Below, piece by piece: positions 1 through 64,000 of a DNA stretch of 64,000 nucleotides (the first letter of the stretch is position 1; each line of letters starts with the position of its first letter). Position numbers and translations under genes: made by a program. The DNA comes from Spirosoma panaciterrae DSM 21099 (GTDB taxonomy: Bacteria; Bacteroidota; Bacteroidia; Cytophagales; Spirosomataceae): the NCBI RefSeq assembly GCF_000374025.1, contig NZ_KB893176.1:62001-126000 (forward strand), in the 5' to 3' direction. The notes beneath the pieces are model-generated. The model saw only the letters and a program-made list of their open reading frames with translations. It had not been told where the DNA came from and searched no databases.

Positions 1-400
1 GTGTGCCATCGGGTAATACGATCGACCGAATTTCACCGTACTCCGTCGCGATGGTGCGCATTAGCCAATAGTCCTGGGTAAGGTAGCCAACCGTCAGCAG
101 GAGCAGTACTACCGAAGCGGCCATCCAGTAAGTGCCCGGTTTCCAGCGGTTCCACACAGCTATCGGGCGTACCACAACGGGTTGGGGCGTGGCGTCGATT
201 TGTTGTAAGAACTGTTGATACGCTTCGTCGGCATCGGTTATGATCTGTGGATGTTGACGCTCCCATTCCTGCAACCATTGGTAATACAGCTGCTGATGTT
301 CCGGAGTCTGTAGCCACTCCCGCACCAGTTCGATCTGTAGCGGGGTAGTCCGTCCGTCGAAATGGATGAATAGAAGCTCTTTATTTATAACCGTTTTCAT
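1..400 (-). CDS. FecR-like anti-sigma factor, 3' end cut by window
   Basis: Transmembrane anti-sigma regulator that would hold the neighbouring ECF sigma factor inactive until an outer-membrane receptor signals. The frame opens at an ATG on the minus strand (MKTVINKELLFIHFDGR) and stays open to base 1, so about 133 residues are present. The N-terminal cytoplasmic part has the usual WLQTPEHQQLYYQW pattern, followed by one membrane segment near residue 88 (MAASVVLLLLTVGYL). The FecR periplasmic domain begins just after it (VLPDG) and is truncated by the window. It lies 18 nt downstream of the sigma factor gene, as is normal in Bacteroidota sigma/FecR/SusC units. The SusC/SusD genes it should control would lie outside the window on the left. 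Confidence 0.85.
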   Translation of the reverse strand, partial: MKTVINKELLFIHFDGRTTPLQIELVREWLQTPEHQQLYYQWLQEWERQHPQIITDADEAYQQFLQQIDATPQPVVVRPIAVWNRWKPGTYWMAASVVLLLLTVGYLTQDYWLMRTIATEYGEIRSIVLPDGT

Positions 401-418
401 GCTGTAGCGATCAACATC

Positions 419-1069
419 TCATAACGTCAGGTAACCGAATAGCAACAGACAGAACTCCTGCCGGAGCAGCACCCGCAAACTCGACAACGCACGGGTAATA
501 TGACTTTCGACCGTTTTATGATTGATCTGTAACTCCTGCGCAATCTCGGCATGCGAGCGGCCATCAAACCGACTCATGATAAACACGCGCTGGGCCTGCA
601 TAGGCAACGTCCGAATGATCTCATTGATCTGCCGACGGAGTTCATCCAGTTGCAGGATATGATCGGGTTGCTGAACCGAATCGGGATTACCTTCATCGAA
701 AAGCTCCAGAGGTCGGGACCGGCTTAGTTCGAACTTTAGGTAGTTATAAGCCCGGTTACGCACCGACCGGAACAGATACGCCCGATACGAAGTCGTAATT
801 TTCTCATACGTCCGATTCGTCCAGAACGTCAGAAACACTTCGCCCACAATATCTTCGGTAACCTGCCGGGAATACACAAACCGAATGGCCGTGCTGCATA
901 AGTCCCGGTAATAGGCCCGAAAGAGTAATTCACACCCTTTATGTGGGTCGGTCGCGAAGGCCTGCCGGATAAAATATTCCGCATCCGGCTCATTCGCATC
1001 CGCAAGAACCGAATCGCCCATAGCCAGGGGTTTTACGGATGTTTGTAAGGTATGACTTGAAACGCCCAT
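419..1069 (-). CDS. RNA polymerase sigma factor, ECF subfamily
   Basis: Extracytoplasmic-function sigma-70 factor of 216 residues. Region 2 is visible in the N-terminal half (YYRDLCSTAIRFVYSR, then YRAYLFRSVRNRAYNYLK). Region 4 is at the C-terminus: LPMQAQRVFIMSRFDG, then a helix-turn-helix SHAEIAQELQINHKTVESH. Typical family length is 170-200, so the first residues may be over-called; a second ATG at base 1021 (MGDSVLADANEPD) gives 200 residues and a more usual start. The FecR-like gene follows 18 nt downstream. Together they are a cell-surface signalling pair for a SusC/SusD system outside the window. The 255 nt upstream should hold its promoter. Confidence 0.9.
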   Translation of the reverse strand: MGVSSHTLQTSVKPLAMGDSVLADANEPDAEYFIRQAFATDPHKGCELLFRAYYRDLCSTAIRFVYSRQVTEDIVGEVFLTFWTNRTYEKITTSYRAYLFRSVRNRAYNYLKFELSRSRPLELFDEGNPDSVQQPDHILQLDELRRQINEIIRTLPMQAQRVFIMSRFDGRSHAEIAQELQINHKTVESHITRALSSLRVLLRQEFCLLLFGYLTL

Positions 1070-1324
1070 CTGTAGTGACCGAACGCATAAAGGGTTTATG
1101 ACTTATAGACAAAAAAAGGCGGGGCACCCCCGAGTCAAATAGAAATTTTTTTATAAAATTCTGAACCAGACAAAGAAAATAGGGATAATTGGGCCTGTTT
1201 CGGAGGTTTTTAGTGGGAAGTAGCCAGAACGATTCGTGGGAAGAAAGTGGGTGAGAAAAACTCCTCACCCGTTTCTGGCATCTTACCAACCTATGCAAAT
1301 TCGTGTTGAACCCATGTAAACGCT

Positions 1325-2728
1325 TTACAATTTTTCAGCATCGCGAATGGCCCGTCCGGCGGCATCTAAATTGGCCAGCATCATTTCGGAATATTTGCGG
1401 GACAGAATTACGCCATCCGCTCCCCCTTTGAATGCAGCTAAGGTGGCCTGATAGGTATCGTCGGGTGAAGCTTTCCGGCTATTGGCTCCCGTCGGGATAT
1501 TTACGTCAATACCGGGCAGAATCTGCGCTTTCCTCTTCACACCCGCTTTGGCACGCTGGGTTTCGCGCATCACATAATCGGGCGACAGACCCGCCATCGG
1601 CAGTTCGTCCAGCGCGGCCTCATTGGTGTAGTTCAGCAGGTGATTGTTGATCCGCATCACCTCTGTTGGGGGCACATCGCGAAAGACCGTCGAGGTGATG
1701 TTCCGAATAAAGCTCCGGTAACGTTCGCCACCACAGTTGTTGTACACCACCACTTTCAGGAAATCGGCCATCGTCGCTAGTTCTTCGTAACTGCGGCTGG
1801 CCCGATAGAGGGGATTGAAGGAGTTGGTATGTTCGATATGAAACCCGACTTCCAGATTTTTGCGAACGGCTTTCACAGCAGTGTACACATCCTTCAACAC
1901 CTGATGCTTGCCCAGATCGAACAGTTGGTTATACGCCATGATCTCAGGATACTCCAGCAGTAACCGACTGAATTCCACATAGTACCCATCGGTAGGCCGG
2001 ATCGCATTCAGGGAGTTCTGTACGTACTGATTCAATTTGCGATATCCCTCTTTAGCCCGTTCAAAATCAATTCCGTGTTCGCGTGCCGCCCGCTGGTGAT
2101 GTTCGCAGAAGCAGGTCACCTTTGCCGAGTCGATGCCCTGAGCATGGCTGACGCCAATGGCGTTGAGCAACGGGCCGTTTCGTTCATTGAACAGCAGCAC
2201 CCCATCGATGTTGTACGACGAACTCAGGTCGGTGGCCACGGCTTTCCAGAATTCCCGAACGTCGGGCTGAAAAAAGCACATCGCTCCCCCTTGCCGCCCA
2301 TGCAGATCAACTTCGGCCATTTCCTTTACGAACGGCACATCGGCGGGGTAGTTGAAACCGTCCTGAATGGAGCAGATCACTTTCATCCCCCGCTTTTTGG
2401 CCGCCGGTAATACTTCAGCAACGATGTCGAGCTTGCCGAAATCAGGCGCACGAAACCGCTCCCCTTTCATGGCCGTTTTGGCGTAAAACTTCGGGTGTGG
2501 TGTCGCGTAATTGCCCCCGTGGAAATAGCTTTCGTCCGATACCTGGGCCCCGTGGTCGGGAAAGGGCCGACCGGGTATCTGCCGTCCGGTAATGCCCCGG
2601 TCGTACGAAAAGGTACTGAGATAGAGCGTATTGATGGCGCCCCGTTGCTGTAATAGATTCAGCGTTTTTTCGATGCCTTCATCCACGAATGAATCGGGCC
2701 CAATCTGAATGCCAATAGTTTTTTTCAT
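1325..2728 (-). CDS. TIM-barrel glycosyl-hydrolase-like protein, cytoplasmic paralogue
   Basis: 467-residue protein without a signal peptide, closely related over its whole length to the next gene upstream. Shared features are IQIG..SFVDEG at the start, a pattern like successive barrel strands (GVLLFNERNGPLLNA), a cysteine-containing CFCEHHQR motif resembling the FCxxC motif of hypothetical glycosyl hydrolase families, FHIEHTNSFNP, and a C-terminal GADGVILSRKYSEM. The fold assignment as a (beta/alpha)8 hydrolase is inference. It is the last gene of the sigma/FecR/SusC/SusD operon, 33 nt after its paralogue, so it probably acts on the imported ligand or a breakdown product. The substrate is not recognisable. 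Confidence 0.6.
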   Translation of the reverse strand: MKKTIGIQIGPDSFVDEGIEKTLNLLQQRGAINTLYLSTFSYDRGITGRQIPGRPFPDHGAQVSDESYFHGGNYATPHPKFYAKTAMKGERFRAPDFGKLDIVAEVLPAAKKRGMKVICSIQDGFNYPADVPFVKEMAEVDLHGRQGGAMCFFQPDVREFWKAVATDLSSSYNIDGVLLFNERNGPLLNAIGVSHAQGIDSAKVTCFCEHHQRAAREHGIDFERAKEGYRKLNQYVQNSLNAIRPTDGYYVEFSRLLLEYPEIMAYNQLFDLGKHQVLKDVYTAVKAVRKNLEVGFHIEHTNSFNPLYRASRSYEELATMADFLKVVVYNNCGGERYRSFIRNITSTVFRDVPPTEVMRINNHLLNYTNEAALDELPMAGLSPDYVMRETQRAKAGVKRKAQILPGIDVNIPTGANSRKASPDDTYQATLAAFKGGADGVILSRKYSEMMLANLDAAGRAIRDAEKL

Positions 2729-2761
2729 GCGTGTATTCCGTTACAAATCGATGTGTACTAC

Positions 2762-4309
2762 CTACCCTTTGGTAGCTTCCCGAATGGCGCGTCCGGCGGC
2801 TGCCAGGTCTTCCAGATCCATTTCGGAATATTTACGTGATAAAATCACCCCATCGGCTCCCCCTTTGTAGGCGGCTGCGGTGGCGGCATACGCATCCTCG
2901 GGTGACCCTTTGCGGCTCGTTTTCTTGGTCGGAATACCCACATCGATACCAGGCAGGATTTTACACTGGCCTTTGACCCCCGCAATGGCACGCTGGGTTT
3001 CGCGCATCACATAATCGGGCGATAAACCGGCGGTGGGCAACTCATCGATGGATGCTTCATTGCCGTAGTTCAGCAGATGGTTGTTGAATCGCATCAATTC
3101 TTCCAGCGGCACATCGCGGAAAATGGTCGACTGAATGTTGCGGATAAAGTTGGCGTAACGTTCGCCACCACAGTTGTTGTAGGCCACTATTTTCAGGAAA
3201 TCAGCTTTTTTCGCCAGTTCTTCGTAGCTGCGGCTGGCCCGGAAAAACGGATTGAACGAATTGACGTGCTCGACGTGAAAACCAACCTGCAGGTCTTTCT
3301 TCACGCCTTTCACGGCATCGTACACGTCGCCCAACACCTGATGCTTGCCCATGTCGAACAGTTTATCCCAGGCGACGATTTCGGGGTAGTGCAACATCAG
3401 TCGGTTGAACTCGACATAGTAGCCATCGCTCGGGCGTTCGCCTTTCATCGATAATTTAATAAACTGATCGAGCTTGTGATAGCCTTCCTTCGCCCGTTCG
3501 TAACTGATGCCGAGCTTTTTGGCTTCGCGCTGGTGGTGTTCACAAAAGCAGGTCGTCCGGGTCGAGTCGATGGTTTGAAAATGGCTGGCTCCCAACGCAT
3601 TGAGCAGTGGCCCATTCCGCTCGTTGAAAAACAGCACCCCATCGATATCGTAGGACTTGCTGATGTCAGTCACCAGCCCCGTCCAGAAGGCCCGCACGTT
3701 GGGATTGAACAGGCAAAGCGTATTGGCCTGACGCCCCATCAGATCGATTTCCGAACACTCCTTAACCCCCGGCACATCGGCCCGCCACTGATCTTCGACC
3801 GACGCAAACACTTTCATGCCCCGTTTTTTAGCCGCCGGAATCACCGATGCCAGAATATCGAAGTTGCCATGTTCGGTGGCTCGGGTGTTTTTCAACACGG
3901 TATTCTTATAATATTCAGGGTGCGGTATCGCATAATTACCCCCGTGGAATGTTTTCTCATCTGACACCTGCGAGCCATGCGCCGGAAACGGTTCGCCCGG
4001 CAATTGCCGTCCGGCCAGTCCGCGCCCATACGTGAATACGGTCAGGAATAGTGTATTGATGGCTCCCTGTTTCTGTACAATGTCCAGCACTTTATCGACG
4101 CCCTCATCGACAAACGAAACGGCCCCGATCTGAATGCCATGCATCATGGCGTCAGCCGCTTTTTTAGGTTCTGAGAGGCCCAACGAACTCAGGTCGGTTA
4201 GTGGCGCGGCAGCCATGAGCGCGCTGATCCGGGCGCTGTTCTTAATGAATTCCCGTCGTGAACTGTCGGTCGGTTGCATCGATTTTTCGGAATCGGTATG
4301 TTGGTTCAT
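2762..4309 (-). CDS. TIM-barrel glycosyl-hydrolase-like protein with Tat signal
   Basis: 515 residues. The N-terminus carries a twin-arginine signal (SRREFIKNSARISALMAAA, about residues 17-35), so the protein should be folded in the cytoplasm and exported. The body parallels the downstream paralogue: GIQIGAVSFVDEGVDK, GVLFFNERNGPLLNALG, CFCEHHQREAKKLGI, FHVEHVNSFNPFFRASRS and GADGVILSRKYSEMD. Acidic residues in the NERNGP and VEH segments are candidates for catalysis by analogy with TIM-barrel hydrolases, but this is not proven. It lies 51 nt after the SusD gene and is part of that operon. Periplasmic processing of the ligand bound by SusCD is the simplest reading. It may equally be an isomerase or lyase. 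Confidence 0.6.
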   Translation of the reverse strand: MNQHTDSEKSMQPTDSSRREFIKNSARISALMAAAPLTDLSSLGLSEPKKAADAMMHGIQIGAVSFVDEGVDKVLDIVQKQGAINTLFLTVFTYGRGLAGRQLPGEPFPAHGSQVSDEKTFHGGNYAIPHPEYYKNTVLKNTRATEHGNFDILASVIPAAKKRGMKVFASVEDQWRADVPGVKECSEIDLMGRQANTLCLFNPNVRAFWTGLVTDISKSYDIDGVLFFNERNGPLLNALGASHFQTIDSTRTTCFCEHHQREAKKLGISYERAKEGYHKLDQFIKLSMKGERPSDGYYVEFNRLMLHYPEIVAWDKLFDMGKHQVLGDVYDAVKGVKKDLQVGFHVEHVNSFNPFFRASRSYEELAKKADFLKIVAYNNCGGERYANFIRNIQSTIFRDVPLEELMRFNNHLLNYGNEASIDELPTAGLSPDYVMRETQRAIAGVKGQCKILPGIDVGIPTKKTSRKGSPEDAYAATAAAYKGGADGVILSRKYSEMDLEDLAAAGRAIREATKG

Positions 4310-4359
4310 GCGTTGTGTATGTAAAGTCCTATTTTTGGTAAAAAGTCTGGATTCTGGTC

Positions 4360-5802
4360 TTAATTATACCCTGGATTCTGCGGCAGAACAGTTGGGTCGT
4401 TGATGATCTGGATCTGGGTCAGCGGCAGCGGAAAAACGGTCATATTCTCTTTCATCCCCAGTTTTTGGAGTGTCGCCAGCGCCCGACCCGTGCGAACAAG
4501 GTCAAACCAGCGATGGCCTTCGAGCGTCAGCTCAAAGCGTCTTTCCAGGTAAATTTTTTCGCGGGCCTCATCTTTGGTCAGGCCAGTGTAGCCCGGCAGG
4601 CCCACCCGTTGCCGAACCTGATTCAGATAGGGCAGCGCCTGAGCCGTTTTGCCGTTTTCATTCATGGCTTCGGCCAGCATCAGCAGCACATCGGCATAGC
4701 GAATCACCTTCCAGTTCGCCTTACTATCGCTCGGAATGGCCGAGGGAGCTATGTATTTGGTCGTGAATGACTTGGAGGCCTGTACCGACTGCGATGGAAT
4801 CGGAATAAAGGTTCCGTTGACGGTTATGCCGTAGTTGACCGTCACGGCCCGCCGGGGATCGGCAGGATCGAAAGCTTTGAAGAGAGTTTCGGTTGGCGAG
4901 CCCGAGTTGCCGGGGGTTCCCGACGCAAAGCCGTAGTAGTCCATAATGACTTTGGCAAACGGAAAAAACTGAAGCGGGAAGCCACTGCCTTCGTTGATGC
5001 CTTCTTCATATTCGACATCGAAAATGTATTCGCTGTGGTGTTCATTTTTCGAGTAGTCGAACAGGTCTTTGTAGTTGGGCAGCAAGGCATATTTCATGGT
5101 TGTTACCTGCAACAGCTTTGCTTCGGCATTGACAAAATCTTTCCGGGTCAGGTACACCCTTCCCAACAGCGATGCAGCGGCCCCTTTGGTCGGTCGGCCC
5201 ACATCGGCACCACTGTACGAAGCAGGCAATTTCGATTCGGCATCGAGCAGGTCTTTGATAATGACCTCGTCATAAATCTTCGCGACTTTTTCCCGGCCCG
5301 TTTTATAGGTATCTTCTACGGTTATGGGCGTCGTTACCATCGGCACATCGCCAAAAATTCGGACCAGATCGAAGTAGGCCAGTGCCCGCAGAAATTTAGC
5401 CTCGCCGATATGCCGATTTTTATTCACCACGACGGTAGGGTCGGTCGGTTCAATCTTGGCTAACAGGATATTAGCCCGATAAATCATCCGGTAATAATTC
5501 TGCCAGCTATTGCCGATAATGGCTAACCGGCTGTTGGCGTTGAACTGATCGATGGAGACGTTTTCGGCCTGGTTGGGAATCTCTTCGGCAATATCTTCTC
5601 CCGGCAGATCGCCAAATTTCCAGAAGTTCTGATACTGGGTTTGTAGGGTGTTATAGGCGGCCGTTATGGCATCCTGAAAGTCCTTATCCGTTTTATACAC
5701 CCCGTCGATACTCACGGTAGACTTGGGCAGAATTTCAATAAATTCCTTGCGGCAGGATACGATCAGCAAGGAGCCGATCAGTAAATACACGAATGTTTTC
5801 AT
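4360..5802 (-). CDS. SusD/RagB-family nutrient-binding outer-membrane lipoprotein
   Basis: 480-residue surface lipoprotein that caps the SusC channel and binds the ligand. A signal peptide with lipobox LLIVSC puts the lipid-modified cysteine near residue 17. The family features are an N-terminal helical bundle (TDKDFQDAITAAYNTLQ), TPR-like helices (IGEAKFLRALAYFDLVRIFGD is diagnostic) and the C-terminal SusD pattern KVIRYADVLLMLAEAMNE, followed by LERRFELTLEGHRWFDLVRTG. It follows SusC after 23 nt, the standard order. Ligand identity cannot be read from the sequence. Confidence 0.95.
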   Translation of the reverse strand: MKTFVYLLIGSLLIVSCRKEFIEILPKSTVSIDGVYKTDKDFQDAITAAYNTLQTQYQNFWKFGDLPGEDIAEEIPNQAENVSIDQFNANSRLAIIGNSWQNYYRMIYRANILLAKIEPTDPTVVVNKNRHIGEAKFLRALAYFDLVRIFGDVPMVTTPITVEDTYKTGREKVAKIYDEVIIKDLLDAESKLPASYSGADVGRPTKGAAASLLGRVYLTRKDFVNAEAKLLQVTTMKYALLPNYKDLFDYSKNEHHSEYIFDVEYEEGINEGSGFPLQFFPFAKVIMDYYGFASGTPGNSGSPTETLFKAFDPADPRRAVTVNYGITVNGTFIPIPSQSVQASKSFTTKYIAPSAIPSDSKANWKVIRYADVLLMLAEAMNENGKTAQALPYLNQVRQRVGLPGYTGLTKDEAREKIYLERRFELTLEGHRWFDLVRTGRALATLQKLGMKENMTVFPLPLTQIQIINDPTVLPQNPGYN

Positions 5803-5825
5803 AATCCACGTATGGAGATAGAGGT

Positions 5826-8800
5826 TTAGAAACCGAGGTTTATGCCCAGTACAAGGCTCTTGGTCAGGGGATAGTTGTTCTGGTCCACACCGGGCGTCAG
5901 TGGGTTATCGCTGTTGCTCACATCGGGGTTGAAGGCTTCATTCCTGGTGAAAAGGAACGGATTGGTAGCCGTTGCATACAGCCGAAGCGACCCCAGCGAG
6001 AGTTTTTGCAGAAGAGCCGAAGGGACCTGATAGCTCAGCGAGATGTTGTTGATGCGCAGATAGGTACCTTCATCCAGATAGCGCGAATTCCAGGGGTCCC
6101 GGTTATTGCCCGTTGGCGCATCGTTCGGGCGAGGCACCTGCCCATCGCCGGAGTTCTGTTCCGATTTCCAGTAGGCATTGGACGACGCTAACTGCCGTAC
6201 CCGCCCCCGCGTATTCAGGGTACCCAACCTTGATACGCTCAGCACCTTATTACCAACCACTCCTTGCAGACTAACGCTCAGACTCAGGTTTTTATAGGAA
6301 AAGCGGTTGGTCATACCATAGAAGAAATCTGGATAAGGCGACCCCATAATGGTCTGATCGTAGCCGTCGATGATACCGTCGGGTTTGCCATCGGGACCGC
6401 TGATATCTACGAACCGGGTATCGCCAACCCGTGAGGCAATGGTTGAGCCAGGTCGGTAGATCGGCCCTTTGGCCAGCTCAGCCGCATTTTTAAACACCCC
6501 GTCAGTGATCCAGCCGTAAAACATTCCGATAGGCTGACCAATCATGGTGACGTTTCCGCCCGAATAAATCGGATCGCCCTGCGGGCCCAGCTTGACCACT
6601 TCGTTTTTATAGGTCGAGATGTTGAAATCGGTTGTCCAGCTAAACTTTCCATCGACATTGACCGTGTTCAGTACAAACTCCCAGCCACTATTTTTCACTT
6701 CACCGATGTTTTGCAGGGCTGTACTGAAACCCGTCAGGTCGGAGATATTTACGTTCAGCAGCAAATCGGTATTCCGGGAACGGAAGTGATCGATGGTCAG
6801 GTTTACCCGGCTCTTCAACACCGACAGATCGATACCAAAGTTTACCTGCTGCTGCTTTTCCCAGGTCAGATTCGGATTGGGCAACCGACCGGGTGCAAAC
6901 CCACCCACCGAGGCCCCGCCATACGTGTATTTTTCGTAGCTGAGGGTGGCATACTGGTCAAAGTTCCCAATGTTATTGTTCCCGGTTTTGCCATAGCTGG
7001 TCCGCAGTTTCAGCTCCGAAACGAACGGAACATTTTTCAGAAAGGCTTCGTCCGACAACCGCCAGGCCAGAGCCGCCGATGGGAAGACCCCGTACTTGTT
7101 TTCCGACCCAAAGCGCGACGAGCCATCGGTCCGAATGGAAGCGGTGACGTAGTATTTACTTTTGTAATTGTAGTTGACCCGCGCCAGATACGAGATCAGC
7201 GACCACTGGTATGAATCGGACGAGCCGTTGGTTATCTGCCCACTAACGGCACTCAGATTAGGCACCAGGTTGTTCGGGTATTTATTACTGGTCAGGAAAT
7301 TCGACTCGTAATTCTCTTTCTGCGCCGTAAAGCCCCCCAGCGCCATAATGTTATGCGAACCAATCGACTTCGTATAGTTCAGCGTGTATTCCGTCAGCCA
7401 GTTGGTGAGCATGGACGAGTTATCCGTACCGACGGCCGGTTCATTAAAAAAGGCCGGTAGCTGCGGTTTGAAGTTCATTCCTCGCCCACTCATCAGGTTC
7501 CCGCCAATCATCACATTGAACTTCAGATCGTCCAGGATTTTATACTCGGCGTTGATGTTCCCCAACAGACGCATACTTTTCTGGTTCGCTTTCACTTCAT
7601 TGGCCAGCGCCAGTGGATTGGTCAGGTTCGATGAACCCGCCAGGCCGCTAAACACGAAGTAATCGCCCGTTGGAGTCCGCAATGGGAAAAAGGAATTTGC
7701 CATCACGGCCTGCGCAATAATGCCATCGTTTGGCCCCGTTCCGGCACCAGCCGCCAGTACGTTGTTCGATTCGGTAAAGGAGGGGTTCAGGTTAAATTTT
7801 ACGGAGAGTCGTTTCGAAAACTGGGCATCGATATTGGCCCGAACCGAATACCGATTGAAGCCGCTGTTGATGATAATCCCTTCCTGATTGAAATATTCGC
7901 CACTCAGCGCATACTTCACGTTTTCGTTGCCACCCGTTGCCGTCAGTTGGTACTGGTGCTGGGGAGCCGTCCGCAACACTTCATCCAGCGCATCGACATC
8001 GTAGGTATTTCGTCCTTCCAGCACATCGATCACTTCGGGCGGTACCTGCCGAAACCAGGTGGAATACGGCCCCGATACATCTCTGCCTTCGTCGATATTC
8101 CGGTTTCGGATGCCGTCGTAGTAGTACTGCGCCTGTTCTTTAGCATTCATGAATTTAGGCCGTTTGGCAATCTTCTGCCAGCCCGTATAGGCATCAAACG
8201 AAAACCTGGCTTTACCGGATTTGCCCCGTTTCGTATTGATGATGATCACCCCGTTGGACCCCCGCGAGCCATAAATAGCCGTAGCCGACGCATCCTTCAG
8301 AATGTCCATGCTTTCGATATCATTCGGGTTCAGCGTCTGGATATTATCAGTTGGAAACCCATCGACTACGTACAGCGGTCCAACCCCCGCCGAGATACTG
8401 CCAACGCCCCGAATGCGGATCTGCGGAGCCGCGCCCGGTTCGCCCGATACGGGTTTCACCTGAACCCCCGCCACTTTGCCCAATAACGCCTGATCGACAC
8501 GCGAAACCGGCTGTTCACGAATCTGCTCGACCCCAACAGCGGCCACCGATCCGGTTAGATCTTTCTTCTTCACGGTACCATACCCAACCACCACCACTTC
8601 ATCAAGCGATTTATTGTCGGGAGCCAATTGAACGTCGACGGTGGCGCGATTGCCAATGGCCACTTCCTGATTCAGATAGCCGACAAAAGAGAATACCAGC
8701 GTAGTGGTTTCGTCCGGCACATTGAGCCTGAATTTCCCATCGGCATCTGTATTGGTGCCGCGCGTGCTGTTCTTCACCACGACACTCACGCCCGGTAGGC

Positions 8801-9263
8801 CTTCGCCGGTTTCGCTTCTGACAATGCCCGTTATGACCCGGTCGGCGGGGCGTTCCAGTTGCAGTTGTGTATGTTCAGGCAATGTGTTCAAACCCGACGG
8901 GCGAACGCTGAGCAGAATCTGTTTTCTTCCGATTACTTCGTAGGTAACTGCAGTGTGCCGAAAGAGTTGATCGAGGACAGATGACAGGCGCTGATTGGCA
9001 ATTTTAAGCGATACCCGTCGGTCGGCCTGAATTTGCTGCGGGATGTACGAAAAAGTGACCTTCGCTTGTTTCTCAATGGTCGACAGGATCACACGAACTT
9101 CCTTATCGTCAACGGTTAAGCTGATCGATTGCTCCAGTAAAGGCTGAGCAACAACCGTTCGTGCATAGGTCATATTCAGGAATAAAACCGTGCACAGCAA
9201 CTGAGCAAGAGTGATACGCATAATTGTACGTGCACAGTCGTGATTGAATCGAGGTAATTCCAT
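5826..9263 (-). CDS. SusC/RagA-family TonB-dependent receptor with STN domain
   Basis: 1145-residue outer-membrane transporter. Domains in order: signal peptide (MRITLAQLLCTVLFLN, after a 14-residue extension); STN secretin/TonB short domain about 45-100, typical of receptors that signal to FecR; a carboxypeptidase-regulatory-like domain about 145-215 (GEGLPGVSVVVKNSTRGT); the SusC signature DEVVVVGYGTVKKKDLTG; the plug (LYVVDGFPTDNIQTLNPNDI, DILKDASATAIYGSRGSNG); then a 22-strand-type barrel to the C-terminus. The STN domain and the sigma/FecR genes upstream indicate trans-envelope autoregulation. An alternative start is the internal ATG at 9221. The 202-nt leader before the gene contains a stem-loop. 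Confidence 0.95.
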   Translation of the reverse strand: MELPRFNHDCARTIMRITLAQLLCTVLFLNMTYARTVVAQPLLEQSISLTVDDKEVRVILSTIEKQAKVTFSYIPQQIQADRRVSLKIANQRLSSVLDQLFRHTAVTYEVIGRKQILLSVRPSGLNTLPEHTQLQLERPADRVITGIVRSETGEGLPGVSVVVKNSTRGTNTDADGKFRLNVPDETTTLVFSFVGYLNQEVAIGNRATVDVQLAPDNKSLDEVVVVGYGTVKKKDLTGSVAAVGVEQIREQPVSRVDQALLGKVAGVQVKPVSGEPGAAPQIRIRGVGSISAGVGPLYVVDGFPTDNIQTLNPNDIESMDILKDASATAIYGSRGSNGVIIINTKRGKSGKARFSFDAYTGWQKIAKRPKFMNAKEQAQYYYDGIRNRNIDEGRDVSGPYSTWFRQVPPEVIDVLEGRNTYDVDALDEVLRTAPQHQYQLTATGGNENVKYALSGEYFNQEGIIINSGFNRYSVRANIDAQFSKRLSVKFNLNPSFTESNNVLAAGAGTGPNDGIIAQAVMANSFFPLRTPTGDYFVFSGLAGSSNLTNPLALANEVKANQKSMRLLGNINAEYKILDDLKFNVMIGGNLMSGRGMNFKPQLPAFFNEPAVGTDNSSMLTNWLTEYTLNYTKSIGSHNIMALGGFTAQKENYESNFLTSNKYPNNLVPNLSAVSGQITNGSSDSYQWSLISYLARVNYNYKSKYYVTASIRTDGSSRFGSENKYGVFPSAALAWRLSDEAFLKNVPFVSELKLRTSYGKTGNNNIGNFDQYATLSYEKYTYGGASVGGFAPGRLPNPNLTWEKQQQVNFGIDLSVLKSRVNLTIDHFRSRNTDLLLNVNISDLTGFSTALQNIGEVKNSGWEFVLNTVNVDGKFSWTTDFNISTYKNEVVKLGPQGDPIYSGGNVTMIGQPIGMFYGWITDGVFKNAAELAKGPIYRPGSTIASRVGDTRFVDISGPDGKPDGIIDGYDQTIMGSPYPDFFYGMTNRFSYKNLSLSVSLQGVVGNKVLSVSRLGTLNTRGRVRQLASSNAYWKSEQNSGDGQVPRPNDAPTGNNRDPWNSRYLDEGTYLRINNISLSYQVPSALLQKLSLGSLRLYATATNPFLFTRNEAFNPDVSNSDNPLTPGVDQNNYPLTKSLVLGINLGF

Positions 9264-9369
9264 ACCTTTGATCGTTTTTGTTTAGAGGATTTAGACAAAG
9301 ACAAACGAGCCCCTGCACATCTCGAAAAGGATGCGACGGTATGCGAACCGGAAAATGTGGGGCTTACTC

Positions 9370-9401
9370 AGGTCGGCGGTGCTTGGACCCATCGCCGACC
9401 T
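9370..9401 (-). promoter_or_regulatory. Stem-loop in the leader between fecR and susC
   Basis: A 9-bp perfect inverted repeat (AGGTCGGCG and CGCCGACCT) with a 14-nt loop lies 65 nt after the FecR stop and 107 nt before the SusC start. There is no T-run on the minus strand after it, so a strong intrinsic terminator is unlikely. An attenuator, a processing site, or the 5' leader of a separate sigma-dependent susC transcript are the options. Confidence 0.4.
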
Positions 9402-9465
9402 TCTTCTGCAGACAGGTCAAGATTACGTCATAGGGTACGGGTTAAGGTTCAACATGCGGAACAGG

Positions 9466-10497
9466 CTAGCAACCCGATCCGGTAATGACAATTTGGGCAT
9501 CAATGATCTTATAAGTAGCTCCCAGTAGTTTACAGATGATGGTCAGCTTGTCGTACAGGCTTTCCTGATCCAGTGAAGTGGTTATGTGGCAGTTGGCCAT
9601 AACTTCCTCATCGTACACCACATCAACGCCATAAGCTTTTTCAATAGCCGCCAGGATGGTCGAGACAGGCGCGTTCTGGAACGTGAACGAAGGCATCTCT
9701 GCTTCTTTGCTGACCACGAGCGGTTTCTCAACCAGGGTTTTCACCAGTCGCTGTTCCTGATTCAGATACGTGACCTGCTGGTTAGGCGTCAGAACAACCC
9801 CAATGGTTTCAGGGTCCGATTTACCTTTCGACTGCGCGACCAGTTTGGGCGAATAGACCGATACTCGCCCAGTTCGTACCGATACGGTTACGTTTCGCTC
9901 CGTCGGATTGGCTTTAATCCAGAAACTCGTACCGAGCACTTTGGTGATCAGATCCTGCGAATAGACCAGAAACGGCTTGTGCGGATTTTTCTGAATCTCG
10001 AAAAATGCCTCCCCTTCCAGAATGACCTCCCGTTTCTGGGCGGCAAATGTGGTCGGGTATCGGATTTTACTGCCCGGATTCAGGGTAATCACACTGTTGT
10101 CGCTCAGGATCACCCGCTCCAGCGTTTTCGAGCGATTGACCCGCTCCGTAAATAAGACCGTTTTGTCTACGATACTGACCTCCTCGCCCGACAGGTCGGT
10201 AGTTGGCCGGGTCATGAATAACCAGCTCAATCCACCAATCAGAACCACGGCGGCAGCCGCTGCCCAGTAGGCATATCGCCGGAAACCTATCCGACGAACC
10301 GGAACGGTATGCACTGTCTGATCGGCCAGTGTCTGCCAGTTTCGGGCCAGCATCTGGCTTTTTTCCTCATCGGTGGTGGGCAATGCGACCTCTGTATCCA
10401 GCGATTCGTACCATTGATCGAGCAAGGCCCGTTCTTCGTCCGTACAATCGCCTTTGAGGTATTTAGCCAGCAGTTCCTGGTAGGTAGCACCGTCCAT
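9466..10497 (-). CDS. FecR-family anti-sigma regulator (DUF4974 C-terminus)
   Basis: 343-residue inner-membrane protein. The cytoplasmic N-terminus (YLKGDCTDEERALLDQWYESL) would bind the sigma factor. One membrane segment lies near residue 80 (YWAAAAAVVLIGGLSWLFM). The periplasmic FecR domain shows VILSDNSVITLNPGSKIRYP, VILEGEAFFEIQKNPHKPF and VLGTSFWI. The C-terminal DUF4974 domain (FQNAPVSTILAAIEKAYGVD) resembles the STN domain it is expected to contact in the receptor. It sits 106 nt after the sigma gene and 202 nt before susC. The arrangement defines a cell-surface signalling relay for the adjacent SusCD system. Confidence 0.93.
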   Translation of the reverse strand: MDGATYQELLAKYLKGDCTDEERALLDQWYESLDTEVALPTTDEEKSQMLARNWQTLADQTVHTVPVRRIGFRRYAYWAAAAAVVLIGGLSWLFMTRPTTDLSGEEVSIVDKTVLFTERVNRSKTLERVILSDNSVITLNPGSKIRYPTTFAAQKREVILEGEAFFEIQKNPHKPFLVYSQDLITKVLGTSFWIKANPTERNVTVSVRTGRVSVYSPKLVAQSKGKSDPETIGVVLTPNQQVTYLNQEQRLVKTLVEKPLVVSKEAEMPSFTFQNAPVSTILAAIEKAYGVDVVYDEEVMANCHITTSLDQESLYDKLTIICKLLGATYKIIDAQIVITGSGC

Positions 10498-10603
10498 CGG
10501 GTTGAGTCATTCGTTCAAAAGGTATAGACGAACAACGCCCCAAAACTCCCTAGGGCCTAACGCTATTTTTTTTAGAAATTTTTTAATTTTTGAAAGAATC
10601 GGC

Positions 10604-11182
10604 TTATTCCGAGAGCCAGAGAAGAAGCCAGATGGCGGTAAAATCCCGCAGATTCTGTCGTAGGAAGGCTGTTGACCGCGATAGGTGATACTCGATTGTT
10701 TTTTCGGAAAGATTCAGGCGCTGGGCAATTTCGCGGATGGTCAGATGTTCGAATCGACTCAAAATGAAGATCTCGCGCGTTTTTTCAGGGAGTTTTGCCA
10801 GCGTATTCTGAATGGCTTCGGATAGTTCATTCAATTGCACGGCTTCGCTGGTCGCCATGGTTTCGGTCGGGAAAAATAGCCGAAGTGTATCCAGATAATG
10901 CTCCTCCTGAATATTCCGACGAACATAATCGACGATCAGATTTCGAAGAGATACCCCTAAAAATGCCTGAAGATTAATCACCCGTAAGACTTCCCGCTTT
11001 TGCCAGAGCATCACAAATAACTCCTGCGCCAACTCTTCGGCAACCTCTTTCCGGCGAAGTTTACGATGCGCCAGCACGTACATTTTATACCAATACCGTT
11101 CATACAACTCCCTGAATGCCTGCTCGTCGCCCTCGCGCAGCAGGGTCAACAATTCGGGATCGGTCATCAGATTCAGGGCCAT
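10604..11182 (-). CDS. RNA polymerase sigma factor, ECF subfamily (SusC-linked)
   Basis: ECF sigma-70 factor, 192 residues from the ATG at 11182 (MALNLMTDPELLTLL). An upstream start at 11203 would add seven residues and is less typical. Region 2 is AFRELYERYWYKMYVLAHR and ELAQELFVMLWQKRE; region 4 is KLPEKTREIFILSRFEHLTIREI and LSEKTIEYHLSRSTAFLR. It is first in the operon sigma-fecR-susC-susD-two hydrolase-like genes. It probably drives transcription of the susC portion when the receptor is occupied. It is distinct from the sigma factor at 419-1069, so two independent signalling units abut here. Confidence 0.93.
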   Translation of the reverse strand: MALNLMTDPELLTLLREGDEQAFRELYERYWYKMYVLAHRKLRRKEVAEELAQELFVMLWQKREVLRVINLQAFLGVSLRNLIVDYVRRNIQEEHYLDTLRLFFPTETMATSEAVQLNELSEAIQNTLAKLPEKTREIFILSRFEHLTIREIAQRLNLSEKTIEYHLSRSTAFLRQNLRDFTAIWLLLWLSE

Positions 11183-11332
11183 TTCGACTGGATATACACA
11201 CAAAGTTGTACTAATTCCCTAAATACTTAAACTATTTATTTTTACTATACCATAGCTTGTAATCGTAGTAAGACCACATCTGGCTCCATACGCCCAATCC
11301 GTGCTACGCAGTTTCGATTCAAGCGCGGGCAT

Positions 11333-11365
11333 AAAAAAGCCTCCCTGAATACCAGAGAGGCTTTT
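11333..11365 (-). terminator. Rho-independent terminator of the efflux operon
   Basis: Inverted repeat AAAGCCTCCCTG / CCAGAGAGGCTTTT with a short loop, flanked on the low-coordinate side by six A's, which are a U-tract in minus-strand RNA. It lies 124 nt after the TolC-like gene's stop codon and matches its direction. It also separates the efflux operon from the sigma factor gene. Confidence 0.7.
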
Positions 11366-11488
11366 ACAATTCCAACCTACGAGGCAGTCTCTTACTTGAC
11401 TTAACTAGTATGTAGTACTCGAATCGACACCAAAAAGGCTACTTGTAGGCAACATTTTACCCAAGTTTTGCCGTCGGCCGCTTAGCGC

Positions 11489-12838
11489 CTACATATTCCC
11501 CGTCAGGATTTTAACGTCTAGGATCGCGAGTTGGTAATTCAACTGAGCGGATAGTAGGTCAACCTGGGCTTTAGCCAGATTCGACTGGGCGGTCAGCAGA
11601 TCGGTTTTCAGGTTCAGCCCGGCCGCCTGCCGATCCTGTTGCACTTTTAGTTCTTCGCCCCGATACCGGGCCGCTTTCTGCGCTACATCGATCAGCGCCT
11701 TTGCCTGACTGATCTTCCGATACGCCTTTTCCAGATCACTGCTCACCTGTTCCTGCGTGTTCAGCAGATTTTCCTGTGCCTGCTGCCGAATCAGATTACG
11801 CTGGGCCATCACCTGCTTGTTGGCGACCAGGTCCTGCAAATTCCATTTCAGATTTACGCCCACAAATGGGTTGTTGACCGGAAAAATCAGGTTGCCTTTC
11901 TGGTACGTGTAACCTGCCAGCACACCCAGATCGGGCCGATAACTTTGCTGAGCGGCTTTAATACCCAGTTGTGCCTTTTGCTGATTCAGCGATGCAAGCT
12001 GTATGTCTACGTTGTTCCGTAAGGCCGATAGCTCCACCGAATCCAGCGCAGGTACAGCGGCTGGTGTTAACTCAACCCCCGCCAGCACCAGCGAATCGGC
12101 TTTGATACCCGTCAGGCGTTTCAGGTCGGTTTCGTAATCGTCGCGCTGAATGGCCAGTTTGAGCAAATTCTGTTCTTCATCGGCCATGTTAGCCTGTAAT
12201 CCAGCTTTGCTCACGTCGATGGTTTTTCCCGACTGTAAGGCACTTTCTACGTCGTACAGCTTCAGTTTAGCTACGTCGAGTTTGGTCGTTGCCTCAATCT
12301 GTTGCTGCTGGTTGATCAGTAGGCCATAATACAACCGCTCAACGGCCTGCCGGATTTGCAGAGCGACTTTACGCTGCTCCTGCTCCGACACCTGAATATC
12401 GGTCTGGTCGATAGCCAGCCCCGTTTTTACTTTGCCCAACTGCGTAATTGGCTGGTAGGCCGTGATGCCCGCATTGAACGTATGGTGCTGCCCCAAGGCA
12501 AAGGTTTTGGTCTCGTTGGGGAGCGGCACCTGGGTGGTCTGACTCAGCGGAAGTACCCCAAACGAGCCCTGGTCAATTACCAGCGAACCGATATTGGCAT
12601 TGTACTGGTAGGTGGAGTTGAGCGATACCGAAGGGTATTTCTTTACGTCGTCCTCTTTCAGTTTGGCCTGTTTTTCGGCTACCTGAAGCTTACGAATGGC
12701 CAGGCCCCGGTTGTTTTGCAGGGCCAGATCAATCGCCCGTTGCAGGCTGACTGACTCCGGTTGCTGGGCACGGACCAGATTCGCCGTCAGCATCCCCACG
12801 ATACTGAGGCTGATATATACTTTCGACTTAAACTTCAT
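11489..12838 (-). CDS. TolC-family outer-membrane efflux channel
   Basis: 449-residue outer-membrane factor of the tripartite pump. A signal peptide (KVYISLSIVGMLTANLVRAQ) is followed by two outer-membrane efflux repeats: SLQRAIDLALQNNRGLAIRKLQVAEKQ-type helices in the N half and ALRNNVDIQLASLNQQKAQLGIKAA in the C half. The chosen start ATG lies inside the last codons of the pump gene, an 11-nt overlap that implies translational coupling. A longer frame with nine extra residues (MPFKINPFT) reads entirely inside the pump gene and was not preferred. It completes the adaptor-pump-channel operon and is followed by a terminator. Confidence 0.92.
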   Translation of the reverse strand: MKFKSKVYISLSIVGMLTANLVRAQQPESVSLQRAIDLALQNNRGLAIRKLQVAEKQAKLKEDDVKKYPSVSLNSTYQYNANIGSLVIDQGSFGVLPLSQTTQVPLPNETKTFALGQHHTFNAGITAYQPITQLGKVKTGLAIDQTDIQVSEQEQRKVALQIRQAVERLYYGLLINQQQQIEATTKLDVAKLKLYDVESALQSGKTIDVSKAGLQANMADEEQNLLKLAIQRDDYETDLKRLTGIKADSLVLAGVELTPAAVPALDSVELSALRNNVDIQLASLNQQKAQLGIKAAQQSYRPDLGVLAGYTYQKGNLIFPVNNPFVGVNLKWNLQDLVANKQVMAQRNLIRQQAQENLLNTQEQVSSDLEKAYRKISQAKALIDVAQKAARYRGEELKVQQDRQAAGLNLKTDLLTAQSNLAKAQVDLLSAQLNYQLAILDVKILTGNM

Positions 12839-15800
12839 GGTGAATGGGTTGATTTTGAACGGCAAGGATGTCTTTTTTATCGGCAGGTCTGATCCAGGAA
12901 ATGTAGAGAACCGGCACCGTAAGCAGGGCCATTACCATCGACCAGAGTACCCCCACAGCAATCACACTAGCCAGCGGACTCCACATGGGCGACCCCGACA
13001 GAATCATCGGCAACACGCCAATGGCTGCGGCCGATGCTGTCAGGAAGATAGGCCGCAACCGACGTTTGCCCGATTCGATAGCCGCCGTCCGAATATCCAT
13101 GCCGTGATGCATCAGTTCGTTGGTATGATCGACCAGAATAATTGCGTTGCGGACCACAATCCCCGACAAACTCACCAGACCGACAAAGGCTGTAAACCCA
13201 AAGTTGTTGCCCGTGATGTAAAGCCCAAACAAGGCTCCGAACAGACTCAGCGGAATGGTCAGCATCACAATGGCCGCTTCTTTCAGGTTGCGGAACTGGA
13301 ACAACAGGATGAAAAAGATCAGCACCAGACTGATAACCAGCACCGTAATCATCTGACTAAATGTTTCCTGTTTGTTGGCAAATTCACCCCCGTATTCGAT
13401 CCGGTAACCGGCGGGTAGTTGAAGCGTGTCGATAGCGGGCCGGATGGTTTTCAGCAATTCGGCTGGCAGTACCCCATGACTGGTTTCGCTCTGCACGGTC
13501 AGAGTACGAACCCCGTTACGATGCATGATGCGGCCGGTTTGCCATTTCGGTACCAGATCGGCAATCTGCCGGAGCGGCACCCGCCCATTCGTGATCGGCG
13601 ACGACAGGTAGGTATTGCCCAGATCGTCGGTGGTTTCGCGGTTTTGTTTGTCCAGCCGGAATACCACGTCGATACCGTTATTGCCCTCATAAAGCGTAGT
13701 GATCGGTGCCCCGCTGAAACCTGTGTAAATCATCTGCGAAATGCTTGAGGTTGTAAACCCGAGTCGATTGGCTTCGTCTTTCAACTGGATACTGATGCCG
13801 TAATAATCTTCCTGAAAATCATTCCGAACCAGGGCGCTACCGGGCGCTTTTTTGACGATAGCTTCGACTTCCTGCCCGATGCTTTTCAGGCGATTGATGT
13901 CATCACCGATGATGCGTACCTCAACCGGGGCTTTCAGCGGCTGGCCCTGTTGCAGCAACTTGATCTGCGGGCGTCCTTCGGGAATGATCGACCCTACCTT
14001 TTCCTGCAATTCGTCCGACAAGGTTTCGGTCGTGTGCTCGTCGGTGGTATTGACCAGAATCTGAGCGTAGTTGCTGACGGGTACTTCGGGCGAAAAGTTG
14101 TAGTAGAAACGCGGGGCGCTGGTTCCGACAAAAGTGGCGAACGAGGTCACACGCTTATCCTGCTGAACCAGTTTCTCGACCTTTTTGATAGCTGCTTCGG
14201 TTTTGTCCAGACTGGTGCTGGTTGGCATCCAGAGTTCAACCACAAACTGGTTGCGCTCAGCAGCCGGAAAGAATTTCTGACGAACGCCATTCGTGTAGAG
14301 CAGCCCCGCAAACACGATGGTAATTAAGCTCAGCCCTATGGTCAGTTTGGGGTGGCGAATGGCCCAGTCCAGCGACGCGTTGTAGCCGTTCTGCATCCGG
14401 TCGAGTAGAGAAGTTTTCTTCTTTCCTGCCTCGGCATTGGGATCGTGTAACCCTTTCTTGATGAACACATAACACAACAACGGCGTGAGCACCATCGCGA
14501 CGATAAACGACGAGGCCAGGGCAATCGCAACGGTCCAGGGCAGGGCGTTGATAAACTCCCCGACCGAACCCGTCAGCAGGATCATCGGCATAAATGAAGC
14601 AATGATCGTTACGGTAGCCGCCAGTACAGGCACCACCAGATCGCTCGCACTTCGCCAGGCAGCCGTCCATCGGTCGATACCCGCATCCAGCAGTTCGACG
14701 TAGTTGTCGGCAATCACAATCGCATCGTCAACGACCATCCCCAATACCACAATCAGAGCGGCCAGTGATACCTGATGGAGTTCAATGCCAAAGGCATGCA
14801 TGAGCGCGAAAGTCACCGCCACCGTTACAGGAATAGCCATAGCCGCCACCGAAGCAATCCGGAAAGGCAACAGCAATACCACCACAATGACCACTGAGAA
14901 AATAGCCAGAAAGAACTCATCAATGAAGTGCGACACGTTGTTATCAACTACCTGCGGCTGATTGACAATGGTCGTCAGTTTTACATCGGCCGGAAACAGT
15001 TTTCTGGTTTCGGCAATCTTCGTATCGACGGATTTTCCGAAATCGACAATGTTGTTGCCTTCATGCATCTGCACGGTCAGGATCAGCGCCTTATGGCCGT
15101 TTACGGTAATCTTGCTGGTTGGCTCAGCGTAGTCACGTTGAATGGTGGCAATGTCGCCCAGCCGCACAAGTGCCCCTGATTTCGAAGCGCCGACAATCTG
15201 GTTGGCGATCTCATTTTCTTTCGTGTAATACCCACTGGTGTAGAGCGGGGCTTTCTGGGTTTCGGTGTCGATGGAGCCCGTAGCCCCAATGGTATTCTGC
15301 GACTGCAACAGTTTTACGACCTGCTGAATATCAACACCATACTGGGCCAGTTTTTCGGAGTTAGACGACACCAGAATCTGTTCCTGCTGATCGCCAACCC
15401 GTTTGATTTTCGACACGGCGGGTATGGTCCGCAGGTTGTCTTCGAGTTTCTGAGCGTATTGTTTCAACTGCGCAAAACTGGCCTGATCGCTTTCAATCCC
15501 AATCACCAGGGCTTCGGTATCGCCAAAATCAGAGTTGACAATCGGCCCCCGAACGCCCTGCGGCAATTCCAGGCTTTTCACCACCAGCAACTGGTGACGC
15601 AATTTGCTCCAGAATACATCCGGATTTTTGACTTTCTCGCCTAGTTCGACGTTTACCACCACCGCACCATCGCGAGTAGTCGAGTAGGTTTTGTCCTTGC
15701 GAACTTCCTCAAACTGAAACAGATACTGCTCCAGCTTTTTGGTAACCTGATCTTCCACCTGGGCGGAGTTGGCACCGGGGTAAAAGGCCAGCACCAGCCC

Positions 15801-15932
15801 CTGACGAACCGTAATCTTCGGGTCTTCGCGACGGGGCATGGTCAGGAGCGAGTATACACCTATCGCAAAAACCAACAACAACACCGACAGGGTAACCTGT
15901 CTATATTTCAAAGAAGCTTGAACAAAATTCAT
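12828..15932 (-). CDS. RND-family multidrug/solute efflux pump (AcrB/HAE1 type)
   Basis: 1034-residue inner-membrane proton antiporter with the full 12-TM duplicated architecture. The start (MNFVQASLKYRQVTLSVLLL) is the first membrane helix. The first porter domain begins with MPRREDPKITVRQGLV. TM4 carries the proton-relay aspartates (VVLGMVVDDAIVIADNYVE). The second half repeats the pattern (GYRIEYGGEFANKQETFSQM, then FVGLVSLSGIVVRNAIILVDHTN). The MPRREDP motif is frequent in environmental HAE1-type pumps with unknown substrates. The gene starts 8 nt after the adaptor stop and overlaps the channel gene. Confidence 0.95.
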   Translation of the reverse strand: MNFVQASLKYRQVTLSVLLLVFAIGVYSLLTMPRREDPKITVRQGLVLAFYPGANSAQVEDQVTKKLEQYLFQFEEVRKDKTYSTTRDGAVVVNVELGEKVKNPDVFWSKLRHQLLVVKSLELPQGVRGPIVNSDFGDTEALVIGIESDQASFAQLKQYAQKLEDNLRTIPAVSKIKRVGDQQEQILVSSNSEKLAQYGVDIQQVVKLLQSQNTIGATGSIDTETQKAPLYTSGYYTKENEIANQIVGASKSGALVRLGDIATIQRDYAEPTSKITVNGHKALILTVQMHEGNNIVDFGKSVDTKIAETRKLFPADVKLTTIVNQPQVVDNNVSHFIDEFFLAIFSVVIVVVLLLPFRIASVAAMAIPVTVAVTFALMHAFGIELHQVSLAALIVVLGMVVDDAIVIADNYVELLDAGIDRWTAAWRSASDLVVPVLAATVTIIASFMPMILLTGSVGEFINALPWTVAIALASSFIVAMVLTPLLCYVFIKKGLHDPNAEAGKKKTSLLDRMQNGYNASLDWAIRHPKLTIGLSLITIVFAGLLYTNGVRQKFFPAAERNQFVVELWMPTSTSLDKTEAAIKKVEKLVQQDKRVTSFATFVGTSAPRFYYNFSPEVPVSNYAQILVNTTDEHTTETLSDELQEKVGSIIPEGRPQIKLLQQGQPLKAPVEVRIIGDDINRLKSIGQEVEAIVKKAPGSALVRNDFQEDYYGISIQLKDEANRLGFTTSSISQMIYTGFSGAPITTLYEGNNGIDVVFRLDKQNRETTDDLGNTYLSSPITNGRVPLRQIADLVPKWQTGRIMHRNGVRTLTVQSETSHGVLPAELLKTIRPAIDTLQLPAGYRIEYGGEFANKQETFSQMITVLVISLVLIFFILLFQFRNLKEAAIVMLTIPLSLFGALFGLYITGNNFGFTAFVGLVSLSGIVVRNAIILVDHTNELMHHGMDIRTAAIESGKRRLRPIFLTASAAAIGVLPMILSGSPMWSPLASVIAVGVLWSMVMALLTVPVLYISWIRPADKKDILAVQNQPIHHEV

Positions 15933-15940
15933 GACGTTGG

Positions 15941-16975
15941 TTAATTAGAAAGGCTGACAGACGAACCATCGGTGAGTTTTTGCTGACCACCCGTTACCAC
16001 CATTTCCTGCGGAGACAGTCCGGCAGTTACTTCAATCTTATTGTCTACCAACTGCCCCACACTAACATTCCGACGGAAGGCTTTCCGCTGTCCCTTATCG
16101 ACTACGTACACATAACTCTGATTGTCCGTATCGTGCAGGATAGCTTCGGCAGGCAACAACAAACGATCGACAGGCTGATTAGATGTCAGCGTAATTTCGG
16201 CAATCATGCCCGGCCGGATCAGCCCTGTCGGATTGGGCAGCTCGATCTTTACCGTAAATGCCCGCGAGGTCACATCGGCCACCGAACCCACTTCCTTAAC
16301 CTTTCCGGTGAACGTCTGCCCTACCGACGATACCAGCACCCGGGCCGACTGCCCAATTTTGATGGTATGCAGTTCGCTTTCGGGTATATAGGCATTCACG
16401 TTGACCTTACTGATGTCCGACACCACAAACAGGGGCGTACCGACACCCGTAATTTCCCCGACTTCAGCCATTTTTTTCAGCATGACCCCGCTGATGGGTG
16501 CGTAGAGTTTCGTGTCCGATACATTCTTGGTCTGTAGTTTTTGCTGCACTTTTGCCTGTTGCAGCCCAAAGTTCACTTTTGCAAAATCGGCATCGCTCAG
16601 GCTGTTGCGGTCGTGCATGATTTTCAGGCGGTTATACTCGTCGCTTACCTGGGCCACCTGTACATCCGATAATTCTTTGGCAATCCCATAATTGGTCGGA
16701 TCGAGGCTGGCCAGTAACTGACCTTTTCGGACAGGCTGCCCTTCGTCGGCCGCGATAAAGTTCAATTTTCCGGCCACCATAAATCCGAGCCTTACGGTGC
16801 GGCTCCCCTCAATATTACCACTGATGGATGTGGTGCGATTAATCGGCTGTTTAGACACCTGCTCGGCAACAACAGGAATAGCCGATTCTTTTGTATCAGC
16901 CATCTTTTCCTTTGGCTGGCAACCACTTAGCAGAGCGGTAGCGACCAGCGCGATGTAGGGTTTACTGCTTTTCAT
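15941..16975 (-). CDS. RND efflux periplasmic adaptor (membrane fusion protein), lipoprotein
   Basis: 344 residues. The N-terminal signal ends with a lipobox (TALLSGCQPKEK), so the protein should be anchored by its lipidated cysteine. The lipoyl-like half-motifs are AGKLNFIAADEGQPVRKGQL and LYAPISGVMLKKMAEVGEI. They flank a short helical hairpin (KELSDVQVAQVSDEYNRLK). Beta-barrel and membrane-proximal domains follow (VRPGMIAEITL-type segment near residue 250). It is the first gene of the three-gene efflux operon. A truncated paralogue with the same GFMVAGKLN stretch lies at 41450-41818. Confidence 0.93.
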   Translation of the reverse strand: MKSSKPYIALVATALLSGCQPKEKMADTKESAIPVVAEQVSKQPINRTTSISGNIEGSRTVRLGFMVAGKLNFIAADEGQPVRKGQLLASLDPTNYGIAKELSDVQVAQVSDEYNRLKIMHDRNSLSDADFAKVNFGLQQAKVQQKLQTKNVSDTKLYAPISGVMLKKMAEVGEITGVGTPLFVVSDISKVNVNAYIPESELHTIKIGQSARVLVSSVGQTFTGKVKEVGSVADVTSRAFTVKIELPNPTGLIRPGMIAEITLTSNQPVDRLLLPAEAILHDTDNQSYVYVVDKGQRKAFRRNVSVGQLVDNKIEVTAGLSPQEMVVTGGQQKLTDGSSVSLSN

Positions 16976-17307
16976 AGCAATTGATTAGTGAATAATGATG
17001 ATGCAAAATTGACGGATGGAAAGTTGCTTTCTTTTCATCTATCTTAAAAAATCAAGGTGTGGGGTATCTTTCTTTATTCCTATAAATTAAACCTAGGCCA
17101 GACGAATAGGCAGAGCGCTACTCAGCCCTGATCTACAGACCAGTACCTGACCAGGCAGGGAATTTTCAGAAACGGTTCGGGTGCTGTCTGCTGAACGACC
17201 TGTTTTTCGGGGTCGTTCAGCAGACCAAAGTGACCTGAGCGAGCCTGCTTCGGACAATGCCCGCTCATCACTCTTAAAATCAGAAAACTAACCAAAAGGT
17301 AAGAATG
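16976..17307. other. Intergenic region upstream of the efflux operon
   Basis: 332 nt without a convincing gene. It must carry the promoter of the efflux operon and the 3' region of the Crp/Fnr-type regulator gene, which reads toward it. A strong 15-bp stem-loop occupies 17186-17225. The 60 nt next to the adaptor start are AT-rich but give only an imperfect match to the Bacteroidota promoter pattern. Confidence 0.5.
17186..17225. repeat. Perfect 15-bp inverted repeat with 10-nt loop
   Basis: Arms GTCTGCTGAACGACC and GGTCGTTCAGCAGAC are exactly complementary around the loop TGTTTTTCGG. It lies 82 nt beyond the stop codon of the regulator gene and about 210 nt upstream of the efflux operon. No T-run follows on the minus strand. 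It may still end the regulator transcript, or act as an operator-like or REP-like element. Confidence 0.6.
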
Positions 17308-17871
17308 TTATCGCTGCGCGCGTATTACGCTAAGCGTTTGTTGGGTAATACCCAGATAAGACGCGATATGCCCTAGGGGAGCCTGTTGCAGAATGGATGG
17401 ATACTGAGCCAGCAAGGTATTATACCGCTCCTGCGCCGACTGAAATTGCAGGGCGCTCAAACGGTCTGAAAAGGTCTTTAAGGTCTCGATCAGTACCGTA
17501 CGCATAAGCTTTTCCAGATTGTGGTGCTGGTCGATGATCTTTTCGAGATCGGTATAATTAATGGACCTGACCACTGATTTTTCGAGCAATTCAAGCCCAT
17601 AGGGTGAAGGACGGCCATAGAAAACGGTTTCGATACCCACCGAGAACGAATTCATCAGAAAAAAGTGGTGGGTAATATCCTTGCCGTCGTGTCGGATGTA
17701 ATAGGTTCTGGCAAGGCCCTTTTCAAAGAAATAAACTTTCTGCGATGTGTTGTCGGGTAGCAGGAGCTTATGCCGCTTGGGGAATACGTCCCGCGCAAAG
17801 GCACCATCCAGTTCATGTTCCAGTTCGGGAGAGATGTCGACAAGCTGTTTAAGGTACGCAGTCAGTTCCAT
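17308..17871 (-). CDS. Crp/Fnr-family transcriptional regulator
   Basis: 187 residues from the ATG at 17871 (MELTAYLKQLVDISP); a 15-residue upstream extension is possible but lacks family similarity. The N-terminal cyclic-nucleotide-binding-like beta-roll is seen in AFARDVFPKRHKLLLPDNTSQKVYFFEKGLART. A C-terminal helix-turn-helix reads GHIASYLGITQQTLSVIRAQR. Bacteroidota proteins of this type often lack cAMP-binding residues, and the usual GE/RS ligand motif is not obvious here. It is transcribed in the same direction as the efflux operon, 332 nt upstream of it, and is a plausible regulator of that operon, but no evidence beyond proximity exists. Confidence 0.85.
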   Translation of the reverse strand: MELTAYLKQLVDISPELEHELDGAFARDVFPKRHKLLLPDNTSQKVYFFEKGLARTYYIRHDGKDITHHFFLMNSFSVGIETVFYGRPSPYGLELLEKSVVRSINYTDLEKIIDQHHNLEKLMRTVLIETLKTFSDRLSALQFQSAQERYNTLLAQYPSILQQAPLGHIASYLGITQQTLSVIRAQR

Positions 17872-18024
17872 GCCGGTTCGTTTACAGCCGAAAAATAGGG
17901 GTTTCGACGCCATCAACCAACCCAGCCCCCTGAACTCTGGCCTATAAAAGCTGGTTGCCGGAAATGAACATTATACCTGCGAACAAATAACCTTTGTCTC
18001 TATACGCCAAAAAATACAGATGCC

Positions 18025-19020
18025 ATGACCCAAATCTTCTGGAAACGATTCATTTGCTTAGGTGTTATGCTCGGATCGCTGGCTTCTTCGGCCTGGGGGC
18101 AACTGGGCCCAATGGGGGGGCGTGATACCTCATTCACCGTACGAAAATCCTATCTTCAGGAAAAGAAATATCACCCCGAAATCACGCTGGCCGATTCGGC
18201 TTTGCCAACGGGCGTGCGTGTCCGTCGAAACATTATTTACAGTACACCCGTTGCGGGTCGGAACTTGTTGCTGGATGTTTACGCCCCTACTACCCATGCC
18301 GGAAAGCCGCTGTCCGCCATTCTGATGGTGCATGGGGGCGGCTGGCGTTCAGGCGATCGTTCGCACAACAACACCCTGGCCGGACAATTAGCGGCTAAAG
18401 GATTTGTCGCTATTCCGGTAGAGTACCGTCTGTCGACCGAAGCCCTGTATCCAGCCGCTGTGCATGATTTGAAAGCCGCTATCCGCTGGATGCGGGCCAA
18501 TGCGCGTGCGTACAACATCGATCCGAAACACATGGCCATACTGGGTTTTTCGGCGGGTGGGCAACTGGCGGCTCTGATTGGCAGTACGAACGGTAAGGTT
18601 GCCTTTGAAGGCTCGGGTGGTCATGCGAACGAGTCGAGCGATGTACAGGCCATTGTCGATATTGATGGCGTGCTGGCGTTTATCCATCCTGAATCGGGCG
18701 AAGGCGATGATTCCAGGTCGACCTCGGCGGCCACCTACTGGTTCGGGTATGGAAAGGCACAGAAACCGGAGTTATGGTACGAAGCCTCCGCCCTTACGCA
18801 CATCGATGCCCATACACCTCCAATTCTCTTTCTGAACAGTTCTGTAGAACGTATGCACGGCGGCCGCGACGACCTGATTGCCAAACTAAAGCCATTCGGT
18901 ACGTATTCAGAAGTGCATACGTTTGAAGGAGCCCCGCATACGTTCATGTTTTTCAATCCGTGGTTTACGCCCACACTGACCTACATAACCGATTTTCTGC
19001 ACAAGGTCTGGCAATTTTGA
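18025..19020 (+). CDS. Secreted alpha/beta-hydrolase, esterase/lipase type
   Basis: 331 residues with an N-terminal signal peptide (FICLGVMLGSLASSAWGQ). The oxyanion-hole motif HGGGW (LMVHGGGWRSGDR) and the nucleophile elbow GFSAGG (ILGFSAGGQLAAL) place it with the BD-FAE/hormone-sensitive-lipase-like esterases. The catalytic histidine is probably in EGAPHTFMF near the C-terminus. An insert after the nucleophile (GGHANESSDVQAIVDIDGVL) is typical of family members acting on acylated sugars. It is transcribed away from the Crp-type gene, with 153 nt between the starts. A dispersed repeat begins 12 nt after its stop. Confidence 0.85.
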   Translation: MTQIFWKRFICLGVMLGSLASSAWGQLGPMGGRDTSFTVRKSYLQEKKYHPEITLADSALPTGVRVRRNIIYSTPVAGRNLLLDVYAPTTHAGKPLSAILMVHGGGWRSGDRSHNNTLAGQLAAKGFVAIPVEYRLSTEALYPAAVHDLKAAIRWMRANARAYNIDPKHMAILGFSAGGQLAALIGSTNGKVAFEGSGGHANESSDVQAIVDIDGVLAFIHPESGEGDDSRSTSAATYWFGYGKAQKPELWYEASALTHIDAHTPPILFLNSSVERMHGGRDDLIAKLKPFGTYSEVHTFEGAPHTFMFFNPWFTPTLTYITDFLHKVWQF

Positions 19021-19032
19021 GTCGCTGACTGG

Positions 19033-19125
19033 CAATTTTCATTTTTAATTGTCGCTACCGTTGCGCGCTTATGGTCGCAAGTCGATTCATTTCATGATCG
19101 AAGCTATGGTAGTCAATGTATTGTT
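19033..19125 (-). repeat. Dispersed repeat, copy 1 (partner at 59065-59156)
   Basis: A 93-nt stretch that matches the reverse complement of 59065-59156 at roughly 80 of 92 aligned positions by eye. It includes an identical run of 18 nt from AAGTCGATTCATTTCATG, and ends CAATGTATTGTT in both. In both places it follows the 3' end of a decayed histidine kinase fragment, read in the same orientation. No terminal inverted repeats or open frame of useful length are evident. Confidence 0.75.
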
Positions 19126-19242
19126 AATTCTCGACCAGCCAGTTAAAAAGCCGTCGAAGTTAATGAGCGTTTAGTGATGCATTCCCGCTTCGAGGTTCTA
19201 CGCATGAACGAGGAATGTAAAGGCAAACCCTGTTTTTAGTTC

Positions 19243-19853
19243 TTAGGACATAGGTCGCATGGAAAGAGGAAGTTGAACCACAACCGTTGCTCCCTGCCCT
19301 TCCTGACTTTTTACACTTAGCTGGCCGCCATGTGACTTGGTGATAATATCATAGCTTAAACTCAAACCCAAGCCCGTGCCCTCTCCACTAGGTTTAGTTG
19401 TAAAAAAGGGCTGAAATATCTTGTCTTTCACGGAACCTGGAATCCCCATTCCGTTGTCCTGGACTCGAATTTCGACCGCACTGTCCAACCGATGGGTACT
19501 CACCCGAACGGTGGGCCCATACGCCTGGTCAGTATTGGCCTGCGTTAGTCGCTGTTGAACGGCATAAAAGCCATTATTGTACAGGTTAAGTAAGACCCGG
19601 CCTATGGGGCTATATCTACTGGGCCCAAAGCAGAATCAAACTCGGTCACCAGTTCACAGTGGAACAACTTGGCCTTCGCTCGGTAGCCCTGATAAGCGAT
19701 TTTGAGATATTCATCGGCTAAGGCATTCAAATCGGTGGGGCGTTTCTCCCCCGGGCTGGTACGAGAATGTTCGAGCATGCCTTTAACGATGGCTGAAGCC
19801 CGACTACCATGGTGAGTGATCTTCAATAGATTTTGGCGGAGGTCATACAACAT
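19243..19853 (-). pseudogene. Histidine kinase remnant (HisKA + HATPase), truncated and frameshifted
   Basis: Two reading frames together give the C-terminal half of a sensor kinase. Bases 19602-19853 encode the dimerisation/phosphoacceptor helix (LLKITHHGSRASAIVKGML, with the HH acceptor) and part of the linker, ending ...DSALGPVDIAP-stop. The second frame continues at about 19612 with RVLLNLYNNGFYAVQQRL and contains the N box, VQDNGMGIPGSVKDKIFQP, FFTTKPSGEGTGLGLSLSYD and the end of the ATPase domain (stop at 19243). The switch occurs inside the PQEIGRVLLNL-type segment, with a few bases missing. No sensor domain is present upstream, so the gene is dead. The adjacent response regulator (20109) points away from it and may have lost this partner. 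Confidence 0.8.
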
Positions 19854-20108
19854 AATTTTTTTAATATCTGTCCAACGCCATCTGTAGCATACAGGGTCTT
19901 TTTGATAGATTTACTGATGTCATAAATCCTTCTTTTTCGAACGGCTTCGCTTAATTAAGTCATTGGTTTTCATAACTATAAAATTTAAGTTTACTTCGTA
20001 GCGTAATTACCGTGTTGATTACACGGCCAGTGCTACCCAGGATACGCGGTACGAGTTCAACCTTCGGGACGCGCGGAATGATTTCTTGACGAATGATCAA
20101 CCAATAGC

Positions 20109-20846
20109 ATGGACACCCCGTTGAAGTTGCTCGTCGTGGAGGACGACATGATTATTGCCGCCACCATTGCCCTGCAACTCAGCAAACTCGGCTATGAGGT
20201 GAGCGGGATTGTACCTCGGGGCGAAGAAGCCATCCTACACGCTGAAACCAACCGACCTGACCTGATTCTGCTCGATATCAGTCTTAAAGGCGCACTCGAC
20301 GGTATCGACACGGCCCATGCGATCCACCAGCAGTGGAACATCCCGATTATTTACGTCACGGCCAATACCGACGAAGCTACCTTTAACCGGGCAAAAAAAA
20401 CGCGCCCCTACGCCTTCATCTCCAAGCCGATCCGGGCAATTGAGCTACAACGAGCTATCGAGCTGGCCATCAGCCGCCTGGCCGACGAGCCGCCTACCTC
20501 TGCCCACCCTGTCTCTGATGCGCCCTTTGTACTCAGTGACCGGATTTTTGTGCGGCACCGCGAAAAGATCGTTAAGATTTTCATTGCCGATATTCTCTAC
20601 GTGGAAGCCGACCGCAACTACTGTCACCTGTACACGGCCAACAAAGAATACCTGCTAACAACGACCCTGAAGGTGATGGAAGACAAACTCCCGGTGGCGT
20701 ATTTTGTGCGGGTGCATCGCTCCTATCTGGCCAATCTGACGCAGGTCGATGAGGTGGGAGACGGGCATATCGGGATCAAGGGGAAAACGATTCCGCTCAG
20801 CCACCTCCTGCGCGAGGCACTACTGAAACGAATCCAGACCATTTGA
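20109..20846 (+). CDS. LytTR-family response regulator
   Basis: 245 residues. An N-terminal receiver domain (LKLLVVEDDMIIAATIALQL) has the acidic pair EDD, the phosphoacceptor Asp in LILLDISLKG and the conserved Lys in AFISKPI. A LytTR DNA-binding domain starts near residue 150 (LYVEADRNYCHLYTANKEYLL, VRVHRSYLANLTQVDEV). Regulators of this kind are usually paired with HisKA_2-type kinases. No intact kinase is adjacent: a broken one lies at 19243-19853 and an intact propeller HisKA_2 kinase is about 9.5 kb downstream. Target genes are not evident. Confidence 0.9.
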   Translation: MDTPLKLLVVEDDMIIAATIALQLSKLGYEVSGIVPRGEEAILHAETNRPDLILLDISLKGALDGIDTAHAIHQQWNIPIIYVTANTDEATFNRAKKTRPYAFISKPIRAIELQRAIELAISRLADEPPTSAHPVSDAPFVLSDRIFVRHREKIVKIFIADILYVEADRNYCHLYTANKEYLLTTTLKVMEDKLPVAYFVRVHRSYLANLTQVDEVGDGHIGIKGKTIPLSHLLREALLKRIQTI

Positions 20847-21099
20847 GGCCGCCGGGCAAAACCAGCATTACCGTTCACACATCCGGTAAGAAAATACCCC
20901 CTTTCGGACAGTAAACAGGGGCATTCGTCCGGGCGAACTTGGTTAGGGAATACGCTGGCGATAGTTTAGATCCGTTGATCGTCAAGACTCGCTGCCGGGT
21001 TGATTTCGTTCATCGGCGATAACATGCATAGCTATGCGTTGGCTTCTGGCGTTGGCTAAACCCGTTTTTCAGTCAATACAAATCCCCCAGACTAAACAA

Positions 21100-21639
21100 A
21101 TGAAAACTCAGCCTGCTTCTCCCAGCCTGTCCATTTTTGCCGCCCTACTCCTGTTTGCCGCCGGTTGCAGTTCACCCGCCAAAGAAACGCCTACCCAGAC
21201 GACCGATGCGTCGACCATGACAACCGAACACAAGCAAGCGATTGAACAGGAAATTTCTTCCCTTGTGAAAGAGTTCTTCCAACAGGTCCCAAAACTGGAC
21301 ATTGAAGCGTGCATGACCTACTTTGAAAATACGCCTGATTTTCAGGCCGTCAATCCTGATGGCACCTTCGGCGATTACAACGCCCTAAAAAAATTGAACG
21401 CAGACGGGTTTAGTCAGATGAAGACGTTGAGCGTCGTACCAAATAAGGAAGCGATTCGGGTTTTGACTGACTCGCTGGTGCTTTATACGTTCTCGATGGA
21501 ACAGAATGCCACCCTCAAAACCGGCCAGAAATTAAAGTTTGAGCACGTAGCGGGAACAATGCTCTTCAACAAAATCAACGGCGCGTGGAAAGCGACGTTT
21601 TACCAGGAGTCTGCATCGGCACCGGTAGCCGTCAAGTAG
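21100..21639 (+). CDS. NTF2-like (DUF4440/SnoaL-type) lipoprotein
   Basis: 179 residues from the ATG at 21100 (MKTQPASPSLSIFAALLL). The signal peptide ends with lipobox LFAAGCSSPAKE. The mature part has the cone-shaped NTF2-like pattern: a helix EQEISSLVKEFFQQVPKLDIEA, FENTPDFQAVNPDGTFGDY, and C-terminal strands VAGTMLFNKINGAWKATFYQ. Members of this superfamily act as small-molecule binding proteins or isomerases, and nothing here indicates catalysis. It begins a row of short lipoprotein genes with related leaders (21700, 24392, 30128). Confidence 0.75.
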   Translation: MKTQPASPSLSIFAALLLFAAGCSSPAKETPTQTTDASTMTTEHKQAIEQEISSLVKEFFQQVPKLDIEACMTYFENTPDFQAVNPDGTFGDYNALKKLNADGFSQMKTLSVVPNKEAIRVLTDSLVLYTFSMEQNATLKTGQKLKFEHVAGTMLFNKINGAWKATFYQESASAPVAVK

Positions 21640-21676
21640 CAAAGGCGGAGCGTCTATACAACCTGAATCCCCGCAG

Positions 21677-21717
21677 CCTTTTTTCTAGTCGATAGATCCA
21701 TGAAAATCAACCAATTT
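21677..21717 (+). repeat. Duplicated 41-bp leader, copy 1
   Basis: Covers 23 nt upstream of the start codon and the first six codons of the 21700 gene. It matches 24369-24409 at 38 of 41 positions, including TCTAGTCGATAGA before the ATG and codons for MK-NQF. The two genes encode unrelated proteins (hydrolase and RidA-like), so only the leader and signal-peptide start are duplicated. Confidence 0.8.
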
Positions 21718-22752
21718 CTACCTTCGCTGTTACCGACCACTTTTGCTGTTTTGCTCATTGGCCTGACCGTTGCAGGCTGTGACCCAAAACCAAACGCCAA
21801 CAAGGCTAATGCACTCCAAACCTACTTTGCCCCCGCCGATACGGGTATGCAAAACGGGGGCGTAAAAATAATCCCGATCAAGACTCCGAAGGGCACATTC
21901 AACGTGTGGACGAAGCGGATTGGCAACAACCCAACCGTCAAGGTTTTGATTCTGCATGGCGGTCCCGGTGCAGGTCATGAGGCCTACGAGGTGTTCGAGA
22001 GTTTTCTGCCTAAAGAAGGCATCGAGTTCATTTATTACGACCAACTCGGCGCGGGTAACAGCGACCGCCCAACCGACAAGAGCTTGTGGTTGCTGCCCCG
22101 TTTTGTTGACGAACTGGAGCAGGTTCGGGTCGCTTTAGGGCTAAATAAAGACAATTTCTACCTCTATGGCCATTCGTGGGGCGGCATTCTGGGCATAGAG
22201 TACGCACTCAAATACGGGCAAAACGTCAAGGGCTTACTTATCTCAAACATGATGAGCAGTGCGCCAGCCTATAGCCGCTACGCCAACGAGGTACTGGCCA
22301 ACCAAATGGACCCCAAAGTACTGGCCGAGATCAAAGCCCTCGAAGCCAAAGGCGACTTCGCCGACCCGCACTATATGGAACTGTTGCTGCCCAATTATTA
22401 CGAAAAACACATCTGCCGTATACCAGCTTCGCAATGGCCCGAACCGCTGAACCGGGGGTTTGCTAAAATCAATCAGGAGCAGTACGTGACCATGCAGGGG
22501 CCAAGCGAGTTTGGCATGGCGGGCAATGCCAATCTGAAAGACTGGGATCGTAGCAAAGACCTGCCCAAAATTACCGTGCCGACGTTGGTTATCGGGGCCA
22601 CCCACGACACGATGGATCCCAAACACATGGAGTGGATGGCCGGACAAGTGAAAAACGGCACGTTTCTACTATGCGCCAACGGTAGCCATTTCGCGATGTA
22701 TGACGATCAGCAAACGTATTTCACCGGTCTGATCGCTTTTTTGGCGAAATGA
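21700..22752 (+). CDS. Prolyl-iminopeptidase-like alpha/beta-hydrolase, lipoprotein
   Basis: 350 residues. The signal peptide ends with lipobox LTVAGCDPKPN, so it is probably a membrane-anchored periplasmic enzyme. The S33-type motifs are the oxyanion loop HGGPG (ILHGGPGAGHEAYEVF), the YYDQLGAGNSDRP stretch and the nucleophile elbow GHSWGG. A helical cap follows, then the acid in GATHDTMDP and the histidine in GSHFAMYDDQ. The family releases N-terminal proline or hydrolyses related amides. It is followed after 63 nt by a broken D-aminoacylase-like gene and then a RidA-like gene, suggesting a shared role in peptide or D-amino-acid derivative catabolism. Confidence 0.85.
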   Translation: MKINQFLPSLLPTTFAVLLIGLTVAGCDPKPNANKANALQTYFAPADTGMQNGGVKIIPIKTPKGTFNVWTKRIGNNPTVKVLILHGGPGAGHEAYEVFESFLPKEGIEFIYYDQLGAGNSDRPTDKSLWLLPRFVDELEQVRVALGLNKDNFYLYGHSWGGILGIEYALKYGQNVKGLLISNMMSSAPAYSRYANEVLANQMDPKVLAEIKALEAKGDFADPHYMELLLPNYYEKHICRIPASQWPEPLNRGFAKINQEQYVTMQGPSEFGMAGNANLKDWDRSKDLPKITVPTLVIGATHDTMDPKHMEWMAGQVKNGTFLLCANGSHFAMYDDQQTYFTGLIAFLAK

Positions 22753-22815
22753 TACAGGTTTCCCGGTATGCCTATCTGGGGCAGACGAGCGAATTAGTAC
22801 AAAACAGTCACAAAC

Positions 22816-24304
22816 ATGTCTATGTATCGGCAGTTGCGAGGATGGGCCATCGGGTTCACGCTGGCGTTCGGAACGGTTTATTCCGTACTGGGGCAGGCAG
22901 GCCCGGAATACGATCTGGTGGTGGCTGGTGGCCGGGTTATTGACCCGGAAACCAAACTGGACACCATTAAAAACGTGGGCATCATCGGCAACCGGATTGC
23001 CCAAATCAGTTCGGCAGCTCTGCGTGGCAGGCAAGTCATAAACGCCAGCGGGCTGGTGGTATCGCCGGGTTTTATTGACCCGCATATTCACGGCATCAGC
23101 AACAAGGAGCAGGAATACCAACTGCACGACGGCCTTAGAGCTGGAAGTGGGTGTGCCGTTTCTGGACGAGTGGTATAAGACCCGCCAGGGAAAGGCCCTA
23201 ATCAACTATGGGTCCAGTGCCAACTGGGGCTTTGCCCGGATGCAGGCGTTACCCGGCTACGCCAACGAAGCCGCCGAACTGAAGCAGGCGGTAGCGAATG
23301 AGACTTTCAATGCCGACATGGGCATGAGCGCGGTGGGCGGTTCGTTTACCAAAGGAATCGACGCAGCCCAAACCCAAACCATGCTGGCCAACATCCGAGC
23401 CGACCTCGCAGCCGGGGGCATTGGCATTGGTCTATACATTGGGTACGTGCCGGGGGCCAAACCCGAAGAGGTCTTTCGGGTCTATCAACTGGCGGGCGAG
23501 ATGCAGGCCACTATTTTCAATCACGTCCGCGATCCCAATCTTGTGTATATTCAACAGGCTATCTCAGATGCTATGCTGACCAACGCGCCGATGCACCTGG
23601 TGCATATCTCCAGTATGATGCTGTCGCAGATTGAGGTGGGTATCGAAATGGTGCAGACGGCCCAAAAAAGAGGATTTCCCATTACCGCCGAAATCTACCC
23701 CTACACCGCCGGTTCTACGGGGCTGTTTACCAATATGTTTGCCGATGGCTGGCAAGAACGGCTGGGCATCGACTACAAAGACCTGCAATGGGCAGCAACC
23801 GGCGAACGGCTCACCAAAGAAACCTTCGACACGTACCGAAAAACGAAGGGAGTCGTCATTTTCCACGCGATGAAACCCGACTGGGTAGCCGCCGGTATCC
23901 GGGCGAAGGGCATACTGATTGGCTCCGACGGCAGGCCGTATGCCCCGTTGGCGCACCCCCGCACGGCCGGTACGTTTGCGCGGGTGCTGAGCAAATACGT
24001 GCGCGAAGACAAGGTGCTGGACTTGCCTGCTGCCATCGAAAAAATGACCTTGCTGACGGCCAAAATGCTCGAAACCGTAGCCCCCGCCATGCGTTTCAAA
24101 GGCCGGATTCAGGTCGGGGCCGATGCCGATATTACTATTTTCAACCCCAACACCGTACTTGATAAAGCCACGTTTGACGAAAGTTTAAAATTCTCCCAGG
24201 GCATCGAGTATGTGCTGATTGGCGGGGTGCTGGTGTTGAAAAACGGCCAGACTGTTCCCGGCGTTTTCCCTGGCCAGGCGGTGTATGGAAAGTATAAAAA
24301 ATAA
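22816..24304 (+). pseudogene. D-aminoacylase-like amidohydrolase, frameshifted
   Basis: Two overlapping frames make one amidohydrolase. Bases 22816 to about 23130 encode a signal peptide (LRGWAIGFTLAFGTVYSVLG), the N-terminal strand YDLVVAGGRVIDPETKLD and the metal-binding SPGFIDPHIHG. The other frame resumes at about 23132 with ALELEVGVPFLDEWYKTRQG and runs to a normal C-terminus with HVRDP, HLVHISSM, GSDGRPYAPLAHPRT and the DADITIFNPNTVL end typical of N-acyl-D-amino-acid deacylases. The family motif DGVTTALE has collapsed to DG/ALE, which fits a net loss of 11 nt at 23130-23132. Everything else looks intact, so the break is recent, or translation is rescued by frameshifting, which is less likely. 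Confidence 0.8.
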
Positions 24305-24368
24305 TATTTCTCTGGATATCAACCACTTAACCCGACTCCAATCTACTATAAAACCTATCTCCTTACAA

Positions 24369-24409
24369 CCTTTTCTCTAGTCGATAGACCCATGAAAACC
24401 AACCAATTT
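24369..24409 (+). repeat. Duplicated 41-bp leader, copy 2
   Basis: Second copy of the leader at 21677-21717, 38 of 41 positions identical, covering the last 23 nt before the RidA-like start and its first six codons. The conserved TCTAGTCGATAGA directly precedes the ATG, where a translation-initiation or 5'-UTR signal would lie. Confidence 0.8.
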
Positions 24410-24886
24410 ATTTCCGCTTTTGCAGTCCTGCTCCTGTTTGCCGTCGGTTGCAATACCGCTCCCCAAAAAGCAGATGAGAAACGAGCGGCTCAATCCGATG
24501 CACCGGAGTACTTTATGTTACGGCCCGAACTCGAAAAAGCCTATGGCTATTCCCATGCCGTTCGGATTGGCAATGAACTGAAAATATCGGGTGCGGTCAG
24601 TATGGACGCGAAAGGAAACCTGACGGCGAAAGGTGATCTGGGACAACAAATGAAAAATTGCTACGCCGATCTGGACAAAATTCTGAAGCACTATGGCTAC
24701 ACCTGGGACGACGTAGTGGTGGAGAATATTCTGACCACGAACATGCCCGAATTTGTGAACCAGTCGGCTTACCGAAATACGATCTACAAAAAGCAATTTC
24801 CGACCGGGTCGTGGTTTGGCGTAAAGGAATTAGCCTTGCCCGGTCAGTTGATTGAGATTGAGTTAGAAGCCTATAAAGTGCGCTAA
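24392..24886 (+). CDS. RidA/YjgF-family lipoprotein
   Basis: 164 residues. A signal peptide with lipobox LLFAVGCNTAPQ precedes a complete RidA-like domain: YSHAVRIGNELKISGAVSMDAKG, QMKNCYADLDKILKHYGYTWDDVVVENILTT, and the C-terminal LPGQLIEIELEAYKV. Cytoplasmic RidA deaminates reactive enamine/imine intermediates. Here the conserved arginine of the RidA active site is not evident (the segment reads YRNTIYKKQFPTGSWFGVKELALPG), and the protein is exported, so it is more likely a Rid-group member of other function. It follows the broken D-aminoacylase-like gene by 87 nt. Confidence 0.8.
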   Translation: MKTNQFISAFAVLLLFAVGCNTAPQKADEKRAAQSDAPEYFMLRPELEKAYGYSHAVRIGNELKISGAVSMDAKGNLTAKGDLGQQMKNCYADLDKILKHYGYTWDDVVVENILTTNMPEFVNQSAYRNTIYKKQFPTGSWFGVKELALPGQLIEIELEAYKVR

Positions 24887-24994
24887 TTCAGTTAAGTGGA
24901 TTCGATGATGAGGCTCATCGTTTTTGACAGATTCCTGTCTGAGGTTATCCAAACTATCCAGAACACATAAACGAGTGTTAGCCGCTATACCGAA

Positions 24995-26239
24995 ATGACT
25001 TTTCCTCTCACCCATAAATCTGTAACCGCAGGCTCCCTCAATCCAGCGCCTTCAGTAATCAAAAACCGTATCGAGTCCATCGACGTGCTGCGGGGTCTGA
25101 TTATGATCATTATGGCGCTGGACCATACGCGCGATTTCTTTCACGCCCAGGCTTATACCGACGACCCGCTCAATCTCGATACCACCACGCCGGTCCTGTT
25201 CGCCACCCGCTGGATTACTCATTTCTGCGCCCCTACGTTTGCCTTGCTATCCGGTACATCCATCTACCTGCAGGGTTTACGAAAATCGCCCAGTGAGTTG
25301 AGTCTATTTCTGCTGAAACGGGGTCTATGGCTTATTGTCGCCGAAGTACTCCTGATTGCGCCAGCAGATACGTTTACCCTGTTTAATCCCATCACGCTGG
25401 TCGTTTTCTGGTCGCTGGGTATCAGCATGGTGTTCATGGCCGGGCTAACGTGGCTGCCGTTCCGGGCCATACTGATCCTTGGTTTAGCGATCGTTTTAGG
25501 CCATAATCTGCTGGATGCGGTGGAACAGGCACCGGGATTTACATCGGGTTTCTGGTGGGCGCTGTTTCATGGCGGCAATCATCGTGTGTTTGACTACGCG
25601 CCTGGTCGGGTCATTGTGGTACTGTACCCGTTTCTTCCCTGGTTGGGGTTAATGATGCTGGGCTACTGCCTGGGCCGGTTGTTTGCCCCAGCGGTTTCGG
25701 CCACGAAGCGTCAACAGGGACTGTTTTATCTCAGTGCCGGAGCCATTGGGTTATTTGTGGGGCTGCGTTTGCTGAATGGATACGGCGACCCCTTCCCCTG
25801 GAGCGTCCAGAAAGATGGGCTCACAACGTTGTTCTCGTTCCTGAAAGTGCATAAATACCCCCCATCACTGCTGTATATGTGTATTACGGTAGGGCCGGGA
25901 CTGCTGGGGCTGGCGTTGCTGGAGAATGTTCACAATCGCGTTACGGCTGTACTGCGCACCTACGGACGAACGGCCTTTTTTTATTACACCATCCATTTTT
26001 ATGTCCTGCATACCCTACGCATGATTGTTTTTTTTGCCGCTGGTCACACCCTGACGGAGGCCGATAAATCGCTACAAACCATACCGATGCGGTTTGTACT
26101 ACCCGGTAATGGAGGCTACAATCTTGGGGTGGTTTACCTGATCTGGATAGCCGTTGTCGCATCGTTGTATCCCCTGTGTCGCTGGTATGATGCCTACAAG
26201 ACAAGGCATAAAGAGCAGTGGTGGCTGAGCTATCTGTGA
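24995..26239 (+). CDS. DUF1624/heparan-alpha-glucosaminide acetyltransferase-like membrane protein
   Basis: 414-residue multi-pass inner-membrane protein. The N-terminal signature RIESIDVLRGLIMIIMALDHTRDFF is characteristic of the DUF1624 family, related to heparan-alpha-glucosaminide N-acetyltransferase, with a histidine in DHTRDF. About ten hydrophobic segments follow (for example ITLVVFWSLGISMVFMAGL and FFYYTIHFYVLHTLRMIVFF). The family is thought to move acyl groups across the membrane onto sugars or lipids. The substrate is unknown. It stands alone, 108 nt after the RidA-like gene. Confidence 0.8.
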   Translation: MTFPLTHKSVTAGSLNPAPSVIKNRIESIDVLRGLIMIIMALDHTRDFFHAQAYTDDPLNLDTTTPVLFATRWITHFCAPTFALLSGTSIYLQGLRKSPSELSLFLLKRGLWLIVAEVLLIAPADTFTLFNPITLVVFWSLGISMVFMAGLTWLPFRAILILGLAIVLGHNLLDAVEQAPGFTSGFWWALFHGGNHRVFDYAPGRVIVVLYPFLPWLGLMMLGYCLGRLFAPAVSATKRQQGLFYLSAGAIGLFVGLRLLNGYGDPFPWSVQKDGLTTLFSFLKVHKYPPSLLYMCITVGPGLLGLALLENVHNRVTAVLRTYGRTAFFYYTIHFYVLHTLRMIVFFAAGHTLTEADKSLQTIPMRFVLPGNGGYNLGVVYLIWIAVVASLYPLCRWYDAYKTRHKEQWWLSYL

Positions 26240-26405
26240 TCTATCAATTCGGGATGAAACAACGGGAATTCAGCGTTAAATCCGAACCCGTATGATCCTT
26301 ACTTTCCCGATTCCGGATGATATAAATCGGCGATATGTACAGAAGGTAAGATTAGCTTCATGGAGCAGTTTGACCGAGACTTAAAAGGACAATAGAAAAG
26401 GCATC

Positions 26406-27311
26406 ATGACAAAAACTGCAATACTATTTACGACTTTATTTCTATCGTTTTTGTACGGAAAATCCCAAACGAAAGTCATTGACATGCACATTCATTCTTA
26501 CACAAGCAGTGACTTTGGCAAACAGGAACAGGCTACTGATTTTTATGGAAATAAAGGCTCTCTAAATGCAGATATACACCGAAAAGAAACGTTTGCTGCA
26601 TTTAGAAAAAATAGAATTGTCAAGGCTGTCGTAAGCGGTAATCCTGAAAGTGTAGAAAATTGGAGCAAAAGCGACAGTAACAATATTGTTATCAAAGGAA
26701 TCTTGATGTATTCGGCAGATGATTATGGCATGGACAGTGTTAAGTTTGAACAAATGGTCAAGGAGAAAAAAATTGAAATATTTGGAGAAATAGCACCTTA
26801 CTACGCAGGCAAAACCCTAAATGACTCCAGTTGGCAACCTTATCTACGCATTTGTGAAAAATATGATATACCCGTAGCCATACACAGTGCAGGTGGTGAC
26901 CCTGGTGGTACCTATTCATGGTCACCTAAGGCACGACTTTCTATAAGCGATCCTTTTTTGATAGAAGATGTGTTGGTTAACTATCCTAAACTCAGAATTT
27001 ATCTCATGCACTCAGGCGAAAGCTATTATGAAAACGCACTCAGGTTGATGGCCTATTATCCTCAGCTTTATTCAGATTTGGGTGTGTTGTTATGGGTGGA
27101 GCCAATGGATCAGCGTTATGCCAGATTGTTTTTAAAGGCGGCTAAGGATTCAGGCTATTTACACAAAGTTATGTTTGGTTCAGACCAAATGACGTGGCCG
27201 TATGCCATCGAAAAGTCAATTAAGTTTTTAAATAGCCTGACATTTCTTACTAAGCAGGACAAGGAAGATATACTGTATAATAATGCAGCTAAGTTTTTAA
27301 AGCTAAAATGA
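26406..27311 (+). CDS. Amidohydrolase_2-type metal-dependent hydrolase, secreted
   Basis: 301 residues with a short signal peptide (TAILFTTLFLSFLYGKSQ). A TIM-barrel metal site is supported by DMHIHSYTS at strand 1, a histidine in VAIHSAGGDPGG, another in YLMHSGESYYENA and an aspartate in MFGSDQMTWPYA near the end. This matches the Amidohydro_2 group, which includes decarboxylases and lactonases. Base composition is clearly AT-richer than the genes to the left, and codon use follows (many AAA, TTT, ATA). It opens the AT-rich block that continues to 29622. A nested palindrome follows its stop. Confidence 0.8.
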   Translation: MTKTAILFTTLFLSFLYGKSQTKVIDMHIHSYTSSDFGKQEQATDFYGNKGSLNADIHRKETFAAFRKNRIVKAVVSGNPESVENWSKSDSNNIVIKGILMYSADDYGMDSVKFEQMVKEKKIEIFGEIAPYYAGKTLNDSSWQPYLRICEKYDIPVAIHSAGGDPGGTYSWSPKARLSISDPFLIEDVLVNYPKLRIYLMHSGESYYENALRLMAYYPQLYSDLGVLLWVEPMDQRYARLFLKAAKDSGYLHKVMFGSDQMTWPYAIEKSIKFLNSLTFLTKQDKEDILYNNAAKFLKLK

Positions 27312-27322
27312 TAACTGTGAAG

Positions 27323-27430
27323 CTGTTTAAACTTTCATAAATAGGTGGTAATAAGTGTTTTTTGTCATCCCTCGTTCCTCGGGATAACAAAAAACACCTA
27401 GTTCTTCTTGAAAAATAAAAGTTTAAACAG
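27323..27430. repeat. Nested palindromic element
   Basis: Outer arms CTGTTTAAACTTT (27323-27335) and AAAGTTTAAACAG (27418-27430) are perfectly complementary. Inner arms at 27355-27371 and 27381-27397 (GTGTTTTTTGTCATCCC and its partner) pair over 17 bp with one G-U type mismatch, around a 9-nt loop. The inner stem with its T-runs could terminate transcripts in both directions. The outer arms suggest a MITE-like unit. It begins 11 nt after the amidohydrolase stop. Confidence 0.65.
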
Positions 27431-27564
27431 ATTCTGTATTTAAGAAAATAGTGAACCACTCGCGCGTCCCTGTTTTGTGCTAAAAACCCCACCTGTGGTA
27501 ATTGCAGGCCGACACACACCACAGACAATTTGAAAAATAAAACGATTAAAAACAGATAACTAAC

Positions 27565-28860
27565 ATGAGGCAGTTACTTTTCATAATTGGCATTTTTGCA
27601 ATGTTATCTTGTAATCAAAAAGACGACAAATTTTATATGCCTGCAGAATGGGAACAACAGGATGCAGTTTGGCTTGGTTGGCAAGCAGATAGTACACTTG
27701 GCTTTTACCCAGTAGTTGTTGAAATAATAAAAACACTTACACCCCACGTAACAGTAAAAATTGCTTTCGATAACGACAGTTTAATGCAAACTGCAAAGAG
27801 TTATTTAACTCAGCAAAAAGTAGACACAAAAAATATCAAATTTTATTTAATGCCAGGTGACCGACATTGGATCAGAGATAATGGTGCAGCATTTTTGGTA
27901 AATAACAAAGGACAATTAGGAGTAGCCGATTTTGGTTGGAATCATTACGGATTTCCTCAATTTTTGAAAGAAAAATACAATAACAATCAAGATAGTGCAA
28001 ATAAATACCTCAACAAAAGATTGTCTTCTATAAATAAATCAGGAACAGTTGATAGTTTAATGGCTGTTGCAGAAGGTGCAAAAATTCTCACGACCAACGT
28101 TGTGACCGAAGGCGGAAATATAGAAGTCAATGGGAAGGGAACACTTATTGTTTGCGAAGCAGCTATGAAAAATCGCAACCCCGATTTAAACAAAGAATTT
28201 ATGGAAAGCGAACTCAAAAATGTTTTGGGCGTATCAAAAGTTATTTGGCTCAAACGAGGACTTGCAGAAGACCCCAATGGCTTTTATAGACGCATAACGG
28301 AAAATTATGTTGGAGGTGGTGTGCAACATTCTGATGAATTTGTTCGATTTTCAAATGCAAATACAATTTTGTTGGCTTGGGTAGATGAATCCGAAAAAGA
28401 CTTAAACCCAATTAATAAAATGAATTATGAAAGGCTTAATGAAAGCTATCAACTATTAAAAAATGCGACAGACCAAGACGGCAAACCATTTACTATTATA
28501 AAAGTTCCATTACCTGATTTAACGACAAAAAAAATCATAGCTACAAAGGGATATTCCAAAGAACCGTCTCTTAATATTCCTGCCAATCGATTTTATATTT
28601 CAGAAGCCCCTTCAGTTGGAGATAGTTTACTTCGAGTACCTGCTTCAAGTTATATGAATTACCTGGTAACAAATGGACTTGTACTTGTATCAAGTTATGT
28701 TGCGGTAGGTTCCTCAAAAGAAAAAGAAGACCGAGTTTGTAAAATTTTAAAAACGCAGTTTCCGAACAGAAAAATTGTGTTTATAAATGCTATGCCTCAA
28801 AATTGGGACGGTGGAGGTATTCACTGCTCGACACAACAACAGCCAAGCAAAAGACCTTAA
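27565..28860 (+). CDS. Agmatine/peptidyl-arginine deiminase family lipoprotein
   Basis: 431 residues of the guanidino-modifying pentein fold (PF04371 type). The lipobox IFAMLSCNQKD makes it a probable envelope lipoprotein. Catalytic residues are recognisable: Asp in DRHWIRDNGA, Glu in VTEGGNIEVNG, His in GGVQHSDEFVRF and the nucleophilic Cys in GGGIHCSTQQQP at the C-terminus. The family converts agmatine to N-carbamoylputrescine or, in Porphyromonas, citrullinates peptidyl arginine. The lipoprotein signal favours an extracytoplasmic substrate. The gene is very AT-rich and differs in codon use from the flanking chromosome, a sign of transfer. Confidence 0.9.
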   Translation: MRQLLFIIGIFAMLSCNQKDDKFYMPAEWEQQDAVWLGWQADSTLGFYPVVVEIIKTLTPHVTVKIAFDNDSLMQTAKSYLTQQKVDTKNIKFYLMPGDRHWIRDNGAAFLVNNKGQLGVADFGWNHYGFPQFLKEKYNNNQDSANKYLNKRLSSINKSGTVDSLMAVAEGAKILTTNVVTEGGNIEVNGKGTLIVCEAAMKNRNPDLNKEFMESELKNVLGVSKVIWLKRGLAEDPNGFYRRITENYVGGGVQHSDEFVRFSNANTILLAWVDESEKDLNPINKMNYERLNESYQLLKNATDQDGKPFTIIKVPLPDLTTKKIIATKGYSKEPSLNIPANRFYISEAPSVGDSLLRVPASSYMNYLVTNGLVLVSSYVAVGSSKEKEDRVCKILKTQFPNRKIVFINAMPQNWDGGGIHCSTQQQPSKRP

Positions 28861-28865
28861 AATTT

Positions 28866-29062
28866 ACAACTGATTCGACAAAAGCAACAGCCACCAACAG
28901 GGTTTTTTCAATAGCGGGGCTGACGAACATAGGCTCAACTTTTGTTTTCCAATGGCTCCGGCCACCCGATTGACTTTTGTGCAAGGGTTGGGCTGACGGA
29001 ATTCTTTTGCCCCACCATCGCAAAGCCCCAAACCGTTAGCGGCAAGGCTACCACAGAAAGTA
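28866..29062 (+). other. Possible recombination junction, attC-like spacer
   Basis: A GC-richer spacer between two AT-rich genes, with no open frame. It contains two direct copies of GGGCTGACG(A/G)A at 28917-28927 and 28990-29000, and imperfectly complementary ends (CCAACAGGGTTTTTTC near 28892 and CCCCAAACCGTTAGCGGC near 29026). The CGTTAGCGGC end recalls integron attC right boxes, but GTTAGCG does not fully fit the GTTRRRY consensus. Confidence 0.3.
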
Positions 29063-29085
29063 AACCACCAAAACCAAGTCAGGAA

Positions 29086-29622
29086 ATGAACAAAAGTGAA
29101 AAAATACAAACAAGAACGGTTGTCATTCCTGACGACTTAGAAGCCATTAAACAATTATGGTTTGATTATCTAGTTTGGGGTAACGACAAAATGCAGGAAC
29201 TGTATGGCGTCCATCCCCATAATCCCAAAGAAACTGTAGAACAGGACATCCAACAGATTGGCAAGTTTCAACCCCCTTACGGACAGCTAATCCTGGCTAG
29301 TTATGAAGGTAAAGTATGCGGACTTGGAAGTCTAAAACGTATCAACTCCGATATCGGTGAACTAAAACGAATGTTTGTTGATCCAGCGAGCAGACGAATT
29401 GGGGCTGGACGAGCTATCCTCGAAGGACTTCTACTTGAAGCGAAAAAAGTCGGTTACAAAAAAGTTCGGCTCGACAGTCCGAAGTTTATGGAAGCCGCTC
29501 ATACCTTATACAGACGTGTTGGATTTCGTGCTATTGACGCATATCCAGAAATGGAAATCCCCGCAGAATTTAAAGACTATTTGTTGTTTATGGAATTGGA
29601 TTTAACCGACGACACTACCTAA
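29086..29622 (+). CDS. GNAT-family N-acetyltransferase
   Basis: 178 residues from the ATG at 29086 (MNKSEKIQTRTVVIPDDL). The acetyl-CoA binding motif A is clear (ELKRMFVDPASRRIGAGRAILEGLL, with R-R-x-G-x-G), followed by KKVRLDSPKFMEAAHTLYRRVGF, the usual end of the fold. Upstream in-frame codons cross the spacer and are not similar to the family. Composition is intermediate to AT-rich, like the two genes before it. The substrate cannot be predicted. Confidence 0.85.
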   Translation: MNKSEKIQTRTVVIPDDLEAIKQLWFDYLVWGNDKMQELYGVHPHNPKETVEQDIQQIGKFQPPYGQLILASYEGKVCGLGSLKRINSDIGELKRMFVDPASRRIGAGRAILEGLLLEAKKVGYKKVRLDSPKFMEAAHTLYRRVGFRAIDAYPEMEIPAEFKDYLLFMELDLTDDTT

Positions 29623-29705
29623 ATCCGAACGGATAAGCACAAATAAGCCCAGCCTATGGTGCTGGTGAATCGATCTTAAAACAGTCAAACTAACCAATCA
29701 AATTC

Positions 29706-30110
29706 ATGAAACAACTCCTGATTACCCTATCTGCGCTTTGGCTGCTGGTTAGCCTCAGCACGTCGGCCTCTGCACAGGCTCAGCAAACGTCAACGACTCA
29801 ACTCAAAAGTATCCACCTGTTCGATATGCCAGCCGGTGTAACGGAGGCCCAACTGTCGGCGGTGATTGGTGAGTTGAACACGGTTATTAAACGACTAGGC
29901 TACAGCAACGCCGGATACACACTCTACAAAGTAGCCGGAGAAGGAGCCGACAAATACCGCTACTACTTCGAGGGTAATTGGCCCAATACCGAAGCATATC
30001 AAAAAATCCACGACGACAAATCGTTTCAGGAAGCAGACAAAAAATTGGGTACGGTGTACGAGAAAATAAAAGCCGTTGAACTCTACCGTCGCTTAGTGAG
30101 GGTACCCTAA
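29706..30110 (+). CDS. Small secreted protein, possible dimeric alpha/beta-barrel
   Basis: 134 residues with a clear signal peptide (LLITLSALWLLVSLSTSASAQ). The mature part, about 110 residues, alternates strands and helices: LKSIHLFDMPAGV, TEAQLSAVIGELNTVIKRLGY, YRYYFEGNWPNTEAYQKIHDD, FQEADKKLGTVYEKIKAVEL. This layout resembles the dimeric ferredoxin-like alpha/beta-barrel (NIPSNAP/ABM-like) superfamily. No catalytic motif is visible and I do not recognise a named family. Composition returns to that of the main chromosome here. Confidence 0.65.
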   Translation: MKQLLITLSALWLLVSLSTSASAQAQQTSTTQLKSIHLFDMPAGVTEAQLSAVIGELNTVIKRLGYSNAGYTLYKVAGEGADKYRYYFEGNWPNTEAYQKIHDDKSFQEADKKLGTVYEKIKAVELYRRLVRVP

Positions 30111-30127
30111 TCGCCTAAACCAAAACC

Positions 30128-30342
30128 ATGAAAACCACCCCATTTACGCTACTCCTGGCCGTTGTTGCCAGTACGTCTGTCTGTGTTACCGGTTGCAACT
30201 CCCCCGCCCAAAAGGCAGAAGCGACCATCGAGCGGCTGGCAACGTAGTGAGTGCCGACAAATACATGGGCATTTTTGAAAAACGCGACGGAAAATTTATC
30301 TGCATCCGCGATATTAACAACGAGGATCAGAAAGACAAGTGA
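30128..30342 (+). pseudogene. NTF2-like lipoprotein remnant with internal deletion
   Basis: The ATG at 30128 opens a 39-codon frame: signal peptide with lipobox CVTGCNSPAQKAE, then a stop TAG at 30245. In the next frame, from about 30244, the sequence reads VVSADKYMGIFEKRDGKFIC, followed by IRDINNEDQKDK and a stop. This resembles the C-terminal strands of DUF4440/ketosteroid-isomerase-like proteins. The middle of the domain is missing, so this is best read as a deleted and frameshifted copy of a gene like that at 21100. Confidence 0.6.
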
Positions 30343-30369
30343 AGTAGGTAGGGCTAACAACTGGTCAAC

Positions 30370-33300
30370 ATGAATGGATACGTTGTTTTTGGGTGGCTTC
30401 TCCTGCTATTGTGCCTGTCCGCACCAGACGGACAGGCACAATCCACGCTGCTTTACTTCGACGAACCCCCTAAAGAAACGCTGGGCCGCAATCGCAATCA
30501 ATTAACCATCAATCGATTCTTTACCGACCGCGACGATTTTCTCTGGTTCGTCACCGGCAGTGGGCTGAGCAGGTACGACGGCCATGAGATCGTAACGGTG
30601 CGCTTTGATCCGGCGGATTTGAACTCCCTCTCCTCGGCGCGGGTGGCAGATATGATTCAGGATGAGCGAGGTACCTTCTGGATAACCACCCGCGACGGAG
30701 GCCTGAATGCCTACAATCAGCGAACGGGCAACGTGGCCCATTTTCGACACCTGCCCACCAACAAAACCAGTTTATCGTCGGATAAGCTTCGGTTTCTTCA
30801 ACGCGATGAATCCGGTTATCTCTGGATCGGTAGCGATTATGGCATGAATCGGTTCGACCCCAAAACCGGCCGTACTATCCGTTTTTTGCCCAAACCAGGC
30901 GAGTCAGGGCAGTTGCAGGGTAACCCGCTGTCGCCTATTCTGATTGAATCGGCGGGCCATTCCAGGCCGGGCCACGCTAGGCCAGGCTATATTTACGTTT
31001 ACACAACGGCGGGATTCGAGCAGTTTGACCGAACCCGTAACCGTTGGCGGTGCTTTCCGACGGTAACTAAATCCGGGGTACCCGTCATCAACGCTACCGA
31101 TGGTCTCAATGTGATTAACGGCCTCTGTCAAGATCGTCGGGGCCTGATCTGGATGGGCGTTCCGAACCAAACCGGGCTGCGGGTTTTTAACCCTGAAACA
31201 GGAGAAATCAATTGGTTCGACAGGCGAACAGCCGATGGCAAACCCATTCCGTTTCCAAACGTGATTCTGGAAGATCGGGCAGGGCGGCTTTGGCTTTGCT
31301 GTGAGAACGACATCTTCCGCATTTCAGCTGACCGGACCGTCGTGGAGCAATGCACAGCCGTAGCCATCAGCAACGGGGAACAACTCAAGGAATTTGTAAC
31401 GCTGTATGAAGATCGACAGGGGTTAATCTGGCTGGAGCGGGCGAGCGACAAAAATCCGCTTTTTTTCGACCCCCGACAGGAACGCCACCCCAACATCCCC
31501 CTGCCAAAATTTACGAACACCGCCGGTGCGGCTCCGGCCCGGCCTGGATTGGCACGGCCCGTGGCGGAATTCCTCATGCCCGACCCGGAAGGCTTCATCT
31601 GGATCAGTACTGATCTGGGACTAATTCGTTATAATCCGTCTCGGAATGAAATGAAAATTGTACTGAAACAGCTCTTCACCTATTTCACCTGCCCGCTGCC
31701 AGGTTCGAACGGGGCCAGTTACGATCCATATCTGCTGGTTGGTGCGGAAGCTGGCGTGTTCATTTACAACAAAAAAACGAGCCATCTCACGCCCGTCCAT
31801 TTAGATAAGACCGGGCGTAATACGATCCCGAATGCCATCGCTTCAGCCCTTGACAAGGATGGCGACCTCTGGATTTCAACCTGGGGGAAGGGGCTTTTCC
31901 ACATTCCAAAGGGAAGCCTATCGGTCGAAACCGGGCTGGTGAGTACCTTTGAACAGTGGAAAAACGATCCCAACAATGCCAACAGTCTATTATCAAATAC
32001 GCTGCAAAAGATTGCGGTCGATGCCCAGAATACGGTGTGGGTGTGTGGAGCCGCTCACGGCCTTAGTCGGGTAAACAAACGAACCCGACACGTGCAGCGG
32101 TTTGTACTCCGGCAAGGCGACCCCTGTGGACTGGCCAGCAACTATACCTATGCGCCCCTGATTGATAAACAGGGTGATGTGTGGGTAACAAGTGGGTATG
32201 CGGCTCCCTTACAGAAGCTGTCGGTCAAAACGGGGCGATTCAAAAAATATGATCTCACCAATGGGTTTACGGATGATTATTTTGCCCACGCTACCCTCGA
32301 CGGAACCGGCAAAATCTGGTTCAACCAGCATCAGGTGGTATCCTGTCTCGACCCCCTAACGGAGCGTGTAACCACGTTTCCGCAGTTTGTCGGCAACTCG
32401 GTGTACTCTACGCCCATTACAACACTGGCGACTACCGGCGAGATATATTTCGGTTGCCAGAACAACTTACGGCGGTTCGGACCAACCGATACCATCCACC
32501 ACATTCCGAAAGCCTCATCACCGCTGCGGTTGGTGGGCGTTTCCTGCTTCGATACCGACGGAACGCAAACCATGCGCCCCCTGCCCCCGGATCGCTGGCG
32601 ATCCCATGAGCTGACCTTGTCGCACCAGGAAAACACCCTAGAACTAAAATTTGCGCTACTGGATTACCGCAACACCGGCAGTCGTGCCTATGCCTATTCC
32701 CTGGCCGGACCGAATGACGAGCCCCAATGGGTAAGCATAGGCCCCAAAAACACCGTCGATTTTGCCCAGATGAAGCCGGGAACGTACCTGTTCCACCTGA
32801 AAGCCCGGAATAGCGACGGAATTTGGACCAATCTGGCGCCCCTCCGCCTACACATCAGCCCACCCTGGTGGCAAAGCGGTTGGGCCTATGCAGCTTATGC
32901 GCTGGGGCTGCTCCTCGGCTTTTGGTACTTATTGACGGTCCGTCTGCGTGAACAAGCCCGCGAGCTGGCCCTACAGGAAGCCCTAGTCATTAAACAACAG
33001 CGCGACGAGATTGCTCAGAAAAACGCCCAGAACGAACTCCTGCTGAAAGAGATTCATCACCGGGTCAAGAATAATCTGTCCGTGGTGTCGGGGTTGCTGG
33101 CCTTGCAATCGGCTAAAGTCACCGACCCTAACGTACTGGAAGCCATACAGGCCAGTCAGAACCGGGTACAGAGTATGGGCATCATTCACCAGAAACTCTA
33201 CCAGGGCAAACAGTTAGGGGCTATTGAAATGCGTGATTATTTTAACAATCTGGGCGAAAGCATTCTCGATTCGTTCGATGCGGCTGGGCGTATCACCATT

Positions 33301-33636
33301 GATTGTTCAATGCCCGAGCTAGTACTGGATATTGACACGGCAGTTTCGATAGGACTACTAACGAATGAGTTAATCACGAATTCGCTTAAATATGCATTTG
33401 TCGGCAAGGACAATGGCACTATTCGCATCAGCCTGATGCGGATGGAAGACGATTCGTTGCTGTTGATGGTAGCCGACAATGGGATCGGTAAACAGCCTGT
33501 GGAAGCCGTCAATGAAACGGGCTTCGGCACCCAGTTAGTGGAGTTGCTTACCCGCCAGCTTGAAGGCACGCTCACCTACGAAAACCAGAATGGGACGTTG
33601 GTCAAACTCCGCTTCAACCGGCCAATTATTACCTAA
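30370..33636 (+). CDS. Beta-propeller sensor histidine kinase (HisKA_2 type)
   Basis: 1088 residues. A signal peptide (VFGWLLLLLCLSAPDGQAQ) is followed by about 13 two-component-regulator propeller repeats (LWFVTGSGLSRYDG, GLIWMGVPNQTGLRVFNP), a Y_Y_Y domain ending in WWQSGWAYAAYALGLLLGFW (single membrane helix near 835), a HisKA_2 phosphoacceptor helix near 894 (LLKEIHHRVKNNLSVVSGLL) and a HATPase domain (NELITNSLKYAF, VADNGIGK). There is no receiver domain, so it needs a separate regulator; the LytTR regulator at 20109 is a candidate. Two loops carry RPG-rich inserts encoded by an inverted DNA repeat. Confidence 0.92.
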   Translation: MNGYVVFGWLLLLLCLSAPDGQAQSTLLYFDEPPKETLGRNRNQLTINRFFTDRDDFLWFVTGSGLSRYDGHEIVTVRFDPADLNSLSSARVADMIQDERGTFWITTRDGGLNAYNQRTGNVAHFRHLPTNKTSLSSDKLRFLQRDESGYLWIGSDYGMNRFDPKTGRTIRFLPKPGESGQLQGNPLSPILIESAGHSRPGHARPGYIYVYTTAGFEQFDRTRNRWRCFPTVTKSGVPVINATDGLNVINGLCQDRRGLIWMGVPNQTGLRVFNPETGEINWFDRRTADGKPIPFPNVILEDRAGRLWLCCENDIFRISADRTVVEQCTAVAISNGEQLKEFVTLYEDRQGLIWLERASDKNPLFFDPRQERHPNIPLPKFTNTAGAAPARPGLARPVAEFLMPDPEGFIWISTDLGLIRYNPSRNEMKIVLKQLFTYFTCPLPGSNGASYDPYLLVGAEAGVFIYNKKTSHLTPVHLDKTGRNTIPNAIASALDKDGDLWISTWGKGLFHIPKGSLSVETGLVSTFEQWKNDPNNANSLLSNTLQKIAVDAQNTVWVCGAAHGLSRVNKRTRHVQRFVLRQGDPCGLASNYTYAPLIDKQGDVWVTSGYAAPLQKLSVKTGRFKKYDLTNGFTDDYFAHATLDGTGKIWFNQHQVVSCLDPLTERVTTFPQFVGNSVYSTPITTLATTGEIYFGCQNNLRRFGPTDTIHHIPKASSPLRLVGVSCFDTDGTQTMRPLPPDRWRSHELTLSHQENTLELKFALLDYRNTGSRAYAYSLAGPNDEPQWVSIGPKNTVDFAQMKPGTYLFHLKARNSDGIWTNLAPLRLHISPPWWQSGWAYAAYALGLLLGFWYLLTVRLREQARELALQEALVIKQQRDEIAQKNAQNELLLKEIHHRVKNNLSVVSGLLALQSAKVTDPNVLEAIQASQNRVQSMGIIHQKLYQGKQLGAIEMRDYFNNLGESILDSFDAAGRITIDCSMPELVLDIDTAVSIGLLTNELITNSLKYAFVGKDNGTIRISLMRMEDDSLLLMVADNGIGKQPVEAVNETGFGTQLVELLTRQLEGTLTYENQNGTLVKLRFNRPIIT
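30956..30973 (+). repeat. Intragenic inverted repeat, copy 1
   Basis: GCCATTCCAGGCCGGGCC lies in frame within the propeller sensor and encodes part of the insert HSRPGHARPG. Its reverse complement matches 31536-31553 at 17 of 18 positions. The insert interrupts an otherwise regular propeller segment (ILIESAG...YIYVYTTAG). Confidence 0.6.
31536..31553 (-). repeat. Intragenic inverted repeat, copy 2
   Basis: GGCCCGGCCTGGATTGGC is the inverted partner of 30956-30973 (17 of 18). In the gene's frame it encodes part of APARPGLARPV. Both orientations therefore give RPG-x-ARP peptides without stops, as expected for a short coding-compatible palindromic element. Confidence 0.6.
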
Positions 33637-34232
33637 GTCCAGGCAAAATCAGAACCCTGTATTTGACCGTTTGCTTAGCTGGCAACCAATTTCCGGCTTT
33701 TGGCAGGGTCGTTTTTGTTATGTGAGAACCTGTTGATTACCGTACCGTTTCGTCTCCGCTTTCGACCACGAAAAGTGTTCATTCAAGAAGCAGGTAAAGG
33801 AACGCCCTCTGTCTCATTTGGGAGCGTATTTTGAGACCCAGCATTTGGACGATACACTGGGAAAAGGTCAATTTGAGTACCGATAATCACTTGGGGCGTA
33901 GTCCTCTTGTTTTTGAAAAATCGACTAAACTGGGATAAATATGCAAATCCTAAAGCGTAAGCGCTTTCACTTACGGATTTATCTGTATTCCAACATGATA
34001 TTTTCGGTGAAATTGACTACCGTACGAGCAGCCCCGTCTATTTTTCTTGTTTATCAGCCAGCTGCATTCTTTTTCCCTATGATATGGAGGTGATCAATTG
34101 AAAACGGATTGGGTAGTCTATGGCAGCGCAATCTCAACCCAGATGATAAGCACTCCGCTACAACGGCATACGCTTGTATACAGTCGTACAAAACGCATCT
34201 GAAAATTGCCCAAAACTCGTTCTACAAAAGGC
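33637..34232. other. 596-nt intergenic region between convergent genes
   Basis: The sensor kinase and the catalase-like gene converge on this stretch. No convincing gene is present. A short frame ending at 33885 reads KERPLSHLGAYFETQHLDD and looks like the tail of a lost gene. It contains the 27-nt repeat at 33811-33837. A small nested stem lies at 33945-33980 (AAATCC..AAAGCG, CGCTTT..GGATTT). Confidence 0.45.
33811..33837 (+). repeat. 27-nt dispersed motif, copy 1 (partner at 51249)
   Basis: Begins GTCTCATTTG and ends ATTTTGAGAC; 22 of 27 positions match 51249-51275. Its ends (GTCTCA...TGAGAC) are complementary. Translated in the matching frame, both copies give SHL(G/E)A(Y/F)FET, so a shared degraded coding origin is possible. 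Confidence 0.45.
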
Positions 34233-35357
34233 TCATGAACCAAATAGATCTTGTAACGTTTTAGGTTCCTGCCGCTGGGCATTATTCAACTGGTGGCGCA
34301 GAGTAGAGGATTTTCGGTAAGCTTCCTTGCGGGTCAGCTGCAAATTGCCCATCGGTCGGTTTGCTTCCAGACAGCGGAAAGGCGTAAATGAGAGGTGTTC
34401 CATGATCGGAAAATTGTCTTCGCCCGAAACATCCTGCTGGGGAATCCGCAGTTTGGCAACCGTCACAAAGGGCGATAAGGATTCGGGCCATTCGGTGGTT
34501 AGTTCTTCAATGGGCATTCGTTTCAGGTCTTTGCAGAGTTGAATTTGAATCTCAAACTCGTAAGCATGTTCCTTCAATTCGGCCACCAGTGCCGGACGAA
34601 ACACCTGCCCGGCCGCTTTCACATCAATCTCGCGCCGGGTGACCTGATCGGCATACTGTTTGACGGGCGTAGCGCGCAACTTGGCCACATAGTCTCCATG
34701 ACGAACAGCCCCCATCGTGTAAAAGCTGTGCAGCAGACAGTTTTCGGGTTTAATCTTTTTAAACGACGAAAATGCCCGAAATTCGTTCCACGAGTCTTTG
34801 TTCGGAAAGAACGTACCAATACCCGTTAGCCAGTCGTAGGCAAATTTGAGTCGCCCCAAAGCACCTTTGGCAAAGTAGTCGTTCACCTTCAGAAACAATT
34901 TGTCGATGTACTGATAGTGCTCGGCGGAATTGCAGAAGAAAATGGGCCAGTTAATCAGGTTATAATCGAAATTACCGCAGTCGGCCTCTTCCTCCAGCAT
35001 CACCTTGCCCTGAATACCCATGATCTTGATGGCCAGCCCCATCGCCAGCCCGCTGTTCTGGTCAGTGGTGACGCGGGCCGAGCCGTTGGAAAACCGAACG
35101 ACGGCTTCGTACCGACCCGGCTGGGCATATAGTCCCTGCGCCAGTTCGGCAGGCAGGTCGTTTAGAATCTCGAACTCGGCCCGAACGGCGGCATAGCCTT
35201 TGGCGTGGGCATCGCGGGTGTGGTAATTAACCCCGCTGATGTTGGGCGAGTTGGTGATGTACTGCTGAATATCGTCGGTAATCCGGCGTACTTTCTGGTC
35301 AAAATCAGCCTCGATTCGCTCCAGATTCGGCGCGAATTTTACGTAAGTAGTTGCCAT
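34233..35357 (-). CDS. Catalase-fold heme protein (non-classical)
   Basis: 374 residues, cytoplasmic. The N-terminal part has the catalase-type distal histidine motif (RDAHAKGYAAVRAEFEIL) and the RFSNGSARVTTDQ segment that corresponds to the heme-pocket strand of catalases. It is much shorter than true catalases (about 480) and the usual proximal RxxxYxDTQ motif is missing; the end reads LQLTRKEAYRKSSTLRHQLN. Short catalase-like proteins include allene oxide synthase and hydroperoxide-metabolising enzymes. It is the last of six co-directional genes beginning with oleate hydratase, 24 nt after the DyP peroxidase. A role on fatty-acid hydroperoxides is inferred from context only. Confidence 0.75.
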   Translation of the reverse strand: MATTYVKFAPNLERIEADFDQKVRRITDDIQQYITNSPNISGVNYHTRDAHAKGYAAVRAEFEILNDLPAELAQGLYAQPGRYEAVVRFSNGSARVTTDQNSGLAMGLAIKIMGIQGKVMLEEEADCGNFDYNLINWPIFFCNSAEHYQYIDKLFLKVNDYFAKGALGRLKFAYDWLTGIGTFFPNKDSWNEFRAFSSFKKIKPENCLLHSFYTMGAVRHGDYVAKLRATPVKQYADQVTRREIDVKAAGQVFRPALVAELKEHAYEFEIQIQLCKDLKRMPIEELTTEWPESLSPFVTVAKLRIPQQDVSGEDNFPIMEHLSFTPFRCLEANRPMGNLQLTRKEAYRKSSTLRHQLNNAQRQEPKTLQDLFGS

Positions 35358-35381
35358 AAAAATTGTTGTTAGCTATGCGTT

Positions 35382-36737
35382 TTACAGTTCGCTAATCCAT
35401 CTCAAGGCGGACAGACTCGGAATAAAGCAATATTCGCCCCCTTTTACGATGTTGAAGGTTTGTAAACCACGGTACCGTTTTACCAGCGGGTCGGCCGGCA
35501 TGGTAAACAGTCCTTCGCTATCCTGAACCCCAATCATCGGGTCTTTTTCGGTGCCTAAATTTTGGGAATTACCATCATTCGCCCACTGTTTTTGCAAAAA
35601 TTCCAGCGTACCCATCGCGTTCGCACTGATGCCCATAAAATATTGGCCCCGCTCTTTACCGTCGTCTTTCGTTACGTCCGGTGGAACGATATCGCCAAAC
35701 GTCACACTTCGGCGGATGATTCGGTGCAGTCGTTCATCTTCCAGCACAAAGGTTTTCGAATCCCGGGGATTCATTCGTCGAATGTGTGAGCTAAACGGAC
35801 ATTTTTTGCCGAATTCATCATTTTTAAAGGAAAAAGCATTGTTTTTGTGGGGATCGTCACCCAGTTCTTTGTCATCTTTATCGGGCGACAAAACCAACGG
35901 TGCCCCACTTCGCCAACGCCCGACCATTTTTGCCGCCAATAATTCACCTTCCTGCGGATTTCTTGAATTTTCCTGAATGTATTTATTGAAATCGGCTACC
36001 TGACTCTGGTATTTTCTAAAAATCAGGAAGGAGCCATTTTTGCCTAAAATATCAGGCTGCGGATAAGGCTTGGTAATATCGCCTTCGCCGGGGTAACCCA
36101 GCACAAATTCGCCGGTCTTTAACGGACGGTCAAAACCCGGTGGCGTATCAATGCCGCTGCCTTCTATCTCCGGATTACTAATCCCATCGCGGAAACCAAA
36201 GACATTTTTGACTTCTTCGGTTGCCCCAAAATCGTGGCTTTTCAGCAGTTTCAGCCCCTTATTGTTGCTAAATTTGGCTCTAAATTCCTGGAGTTTAGTT
36301 TTCCAGTGTTCTTCACTGTTGGCAATCACGGCAGCGGCAATATGAATAGTGGCGTTCTTGAAATCTTTTTCCCAGTATTTAGGATCATTGACCCCCACAT
36401 CGTTTAAAAAGGGGGCTCTTTTGGCCATACCTTCCCTGAACGCTTCCGGAAACGAATCCAGTGAATCTTTAGGTAGGCCAATTTTTTCCAGCCCTTTATA
36501 GGTAAAGGTTAATGTAACTGAGGCCCCTTCATTTTTGTGCCAGTCCTTTGCAGACGTTATGATTGGAAGCAGTTCTTTCAGGATGAGTTTGGCCTGAGTG
36601 GCATCATTAATTTCAAAAACCGCCACCGTTCCATAATACGGAACAGGGCGACTTCTGAGAATCAGGGCTTGAATATCATCCAACGCAATCGTTACGTTAT
36701 TCGGATTGAAAATCCGTTTTAAAAAGTCAAGAGCCAT
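35382..36737 (-). CDS. DyP-type heme peroxidase
   Basis: 451 residues. The diagnostic GxxDG motif is present as VFGFRDGISNPEIEGSG near residue 180, giving the catalytic distal aspartate. The heme-ligand region reads CPFSSHIRRMNPRDSKTF, and VLGYPGEGD and RYRGLQTFNIVKGGEYCFIP are family features. No signal peptide is present. DyP peroxidases oxidise dyes, phenolics and other bulky donors with hydrogen peroxide. It lies between an unrecognised 185-residue protein (20 nt) and the catalase-like gene (24 nt), so two different heme peroxidase folds are co-transcribed here. Confidence 0.9.
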   Translation of the reverse strand: MALDFLKRIFNPNNVTIALDDIQALILRSRPVPYYGTVAVFEINDATQAKLILKELLPIITSAKDWHKNEGASVTLTFTYKGLEKIGLPKDSLDSFPEAFREGMAKRAPFLNDVGVNDPKYWEKDFKNATIHIAAAVIANSEEHWKTKLQEFRAKFSNNKGLKLLKSHDFGATEEVKNVFGFRDGISNPEIEGSGIDTPPGFDRPLKTGEFVLGYPGEGDITKPYPQPDILGKNGSFLIFRKYQSQVADFNKYIQENSRNPQEGELLAAKMVGRWRSGAPLVLSPDKDDKELGDDPHKNNAFSFKNDEFGKKCPFSSHIRRMNPRDSKTFVLEDERLHRIIRRSVTFGDIVPPDVTKDDGKERGQYFMGISANAMGTLEFLQKQWANDGNSQNLGTEKDPMIGVQDSEGLFTMPADPLVKRYRGLQTFNIVKGGEYCFIPSLSALRWISEL

Positions 36738-36757
36738 CTTCTAGTCAGCTTATTGAT

Positions 36758-37315
36758 TTATTTTTCGATTTTGTTCGCGTCGTCAATGACTTTGTTGAGT
36801 CCGGTAATGATTTTATCATTCCGACGAACATCATTAACCGTCAGATGCGGCACACCTACATACCAACCGGTGGCGGTGATCTGGTGGTCTAAAATAAACT
36901 GCTTTACACTTGGGTCTTTAATGCCGGGCCAGCCTTCCACATTGCCGAAAATAATATCCATCAGTTGCGGAATTTTGGTCGCAAAATCATCGATATACGC
37001 ATCCCAATCGCCATCATAGGCCGTGCAGAACAGAATTTTAGTGTCATTGTCCAGCAGCACAATGCGTAAATCGTGAAGCGTCCCGACTTTGGTTGCCCCT
37101 TTTAAATTGCCATTGGCGATTTCCATGATCTTTTTCAGATTTTCGGCTCCACCGGGTTTCAAATTGGCAATGGCAGTAAGCTCGGAAACCCGTCCGGAAC
37201 GAAGTCCTTTTTTTCCGGCGGACGTAGTCGAATGGTCATACCCATCGTCGATGCCTTCGCTGAAATTTGCTTTGACGAGTTCAGCGGTTAATTTGATGTT
37301 ATCTAAAACGCTCAT
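36758..37315 (-). CDS. Unrecognised soluble protein in oleate hydratase/peroxidase operon
   Basis: 185 residues with no signal peptide or membrane segment. The central part alternates strands and helices: LHDLRIVLLDNDTKILFCTAY, DGDWDAYIDDFATKIPQLMD, IIFGNVEGWPG. This resembles a dimeric ferredoxin-like fold, and I have the impression of similar proteins beside DyP peroxidases or lipoxygenases in other bacteria, though I cannot verify this. The N-terminus (EGIDDGYDHSTTSAGKKGLRS) looks flexible. Its place 20 nt before the DyP gene suggests a partner or accessory role. No catalytic residues can be assigned. Confidence 0.6.
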   Translation of the reverse strand: MSVLDNIKLTAELVKANFSEGIDDGYDHSTTSAGKKGLRSGRVSELTAIANLKPGGAENLKKIMEIANGNLKGATKVGTLHDLRIVLLDNDTKILFCTAYDGDWDAYIDDFATKIPQLMDIIFGNVEGWPGIKDPSVKQFILDHQITATGWYVGVPHLTVNDVRRNDKIITGLNKVIDDANKIEK

Positions 37316-37397
37316 GTCAGTAATTTTTTAAAGGTTGTTGAAAACTAATTGGTAAATGGCTCCGGCTTTGATATAAAAAGTCGCACCATAGGTATAC

Positions 37398-39197
37398 TTA
37401 CTTTAAAAAGTCGTTCTGCTCGTAGGCCGGATTGGGGTACGTATAGAAACCCTCGCCCGATACTTCGCCCAGTTTGCCTTTGTCGATGAGTTCGGTTTTC
37501 ATCTTCTCGGCAATGTGCTGCGTCAGCTCGCCCGGAATGGCTTTTACCACGTTGTAATTGGTATTCATGCCGTTTTTGTCCAGGATAGCCATTGGGCCAA
37601 AGAGCGCTCCGGTGGCAATCATCCAGGTCTTGTCAATCGTAGCGGGATCGGCCACATCACTGGCCCACAAACCCATGCCTGAAATCAGCAGCGGAATCAG
37701 GAGTGAATCCAGCACATAGCCCGACTGTTCTTTGTGCAGCTCAATGGGCATCATACCAATCGCTTTGGCAAACTCTACAATCTGTTCATACACAGCAGGG
37801 TCAGTTGCAGCATGCCCCATAATTTCCGCTGTATTACGGATATGGATATGATTGGCAAAATGTAGATTGATGAAGTGTTCAGGGCGGTTGGTAAAAGGTG
37901 CCAATTGACTCGGTAACAAGGTAGACGAGTTACTGACAAAAATTGTTTTTGCCGGAGCTGCCGCCGATGCTTTTTCCCAGAAATCCTGCTTGATAGCCAG
38001 TGTTTCTGGCACGGCTTCAATGAGCAGATCGGCATCGTTCAGGGCATCGGCCAGGTCCGAACTGTACGACAAACGGGTAGCAGTGGCATCAAGTTGCTGC
38101 CAGGTAGCGTTCAGATCGTGTTTGTAGGCATCAGTCAGGGCCGTGAACTTGCCTTTGGCCTTATTGAGCACCTCGTCATTGATGTCGTACACGGTTACGT
38201 CGAACCCATGAAACGCCGTTTGTACCGCAATCTGGTAACCCAGAACCCCACTCCCGGCCACTACTACTTTTTTGATGGATACTTTCGACAAATCGGCGGG
38301 AGGGGCTTTCAGAAAATCGGGCTTTTGATAGGCCGGGTTTGGGTATGTATAAAATCCTTCGCCGGTCGATAAGCCCAGCTTGTTTTGGTCGATGAAGTCG
38401 GTTTTGAGTTTGTCCAGTACAGCCTGATCTTCCTGTTTGCCATGTTCGACCTGCAACTTGTAGATGTTGTAAGGCGTGGTGATGCCGATGATGTCGTAAA
38501 ACGCCATTGGCCCTATCGGCGATCCCGTGCCCAGCATCCAGGTTTTGTCGATGGTTTGCGGATCGGCAATGCCTTTGGTCCAGAGTTGCATCCCGGCATT
38601 CAGGAAAGGCGTGAGCATGGAGTTTAGCACATAACCCGGCGTTTCCTTCTTAACCATAATGGGCACCATGCCGATGGATTTGGCAAATTCCACTACGGTT
38701 TCAAAAACCGCCGGATCGGTCCCGGGATGGCCCATGATTTCTGCCGTGTTGTATTTCCAGATCTGGTTGGCGAAGTGCAGGGCCAGAAACTTCGCGGGAC
38801 GGCCGGTTTCGGCCGCAAACTGGCTGGGTAACAGCGTCGATGAGTTGGTACAGAAAATGGTTTTTTCAGGAGCCAGCTTACCCAGCTTCATATAAAAGTC
38901 TTTTTTGAGCTGAATATTCTCCGGGATGGCTTCAATAGTCAGGTCGGCATCCGCTACCGACCGGGCCAGATCGGTGGTATAGGTAATTCGCGCAAGCGTA
39001 GCCTCAATATCGGCCACTGATGCGTTCATATCCTGTTGGTAGATCTTCCCGAACTGGTCGAATTTCTCGTTGGCCTTCGCCAGCAGATCGTCGGCGATGT
39101 CATAAAGTACCACCGTATAGCCATGAAAAGCCGTTTGAAAAGCGATTTGTGCGCCCAGTACACCGGAACCGAAAACGGTGATGTGTTCTAGTTTCAT
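37398..39197 (-). CDS. Head-to-tail double 3-hydroxyacyl-CoA dehydrogenase
   Basis: 599 residues made of two complete dehydrogenase units. Unit 1 (about 1-300) has the NAD-binding loop GSGVLGAQIA, NSSTLLPSQ, the catalytic pair in LHFANQIWKYNTAEIMG and GYVLNSMLTPFLNAG. Unit 2 (about 308-599) repeats this: GSGVLGYQIA, NSSTLLPSQ, LHFANHIHIRNTAEIMG, GYVLDSLLIPLLISG. Both end with EGFYTYPNPAY. Single-domain relatives are about 290 residues and dimeric, so this is a covalent pseudo-dimer. The active-site asparagine after GYVL is kept in unit 1 but is Asp in unit 2, whose GPMAILDKNG segment is also altered. The enzyme family oxidises 3-hydroxyacyl-CoA; here the substrate may be another hydroxy-acid. 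Confidence 0.9.
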   Translation of the reverse strand: MKLEHITVFGSGVLGAQIAFQTAFHGYTVVLYDIADDLLAKANEKFDQFGKIYQQDMNASVADIEATLARITYTTDLARSVADADLTIEAIPENIQLKKDFYMKLGKLAPEKTIFCTNSSTLLPSQFAAETGRPAKFLALHFANQIWKYNTAEIMGHPGTDPAVFETVVEFAKSIGMVPIMVKKETPGYVLNSMLTPFLNAGMQLWTKGIADPQTIDKTWMLGTGSPIGPMAFYDIIGITTPYNIYKLQVEHGKQEDQAVLDKLKTDFIDQNKLGLSTGEGFYTYPNPAYQKPDFLKAPPADLSKVSIKKVVVAGSGVLGYQIAVQTAFHGFDVTVYDINDEVLNKAKGKFTALTDAYKHDLNATWQQLDATATRLSYSSDLADALNDADLLIEAVPETLAIKQDFWEKASAAAPAKTIFVSNSSTLLPSQLAPFTNRPEHFINLHFANHIHIRNTAEIMGHAATDPAVYEQIVEFAKAIGMMPIELHKEQSGYVLDSLLIPLLISGMGLWASDVADPATIDKTWMIATGALFGPMAILDKNGMNTNYNVVKAIPGELTQHIAEKMKTELIDKGKLGEVSGEGFYTYPNPAYEQNDFLK

Positions 39198-39257
39198 GAT
39201 CTGGTTGAGTTAATAAATGGATTATCAATGAAATAACCTGCCGGTTTTAGTAATGTT

Positions 39258-39671
39258 TTAATCAGCTTTGGTGAAGACAGTAGTACGGCCAAACATAGGC
39301 GAACCAACATAACCCCTGAGTTCGAGCGTGGTTGGATTTTTGAGGGTCATTTTAGCGGAGTAGGTCTTGCCACTTTTAGGGTCATACACCTTTCCATCAG
39401 TCCATTGATTCGTGCCATCTACCTTAAAACCCGTCAGAACCGTAGTCCCCAGCAACGGTCGTTTCTGAAGGCTGACATCCGGGTTTTTCGTATCCAATAC
39501 ATCCCGATCTTTTAGCCAGACGAGTTTGCCCGTCAACTGTTCGCTCTGTTTAGCGAATTGGATGCGCGACTCTTTTTCCTGGTTGAACCAGGTTCCTTTT
39601 GTAATGTCTGTCTGGGCGTAACCGCAGCCAATACCCGCTAACCAGAAGAGTATGATCAATTGTTTTTTCAT
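39258..39671 (-). CDS. DUF2147-family secreted protein
   Basis: 137 residues with a signal peptide (QLIILFWLAGIGCGYAQ). The mature part has the DUF2147 pattern: KGTWFNQEKESRIQFAKQS, LTGKLVWLKDRD near the middle, DGKVYDPKSGKTYSAKMTL and LELRGYVGSPMFGRTTVFTK. The family is a small beta-barrel of unknown function, often found near genes for fatty-acid or poly-hydroxyalkanoate metabolism. It is the second gene after oleate hydratase, 66 nt downstream. As a periplasmic protein it may bind the hydrophobic substrate or product, which is inference. Confidence 0.85.
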   Translation of the reverse strand: MKKQLIILFWLAGIGCGYAQTDITKGTWFNQEKESRIQFAKQSEQLTGKLVWLKDRDVLDTKNPDVSLQKRPLLGTTVLTGFKVDGTNQWTDGKVYDPKSGKTYSAKMTLKNPTTLELRGYVGSPMFGRTTVFTKAD

Positions 39672-39737
39672 GGAATCTTTTAGTCAATTAAATCTTGTAA
39701 TGTTAGGATGTATTTCCCCTATTAATACGGTCATCGT

Positions 39738-41330
39738 TTACCGATAAGCTGTGTGAACCGCTTTAACCAGCACATCAGGGCGTTTGCTATAGGCCGTAAC
39801 GGGCGCTACTTTTTTGTCAAGTCCCAGCAGCGTGTAGACGGCCAGACGAGCTGCCCGAACAGAATATTCTTCCGTAAACACCATGTCGTCAGGAATTTCC
39901 ACAAACTGACTGATCAGGGCCAGATTGGTAGAGCCCTTCGGCACAACCGCCGGACGGTCGGCCTTGGCGTGTGGCTGGAACAGGGCGTCGATGTATGGGA
40001 GCATGACCGGAATTACATTGACAACACTGGCCTTGATTTCGGCCTCGTGCTCCTCAAAATGCAGGTGATGAATCAGTTCGGTCAGGATTTCTTCGCCCGT
40101 GCAGTCGATCATCGGTTTTTTTACAAAATCACCAATTTTATCCGGATACAGGCCATACCCCCACAAGATGGTTGTGTCGGCACCTTGTGCTTTGAAGTGG
40201 GGTTGAGCTGCTACCACAATCGACATCCGCCACGCCGAATCGGTAAACGTCATCAGGGCACCGCTCCCTGGCTTGTTACCTGAATAGCCCTCAATCAATT
40301 GCAACATTTTGTCGCCGTTAAAGGTAGGCGTGAACGAATACCATTTGGTTTGGTCAGGTTTGGTGAAGAACGGATCAGGATTGCCGAGCAGCCCCGGTTT
40401 TTTATCGGCAATTTTCCGCCACAGCGCAAACGATGGCGGGTTACCGGGCAGGTAGCGAGCGGGGGTCTGGTAATCACCGTTGTCGGTATTGTCGGTAATA
40501 CAGCCGTTGGTAAAGAAGCACAAATCGCCGTCATTCAGCGTAATGGTACCGGCCTGCCCGTCAGCATCCTGATAATGAATCGTCGTGACGGTGATGCCTT
40601 CGCCTTCGCTGAAATCAAGATCCGTAACGGTACGTTTGAGCGAATAGTTGACCCCAAACCGATCCAGGTATTTCTGCAAGGGTAGAATAACCGACTCATA
40701 TTGGTTATATGGTGTTCGGGTGACGCCCTCTAGGGTATTGATCCGCGAAAATTCCAGGATCATCCGGTTCATATACCGTCTGAACTCGAACAGACTCGAC
40801 CATTCCTGCCAGGCAAACGTGGTTTGCCACATGTACCAAAAGTTGGTCGTAAAGAAATGATCGTCGAACCAGTCGCGAATGGTTATGTTGTCGAGTTCAT
40901 TTTCGTCGGTCATGAACAGTTTTAACAATTTCATTCGGTCATCGTGGTCGAACCCCATTGAATGGGCATCCAGAATTCGGCCATTTTTGTCGATCAATCG
41001 GGCTTTGGCATTGGTTGGATTAGCATGGTCGAAGGCCAGAATCTCGTCTTTCACCGAGAGGTTGGGCACGTCCAGCGAAGGGATACGGCCGGTCAGGTCC
41101 CAGAAGTTCTCGTAGGTTTCCTCGTTGAGCATTCGCCCCCCCCGGCAAACAAACCCTTCCGTTTTCTTCCCCGATCCATCGTTACTCCCGCCCAGAAGGG
41201 GCAGCGATTCGAGAACGAAGATATTATGTCCATCAAATCCTCCGTCTTCGATCAGGTAAACGGCTGCTGCCAGTGACGCAATTCCACCACCTACAAAATA
41301 GGCCTTTTTACTTGTGTTATTAGTTGTCAT
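39738..41330 (-). CDS. ohyA: Oleate hydratase
   Basis: 530 residues. FAD-dependent enzyme that adds water to the cis-9 double bond of oleic and similar free acids to give 10-hydroxy acids. The N-terminal dinucleotide fold is KAYFVGGGIASLAAAVYLI, with the second FAD loop VLESLPLLGGSNDGSG. Family hallmarks are EGFVCRGGRMLNEETYENFW, WQTTFAWQEWSSLFEFRRYM, FTNGCITDNTDNGD and the end segment TEEYSVRAARLAVYTLLGLDK. The length is slightly below the usual 570-640 residues. It is the first intact gene of the six-gene minus-strand operon, 119 nt after a truncated efflux adaptor gene. Its product would be a natural substrate for a hydroxy-acid dehydrogenase. Confidence 0.93.
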   Translation of the reverse strand: MTTNNTSKKAYFVGGGIASLAAAVYLIEDGGFDGHNIFVLESLPLLGGSNDGSGKKTEGFVCRGGRMLNEETYENFWDLTGRIPSLDVPNLSVKDEILAFDHANPTNAKARLIDKNGRILDAHSMGFDHDDRMKLLKLFMTDENELDNITIRDWFDDHFFTTNFWYMWQTTFAWQEWSSLFEFRRYMNRMILEFSRINTLEGVTRTPYNQYESVILPLQKYLDRFGVNYSLKRTVTDLDFSEGEGITVTTIHYQDADGQAGTITLNDGDLCFFTNGCITDNTDNGDYQTPARYLPGNPPSFALWRKIADKKPGLLGNPDPFFTKPDQTKWYSFTPTFNGDKMLQLIEGYSGNKPGSGALMTFTDSAWRMSIVVAAQPHFKAQGADTTILWGYGLYPDKIGDFVKKPMIDCTGEEILTELIHHLHFEEHEAEIKASVVNVIPVMLPYIDALFQPHAKADRPAVVPKGSTNLALISQFVEIPDDMVFTEEYSVRAARLAVYTLLGLDKKVAPVTAYSKRPDVLVKAVHTAYR

Positions 41331-41449
41331 GGGTTACGCTTGTTAATGTATTAATAATCAATGGTTTAAGGTGTATTAGGGGTGCTATTTAGCCAGACTG
41401 TCTTTCATGTATTTTTATCGTCCGCTCAATCGTTCCAGATCCGACACAG

Positions 41450-41818
41450 CTAGCCGATAAGCCAGTTGAGCCGAATATAAATCGTGGGTTCGATAGACGC
41501 AATGAGTTGTCCGGCGCGGATGGTCTGGCCTTCCTGAATCGTCACCTTGTTTAGTTTACCGGCCACCATAAACCCCAAATTAACGGTAGTTTCGGCTTCA
41601 GTGGCCCCGCTGAGGGTAAGCTGGTCGTTGGTGGATGCGTTCGCCACCCGACTCACCACAACGGGTATGGCTACGGGTTGCTGCGTGTTTTTGGAAGCAG
41701 AAGCCGCGTCCTGCTTTTTGTCGGTAGCCGACTGGCAGCTACTGAGCCAGAGTGCCATCATGAGGCAAACCGGATACAGGGGCTTTGCGTTAGGCAGTGA
41801 GTAAGTCCTTAAAAACAT
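41450..41818 (-). pseudogene. Truncated RND efflux adaptor (membrane fusion protein)
   Basis: 122 codons from the ATG at 41818: a signal peptide with lipobox WLSSCQSATDKK, then the adaptor N-terminus TLSGATEAETTVNLGFMVAGKLNKV and EGQTIRAGQLIASIEPT. It then breaks into unrelated IYIRLNWLIG and a stop. An intact relative (15941-16975) continues with YGIAKELSDVQVAQ at this point, so about two-thirds of the protein is missing. The pump and channel genes that should follow are absent, and oleate hydratase follows instead. The divergent TetR gene 124 nt away is the usual neighbour of such an operon. Confidence 0.8.
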
Positions 41819-41845
41819 ATGGCAAACAGGGCTAAAGTCGAAGTC

Positions 41846-41865
41846 CGCCAAAGCTTTATTTGGCG
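41846..41865. promoter_or_regulatory. Candidate TetR operator
   Basis: Perfect inverted repeat CGCCAAA-6 nt-TTTGGCG in the 124-nt space between the divergent adaptor stump and TetR gene, next to the predicted promoter. TetR regulators commonly bind such palindromes in the shared intergenic region. It could also be a weak hairpin in the stump's 5' leader. Confidence 0.45.
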
Positions 41866-41880
41866 AGCATGTTAAAATAT

Positions 41881-41913
41881 GTTGCAACTATACTACATTT
41901 TACACTAATTTTG
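41881..41913 (+). promoter_or_regulatory. Predicted Bacteroidota-type promoter for the TetR gene
   Basis: A -7 element TAATTTTG (41906-41913, fitting TAnnTTTG) is preceded after 21 nt by GTTG, a near match to the -33 TTTG. The start codon lies 30 nt downstream. It is immediately beside the candidate operator. Confidence 0.45.
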
Positions 41914-41942
41914 TTTTTTTAGTTTCCAAAATAAAAAAAATA

Positions 41943-42593
41943 ATGGTTTTGACCACCAAACCCAGCACTGACGAGCGGATTGTTACCGCTGCCATGAGTC
42001 TGTTTCTGCGCTACAGCTACAGCCGCGTCACCGTGGATGATATCGTCCGGGAGTTAGCCATGAGCAAAAAAACGATCTACAACCATTTTCCGAATAAATC
42101 GGCCATTCTGCTGGCGTGTATCGATTCGTTTGTACGCACTTTCCGTCAGCAGGCTGAGGCCATTTTGGGCAATAGCGAACTTTCCCTTCGCGAGAAACTA
42201 AGCCAGTATTTACGGCATATTGGCCTGAGCTTTACGAGGGTAAGTCCGGAGTTTATGCAAGACATCAGGCGGAGCGAACCCCAGGCCTGGGAACGCTTAT
42301 GTACCTACCGCCGGGACGTAGTACTCCGGCATTTGAGTACGTTAATGGACGAAGGCGTAGCGGCTGGCTACATCCGTGACGAGGCCAGTCGGCACCTGGC
42401 CATCCTGGCTTACATCGGAGCGATGGAACAACTCGACGATCCTGATTTTGTGGCGCAGTTTCCGGCCGCTTTCGTCCAGTCGGTTCCTGCCCAGATTCAG
42501 GAACGGGCTGATCAATTAATCAAGTTACTATTGTATGGTCTACTGACCCCCGCTTTTTGGGAGGCTCAACTGGCAACCCAGCAATACCCCTAA
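41943..42593 (+). CDS. TetR/AcrR-family transcriptional regulator
   Basis: 216 residues. The N-terminal helix-turn-helix is typical: IVTAAMSLFLRYSYSRVTVDD, then IVRELAMSKKTIYNHFPNKSAIL. The C-terminal ligand domain (about 60-216) is all-helical and not assignable to a ligand. It is divergent from the adaptor stump and the oleate hydratase operon, 124 nt apart. It was presumably the repressor of a lost RND operon. Whether it now controls the oleate hydratase operon, and whether it senses fatty acids as some TetR proteins do, is an open inference. Confidence 0.9.
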   Translation: MVLTTKPSTDERIVTAAMSLFLRYSYSRVTVDDIVRELAMSKKTIYNHFPNKSAILLACIDSFVRTFRQQAEAILGNSELSLREKLSQYLRHIGLSFTRVSPEFMQDIRRSEPQAWERLCTYRRDVVLRHLSTLMDEGVAAGYIRDEASRHLAILAYIGAMEQLDDPDFVAQFPAAFVQSVPAQIQERADQLIKLLLYGLLTPAFWEAQLATQQYP

Positions 42594-43185
42594 CGCAACG
42601 TGAACGATGGAGTAATATAACGATCCGTGTAGTTGCCCAACGCTTGGAAAACTCAAAGCCGTTTCAAGCGTTGAGCAGGTATTACTATGGCCCTAACAAT
42701 TCGGGCATGAACCTGAAGTAACTTCGTGCCTGAATTGTTAGGATCACAGCACAACCAGTGACCGGCTGAATTTTTAGTCGAATCAAGGCTAAGAACAACT
42801 GACTACTGTTTTCTTGCGTTGAAGGCTCGTGCTTATAGGGCTAGTAAGTTACTTTCGCTTCAAGCGTAGTACCGATGCGGGTTACAAGGCGTTCCCAACG
42901 CAGGCCTAGGGAGTCGGTTTGAGCTTGCACTAGTCCTATAAAAACTAGCGCGGCCCAAAAACGGTATCAATGAATAGGCCGTTGAGCTACTATTTGGTGC
43001 CGAATTACTAGTAGATATACGTATGGGGGTAGTAATAGTAACGTCTTTTTTAATGCCCTATTTAAGTAACAGCTATTTATACACTATTATCTAAGACAGG
43101 ATGTAGTTACTCAGCGATTCTGCTTTGGTAAATGTCAATTTTAGTAGATCGTCTATGCGTCTTTTTGGTTACACTTTAATTTGAT
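42594..43185. other. 592-nt intergenic region at the edge of the mobile zone
   Basis: Between the ends of the TetR and RES genes, which converge. No open frame looks real. It holds the 16-bp hairpin at 42692-42742. The remainder (42760-43180) is of mixed composition, becoming AT-rich toward the toxin gene, and I see no further structure in it. Confidence 0.5.
42692..42742. repeat. 16-bp inverted repeat (hairpin)
   Basis: Arms CCTAACAATTCGGGCA and TGCCTGAATTGTTAGG pair at 15 of 16 positions around a 19-nt loop that contains its own short stem (GAAG..CTTC). It lies 98 nt after the TetR stop. There is no adjacent T-run, so it is not a canonical terminator. Confidence 0.55.
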
Positions 43186-43653
43186 TTACTTCGACCACAG
43201 TCGAGGGTCAATAACTAGAGGCTTCTCGTCAATCACCCGTATTGATGTATAGCTATTGTGGGCCGGGTGCAATAAATAGTTGATGCCATCAGGCATCACC
43301 GAGGAAGGTACGCCTAAGGCTAACACATCTGGCTTTGCTAGCCAATCGGCCGCAATGTGCTGACTCCGATTGTAGGTGTTTTCCTGCCAATATGGAGGGA
43401 GTTGAGCAGCCTTCAACAATCGCTGACTGTTAGGCGGAAGTTCCAGACTGAACAATCGATAGGCCGGTAGCTCATCGTACGGCACTTGAGGCATGTGTAC
43501 TAAGATTTCCACCAAAGCAAGAGCGGGATGTTCTGCCGTATAGAGGATACCAACACCCGGCGGATTCCACCGGCCTCCATTGAGCCAGGTACCAGTAACA
43601 TCTAGGGGCTGGGCGGCATACTTCTGACGCACTACTCGATAAACAATGGCCAT
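43186..43653 (-). CDS. RES-domain toxin
   Basis: 155 residues matching the RES family: VYRVVRQKYAAQPLDVTGTWL, GGRWNPPGVGILYTAEHPALA, LVEILVHMP, and a C-terminal VIDEKPLVIDPRLWS. RES toxins, such as those studied in Mycobacterium and Pseudomonas, are ADP-ribosyltransferase-fold enzymes that deplete NAD+. Conserved Arg (YRVVR), Tyr (LYTAEH) and Glu (LVEIL) positions are present, which suggests an active toxin. Its start lies 3 nt after the antitoxin stop, in the standard antitoxin-toxin order. Confidence 0.9.
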   Translation of the reverse strand: MAIVYRVVRQKYAAQPLDVTGTWLNGGRWNPPGVGILYTAEHPALALVEILVHMPQVPYDELPAYRLFSLELPPNSQRLLKAAQLPPYWQENTYNRSQHIAADWLAKPDVLALGVPSSVMPDGINYLLHPAHNSYTSIRVIDEKPLVIDPRLWSK

Positions 43654-43656
43654 ATC

Positions 43657-44085
43657 TTATCCGAAGATGCCATAGTCAATACGGCCCAGTACCCGATCTA
43701 CTAAGGTATAGCCTGTAACGGTGTCAAGTATCTGGAGGGGCGTTTGATAGTCTAGCTCCCGTAAGGGGGAACGCATCCAGTTGAGGGCTGTTGAAGCTCG
43801 CCCTTCAAAAGTATCTAACATATGTAGCAGTAAGTTCTCTAGCAGCAGTAGTCGCTCGGAGGCATCTTGACTGATGCGTTGATCGACTTTCAACCGATGG
43901 AGATAAGAGGCTGATAAGCCTAAAGCCATGGCCAATTCTTTGTCGGTTAAGCCAACCAGTCTTGCTACGCGGTCAGCTTCCGCTCGTAGTACACCTTGTC
44001 GACTGCGGGCAATGATCTCCTGTTCAGTCATGAGCCGGGGTAACAAGGCTTGATTAGGCGGTAAAAAAGGCAAAGTGATAGCCAT
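43657..44085 (-). CDS. Xre/MbcA/ParS-type antitoxin (DUF2384)
   Basis: 142 residues from the ATG at 44085 (MAITLPFLPPNQALL); a GTG six codons upstream is possible. An Xre-like helix-turn-helix is visible (LVGLTDKELAMALGLSASYL). The C-terminal DUF2384 toxin-binding part contains ALNWMRSPLRELDYQTPLQI, then LDTVTGYTLVDRVLGRIDYG, the hallmark of RES-linked antitoxins. It should neutralise the RES toxin and repress the operon. An IS630 element starts 65 nt upstream of its start and may supply or disrupt the promoter. Confidence 0.9.
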   Translation of the reverse strand: MAITLPFLPPNQALLPRLMTEQEIIARSRQGVLRAEADRVARLVGLTDKELAMALGLSASYLHRLKVDQRISQDASERLLLLENLLLHMLDTFEGRASTALNWMRSPLRELDYQTPLQILDTVTGYTLVDRVLGRIDYGIFG

Positions 44086-44193
44086 AGGAATGAATTTTGT
44101 CACTAAGCTAACTACAAAAGTTCATCCAATTAAGTTCTTACAAACTTATATTGATCCGTGAGTAGGCCCGTAAAGCTATATCCTTTTATTTGT

Positions 44194-44682
44194 ATGGCTA
44201 CCCTCAAACCATCCGATTATGAATTGCTGCGCCGACGATGTGCGGAACTGAAAGAGAATGGTTGGCAACAAAACAGGATTGCTCAGGCATTGGGTTTGAC
44301 CGAAGGGTGGGTTAGTCGCACGTTAAAGAAATACCGTCAAGACGGACAAGCTGGCTTAGTTTGGCATAAACCAAATGGGCCAGCCTGCCGGCTGACTAAC
44401 GAACAGGTCGCTATACTGCTTGAGGAATTAAATAAAGGTGCTGTAGCCCAAGGATTTGCCGGTGATATATGGACCCGACCCCGAGTCAATCAAGTTATTA
44501 ATCGGCTGTTTGGGGTGAACTATGATCCCTCACAGATTGGTCGGTTGTTGAAACGGGCAGGCTGGAGTCGTCAGAATCGGAGCGCCGAAGCGACCACAGG
44601 CCAAAGCTCGTCAACAGGATGCTGCGGCCGTCCACAATGGCGTGAAGAGCGTTTACCAGGCCTCAAAAAAAGCTCAGGCTGA
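44194..44682 (+). CDS. IS630 transposase, N-terminal frame (OrfA)
   Basis: 162 residues from the ATG at 44194 (MATLKPSDYELLRRRC). It holds the DNA-binding part: two helix-turn-helix segments (WQQNRIAQALGLTEGWVSRTL and WTRPRVNQVINRLFGVNYDPS). Near the end the frame reads WREERLPGLKK and meets a seven-A run at 44665-44671 before its stop. A -1 slip on that run would join it to the catalytic frame as ...LKKKAQAEGRGLVYIDES, which matches the family well. The stretch between about 44570 and 44640 reads more family-like in another frame, so mutation cannot be excluded. Confidence 0.8.
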   Translation: MATLKPSDYELLRRRCAELKENGWQQNRIAQALGLTEGWVSRTLKKYRQDGQAGLVWHKPNGPACRLTNEQVAILLEELNKGAVAQGFAGDIWTRPRVNQVINRLFGVNYDPSQIGRLLKRAGWSRQNRSAEATTGQSSSTGCCGRPQWREERLPGLKKSSG

Positions 44683-45217
44683 AGGGCGGGGACTTGTTTA
44701 TATTGATGAGTCAGCGTGTTATCTATTACCCTTGGTAGCCCATACGTGGGCAAAAAAGGGAGAAACGCCAGTTTTAGTTGAGCAGGCTGGTCGAGATCAC
44801 TTAAGCTTGATTGCGGCCATTGCCCCGAATGGGCGGCTATATGTAGGTGGGCAAGACCGCCCTTTCCGCAGTGAGGATGTGATCTGGTTTTTGGAGAGGT
44901 TATGTAGCCGCTATCGCAAACGGAATTTGTTGGTGGTTTGGGATGGAGCAGCTATTCATCGTAGTCAGGCTATTAAAGACTGGTTGAGCCGCAAGGCGGG
45001 GCGGGTGCATTTGGAACGGTTACCTGCTTATAGTCCTGAACTCAACCCGGTGGAGTTGTTCTGGAGCCACCTGAAAAGAAAGCTGAAAAATCAAGTCTTC
45101 GTCAACTTTGAGCAGTTACTAAATGCGATTCTATATCAGCTTGACCAGTTACAAGTCAGCCCTAAACTAATTACAGCCTTCTTTCGCAAAAAGGAAATTG
45201 CTTTCTTTACAGACTAA
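44642..45217 (+). CDS. IS630 transposase, catalytic DDE frame (OrfB)
   Basis: Frame of 191 codons that would normally be reached by frameshifting from OrfA. The DDE residues are in GLVYIDESACYL (first Asp), LLVVWDGAAIHRS (second Asp) and YSPELNPVELFWSHLKRKLKN (Glu), all with the spacing of IS630 transposases. It ends 12 nt before the right end of the element. No independent ribosome binding site is apparent. Confidence 0.85.
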   Translation: MKSVYQASKKAQAEGRGLVYIDESACYLLPLVAHTWAKKGETPVLVEQAGRDHLSLIAAIAPNGRLYVGGQDRPFRSEDVIWFLERLCSRYRKRNLLVVWDGAAIHRSQAIKDWLSRKAGRVHLERLPAYSPELNPVELFWSHLKRKLKNQVFVNFEQLLNAILYQLDQLQVSPKLITAFFRKKEIAFFTD

Positions 45218-45411
45218 TTCACGGGTCAATAATAGCAATAGCGCAGCAACAGGTAGATTTTGCTAAACAGTTTGACTTTCCAACTTTGCCCCCTTTAAAG
45301 AAAGGGATGGCTCTAGAAAGAATGCAACCAACTGACGATCAATCGCATCTTCGTAAAAATAATAGATGTCGGTACGTACTTTTAAGGCCGCTTATCGGGC
45401 CATGTAGTTTT

Positions 45412-45978
45412 ATGTTATTTGGTTATGCACGTGTTTCAACACAGGATCAAAACTTAGCCCTTCAATTGGATGACCTGAAAAAAGCAGGTTGTCAGAAGAT
45501 ATTTCAGGAAAAGGTGTCTTCAGCTAAGGTACGTCCACAACTTCAGAAGATGCTGGAGGTCCTTCGCGAAGGAGACACCGTCATGGTTTGGAAACTGGAT
45601 CGATTAGGGCGATCCTTAAAAGAGCTTTTCACCTTGATTAATGACTTTCAAAGCAAAGGGATTGGTTTCTGTAGTTTGAATGATGCCATTGATACCACTA
45701 CCGCACAGGGTCGTTTAGTATTCAACCTGTTTGCTTCATTAGCTGAATTTGAAAGAGATTTAATTCGCGAGCGTACCAAAGCTGGTTTGGCCGCAGCCAA
45801 GGCTAGGGGACGAATAGGCGGCCGTCCGAAAGGACTCTCTACCGAAGCCCAATCAAAGGCACGGGCCGTTAAATCCATGTACACGCTTAAAACCCATACG
45901 ATTTTGGAGATCGGTCAGTTGTTTCATTTAAGCCGAGCGACAGTTTACCGGTACTTGGCGTGGAAGGATGTGAAATAA
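45412..45978 (+). CDS. Serine recombinase, resolvase/invertase family
   Basis: 188 residues from the ATG at 45412 (MLFGYARVSTQDQNLALQLD). The catalytic serine lies in YARVST, with the arginines and helix E pattern in VWKLDRLGRSLKELFTLIND and ASLAEFERDLIRERTKAGL. A C-terminal Hin-type helix-turn-helix reads HTILEIGQLFHLSRATVYRYL. The size fits a small resolvase or DNA invertase from a Tn3-like transposon or plasmid. No Tn3 transposase or clear res site was found, although the 180 nt upstream are non-coding. It lies just outside the right end of the IS630 element. Confidence 0.9.
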   Translation: MLFGYARVSTQDQNLALQLDDLKKAGCQKIFQEKVSSAKVRPQLQKMLEVLREGDTVMVWKLDRLGRSLKELFTLINDFQSKGIGFCSLNDAIDTTTAQGRLVFNLFASLAEFERDLIRERTKAGLAAAKARGRIGGRPKGLSTEAQSKARAVKSMYTLKTHTILEIGQLFHLSRATVYRYLAWKDVK

Positions 45979-46205
45979 CTGTTGGTCTATGAATTCTCCT
46001 TATACGGGCTGTTAACTTCCTATCGTCTCAGTTTGGAGCGTTTCATGAGAATAAGGTATAGTAGGTACAAAACCGTTTGGTGTAGGATTACAAATTAGCT
46101 TGATATTTAGTAATCCTACACAAATTGATCATTCTCCGCCTAGAGAAGGCTTTAAATCTGACCAAGGCAGGGCATATCCAAGTGCTTTTTAGAAAAGCCA
46201 ACCAG

Positions 46206-46658
46206 CTATACACCAAACTGCCGAAGGTGATGATCCATGTGCATCCAGGTGGCACAACCCCATTCTTTAGCAGATAATCGCCCGAATGCAGGATGAGTAA
46301 GTCGGAGGTTTTGCTGTGCTGAAAAACGTCGTATCGCGTCGATATAGGCGCTTCGTTTTTCGTCAAATTGTGCAGGCGATAAATCCAGATGAGCGGTTTC
46401 GATGCTGGAGGCTCCTTTCTTGTTTTGGGGAAATTGGGGCAGTACGTATAAACAGAGATACCGGAGCAGATGTTGCTTCCAACTCGATGGAGGATACCCC
46501 AACTCCTGTTGTATAATTTGCTGATTGGCTAATGTGCAATGATAGACCATTTGAGTCGCATTCATACGACCCCATTTGGGCTGATCGCTTGCTTTCAGCG
46601 TTTGAACCCGACTGATAATTTCCTGTACAGCTGCGGGATCGAATAGATTCTTTTTCAT
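46206..46658 (-). CDS. DUF1569 (DinB-like) protein
   Basis: 150 residues from the ATG at 46658 (MKKNLFDPAAVQEIISRVQ). It has the DUF1569 pattern of a four-helix bundle with spaced histidines: RMNATQMVYHCTLANQQ, AHLDLSPAQFDEKRS and the C-terminal TWMHMDHHLRQFG. The MHMDHH motif is the likely metal site of the DinB superfamily. Function is not established. It is divergent from the LytTR regulator gene, with 165 nt between the starts. Confidence 0.8.
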   Translation of the reverse strand: MKKNLFDPAAVQEIISRVQTLKASDQPKWGRMNATQMVYHCTLANQQIIQQELGYPPSSWKQHLLRYLCLYVLPQFPQNKKGASSIETAHLDLSPAQFDEKRSAYIDAIRRFSAQQNLRLTHPAFGRLSAKEWGCATWMHMDHHLRQFGV

Positions 46659-46823
46659 GATTGTTTGCGTTGAAATCGCTGCAAACATATGGCAATCAGG
46701 TTGATCCAAACCTGACGAAGGGATGTGCTGCACGGCTTAGGGGTGAAATGCATCAGCGTAGGCTGATGCTAACCATAAATTCAGTTCTTGCGGGCAATCT
46801 AGCAGGCCAGTATTTTTGTCGTA

Positions 46824-47690
46824 ATGGCTCTCTTAAATGTATTCAGGCAGGCTTATCCGCTACAATCGTATCGTCTCTCGTTGTATCGGGATTTGTTTTT
46901 TGCGTTCTTTCTGAGTTTGTTTTTGCTCGTGTTCCGGCCGTTCGGACTCGAGGTTTATTCGTACGAAGAAAGCTACGTTATGATCGGGTATGGGGCCATA
47001 ACGCTACTGACTACCGTACTCAATGACTACCTGGGTTACCAGCATTTTCCAGCCTTTTTTCGGGAAACGAATTGGACGGTAGGTAAACAACTGGCCTGGT
47101 CGGGTTGGCAGTTGATTTGCCTCGGACTAACCTGCTTCGTTTATGCAGCTCTCATCAAGGCGTTTCCGTGGACGTTGCTTGGCTTTTTGAAAGTACAGCT
47201 CTATGTTCTGCTCTGCGCCATTGTTCCGATTAGCTTATTTACGTTGCTTCGCCAGAACTACATGCTGAAGCGAAATAGTCGGGAAGCCAACCAACTGGAA
47301 GTCGATCTGTCGCAGCAAGTTCCGCAACCTAATGAAACTGTAGAGCAGGCTATCTGTTTTACGGGCGAGAACCGGAATGAAAAACTTGAGATGCTGCCCA
47401 GCCAGTTGATCTGTATTTCGGCTCAGGACAATTATGTCGAGTTTGTTTTTTTGCAGGCAGGCCATACGAAACGGGCTTTGCTCCGCAATACACTATCGAA
47501 AATTGACGAGCAACTCAATGGCCACTCCCAGTTTTTCCGGTGCCACCGATCTTATCTCATCAATCTGGAGAAAATACGGATGGTGAAAGGGAACGCTCAG
47601 GGGTATGTATTAAAAATGGAAGAATTCGAGCCACTGATTCCAGTATCGCGGGCGAGGGGACAGGCCTTACATCAGGCCATTCAGGCCTAA
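46824..47690 (+). CDS. Membrane-bound LytTR transcriptional regulator
   Basis: 288 residues. Four hydrophobic segments occupy about residues 20-140 (LFFAFFLSLFLLVFRPFGL, VMIGYGAITLLTTVLNDYL, WSGWQLICLGLTCFVYAAL, VQLYVLLCAIVPISLFTLL). A LytTR DNA-binding domain follows from about 190 (LICISAQDNYVEFVFLQAGH, FRCHRSYLINLEKIRMVKG). There is no receiver domain, so sensing would be through the membrane part. It lies 140 nt upstream of the acyltransferase/barrel fusion gene in the same direction and could regulate it. Confidence 0.88.
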   Translation: MALLNVFRQAYPLQSYRLSLYRDLFFAFFLSLFLLVFRPFGLEVYSYEESYVMIGYGAITLLTTVLNDYLGYQHFPAFFRETNWTVGKQLAWSGWQLICLGLTCFVYAALIKAFPWTLLGFLKVQLYVLLCAIVPISLFTLLRQNYMLKRNSREANQLEVDLSQQVPQPNETVEQAICFTGENRNEKLEMLPSQLICISAQDNYVEFVFLQAGHTKRALLRNTLSKIDEQLNGHSQFFRCHRSYLINLEKIRMVKGNAQGYVLKMEEFEPLIPVSRARGQALHQAIQA

Positions 47691-47830
47691 TCCATTCCTC
47701 CCACGGACCGTGCAGTTAACCCCTGAAAGCTGGGCCTAACGTCATTTCGCCCCTTAACACGACCACCCGCCCCTTTCATTTTACCCCAATTTCGCTGCGC
47801 TATAGGTTTGCTACATCAACTCAAGCAACT

Positions 47831-50347
47831 ATGCAAACCTATCGAAACCTCGGCTGGCTGGCTCTTTCGCTGGCTTGCCTGATCATCAGCCGCCAATGGC
47901 TACTTCCGATCTTCGCCTTATTGTCTCCCTTATTCTTACTGCACTTTTTACGCACCCAATCACCAGGCAGGGGACTGCTTTTAGTGGGTGTGGGGTTAGT
48001 TGCTTCCATCCTGTGGGTATATCGCGGATTAGCCGGGCCTATGTTCCATAGTCCAGCCAGTTTTGTCATTACCTTGAGTGTTTCGACGCTTATCGGTCTG
48101 ATCCCGTTTTGGCTGCACCGGTTGCTGTCGCACACTTTCCCATTACTAACAGCCTCCCTGATTTTTCCGGCCACGAAAACCATTCTTGAGTATGTAGGCT
48201 CGCTCAATAGTCCGTTTGGCGTTTGGGGTTCGCAGGCAGCTCTCTTTGCGGATTGGCTGCCGTTGGCACAGGTCGTGTCAGTAACCGGCATATGGGGATT
48301 GTCCTTTTTTCTGTCCTGGAGTATTTCGCTGGCAGCACTCGTGTGGTCACGTCCTAAGCAGAACGTGCAGTCTGCTCTGATTCCATACGCTTTGGTACTG
48401 GTGGTGATTGTCGGCTACGGATCAAGTCGACTACTACAGTCTGGTGAAAGCAAGTCCGCAAAAGTAGCCAGCATCCTCACCAATGATACGTATTTCAAGC
48501 CTCTCAAATCGTCCGTCTATCAAGATCTTGCCAATCCGTCTGTGCTGACCAGTTCAGTCGCTCAGGCCAATACGCGTTGGCTGTTAACTCAAACGGAACA
48601 GGCAGCTAAGGCAGGAGCCAAACTCATTTTCTGGGCGGAAGGCAACGGAATAATCCTGCCAGCACAGGAACCGGAACTCATTCGGGCAGCGGCCCAACTT
48701 GCCACCCGTTATCAGGCTTACCTAGGATTAGCCGTTGAGGTTATTCATTCGGGAGCGTCGTTTCCGGTCGAGAATAAGATCGTATTGCTTCAGCCAAACG
48801 GTCAGGTTGCCTTTACGTATTTGAAGCATTATCCCATCGGAATTGAGCAGGAGTTGATGCGAAAAGGTGACGGCAAGATTCCGGTTGCCCAAACGCCTTT
48901 CGGCAAACTTGCGGCCATGATCTGCTTCGATACCGACTTCATCGCCTACGCCCGCAAGGCAGGTCAGCTGGGCGTTCAACTTCTGGTCGCGCCGTCGAAT
49001 GACTGGGCCGAAATTGCCGACATGCGGGGGCTACTTACCCAGTTTAGAGCCCTGGAAAACGGACTTACGCTGATTCGATCTACCTCCCACGGCGTTACAG
49101 AAGTCGTTGATCCTTATGGGCGAGTTAAGCTCAGGAACAATTATTTTGAGCATCCGCAAACGATCTTATATGCCAACGCGCCCCTAAATGGCCAACCAAC
49201 TTTGTATGCCCGCTTTGGCGACTGGTTTCCGTGGTGTTGCGTAGTACTTATGCTGTGCATTGGCTTTAGCCGGATTCCGCGTCGTATTCATCAGGTCGGG
49301 TTACTTATCTTAATGCTGATCGTAACTACGGCTCAGGCCCAGCAGCGTACAGAGCCAACGGCTAAAACCGGTTTCCATAAAACGATTGTGTTACCAGCGC
49401 TATCTTATACCCCAGAAACCAGTGTGGCGCTGGGCGTGACGGGCGTACACCTGAGCAAGCCCGATAGTCTGGCCAACTTGTCGCAGGTTTCGGCTACGGC
49501 GCTGTACACATTTAAGAATCAATTTCTGGTGGAAGGCAAAACCCAGCTTTATCGTGGCAAGTATTTGCTGATGGGCAACGTGAATTACAGTCGCTACCCG
49601 GAGTACTTTTTTGGTATTGGCAACGAAACGCAGGCTGACAACAAAACGATCATTACCTACAGTGCTGTGCGGCTAAATGCGAATCTGGCCCGTCAACTCG
49701 CCCCTCATTTATACGGTGGACTGGCCGTTAACTACAGCCATTATTTCCATATCAATCAGCCGGAACGTTATTTGCCCGAGCCCTTCGGTCAGCAAGGAGG
49801 AGTCACCACGGGCCTCGGTTGGGCCATTACGTTCGATAGCCGGGATCACCTGCTGAATGCATACCGAGGGTGGTATGCCACTCTTTCGGCCATTTGGAAT
49901 ACGCAAGCTTTGGGTGGTCATTTCGATTACATCTCCATCGACGCCGATGTTCGTAAATTTGTGCCCGTAAACTCGGGAGGCACGCTAGCCTTCCAGGCCC
50001 TGGTGACGACTAAAAGCGGTGAGGTACCTTTCTTACAACTCGCCTATTTGGGTGGTAGCAGCATGATGCGTGGGTTTTATGCAGGTCGCTACCGCGACAA
50101 TAATCTGATGGCCATTCAGAGCGAATACCGTCGACGGCTTTCGGCTAAGTGGGGGTTTGTCCTTTTTGCGGGCACGGGTAAAGTATTCAACTCCTGGAAT
50201 CAAGCTGATTTGTCGGGGTTAAAAACATCCCTGGGTCTTGGCTTTCGACGGACCATCAGCCGAAAAGACCGGGTAAACCTGCGAATTGATGGCGGTTTGG
50301 GCGATGGGTATCCCAATTTCTACGTGAGTATCACTGAAGCGTTTTGA
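47831..50347 (+). CDS. Fusion of Lnt-like N-acyltransferase and outer-membrane beta-barrel
   Basis: 838 residues in one open frame. Residues 1-190 form five or six membrane helices like apolipoprotein N-acyltransferase (SPFGVWGSQAALFADWLPLAQ). Residues about 205-450 are a nitrilase/CN-hydrolase domain with the triad E270 (FWAEGNG), K332 (YLKHYPIG) and C365 (MICFDTDF). A hydrophobic stretch ending TTAQAQQ (about 487-505) looks like a signal peptide with a cleavage site after A503. The rest, about 515-838, is a BamA/Omp85-like surface-antigen barrel (GLGWAITFDSRDHLLNAYRGW, LGGSSMMRGFYAGRYRDNN, ending VSITEAF). The two halves belong to different membranes, so cleavage after translation is the likely solution. 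Confidence 0.85.
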   Translation: MQTYRNLGWLALSLACLIISRQWLLPIFALLSPLFLLHFLRTQSPGRGLLLVGVGLVASILWVYRGLAGPMFHSPASFVITLSVSTLIGLIPFWLHRLLSHTFPLLTASLIFPATKTILEYVGSLNSPFGVWGSQAALFADWLPLAQVVSVTGIWGLSFFLSWSISLAALVWSRPKQNVQSALIPYALVLVVIVGYGSSRLLQSGESKSAKVASILTNDTYFKPLKSSVYQDLANPSVLTSSVAQANTRWLLTQTEQAAKAGAKLIFWAEGNGIILPAQEPELIRAAAQLATRYQAYLGLAVEVIHSGASFPVENKIVLLQPNGQVAFTYLKHYPIGIEQELMRKGDGKIPVAQTPFGKLAAMICFDTDFIAYARKAGQLGVQLLVAPSNDWAEIADMRGLLTQFRALENGLTLIRSTSHGVTEVVDPYGRVKLRNNYFEHPQTILYANAPLNGQPTLYARFGDWFPWCCVVLMLCIGFSRIPRRIHQVGLLILMLIVTTAQAQQRTEPTAKTGFHKTIVLPALSYTPETSVALGVTGVHLSKPDSLANLSQVSATALYTFKNQFLVEGKTQLYRGKYLLMGNVNYSRYPEYFFGIGNETQADNKTIITYSAVRLNANLARQLAPHLYGGLAVNYSHYFHINQPERYLPEPFGQQGGVTTGLGWAITFDSRDHLLNAYRGWYATLSAIWNTQALGGHFDYISIDADVRKFVPVNSGGTLAFQALVTTKSGEVPFLQLAYLGGSSMMRGFYAGRYRDNNLMAIQSEYRRRLSAKWGFVLFAGTGKVFNSWNQADLSGLKTSLGLGFRRTISRKDRVNLRIDGGLGDGYPNFYVSITEAF

Positions 50348-51111
50348 TGGTCACGATCATGAAAAAGGTTATTAAAGCCCTGACCGGTTTCGCGATTCTG
50401 TTTTTACTCTATCATGCTGCCGAGTACATGATTGTGTTTCAAAACAGCGTCGAAGGCTTTCTGATGGGGCAAGGATTGTTTTTTGCTGTGGCCTATCAAC
50501 TCGCACGTTGTCAATCCCGCAAAGGTCTTTCGGCTTGGGGATTGGGATTTTCGGCCAATACGTTTCGTCTATTCTTGTCTGGTACAATGATGGGGATAGC
50601 CTTGTACGGCAGCAGTTGGCTACTCAATCTGGCGTTTGGATTCGAAATCGTTCAGAAAGTACCAGCTAGTTCAGTGCTGATACAAAAAGGGGGGCTCTTC
50701 ACATTTGGCGTCTTTTTTTCATCGTTATCGGAAGATATTCTGACGAGAGGGTACGTCTATTATCACTTGCAAGAAAAAGTAAGTTCTGTCGTCCTCGGGG
50801 TTATTTCGGCCATTATCTATTTGCTCAACCATATCTATAAATTGGGCAGTGGCCCCGAAGCCTGGCTGTACCTTTTTCCGCTAGGACTTTTATATGTAAT
50901 GCCGTTGATCATGACCGGAAATCTATGGTTCGCCGGAGCAATGCACTGGGTAGGAAACGTATTCTTCTATATGAGTCATGACTTAATCGATACGCAATCC
51001 GGCAGCAGTATATCCCCTAATTATATTTTTTGTGGGTATATTCTCTTTATCCAAGTGAGCTTCGTTGTGTTAAGGAATTGCACCAAGGCTGTGATAAACG
51101 GATCTACGTGA
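50347..51111 (+). CDS. CPBP-type intramembrane protease-like protein
   Basis: 254 residues if started at the ATG that overlaps the upstream stop (TGATG); a second ATG at 50359 gives MKKVIKALTGFAILF. About seven hydrophobic segments are present. Motifs of the CPBP/Abi family are SSLSEDILTRGYVYYHL (motif 1, with ED where EE is usual), IIYLLNHIYKLG and GAMHWVGNVFFY (the conserved His and Asn). Members are Rce1-like proteases or act in bacteriocin immunity. Overlap with the fusion gene implies co-translation and possibly a role in processing or protecting its product. Confidence 0.75.
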   Translation: MVTIMKKVIKALTGFAILFLLYHAAEYMIVFQNSVEGFLMGQGLFFAVAYQLARCQSRKGLSAWGLGFSANTFRLFLSGTMMGIALYGSSWLLNLAFGFEIVQKVPASSVLIQKGGLFTFGVFFSSLSEDILTRGYVYYHLQEKVSSVVLGVISAIIYLLNHIYKLGSGPEAWLYLFPLGLLYVMPLIMTGNLWFAGAMHWVGNVFFYMSHDLIDTQSGSSISPNYIFCGYILFIQVSFVVLRNCTKAVINGST

Positions 51112-51248
51112 AACTTATGAAGCTAAATTTTCAAGCTCCGCTTTGGATTGGCAACCTAAGACGCTTTCTTGTAGGGGTATAGGTTATCTATTTTCAGCTA
51201 ATTTGAGAACCTATATCCCTTCAGGAATATAAGTATGAAGGATTTGTT

Positions 51249-51275
51249 GTCTCACTTAGAAGCATTTTTTGAGAC
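51249..51275 (+). repeat. 27-nt dispersed motif, copy 2 (partner at 33811)
   Basis: Begins GTCTCACTTA and ends TTTTTGAGAC, 22 of 27 positions as in 33811-33837. It lies in the 228-nt gap between two convergent genes, inside a 20-codon frame reading MKDLLSHLEAFFETSNTYN, which recalls the frame at the other copy. Confidence 0.45.
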
Positions 51276-51339
51276 ATCTAACACTTATAACTAATTACTT
51301 CAATTAGCCTGTCCATTAATTCTGAAGATTCCAGCGATC

Positions 51340-53493
51340 CTACAAGCCGGAAATAATGCGGGCATAGACATTATTAGCCGGATTACTATCATAGCTACCA
51401 CTGGAATCATCGGCGATGTTCACCGTCATATTAGACACGCTGCCCGAGTTAGCCGTTGTTCGGCGGAGGGTGAAGCCAATCACCGATTGGGAATTGGCGC
51501 CAATCAACTGGCCAGAGTTGAGGGTCAACGTTAGCTGTTGACCAACCAGGTTATTGACCATTGTCCATTTACCGTTTTCCACACTCACCGGATTGGCCGT
51601 ACCGCCTGACACAACGATGCTGGTAAGCGACGAGTTAAACGAAAGGCTGTAGCCTGTGGGAGCGGAGACCGTCAGAGTCACACTGCCAGGGCTGGTAGGC
51701 TTTCCCCCTACCTCAAACACATTGACCACAAATTGACGGCTCGATTCGGGACCATTGGCTGAAAAGTTGGCCTGAGGTAAGGACACGGTCGGAGACAGGT
51801 CAGGTAAAACGGCGACCGTTACAGTAACAGAAGAAGGACTACTGGTGCAATTGTTGGTGGTACAAGTAGCCTGATAAACAAACGAGCCAGTCAGACTGGT
51901 CGAAACGGGGATGCTGGTACCAGCACCACTCACACCATTAGGTCCGTTCCAGTTGACCGTCCCACCACAGTACTTACCTAGCAGCATTACACTAGGCGAG
52001 TTCCGGCTTACTGTGAGGGAGGAGGCCCCAGTGATGGTTTGCAGGTACACATTGGGATTCGTTTCATCAACACCGATATCGATGCGGCCGTTATTGATGC
52101 GATCAGCCAGGCCAGGGATATCCGCCAGGTCTGGCCAGCGTATCAGAAGGGAATTATCGCCCTGGTCGGTAAGCATCGTGTTACAGGCGGCCACTGTAGG
52201 GGTGCCATCAGCCAGGTTGACCAGGTGACGGCTAGGATCCGTAGGGCAGCCATAAACCAAATCGCCATATCGATGAATCCGACTGCCCGACACTTCAATA
52301 GTAGTCACGTCGAAGGTATTGCGGTTGGTTATACCACTCATGACACAGTGCGACAGATTGACGTTCGAGGTAAAACCCGATGGATATCCCAGTCCATCCC
52401 CAACCTGGCTGTTATGTGCATTGATAACCTGGCAATTAATTATATCGCTGGAGGCTCCACCCAGACTCGCCATCAGATAAAACACCGACCGAGGATACGA
52501 TCCGGAGGGTGAAGGATCATTGGTTTCAGGATGTATACCCACATTGTCGAACTTACAATTAATGATTCGGCACGTGTTGCCCGTCCCAAAGTTGACAATC
52601 AGCGCGGCAAGTGCATCATAGTCAATAGCGATGTCACTCTTAACAAAGTTAGTAATGAGGTTTACCCGAAACCAGTTCGAATTATATATAACCAGGTCCG
52701 CTTTACCGCCCCCATAGCTACGGTTTAGCACGGCCGAATTGGACATTAGAGTACCCATATTGACTAAGTAACAGGTCAATATGCGAAGATTCGCCAGTCC
52801 GCTTCCGCCGTTGGCAATGTTCGAGATCATTTGTCCGGCACCATCTGCGAGCGTCTGTTCCACCGTACAATTACTAACCGTAGGTTTGGACGTAGCATTC
52901 AAGGCAAAGTTAAGAATGCAATGGCCTACGAGATTGGTCGGAAGATTATTCGTTGTAGACGGGTCAAGTCCATCGTCGGCTTGCGCTGGTGCACCGAGCA
53001 CTTTGATGCGTATGCCATCGAGCAGGGTGCTTTCCGATGCATTCTTAAAAACGATGGTATGATTTTGATAGGGCATACCATAGATCTGTGTTTCGCCACC
53101 ATGGCGCTGACTCAGCGTAGCTTCGTCACCGGCAAAGTGACCGTATACCTTGACGCCACTGGGAATCAGAAAGTAGTGTCGAGCTAAGTACTGAAATTGA
53201 GCCTCGGTCGTATTATCTGCATCCTTGGGTATCTGAGAGAAGGGGTAAGTTGGATAGCCCCCCCCCGTCAGCCAGATTTGATCGCCCGACTGCGCCAGGG
53301 CCAGCGCTTTATAAACCGAAGCCGCCTTGGCCCAGCTTGTGCCGTCATTCGTTGCCGAGCTATCGGCTTTGACGTACCAGGTGCGTCCTTGCGCCAGGCT
53401 GATGGACAGTATACCCAGCCAGCAAAAACAAACGATGACAATACGCCAAAAAGCAACCGACTTTGGCGGAAAAAGAAATAAATAACGTTGCAT
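51340..53493 (-). CDS. Secreted right-handed beta-helix protein with Ig-like domains
   Basis: 717 residues. The signal peptide is AFWRIVIVCFCWLGILSISLAQG. The first 450 residues have a pectate-lyase/polymorphic-outer-membrane-type beta-helix layout: TWYVKADSSATNDGTSWAKA, ALAQSGDQIWLTGG, then short strand repeats (GHCILNFALNATSKPTVSNC, CRIINCKFDNVG, SDIINCQVINAH). After about 500 come an Ig-like segment with cysteines (GKYCGGTVNWNGPNG, YQATCTTNNCTSSPS) and a DUF11-like domain to the end (NPANNVYARIISGL). No type IX secretion C-terminal domain is evident. It is probably a cell-surface or secreted polysaccharide-binding protein or lyase; no catalytic residues are obvious. Confidence 0.75.
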   Translation of the reverse strand: MQRYLFLFPPKSVAFWRIVIVCFCWLGILSISLAQGRTWYVKADSSATNDGTSWAKAASVYKALALAQSGDQIWLTGGGYPTYPFSQIPKDADNTTEAQFQYLARHYFLIPSGVKVYGHFAGDEATLSQRHGGETQIYGMPYQNHTIVFKNASESTLLDGIRIKVLGAPAQADDGLDPSTTNNLPTNLVGHCILNFALNATSKPTVSNCTVEQTLADGAGQMISNIANGGSGLANLRILTCYLVNMGTLMSNSAVLNRSYGGGKADLVIYNSNWFRVNLITNFVKSDIAIDYDALAALIVNFGTGNTCRIINCKFDNVGIHPETNDPSPSGSYPRSVFYLMASLGGASSDIINCQVINAHNSQVGDGLGYPSGFTSNVNLSHCVMSGITNRNTFDVTTIEVSGSRIHRYGDLVYGCPTDPSRHLVNLADGTPTVAACNTMLTDQGDNSLLIRWPDLADIPGLADRINNGRIDIGVDETNPNVYLQTITGASSLTVSRNSPSVMLLGKYCGGTVNWNGPNGVSGAGTSIPVSTSLTGSFVYQATCTTNNCTSSPSSVTVTVAVLPDLSPTVSLPQANFSANGPESSRQFVVNVFEVGGKPTSPGSVTLTVSAPTGYSLSFNSSLTSIVVSGGTANPVSVENGKWTMVNNLVGQQLTLTLNSGQLIGANSQSVIGFTLRRTTANSGSVSNMTVNIADDSSGSYDSNPANNVYARIISGL

Positions 53494-53791
53494 GGAATGG
53501 AGCGCGATTGATTAATGATTGATTCGTCGTATTCGCGATCAAAAGTGATTGAACAGTGCTGCTTGGGCTATAAAAATCATCCCAATGGCTATAAGGATTT
53601 TCCCAAATCACTTCCAGGGGGCTTTTTTTACGTTAAAAATGGAGAATGGGAGGCCTCTTATAGGATTTGGGAGAAAATTGATAGCCTGAACCAGAGGCTT
53701 GATAGACCTTTGTTTCAACGTTTTGTCGAGGTGGATCTACGCCTGGCAGGGCGTTCAAACTTGTTCATTAATCACCTTTCCAATCAACACG

Positions 53792-54436
53792 ATGACACTC
53801 CGATTAGGCGACCTCGCCCCCGATTTTACGGCTCAGACCACGGAAGGCACGATTCATTTTTATGAGTGGCTCGGCAATTCCTGGGGGATGCTTTTTTCTC
53901 ACCCTGCCGATTTTACCCCCGTTTGCACCACCGAGCTTGGTCGCACGGCCTCGTTAAATGATGAGTTCGCCAGGCGGGGCGTTAAGGTGATTGCGGTTAG
54001 CGTCGATCCACTGGAATCCCATACTGAATGGATTAAAGACATCAATGAAACCCAAAACACCACCGTCAATTTCCCGCTGATTGCCGATGCCGACCGCAAC
54101 GTGGCCGAATTGTACGACATGATCCATCCGAACGCCAGCGAGAAAGCCACCGTCCGATCGGTATTTATTATTGGCCCTGATAAAAAGATCAAGCTAACGC
54201 TGACCTATCCCGCGTCAACTGGTCGGAATTTTAACGAATTGCTCCGGGTTATCGACTCGCTGCAATTAACGGCCAATTATCAGGTAGCCACGCCCGCTGA
54301 CTGGCAGGAAGGAGAAGACGTTATTGTGGTGCCTGCCGTCAGTACGGAAGCCGCCATTGAGAAATTCCCCAAAGGTGTAACCGTTGTAAAGCCATATCTA
54401 CGGACGACTCCCCAACCTAATCTGCCAACCAATTAG
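53792..54436 (+). CDS. 1-Cys peroxiredoxin (Prx6 type)
   Basis: 214 residues from the ATG at 53792 (MTLRLGDLAPDFTAQTTEG). The peroxidatic cysteine is in SHPADFTPVCTTELGR, with the supporting Arg in TVRSVFIIGPDKKIK. The C-terminal Prx6 extension (TYPASTGRNFNELLRVIDSLQ, then VATPADWQEGEDVIV) is present, and there is no second resolving cysteine. It reduces peroxides, including lipid hydroperoxides, in the cytoplasm. The 298 nt upstream hold a short open frame that is not a gene. Its stop codon overlaps that of the convergent hybrid regulator gene. Confidence 0.93.
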   Translation: MTLRLGDLAPDFTAQTTEGTIHFYEWLGNSWGMLFSHPADFTPVCTTELGRTASLNDEFARRGVKVIAVSVDPLESHTEWIKDINETQNTTVNFPLIADADRNVAELYDMIHPNASEKATVRSVFIIGPDKKIKLTLTYPASTGRNFNELLRVIDSLQLTANYQVATPADWQEGEDVIVVPAVSTEAAIEKFPKGVTVVKPYLRTTPQPNLPTN

Positions 54437-57400
54437 CGTCGCCGGGCGGCAACATATTCGGTGGGGGTAAGCTGATACATTTCCCGAAAGCATTTGGAGA
54501 AATAAGCCGGACTATCGAATCCAACTCGGTAGGCTGTTTCAGAACTTGTATAACCTTGTTGGAGAAAATCGGCCGCTCGTCTGAGTCGATACGTCCGAAT
54601 CAACTCCCCCGCCGACATGCCCGTCATCGCTTTCAGTTTTCGATGCAGACTCATTCGACTCAGGTGGGTTTGTCCTATCAACTCATCGGCACCAAAGGCT
54701 GAATTATCAAGACTCGCTTCGATTAAGTCGTAGATCTGATCGAGAAACGTGTCAGTCGTTAAATCTGGTGGCGCTTCCGTTAACAGCGGATCGGGCAGAA
54801 TCAATGAGCTACGTACCCACTCGCGTAGTTGTCGGCGCTGCTCAAGGCGATTGCGTATCCGAAGCTGAAGTTCCTGTACGGAGAACGGCTTGGTTATGTA
54901 ATCATCGGCCCCTGCTGCCAAGCCCTCTATACGGCTCTCGGGCGACGATTTGGCCGTTAGCAACACCACAGGAATGTGGCTGGTTCGAGTATCGGCTTTT
55001 AGTTGTTCACAAAGGGCATAACCCGTCATGACAGGCATAAGTACATCGCTGATGATCAGATCGGGCATTAATTCAATGGCTCGTCCAAGGCCATCAGCAC
55101 CGTTGGCAGCACGGTAAATTAGGTAGGATGTGGGAAAACTATCCGCGATAAACTCGGCTAACTCTGGGTTGTCTTCTACCAGTAGTATGACTGGTGATTC
55201 ATCAGATCGCTCATCCGTAGAAGTCTCCGTCGGATCCACTGTTGAAGTGCTATTTGGGTCTATTGCTGGCCTGTTTAATGTCACTGAACGATAGGGTAAC
55301 ACAACCGTAAACGTACTTCCCTGTCCAACTTCACTGGTAACCGTAATGGAGCCTTTCTGCAAGTCAACCAGTTCCTTCACCAGTGCTAAGCCAATACCAG
55401 TTCCTTCCTGCTGCCGGTAACCTGTTATTCCAGCATTTGAGTCATCGGTCTGATAGAAACGTTCAAAAATATGCGCACGCTTATCCGCTGGAATACCAAT
55501 TCCTGAATCCGAAACGGTCAGGGTAATCGACGGAGCCAGATAAACGTCAATAAGACCGCCCGAAGGGGTAAACTTCAGGGCATTGGCCACCAGATTATAC
55601 AAAATACGTTCCAGCTTGCGGGCATCAAAATAGTATTCCTGAGCCAACTCACTGGCTGAAAATTGTAGCCGTATCCCTTTCGTTTCAGCCTGAGGTATAA
55701 ACAATTGGACAACGTCATCGACAAATTGAACGACATCACCTCTGGTTTCGTCAACCTGAAGAGCGCCCGCTTCCAATTTCGACAAATCCATAAGTTGGTT
55801 CACGAGTCCCAGCAACTGATGCGCATTTCGATCAATCGTTGCCACCTTGCGAAGGTCATCCGGGTCATGAAGTTTGCGCTGTAACTGCTGAACAGGGGCC
55901 AGAATCAAGGTCAGTGGCGTTCGGAATTCATGGGTAATATTTGAAAAAAAACGAGTTTTCATTTCATCCATCGCTTTGAGCTGCTCGGCTTCTTTTCTTC
56001 GCCAATACCCCCGAAATACTACTACGATACCACTGCTACCAGCGAGTAAATAAATCAGGTAAGCCCACCAACTCTTCCACCAGGGCGGGTGGATGATAAC
56101 GGACAGCACCCGAACATGCGGACTCCATATACCCGATGTGTTGGACGCATTTAGTCGGAGTGTATAGGTTCCGGGTTCCAGATTCGTATAAACGGCTTCG
56201 GGTCGGTCGGCAAGTATCCACCCTCTATCAATTCCCTCCAGTTGATAGCGGTAGCGCAGTTTGTCCGTATTATTATACTGCAACGCAGCAAAGCCGACCA
56301 TCAAAAAATTCTGGTCATGATTCAGCACTAATTGCTTAACCGTCTGAATCGGTAATGAATCCGTCAACCTTGCCTGAACAGGTCGATTATTAATTCGTAG
56401 ATCGGTTAGTTCAACAGGCGGCTGATACCGATCATCGCTTAGAGCCGCAGGATTAAAAGCCGTGATGCCTTCCAAGCCACCGAGCAAGATCCGATCGTTA
56501 GGAAGATGCAGAAAATGAAACCGATTGAACTCATCGGCCAGTAAACCATCTTTTCGATTGTAGGTTTGTAGCTGTAGGGGCTTCCTGGCAGCCGGCCGGG
56601 TAATTCGGCATAAGCCCTGGTTGGTAGCTACCCACAGATACCCCCGCTGATCAGGAATAGCCGCGTAGATCACGTTATTCGGCAAACCATCCTGTTTGGT
56701 AAATCGTTGGCAACGCCCCGTTCGTTTATCAAATCGGCACAAGCCCCCTCCAAATGTTCCAACCCAGAGAATGGATGGGTCAGCGGGATCGCTGGAGATA
56801 CAAAATAGGGTATTACTGCTGAGCGAGGTGGAATCACCGGGTTGATGGGCAAATTGTTGGATATGTCCTGAAACACGATTTACCCGGTACAACCCCCGCG
56901 AGCCAGTTGATACCCAGATGGCCTGTTCGTCGACTACGGCCTGAAACACGGTAGTCTTTTGGCTTACCCGAGCATAATTCGGTCGAACACGATAGGGGAA
57001 CGACTTCCAACGGCGAGTTGAATGATCGAACCAGATGGCTGCCGAGTCACAGATCGCCCAAACATGCCCCTTAGGGTCTGTAGTCAATGAGATTGGCGAA
57101 TGACCATCCGTTTTCTGCCAGGCAGTCGGAACGGGTATCGTTGTCAGCAATCGGCTATGCAGGTCAAGCTGATAAAACGGCGCATTGCCAACGGTGAACC
57201 ATAGGTTTTGTTTTGAATCCAGCGTATACCGAAAGTTATAACTAGACGTACTTTGGGGGAAACTAGGCAGTTCCGACATTGGAACACCTAGTTGATGAAC
57301 TAACAGATCAGTATAGAAATTGGTCTGATAAGGCCGCGCATCAAACTGCATAGCCTGCAAATTATACCGACGTACGCCTAACCCGTTGGTCCCAATCCAA

Positions 57401-58398
57401 AGCACATCCGACCGATCGATGTGCATACTTTGGATCTGCCAGTCTTGGGTTGCCTGAGCCAGCAGATGAAGCCCTACTTGCTCCTTAAAGCGAAATACCA
57501 GGTTATTATAAGCCAGATAATCGTTGCCCCGGCTGTCACTGGCAAACTGAACGAGGTCTGCCTGACGAATCGGATGGGGTATCGTAAAGCTGCGTAGTGT
57601 TCCCGAACGAGGCTCAAACACCGACAAAAAATGGGGAGAAGCCAGCAGTAAACAACCATCTTGGCGTTCGTAAAGCCCAACTATAGTCTGCTCTGGTAAT
57701 CGAACGGGCGAATTCGGCCCGTCGTGGTAATGCGTAAACTGATTCGTTTGGGGGTCCAATCGGTCTAGTCCCGCTGAGGTAGCCACCCAAAGAAACCCTT
57801 GTCGATCTTCAAGTACGGTTCGAACCTGGTTACTGGTTAATGACATCGATTGACCCGCCACATGGCGGTAGTGGTAAACCCGTCGCGCTCCTGGGTCAAG
57901 ACGGGCCAGGCCCTGATTCAGAAAAACCACCCATAGCTGGCCACGCCGACTTGCAACAATCTCGGTCAGACGATAATCAGAAAAGGGTTTATAGAAGGGC
58001 TGACGGTGAATATGGGTAAACGTTTCCTGAAAAGGATCGAATAAATCGATCGTACGTTCTCCGGCCACCCAAAGTAACCCCTGCGAATCGCGTGTAAGAT
58101 GTTTAACGCCAACTACTGACAAGGATGAACGTCCATCGTCATCGGGTTGAAACACGTTAAAGTGCGTGCCATCGTATCGGCATAGCCCATCCAGGGTAGC
58201 CATCCAGATAAACCCACGCTGATCCTGGGTTATGGCTGGTACAAATGCCTGAGGTAAGCCCTGGCGATCGGTAATAGACTCTGCCACAGGCAACTGTTGG
58301 GCCTCAATAATTCCAAATCCAATAAGTAATACACTCAGTAAACTAAAAGAATAGACTGTTGGCCGTTTCAAAACGCTCCATAAACCTTCAAATCCCAT
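54433..58398 (-). CDS. Hybrid two-component system regulator (propeller-HK-REC-AraC)
   Basis: 1321 residues from the ATG at 58398. Order: signal peptide (VYSFSLLSVLLIGFGIIEAQ); a double propeller of two-component-regulator repeats (GFIWMATLDGLCRYDG, LLWVAGERTIDLFDP); a Y_Y_Y domain; one membrane helix near 785; HisKA near 823 (FFSNITHEFRTPLTLILAP); HATPase (NLVANALKFTPSGG, VSDSGIGIPADKRAHIFERF); receiver near 1070 (VILLVEDNPELAEF, Asp in LIISDVLMP, Lys in DDYITKPF); and an AraC DNA-binding domain (TYRLRRAADFLQQGYTSSE, VGFDSPAYFSKCFREMYQLTP). Such proteins sense oligosaccharides in the periplasm and activate neighbouring utilisation genes; the beta-helix gene is the nearest candidate target. 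Confidence 0.93.
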   Translation of the reverse strand: MGFEGLWSVLKRPTVYSFSLLSVLLIGFGIIEAQQLPVAESITDRQGLPQAFVPAITQDQRGFIWMATLDGLCRYDGTHFNVFQPDDDGRSSLSVVGVKHLTRDSQGLLWVAGERTIDLFDPFQETFTHIHRQPFYKPFSDYRLTEIVASRRGQLWVVFLNQGLARLDPGARRVYHYRHVAGQSMSLTSNQVRTVLEDRQGFLWVATSAGLDRLDPQTNQFTHYHDGPNSPVRLPEQTIVGLYERQDGCLLLASPHFLSVFEPRSGTLRSFTIPHPIRQADLVQFASDSRGNDYLAYNNLVFRFKEQVGLHLLAQATQDWQIQSMHIDRSDVLWIGTNGLGVRRYNLQAMQFDARPYQTNFYTDLLVHQLGVPMSELPSFPQSTSSYNFRYTLDSKQNLWFTVGNAPFYQLDLHSRLLTTIPVPTAWQKTDGHSPISLTTDPKGHVWAICDSAAIWFDHSTRRWKSFPYRVRPNYARVSQKTTVFQAVVDEQAIWVSTGSRGLYRVNRVSGHIQQFAHQPGDSTSLSSNTLFCISSDPADPSILWVGTFGGGLCRFDKRTGRCQRFTKQDGLPNNVIYAAIPDQRGYLWVATNQGLCRITRPAARKPLQLQTYNRKDGLLADEFNRFHFLHLPNDRILLGGLEGITAFNPAALSDDRYQPPVELTDLRINNRPVQARLTDSLPIQTVKQLVLNHDQNFLMVGFAALQYNNTDKLRYRYQLEGIDRGWILADRPEAVYTNLEPGTYTLRLNASNTSGIWSPHVRVLSVIIHPPWWKSWWAYLIYLLAGSSGIVVVFRGYWRRKEAEQLKAMDEMKTRFFSNITHEFRTPLTLILAPVQQLQRKLHDPDDLRKVATIDRNAHQLLGLVNQLMDLSKLEAGALQVDETRGDVVQFVDDVVQLFIPQAETKGIRLQFSASELAQEYYFDARKLERILYNLVANALKFTPSGGLIDVYLAPSITLTVSDSGIGIPADKRAHIFERFYQTDDSNAGITGYRQQEGTGIGLALVKELVDLQKGSITVTSEVGQGSTFTVVLPYRSVTLNRPAIDPNSTSTVDPTETSTDERSDESPVILLVEDNPELAEFIADSFPTSYLIYRAANGADGLGRAIELMPDLIISDVLMPVMTGYALCEQLKADTRTSHIPVVLLTAKSSPESRIEGLAAGADDYITKPFSVQELQLRIRNRLEQRRQLREWVRSSLILPDPLLTEAPPDLTTDTFLDQIYDLIEASLDNSAFGADELIGQTHLSRMSLHRKLKAMTGMSAGELIRTYRLRRAADFLQQGYTSSETAYRVGFDSPAYFSKCFREMYQLTPTEYVAARRR

Positions 58399-58543
58399 CG
58401 GACACAGCGATATAGAATGAAAAATACAAGCACATTTTATCATTTCCAACAAGAATCGAAAGGGTTTTTAAGAAGATTGGCTGTGCGCTGGCAAGTGCTT
58501 AAGGCTCAGTTATAGACTTGCTATAGTGGAGATTTTCTAAGCT

Positions 58544-58757
58544 ACCATTGAGGAAGTGAGGGACAACGGCAGCGGTATTGCCAATGTAGTAAAAGAGAAG
58601 AAATTACAACTTTCTTCACCACAAAGCCCACGGGTGTGGTAGCGAGCTTAAGCCTCTTGCTGAGTTACGATATTATTACTAAAGGACACGGGGGTAGCTT
58701 GAAGGTGGAGAGTCAGATTGGGGGTGGAAGGTTTGTTTACCATCGAGCTACCTTAAA
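58544..58757 (+). pseudogene. Histidine kinase ATPase-domain relic
   Basis: Forward frames recover the end of a GHKL ATPase domain. One frame (from 58556) reads VRDNGSGIANVVKEK; a neighbouring frame from about 58611 reads FFTTKPTGVVASLSLLLSYD, followed by IITKGHGGSLKVESQIGGGR. The intact family sequence is FFTTKPTG.GTGLGLSLSYDIITKGHGG, so the G2 box has decayed from GTGLGL to VVASLS. At least one frameshift and the loss of the N-terminal part are needed. It resembles the other relic at 19243-19853, but is more decayed. Confidence 0.75.
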
Positions 58758-59064
58758 CAACTCACCCCAATACGTTGGTCTAGCAGAGATTCACAAAACG
58801 CCCTAATTTTGAGATGGATACACTTCTAGTCCAGGTTTATTCTTTCTTTATGAAGTAAAGTCTCAAATAGTTATCTCATAAATTAAAGTCAAAATCTCAC
58901 GTTTTAGCTGAGTTTATGATACGAAATATCGCTCTGTGCCATTCGCATTATTTACACCGCGTTATTGGTCAAAGGCAGTCAGTTAAGTTTGCCAATTTTA
59001 CACATTAGGAACAAGTCGAAAATTTACCCGCTCCAGCGGCCTGGCTCTTTGCCTGGTTATGGCC

Positions 59065-59156
59065 AACAATACATTGGATACCACGGCTTCGACCATGAAA
59101 TGAATCGACTTGCGACAGTACGTGCGCAACGATAGCGACAATTAAACTGAAAATTG
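59065..59156 (+). repeat. Dispersed repeat, copy 2 (partner at 19033-19125)
   Basis: Inverted relative to the copy at 19033-19125 on the window, but in the same orientation relative to the adjacent kinase relic. It begins AACAATACATTGG, contains CATGAAATGAATCGACTT and ends AAAATTG. About 80 of 92 positions agree with one single-base indel. Confidence 0.75.
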
Positions 59157-59185
59157 ACACGCTGACCGATAGCTCCCAGCATAGA

Positions 59186-59220
59186 AAAAGCCACCAACTT
59201 ACGATGAAGCTGGTGGCTTT
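59186..59220 (-). terminator. Rho-independent terminator of gcvP
   Basis: Inverted repeat AAAAAGCCACCAACTT and AAGCTGGTGGCTTT, one mismatch, with a 6-nt loop. The A-run on the low-coordinate side becomes a U-tract in minus-strand RNA. It lies 22 nt after the gcvP stop. Confidence 0.8.
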
Positions 59221-59242
59221 GGGCTAGTTATACTATGGCTGA

Positions 59243-62149
59243 TTAAACCTGTTGCGCTACTGTAGACTCTTCGGCTACTTCGTCGGCATAGGCTTCAACG
59301 GGTACACAGGCACAAACCAGGTTCCGGTCGCCGTAGGCCGAATCGATCCGGCTGACACTCGGCCAAAACTTCCGGGCACGCACCTGAGGCAATGGATACA
59401 CGGCTTTTTCGCGGCTGTACGGACGCGTCCATTCATCGCTCAAGGCAACTGTAGCCGTGTGTGGAGCATGCTTCAGCACATTGCTGGCCTTGTCGGCGTC
59501 TCCGTTTTCAATCTCGCGAATCTCATTACGGATCGCAATCATGGCTTCAGCGAAACGGTCCAGTTCGGCTTTCGATTCCGATTCGGTCGGCTCAATCATC
59601 AGCGTACCTGCTACCGGGAATGACACCGTTGGCGCGTGAAAACCATAATCCATCAACCGTTTGGCAATATCTTCAACCTCAACACCCGTTGCGGCTTTGA
59701 AAGGGCGGCAATCGATGATCATTTCGTGTGCACAACGGCCGTTGGTTCCGGTGTATAGCGTATCGTAATGGCCCTGTAAACGCGCTTTGAGGTAGTTGGC
59801 ATTCAGAATCGCCCGTTTCGTGGCATTGGTTAAGCCTTCTCCACCCATCATGGCGATATACGCATACGAAATGGTCAGGATACTGGCCGAGCCATAAGGA
59901 GCCGCCGAAACAGCCCCCGCTCCATTCGATTTCATACCCCGGCTATCGGCAACGTGGCCCGGCAGGAAGGGGACAAGCTGCGAGGCAACCCCAATAGGGC
60001 CCATACCAGGTCCACCGCCACCGTGCGGAATGCAGAACGTTTTGTGCAGATTCAGGTGGCAAACGTCGGCACCGATGGTAGCCGGCGAGGTCAGACCAAC
60101 CTGTGCGTTCATGTTGGCCCCATCCATATACACCTGTCCGCCATGCTGGTGGATGATAGCGCAGATTTCTTTGATGCTTTCCTCAAATACGCCGTGCGTC
60201 GATGGATAGGTGACCATCAGGCAGGACAGATCATTGCTATACTGTTCGGCTTTCGCTTTCAGATCGGCAACGTCGATATTTCCGCGATCATCGCATTTCA
60301 CGATAATCACTTTCATACCCGCCATTACGGCGCTGGCTGGGTTGGTGCCGTGTGCCGACTGGGGAATCAGGGAAATGTTCCGGTGCGAATCGCCCCGGCT
60401 TTCGTGGTAGGCCCGAATTACCATCAGACCGGCATATTCGCCCTGAGCCCCTGAGTTGGGTTGCATCGACATGGCCGCAAAGCCCGTAATTTCGCAGAGC
60501 CAGGCGTTCAGATCAGCAAAAAGTTGCTGGTAACCAACCGTCTGATCTTTAGGAGCAAATGGGTGTATTTTACCAAACTCTGGCCAGGTCACCGGAATCA
60601 TTTCTGCAGTGGCATTGAGTTTCATGGTACAGCTACCCAGCGAGATCATCGAATGCACCAGCGAGAGGTCTTTCTCTTCCAGCGATTTCAGGTAACGCAG
60701 CATCTCATGTTCGGTATGGTGCGTATTGAACACAGGATGGGTTAGGTAATCGGAGGTGCGAATGAGCGATTCGGGCCAGGTAATTGACAGGCTTTCCAGC
60801 ACTACTTCCATGTCGGCTTTCACCCCGAATACGGTCAGCAGTTCCGTCAGGTCGTGCAGGGTTTTAGCTTCATCGAACGATACACTGACATGCTCTTCAT
60901 CAGGCAGGTAACGCAGGTTGATCTGAGCCGCCTTCGCCGATTTTTTCAGGGATTCGACATCATCAACCCGCACCGTGACGGTATCAAAATAATTTTCGGT
61001 ACTGACTTCGTGGGCGCTCCAGCGCAGGGCTGTAGCAAAGGCTTTGGTGAGCGCATGAACCTGTTCGGCAATGCCCCGAAGGCGGCTGGGGCCGTGGTAA
61101 ACGGCATAGCTGCTCGCCATAACGGCCAGCAATACCTGCGCTGTACAAATATTGGAGGTCGCTTTCTCCCGACGGATGTGCTGTTCCCGTGTCTGCAACG
61201 CCATACGGAGGGCGGGCTTCCCTTCGGCATCCTGCGAAACGCCGATGATCCGGCCCGGAATCTGCCGTTTGTAGGCATCGCGGGTGGCAAAAAAGGCGGC
61301 ATGTGGACCACCATAACCCATGGGCACACCAAACCGCTGCGAAGAGCCGACAACTACATCAGCGCCCATTTCACCGGGCGATTTGAGCAAGGTAAGCGCC
61401 AGTAAATCAGCCGCAACAGCCGTTGTTACCCCTAATTCATGCGCAGTGGCAATCAGATCGGTATAGTCGAATACTTCCCCATCCGTAGCCGGATATTGCA
61501 GCAACAGGCCAAAAATATCCCCATTCGTCAGATCGACAGTTCGGTGATCACCAATCAGTACGTTAATGTCCAGGGGTGTAGCGCGGGTCAGTACGACATC
61601 AATGGTTTGGGGGTGACAACGTTCCGACACAAAAATGGTGGACGCATTTTTTCGGGCTGCCGGACGCAACGCATACAGCATGTGCATGGCTTCAGCCGCA
61701 GCCGTTCCTTCGTCGAGCAGCGACGCGTTGGCCAGATCCATGCCTGTCAGATCCGATATAACCGTCTGGAAATTCAGCAGGGCTTCGAGTCGCCCCTGCG
61801 CAATCTCGGCCTGATACGGCGTGTAGGCCGTATACCAGGCTGGGTTTTCCAGAATATTGCGAAGAATGACGTTCGGGGTAATGGTGTCGTAGTACCCGGT
61901 ACCGATATACGATTTGAATACCTTATTCTGACCGGCCAGTTTTTTAAAATCGGTCAGAAACTGCATTTCTGACTTTGGCTGTGGCAGATTGAGTGGGTTT
62001 TCGAGCCGAATGGCCTCCGGCACAGTCTGGTCAATGAGTTGGTCGATGGAGTTTACGCCTACTGCTTTGAGCATGTCGGCCTGGGCCGCTTCGGTCTGAC
62101 CGTGGTGACGGTCTTCAAATATGTCTGTCTGCTGAAGAGTTAACCTCAT
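59243..62149 (-). CDS. gcvP: Glycine dehydrogenase (decarboxylating), P-protein
   Basis: 968 residues, the full length for the single-chain P-protein of the glycine cleavage system, which decarboxylates glycine and passes the aminomethyl group to lipoylated H-protein. The N half begins [20 protein letters not shown] and includes [20 protein letters not shown]. The C half has the PLP-binding lysine in [20 protein letters not shown], preceded by [15 protein letters not shown], and SHGVFEE-type segments. GcvT and GcvH are not adjacent; unlinked gcv genes are common in Bacteroidota. It is monocistronic with its own terminator. Confidence 0.97.
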
Positions 62150-62177
62150 TGAAGGATGGCTTCTGTTATGTATATCG

Positions 62178-62185
62178 CAAATTTA
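62178..62185 (-). promoter_or_regulatory. Predicted -7 element upstream of gcvP
   Basis: Minus-strand TAAATTTG fits the Bacteroidota -7 pattern TAnnTTTG, 29 nt before the gcvP start. It is enclosed by the short inverted repeat TATCG..CGATA. The -33 match is weak. Confidence 0.4.
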
Positions 62186-62309
62186 CGATAATAAGGTCAG
62201 AAAAGCCGTATGGTTGAGTCAATTGTGTAGCGCATAGCGGGCATCTGTTGTTTGCCTAATCGGCGGTAATGCGTTATACTTACAGCTCAACTTCCGATGC
62301 ATATGCTCG

Positions 62310-64000
62310 ATGGCAACGTTCACAGCCGATCTTTTTACTTCCTTTTCCTCTCGCTTATCAACCCAAAACTCTGTTTATACCGCTCGGTCTGCTTCCCATT
62401 CCGCTACGTCTCCGTCAACCAATACGACCTCTGAGGCTACTCCCCTGACCGCCATTCACCTTATTCAGTACAGTGTTCTTGCCATCCTACTGGCCATTCC
62501 GGTCGTTATCTATTACCTCACCATCTACCAGAATGCCTATAATTTCCCGTATGAGGACGATTTGAACAGCGCCCTTTCGTTCATTGCCGATTATCAGTTT
62601 GGCGAACTGAGTTTCTGGGAAAAGCTGAAGCTTATTTTTTCGCAGTACAACGAACACCGCATTGTTTTCGACCGGCTGATTTTTCTGCTTGATTACGCGC
62701 TATTTGGTCAACTGAATTTTACCCATCTGATTTTTATCGGCAACATAGCCCCCTTGCTCATCGGTTATCTGTTTATGAAGGTGGTATTTCGGGGGATGCC
62801 TCTCAATCAGAAACTTCTTTTTTTGCTGCCTGTCGCCTATTCACTTTTCTCATTTCAGTACTGGGAATTATCGACCTGGAGCATGGCGGCTTTACAGAAT
62901 CTGTATGTAATCCCATTCGCGCTGTTTAGCCTGTATAGCCTCTGCAAGCCCGGTCGGAACGCGTTCATACTGGCTGCCGGGGCAGCCGTGCTGGCAACCT
63001 ATACGAGTGGCAATGGTCTGTTTACGTTTATGGCTGGTGTGGGTATCCTGCTCCTGCTGCAAGCCTATCGAAAGCTGGGCCTATGGCTGCTCATTGCCGC
63101 TATCACGATCGGATGCTATTTTATTGGGTATATCCGTCCGCCCTATCACCCGGATATTGCCGACTCGCTATTCAATCATACCGGCAGGGCCATCAGTTAT
63201 TTCTTTACACTCATCGGATCGATGGTAGGGCCTGGCAGGGCAAAAATAGCGTTGCTGTTCGGAGGGCTATCGGTTTTAGTTACGCTGGCGCTGTTAGGCT
63301 ATTTATGGTTCCAGAAGAAACTGGTTGATTATTTACCGTTAGTTGGCTGGATTGCCTTTCTCTATCTCACCTGCCTGTCGCTCATGGCCTCCCGTTCGGG
63401 TATGGGGGTTGAGCAGGCATTTACCCCTCGGTATGGTATTATAGCCGTCATGCTGTTTGCGACCCAAGCCGTGCTGGCCATCGAAACCATACCCCATCGC
63501 TACGGCCGATGGGGTGTTCTGGGCCTCTTCGTACTGGTCAGTGTATTCTTCTATGTATCGGGCAATAATCAGGGGAATCGTCGTCGTCTGGCTGATCGTA
63601 CCCTGCAAATGAAATACAACAGTGCGGTCTACAACGACAAACCGGCGATGGTGTCGTTGCATTGGGGCAATCCGGAAACAGCCAACGTCATTTTCAGCGA
63701 TGTTACGCAAAAAGGCATCTATCAGGTTCCTGACCTTAGGTTCAGTGATTTGAAAAGCCCACTATTGCCCTGCGATGCCACAAAACTGGTTGCGACCAAT
63801 GCCATCACGTATGAGGTAAAACCGTACGTTTCTGGGCAGTTTCTGGTCATTTACCGGGCGTGGGCGCTGCTCAATAAGGAATCTCCGCGCGATCTGTCCG
63901 TTCAGGTTATCGCCCGGTCAGCAACGAACTGCTTTGCCTTTGCAACCTATAAACATACCTGGGATGATGTGGTCGATCATACGTTAGGGGGGCAATATAC
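62310..64000 (+). CDS. Multi-pass membrane protein, GT-C glycosyltransferase-like, 3' end outside window
   Basis: Open frame from the ATG at 62310 (MATFTADLFTSFSSRLS) to the last base, 563 residues so far. A Ser/Thr-rich N-terminus of about 50 residues precedes the first membrane helix (YSVLAILLAIPVVIYYLTI). An acidic motif follows directly (NFPYEDDLNSALSFIADY), and about ten further helices are spread over 300 residues. An acidic motif in the first outer loop is typical of GT-C glycosyltransferases using polyprenyl-phosphate sugars, so that assignment is plausible but not certain. The C-terminal part (after about 430) is soluble. It is divergent from gcvP, with 160 nt between the starts. Confidence 0.7.
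   Translation, partial: MATFTADLFTSFSSRLSTQNSVYTARSASHSATSPSTNTTSEATPLTAIHLIQYSVLAILLAIPVVIYYLTIYQNAYNFPYEDDLNSALSFIADYQFGELSFWEKLKLIFSQYNEHRIVFDRLIFLLDYALFGQLNFTHLIFIGNIAPLLIGYLFMKVVFRGMPLNQKLLFLLPVAYSLFSFQYWELSTWSMAALQNLYVIPFALFSLYSLCKPGRNAFILAAGAAVLATYTSGNGLFTFMAGVGILLLLQAYRKLGLWLLIAAITIGCYFIGYIRPPYHPDIADSLFNHTGRAISYFFTLIGSMVGPGRAKIALLFGGLSVLVTLALLGYLWFQKKLVDYLPLVGWIAFLYLTCLSLMASRSGMGVEQAFTPRYGIIAVMLFATQAVLAIETIPHRYGRWGVLGLFVLVSVFFYVSGNNQGNRRRLADRTLQMKYNSAVYNDKPAMVSLHWGNPETANVIFSDVTQKGIYQVPDLRFSDLKSPLLPCDATKLVATNAITYEVKPYVSGQFLVIYRAWALLNKESPRDLSVQVIARSATNCFAFATYKHTWDDVVDHTLGGQY

Follow-up and report, generated by a model that had tools for sequence, protein, structure and literature searches.

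Gene organization of the locus

On its + strand, at positions 47831-50347, the window (the whole stretch of DNA analysed, 64 000 nucleotides) contains a single uninterrupted ATG-TGA frame of 838 codons, in which an Lnt-like membrane enzyme is followed by an Omp85-type barrel. The frame lies between genes for a LytTR regulator and a CPBP membrane protease; since the listed CPBP frame overlaps the stop codon of the fusion, the operon is tight. The features, with the evidence used for each, are as follows:

46824..47690, +: LytTR regulator upstream of the fusion (PF04397, 55.2 bits)
47831..49279, +: Lnt-like half, residues 1-483, eight predicted transmembrane (TM) helices and a CN-hydrolase domain (PF00795; TIGR00546, below cut-off; model; Foldseek)
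48638..48640, +: catalytic E270, invariant in 22 aligned Lnt-like sequences
48824..48826, +: catalytic K332, invariant in the same 22 sequences
48845..48847, +: E339, in the position of the fourth catalytic Glu typical of Lnt (E343 in E. coli), from sequence conservation
48923..48925, +: catalytic C365, invariant in the same 22 sequences
49223..49270, +: residues 465-480, TM8 of the enzyme half (model helix, hydropathy, alignment to stand-alone relatives at their C-terminal helix)
49280..49339, +: internal signal peptide, residues 484-503 (n-region RRIHQ, h-region VGLLILMLIV, c-region TTAQA; part of a separate helix, 484-505)
49337..49342, +: predicted signal peptidase I site A503/Q504, with Gln at +1 (Q-rule, PMC5837995; stand-alone barrels)
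49340..50344 (stop codon 50345-50347), +: Omp85-type 16-stranded barrel without POTRA, residues 504-838 (PF01103, model, Foldseek)
50344..51111, +: CPBP (Rce1-like) membrane protease, listed start overlapping the fusion stop (PF02517, 48.5 bits)

The frame had been described in the initial annotation as running without interruption from an Lnt half into a barrel, and this description stands: there are no internal stops, and the two Pfam domains CN_hydrolase (PF00795, residues 244-441, 69.6 bits for a cut-off of 23.2) and Omp85 (PF01103, residues 580-806, 56.1 bits for a cut-off of 24) are both above threshold. LNT_N, at residues 23-163, scored 26.0 bits, slightly under its cut-off of 27.1. A search of the organism's own genome, a draft of 8.1 Mb in 72 contigs, retrieved the fused gene whole, with zero internal stops, well inside the 220-kb contig C5.

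The same LytTR-barrel-CPBP cassette, devoid of the Lnt half, is present in a genome from another genus of the same family (G118). Identities with the window are 43% for LytTR, 47% for the barrel and 41% for CPBP, and the two barrels are sisters in the barrel tree (99/96). The Lnt-like gene was either inserted between the LytTR and barrel genes in the lineage of the window, or lost in G118.

The Lnt-like half

The two halves were modelled separately, as the initial annotation had advised, and both gave confident folds. The Lnt part (residues 1-510, modelled from an alignment of 22 sequences) reached a pLDDT of 88.0, with helices at 2-19, 25-42, 45-71, 75-100, 105-126, 154-173 and 180-202, then the nitrilase domain, and finally helices 465-480 and 484-505. 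This is the layout of Lnt, where eight TM helices are present and the nitrilase domain separates TM7 from TM8, and the best 24 PDB matches found by Foldseek were all Lnt structures (E-values of 4e-23 to 3e-17). The E270-K332-C365 triad, initially reported as intact, is indeed correctly placed, and was found in 22 of 22 Lnt-like sequences. E339 is invariant in 8 sequences and kept in at least 90% of the 22 aligned ones; its equivalence to E. coli E343 is by position after the Lys rather than by direct alignment to E. coli Lnt. As presented in the part of PMC5500890 consulted, E343 is highly conserved in Lnt and not in the nitrilase superfamily. Provided that E339 corresponds to it, this would favour acyl transfer rather than hydrolysis of an amide. 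Judging from the fold, the triad and E339, the probable activity of the Lnt-like half is acyl transfer to an amine that does not belong to the housekeeping lipoproteins.

It shares with Lnt (TIGR00546; PDB 5n6h and 8aq2) the membrane and nitrilase-fold layout, the E-K-C triad and, by position, the fourth Glu, but it has C365-F-D where Lnt has C387-Y388-E389 (in the corresponding section of PMC5500890). It also remains under the TIGR00546 equivalog cut-off of 132.9, with 109.3 bits for the half and 104 for the complete protein; three stand-alone relatives scored alongside the half (L061, L069 and L076) fall under it too. By contrast with the window half, a frame on contig C18 of the same genome passes this cut-off (187.2 bits) and is the probable housekeeping Lnt. 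On these sequence grounds, the barrel-fused enzyme is a paralogue.

The barrel half

The barrel (residues 504-838, modelled from an alignment of 32 sequences; pLDDT 86.9) has 16 strands, the first starting at residue 12 of the mature part, and no POTRA domain; its best Foldseek matches were BamA and TamA. It scored 75.3 bits with the subfamily model NF047779, i.e. under the cut-off of 200. Once cut from the enzyme, such a barrel without N-terminal extension would resemble the 'noNterm' subfamily of Omp85 proteins as characterized in the relevant section of PMC4104836, where a role of POTRA-less barrels in assisting membrane-protein biogenesis is suggested; the difference is that in the window an inner-membrane enzyme precedes the barrel in the gene. 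At least five further barrel relatives exist in the same genome, in frames of 376-435 aa, on contigs C67, C2 (two), C11 and C3 (L002, L004-L007).

The joint between the two halves

It was initially proposed that one helix serves both as the C-terminal anchor of Lnt and as the export signal of the barrel. The model shows two, TM8 (465-480) and a separate helix (484-505), and the Lnt homology ends accordingly: most aligned stand-alone Lnt-like proteins stop shortly beyond TM8, as a rule in a basic tail. In the alignment, the internal signal peptide of the fusion coincides in position with the one carried by stand-alone barrels. The good signal peptidase I site announced before Q504, in the TTAQA-QQ stretch (residues 499-505), was found to be an A.A/Q motif preceded by an n-region and an h-region; Gln at +1 is the norm for signal peptidase I substrates in Bacteroidetes, according to the part of PMC5837995 that sets out the Q-rule, and the organism probably belongs to this phylum, judging from its relatives and from the initial annotation. 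By hand count, A/Q lies 22 residues before a conserved YTPET motif in the window and in three stand-alone barrels (L010, L011 and L014); the spacing is 21 residues for L057, whereas L021 and L024 have about 31. Many of the 31 stand-alone barrel rows have no clear A/Q site.

How often such a pattern occurs was estimated from 426 distinct, mechanically called proteins from 117 sources, a set enriched for the Lnt-like and barrel families rather than a whole proteome. A basic residue before and A.AQ after the hydrophobic segment were found for 3 of 870 internal segments and 13 of 349 N-terminal ones. Two of the three internal cases are the fusion of the window and a second fusion presented below (G324), and the third lies in an unrelated frame of 610 aa (L093). 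The A.AQ pattern at the fusion joints is more than chance.

When orientation is deduced by counting model helices, the chain would be outside after the seventh helix, inside after TM8 and outside again after the signal peptide. The initial annotation held that a single polypeptide could occupy both membranes only if it were cleaved or spanned the periplasm. The first branch fits what we see, cleavage being likely; the second is superfluous, because TM8 would return the chain to the cytoplasm and the signal peptide would re-export it. The idea of a processed polyprotein is likewise supported as likely by the presence of the internal signal peptide, from which we infer cleavage. That the chain stays uncut, leaving the barrel tethered to the inner membrane or the protein spanning the periplasm, is scarcely credible: the open frame itself speaks for it and nothing further, but a good A.A/Q site is available and the 11 residues from Q504 to the first modelled strand are judged too short to cross the periplasm.

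Distribution of the fusion

Altogether, 40 places with Lnt-like genes were found (12 + 12 + 1 + 2 + 13, the Lnt on C18 being excluded and the two pieces of G324, on its contig C282 and in its fused frame, being counted as one), and only two of them are fused: the window gene and the contig-truncated gene of G324. The other Lnt-like frames are 201-632 aa long. A relative of the window barrel was found beside a stand-alone Lnt-like gene in none of the 25 loci (8 + 16 + 1) whose available flanks were compared, all of them outside the 13 places found last. Among the barrel matches listed, from searches that scored at most four (one search) or at most two (the other) candidates per genome, those other than the window are in frames of 537 aa at most. 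The scans at the level of the order and the class covered samples of 390 and 345 genomes, respectively, which overlap, and the whole fusion was found in no other genome among those searched. A 528-aa barrel frame in G437 is not read as a fusion, since the barrel appears to start by itself inside a longer frame. Among the matches listed from open-licence papers, no title or abstract opening reports a fusion of this type.

With two fused genes in 40 places, a conserved polyprotein family has to be rejected, and with it the expectation of a conserved fusion carrying a conserved AQA site: the whole fusion is seen in its own genome only, among those searched, and the signal segment of G324, apparently of independent origin, ends ALAQ. 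The situation envisaged initially as fatal, namely relatives in which the halves are always separate genes, is nearly what was encountered; it argues against conservation of the fusion and leaves its existence untouched.

Rarity invites suspicion of an artefact. Indeed, the genome is a draft in 72 contigs, the fusion is whole in no other genome searched, and both alternative frames hold stops at the joint, so that one wrong base would be enough, in principle, to hide two separate genes. But nothing points to such an error: inspection by eye of 49264-49350, which includes the region 49300-49340 singled out for checking in the initial annotation, revealed no homopolymer of 4 or more, the gene sits well inside its contig, and the Lnt homology, through TM8 and the basic tail, shares one frame with the barrel signal peptide that follows. 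We consider an assembly or base-calling error very unlikely. The fusion could also be recent and neutral or failing, with a product of which one half is non-functional. Its occurrence as a whole gene in one genome among those searched would agree with this, as would the long end branch of the Lnt half in the Lnt tree (1.45, for a median of 0.42). However, the triad, E339, the barrel strands and the C-terminal Phe are all retained over 838 codons without a stop, and this explanation is, in our opinion, highly improbable.

Concerning the stand-alone Lnt-like genes, a regulator gene adjoins them in 13 of the 15 loci with gene order listed (L061-L063, L066, L067, L069, L077, L091-L095 and L110). 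Nine of these regulators have a cyclic-nucleotide-binding (Crp-like) domain and four are of the AraC type; 12 are just upstream on the same strand and one (L061) just downstream. At L065, the single neighbour tested is a glycosyltransferase. Judged by these adjoining regulators, the family has the appearance of an accessory enzyme under inducible control, as far as gene context can tell. Two Lnt-like genes, L068 (G213, 3528-5076) and L090 (G311, 6827-7378), are apparently broken or shortened, so that certain genomes may be able to do without the accessory paralogue.

A second case and the question of internal initiation

G324 belongs to another family of the same order. One of its contigs starts within a CN-hydrolase domain, and the same frame continues into a barrel; another, C282, carries an Lnt N-terminal part that runs off the contig end and is probably the remainder of the same fused gene. 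A pair formed by a histidine kinase and a LytTR response regulator lies in divergent orientation to this N-terminal part. Since the assembly is 72% complete and fragmented into about 770 contigs, this is the weaker of the two cases. TM8 is absent from the fused frame, so the topology of a polyprotein would be wrong and internal initiation is likelier. The signal peptide starts at the ATG of the barrel, and this ATG shares bases with a +1-frame TGA (ATGA), which closes an alternative frame with a basic-tailed end; in our reading, a deletion has joined two genes that were coupled. Unless its own ATG were used, the barrel would be misplaced, and therefore not every such fusion works as a polyprotein.

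Could the barrel of the window also be made separately, from the internal ATG at 49250 (M474), with a signal peptide of 30 residues, the long frame then representing overlapping genes of which the first lost its stop? M474 is just upstream of the basic tail and the h-region, and the example of G324 shows an internal ATG placed as in coupled genes. But in the window the Lnt frame has no stop before the barrel, the other two frames contain stops without the basic-tailed ending seen in G324, and no ribosome-binding site was recognized by eye before the ATG, although this is a weak test in Bacteroidota. Such internal initiation seems unlikely.

As for the number of origins, the barrel of G324 groups with that of G193 (95/89) and not with the window barrel, on a long branch (2.14), and the placement of long-branch rows such as this one is unsure. 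The starred branches of the barrel tree force two changes, by which a single origin is disfavoured and two separate origins, as read from these sequences, are favoured. The Lnt tree, having no starred placement for the window or G324, is silent on this point.

Interpretation

The fusion of the window is real and rare, and well explained by a retained internal signal peptide. We propose, with a probability of about 0.7, a lineage-specific in-frame fusion of two genes within a LytTR-barrel-CPBP operon, giving a polyprotein that would be cut by signal peptidase I; cleavage, topology and localization are inferred. Eight helices would enter the inner membrane and leave the CN-hydrolase domain on the periplasmic side. 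After return to the cytoplasmic side through TM8, the basic tail and the signal peptide would direct the chain outwards again, and signal peptidase I would cut at A503/Q504. The Lnt-like enzyme would then remain in the inner membrane, with the short helix still attached, and the freed barrel of 335 residues would proceed to the outer membrane.

A similar arrangement is that of FbcH, the cytochrome b/c1 precursor of Bradyrhizobium, where a polytopic inner-membrane protein and a partner bearing a signal peptide are made as one chain, which is cut; the partner there is a cytochrome anchored in the inner membrane, and here an outer-membrane barrel. Other Omp85 proteins, such as PlpD, also have an enzyme domain and a barrel in one gene, but, following the account of PlpD in PMC4104836, its patatin domain is exported and carried across the outer membrane, whereas the window gene begins with an eight-TM inner-membrane enzyme and its signal peptide is internal. 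By description, the AatD protein of the Aat system is comparable in being a dedicated Lnt homologue outside the lipoprotein pathway and paired with an outer-membrane protein (sections of PMC7943197 on AatD). The differences are that AatA is TolC-like and the window barrel Omp85, and that those sections of PMC7943197 describe no fusion.

It is tempting to go further and imagine a self-processing two-membrane module, supplying an N-acyltransferase and its partner barrel in a fixed ratio, which would act jointly to acylate a dedicated substrate and to export or display it, as an Omp85 counterpart of AatD/AatA, or in which the enzyme would acylate the freed N-terminus of the barrel. We regard this as quite unlikely. 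A functional link between the halves is hinted at by the fact that these two families were joined twice, apparently independently, in the window and in G324; this repeated pairing points to a possible connection of accessory Lnt paralogues with POTRA-less Omp85 barrels, two groups whose function is uncertain. Acylation in cis of Q504 is possible, but two points speak against it: AatD, the known acyltransferase of a signal peptidase I-cleaved protein, acylates an N-terminal Gly and needs it (same sections of PMC7943197), whereas the freed barrel would start with Gln, and in Bacteroidetes a Gln in this position is as a rule cyclised (part of PMC5837995 devoted to this residue).

The locus looks like two known parts joined by a rare gene fusion and not like machinery of a new type; it is truly odd, but only locally so. 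It indicates how the gene of an inner-membrane enzyme can become fused to that of an outer-membrane barrel and avoid a topological clash, provided that the barrel keeps its signal peptide, and it constitutes a natural test of internal signal-peptide cleavage.

Transposase and resolvase genes upstream of the operon

Transposase and resolvase genes are located 0.8-2.7 kb upstream of the LytTR gene. Two overlapping frames, 44158-44682 (HTH) and 44642-45217 (DDE_3), look from their Pfam matches like one transposase split by a change of frame, possibly a programmed one; we take this element to be of the IS630 type. A resolvase-type recombinase (45286-45978) lies beside it, about 0.8 kb upstream of LytTR, which suggests a mobile stretch. 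On the other side of the transposase, an antitoxin of the Xre/MbcA/ParS type is encoded on the - strand (43657-44103), followed by a 155-aa frame (43186-43653) that is possibly its toxin partner.
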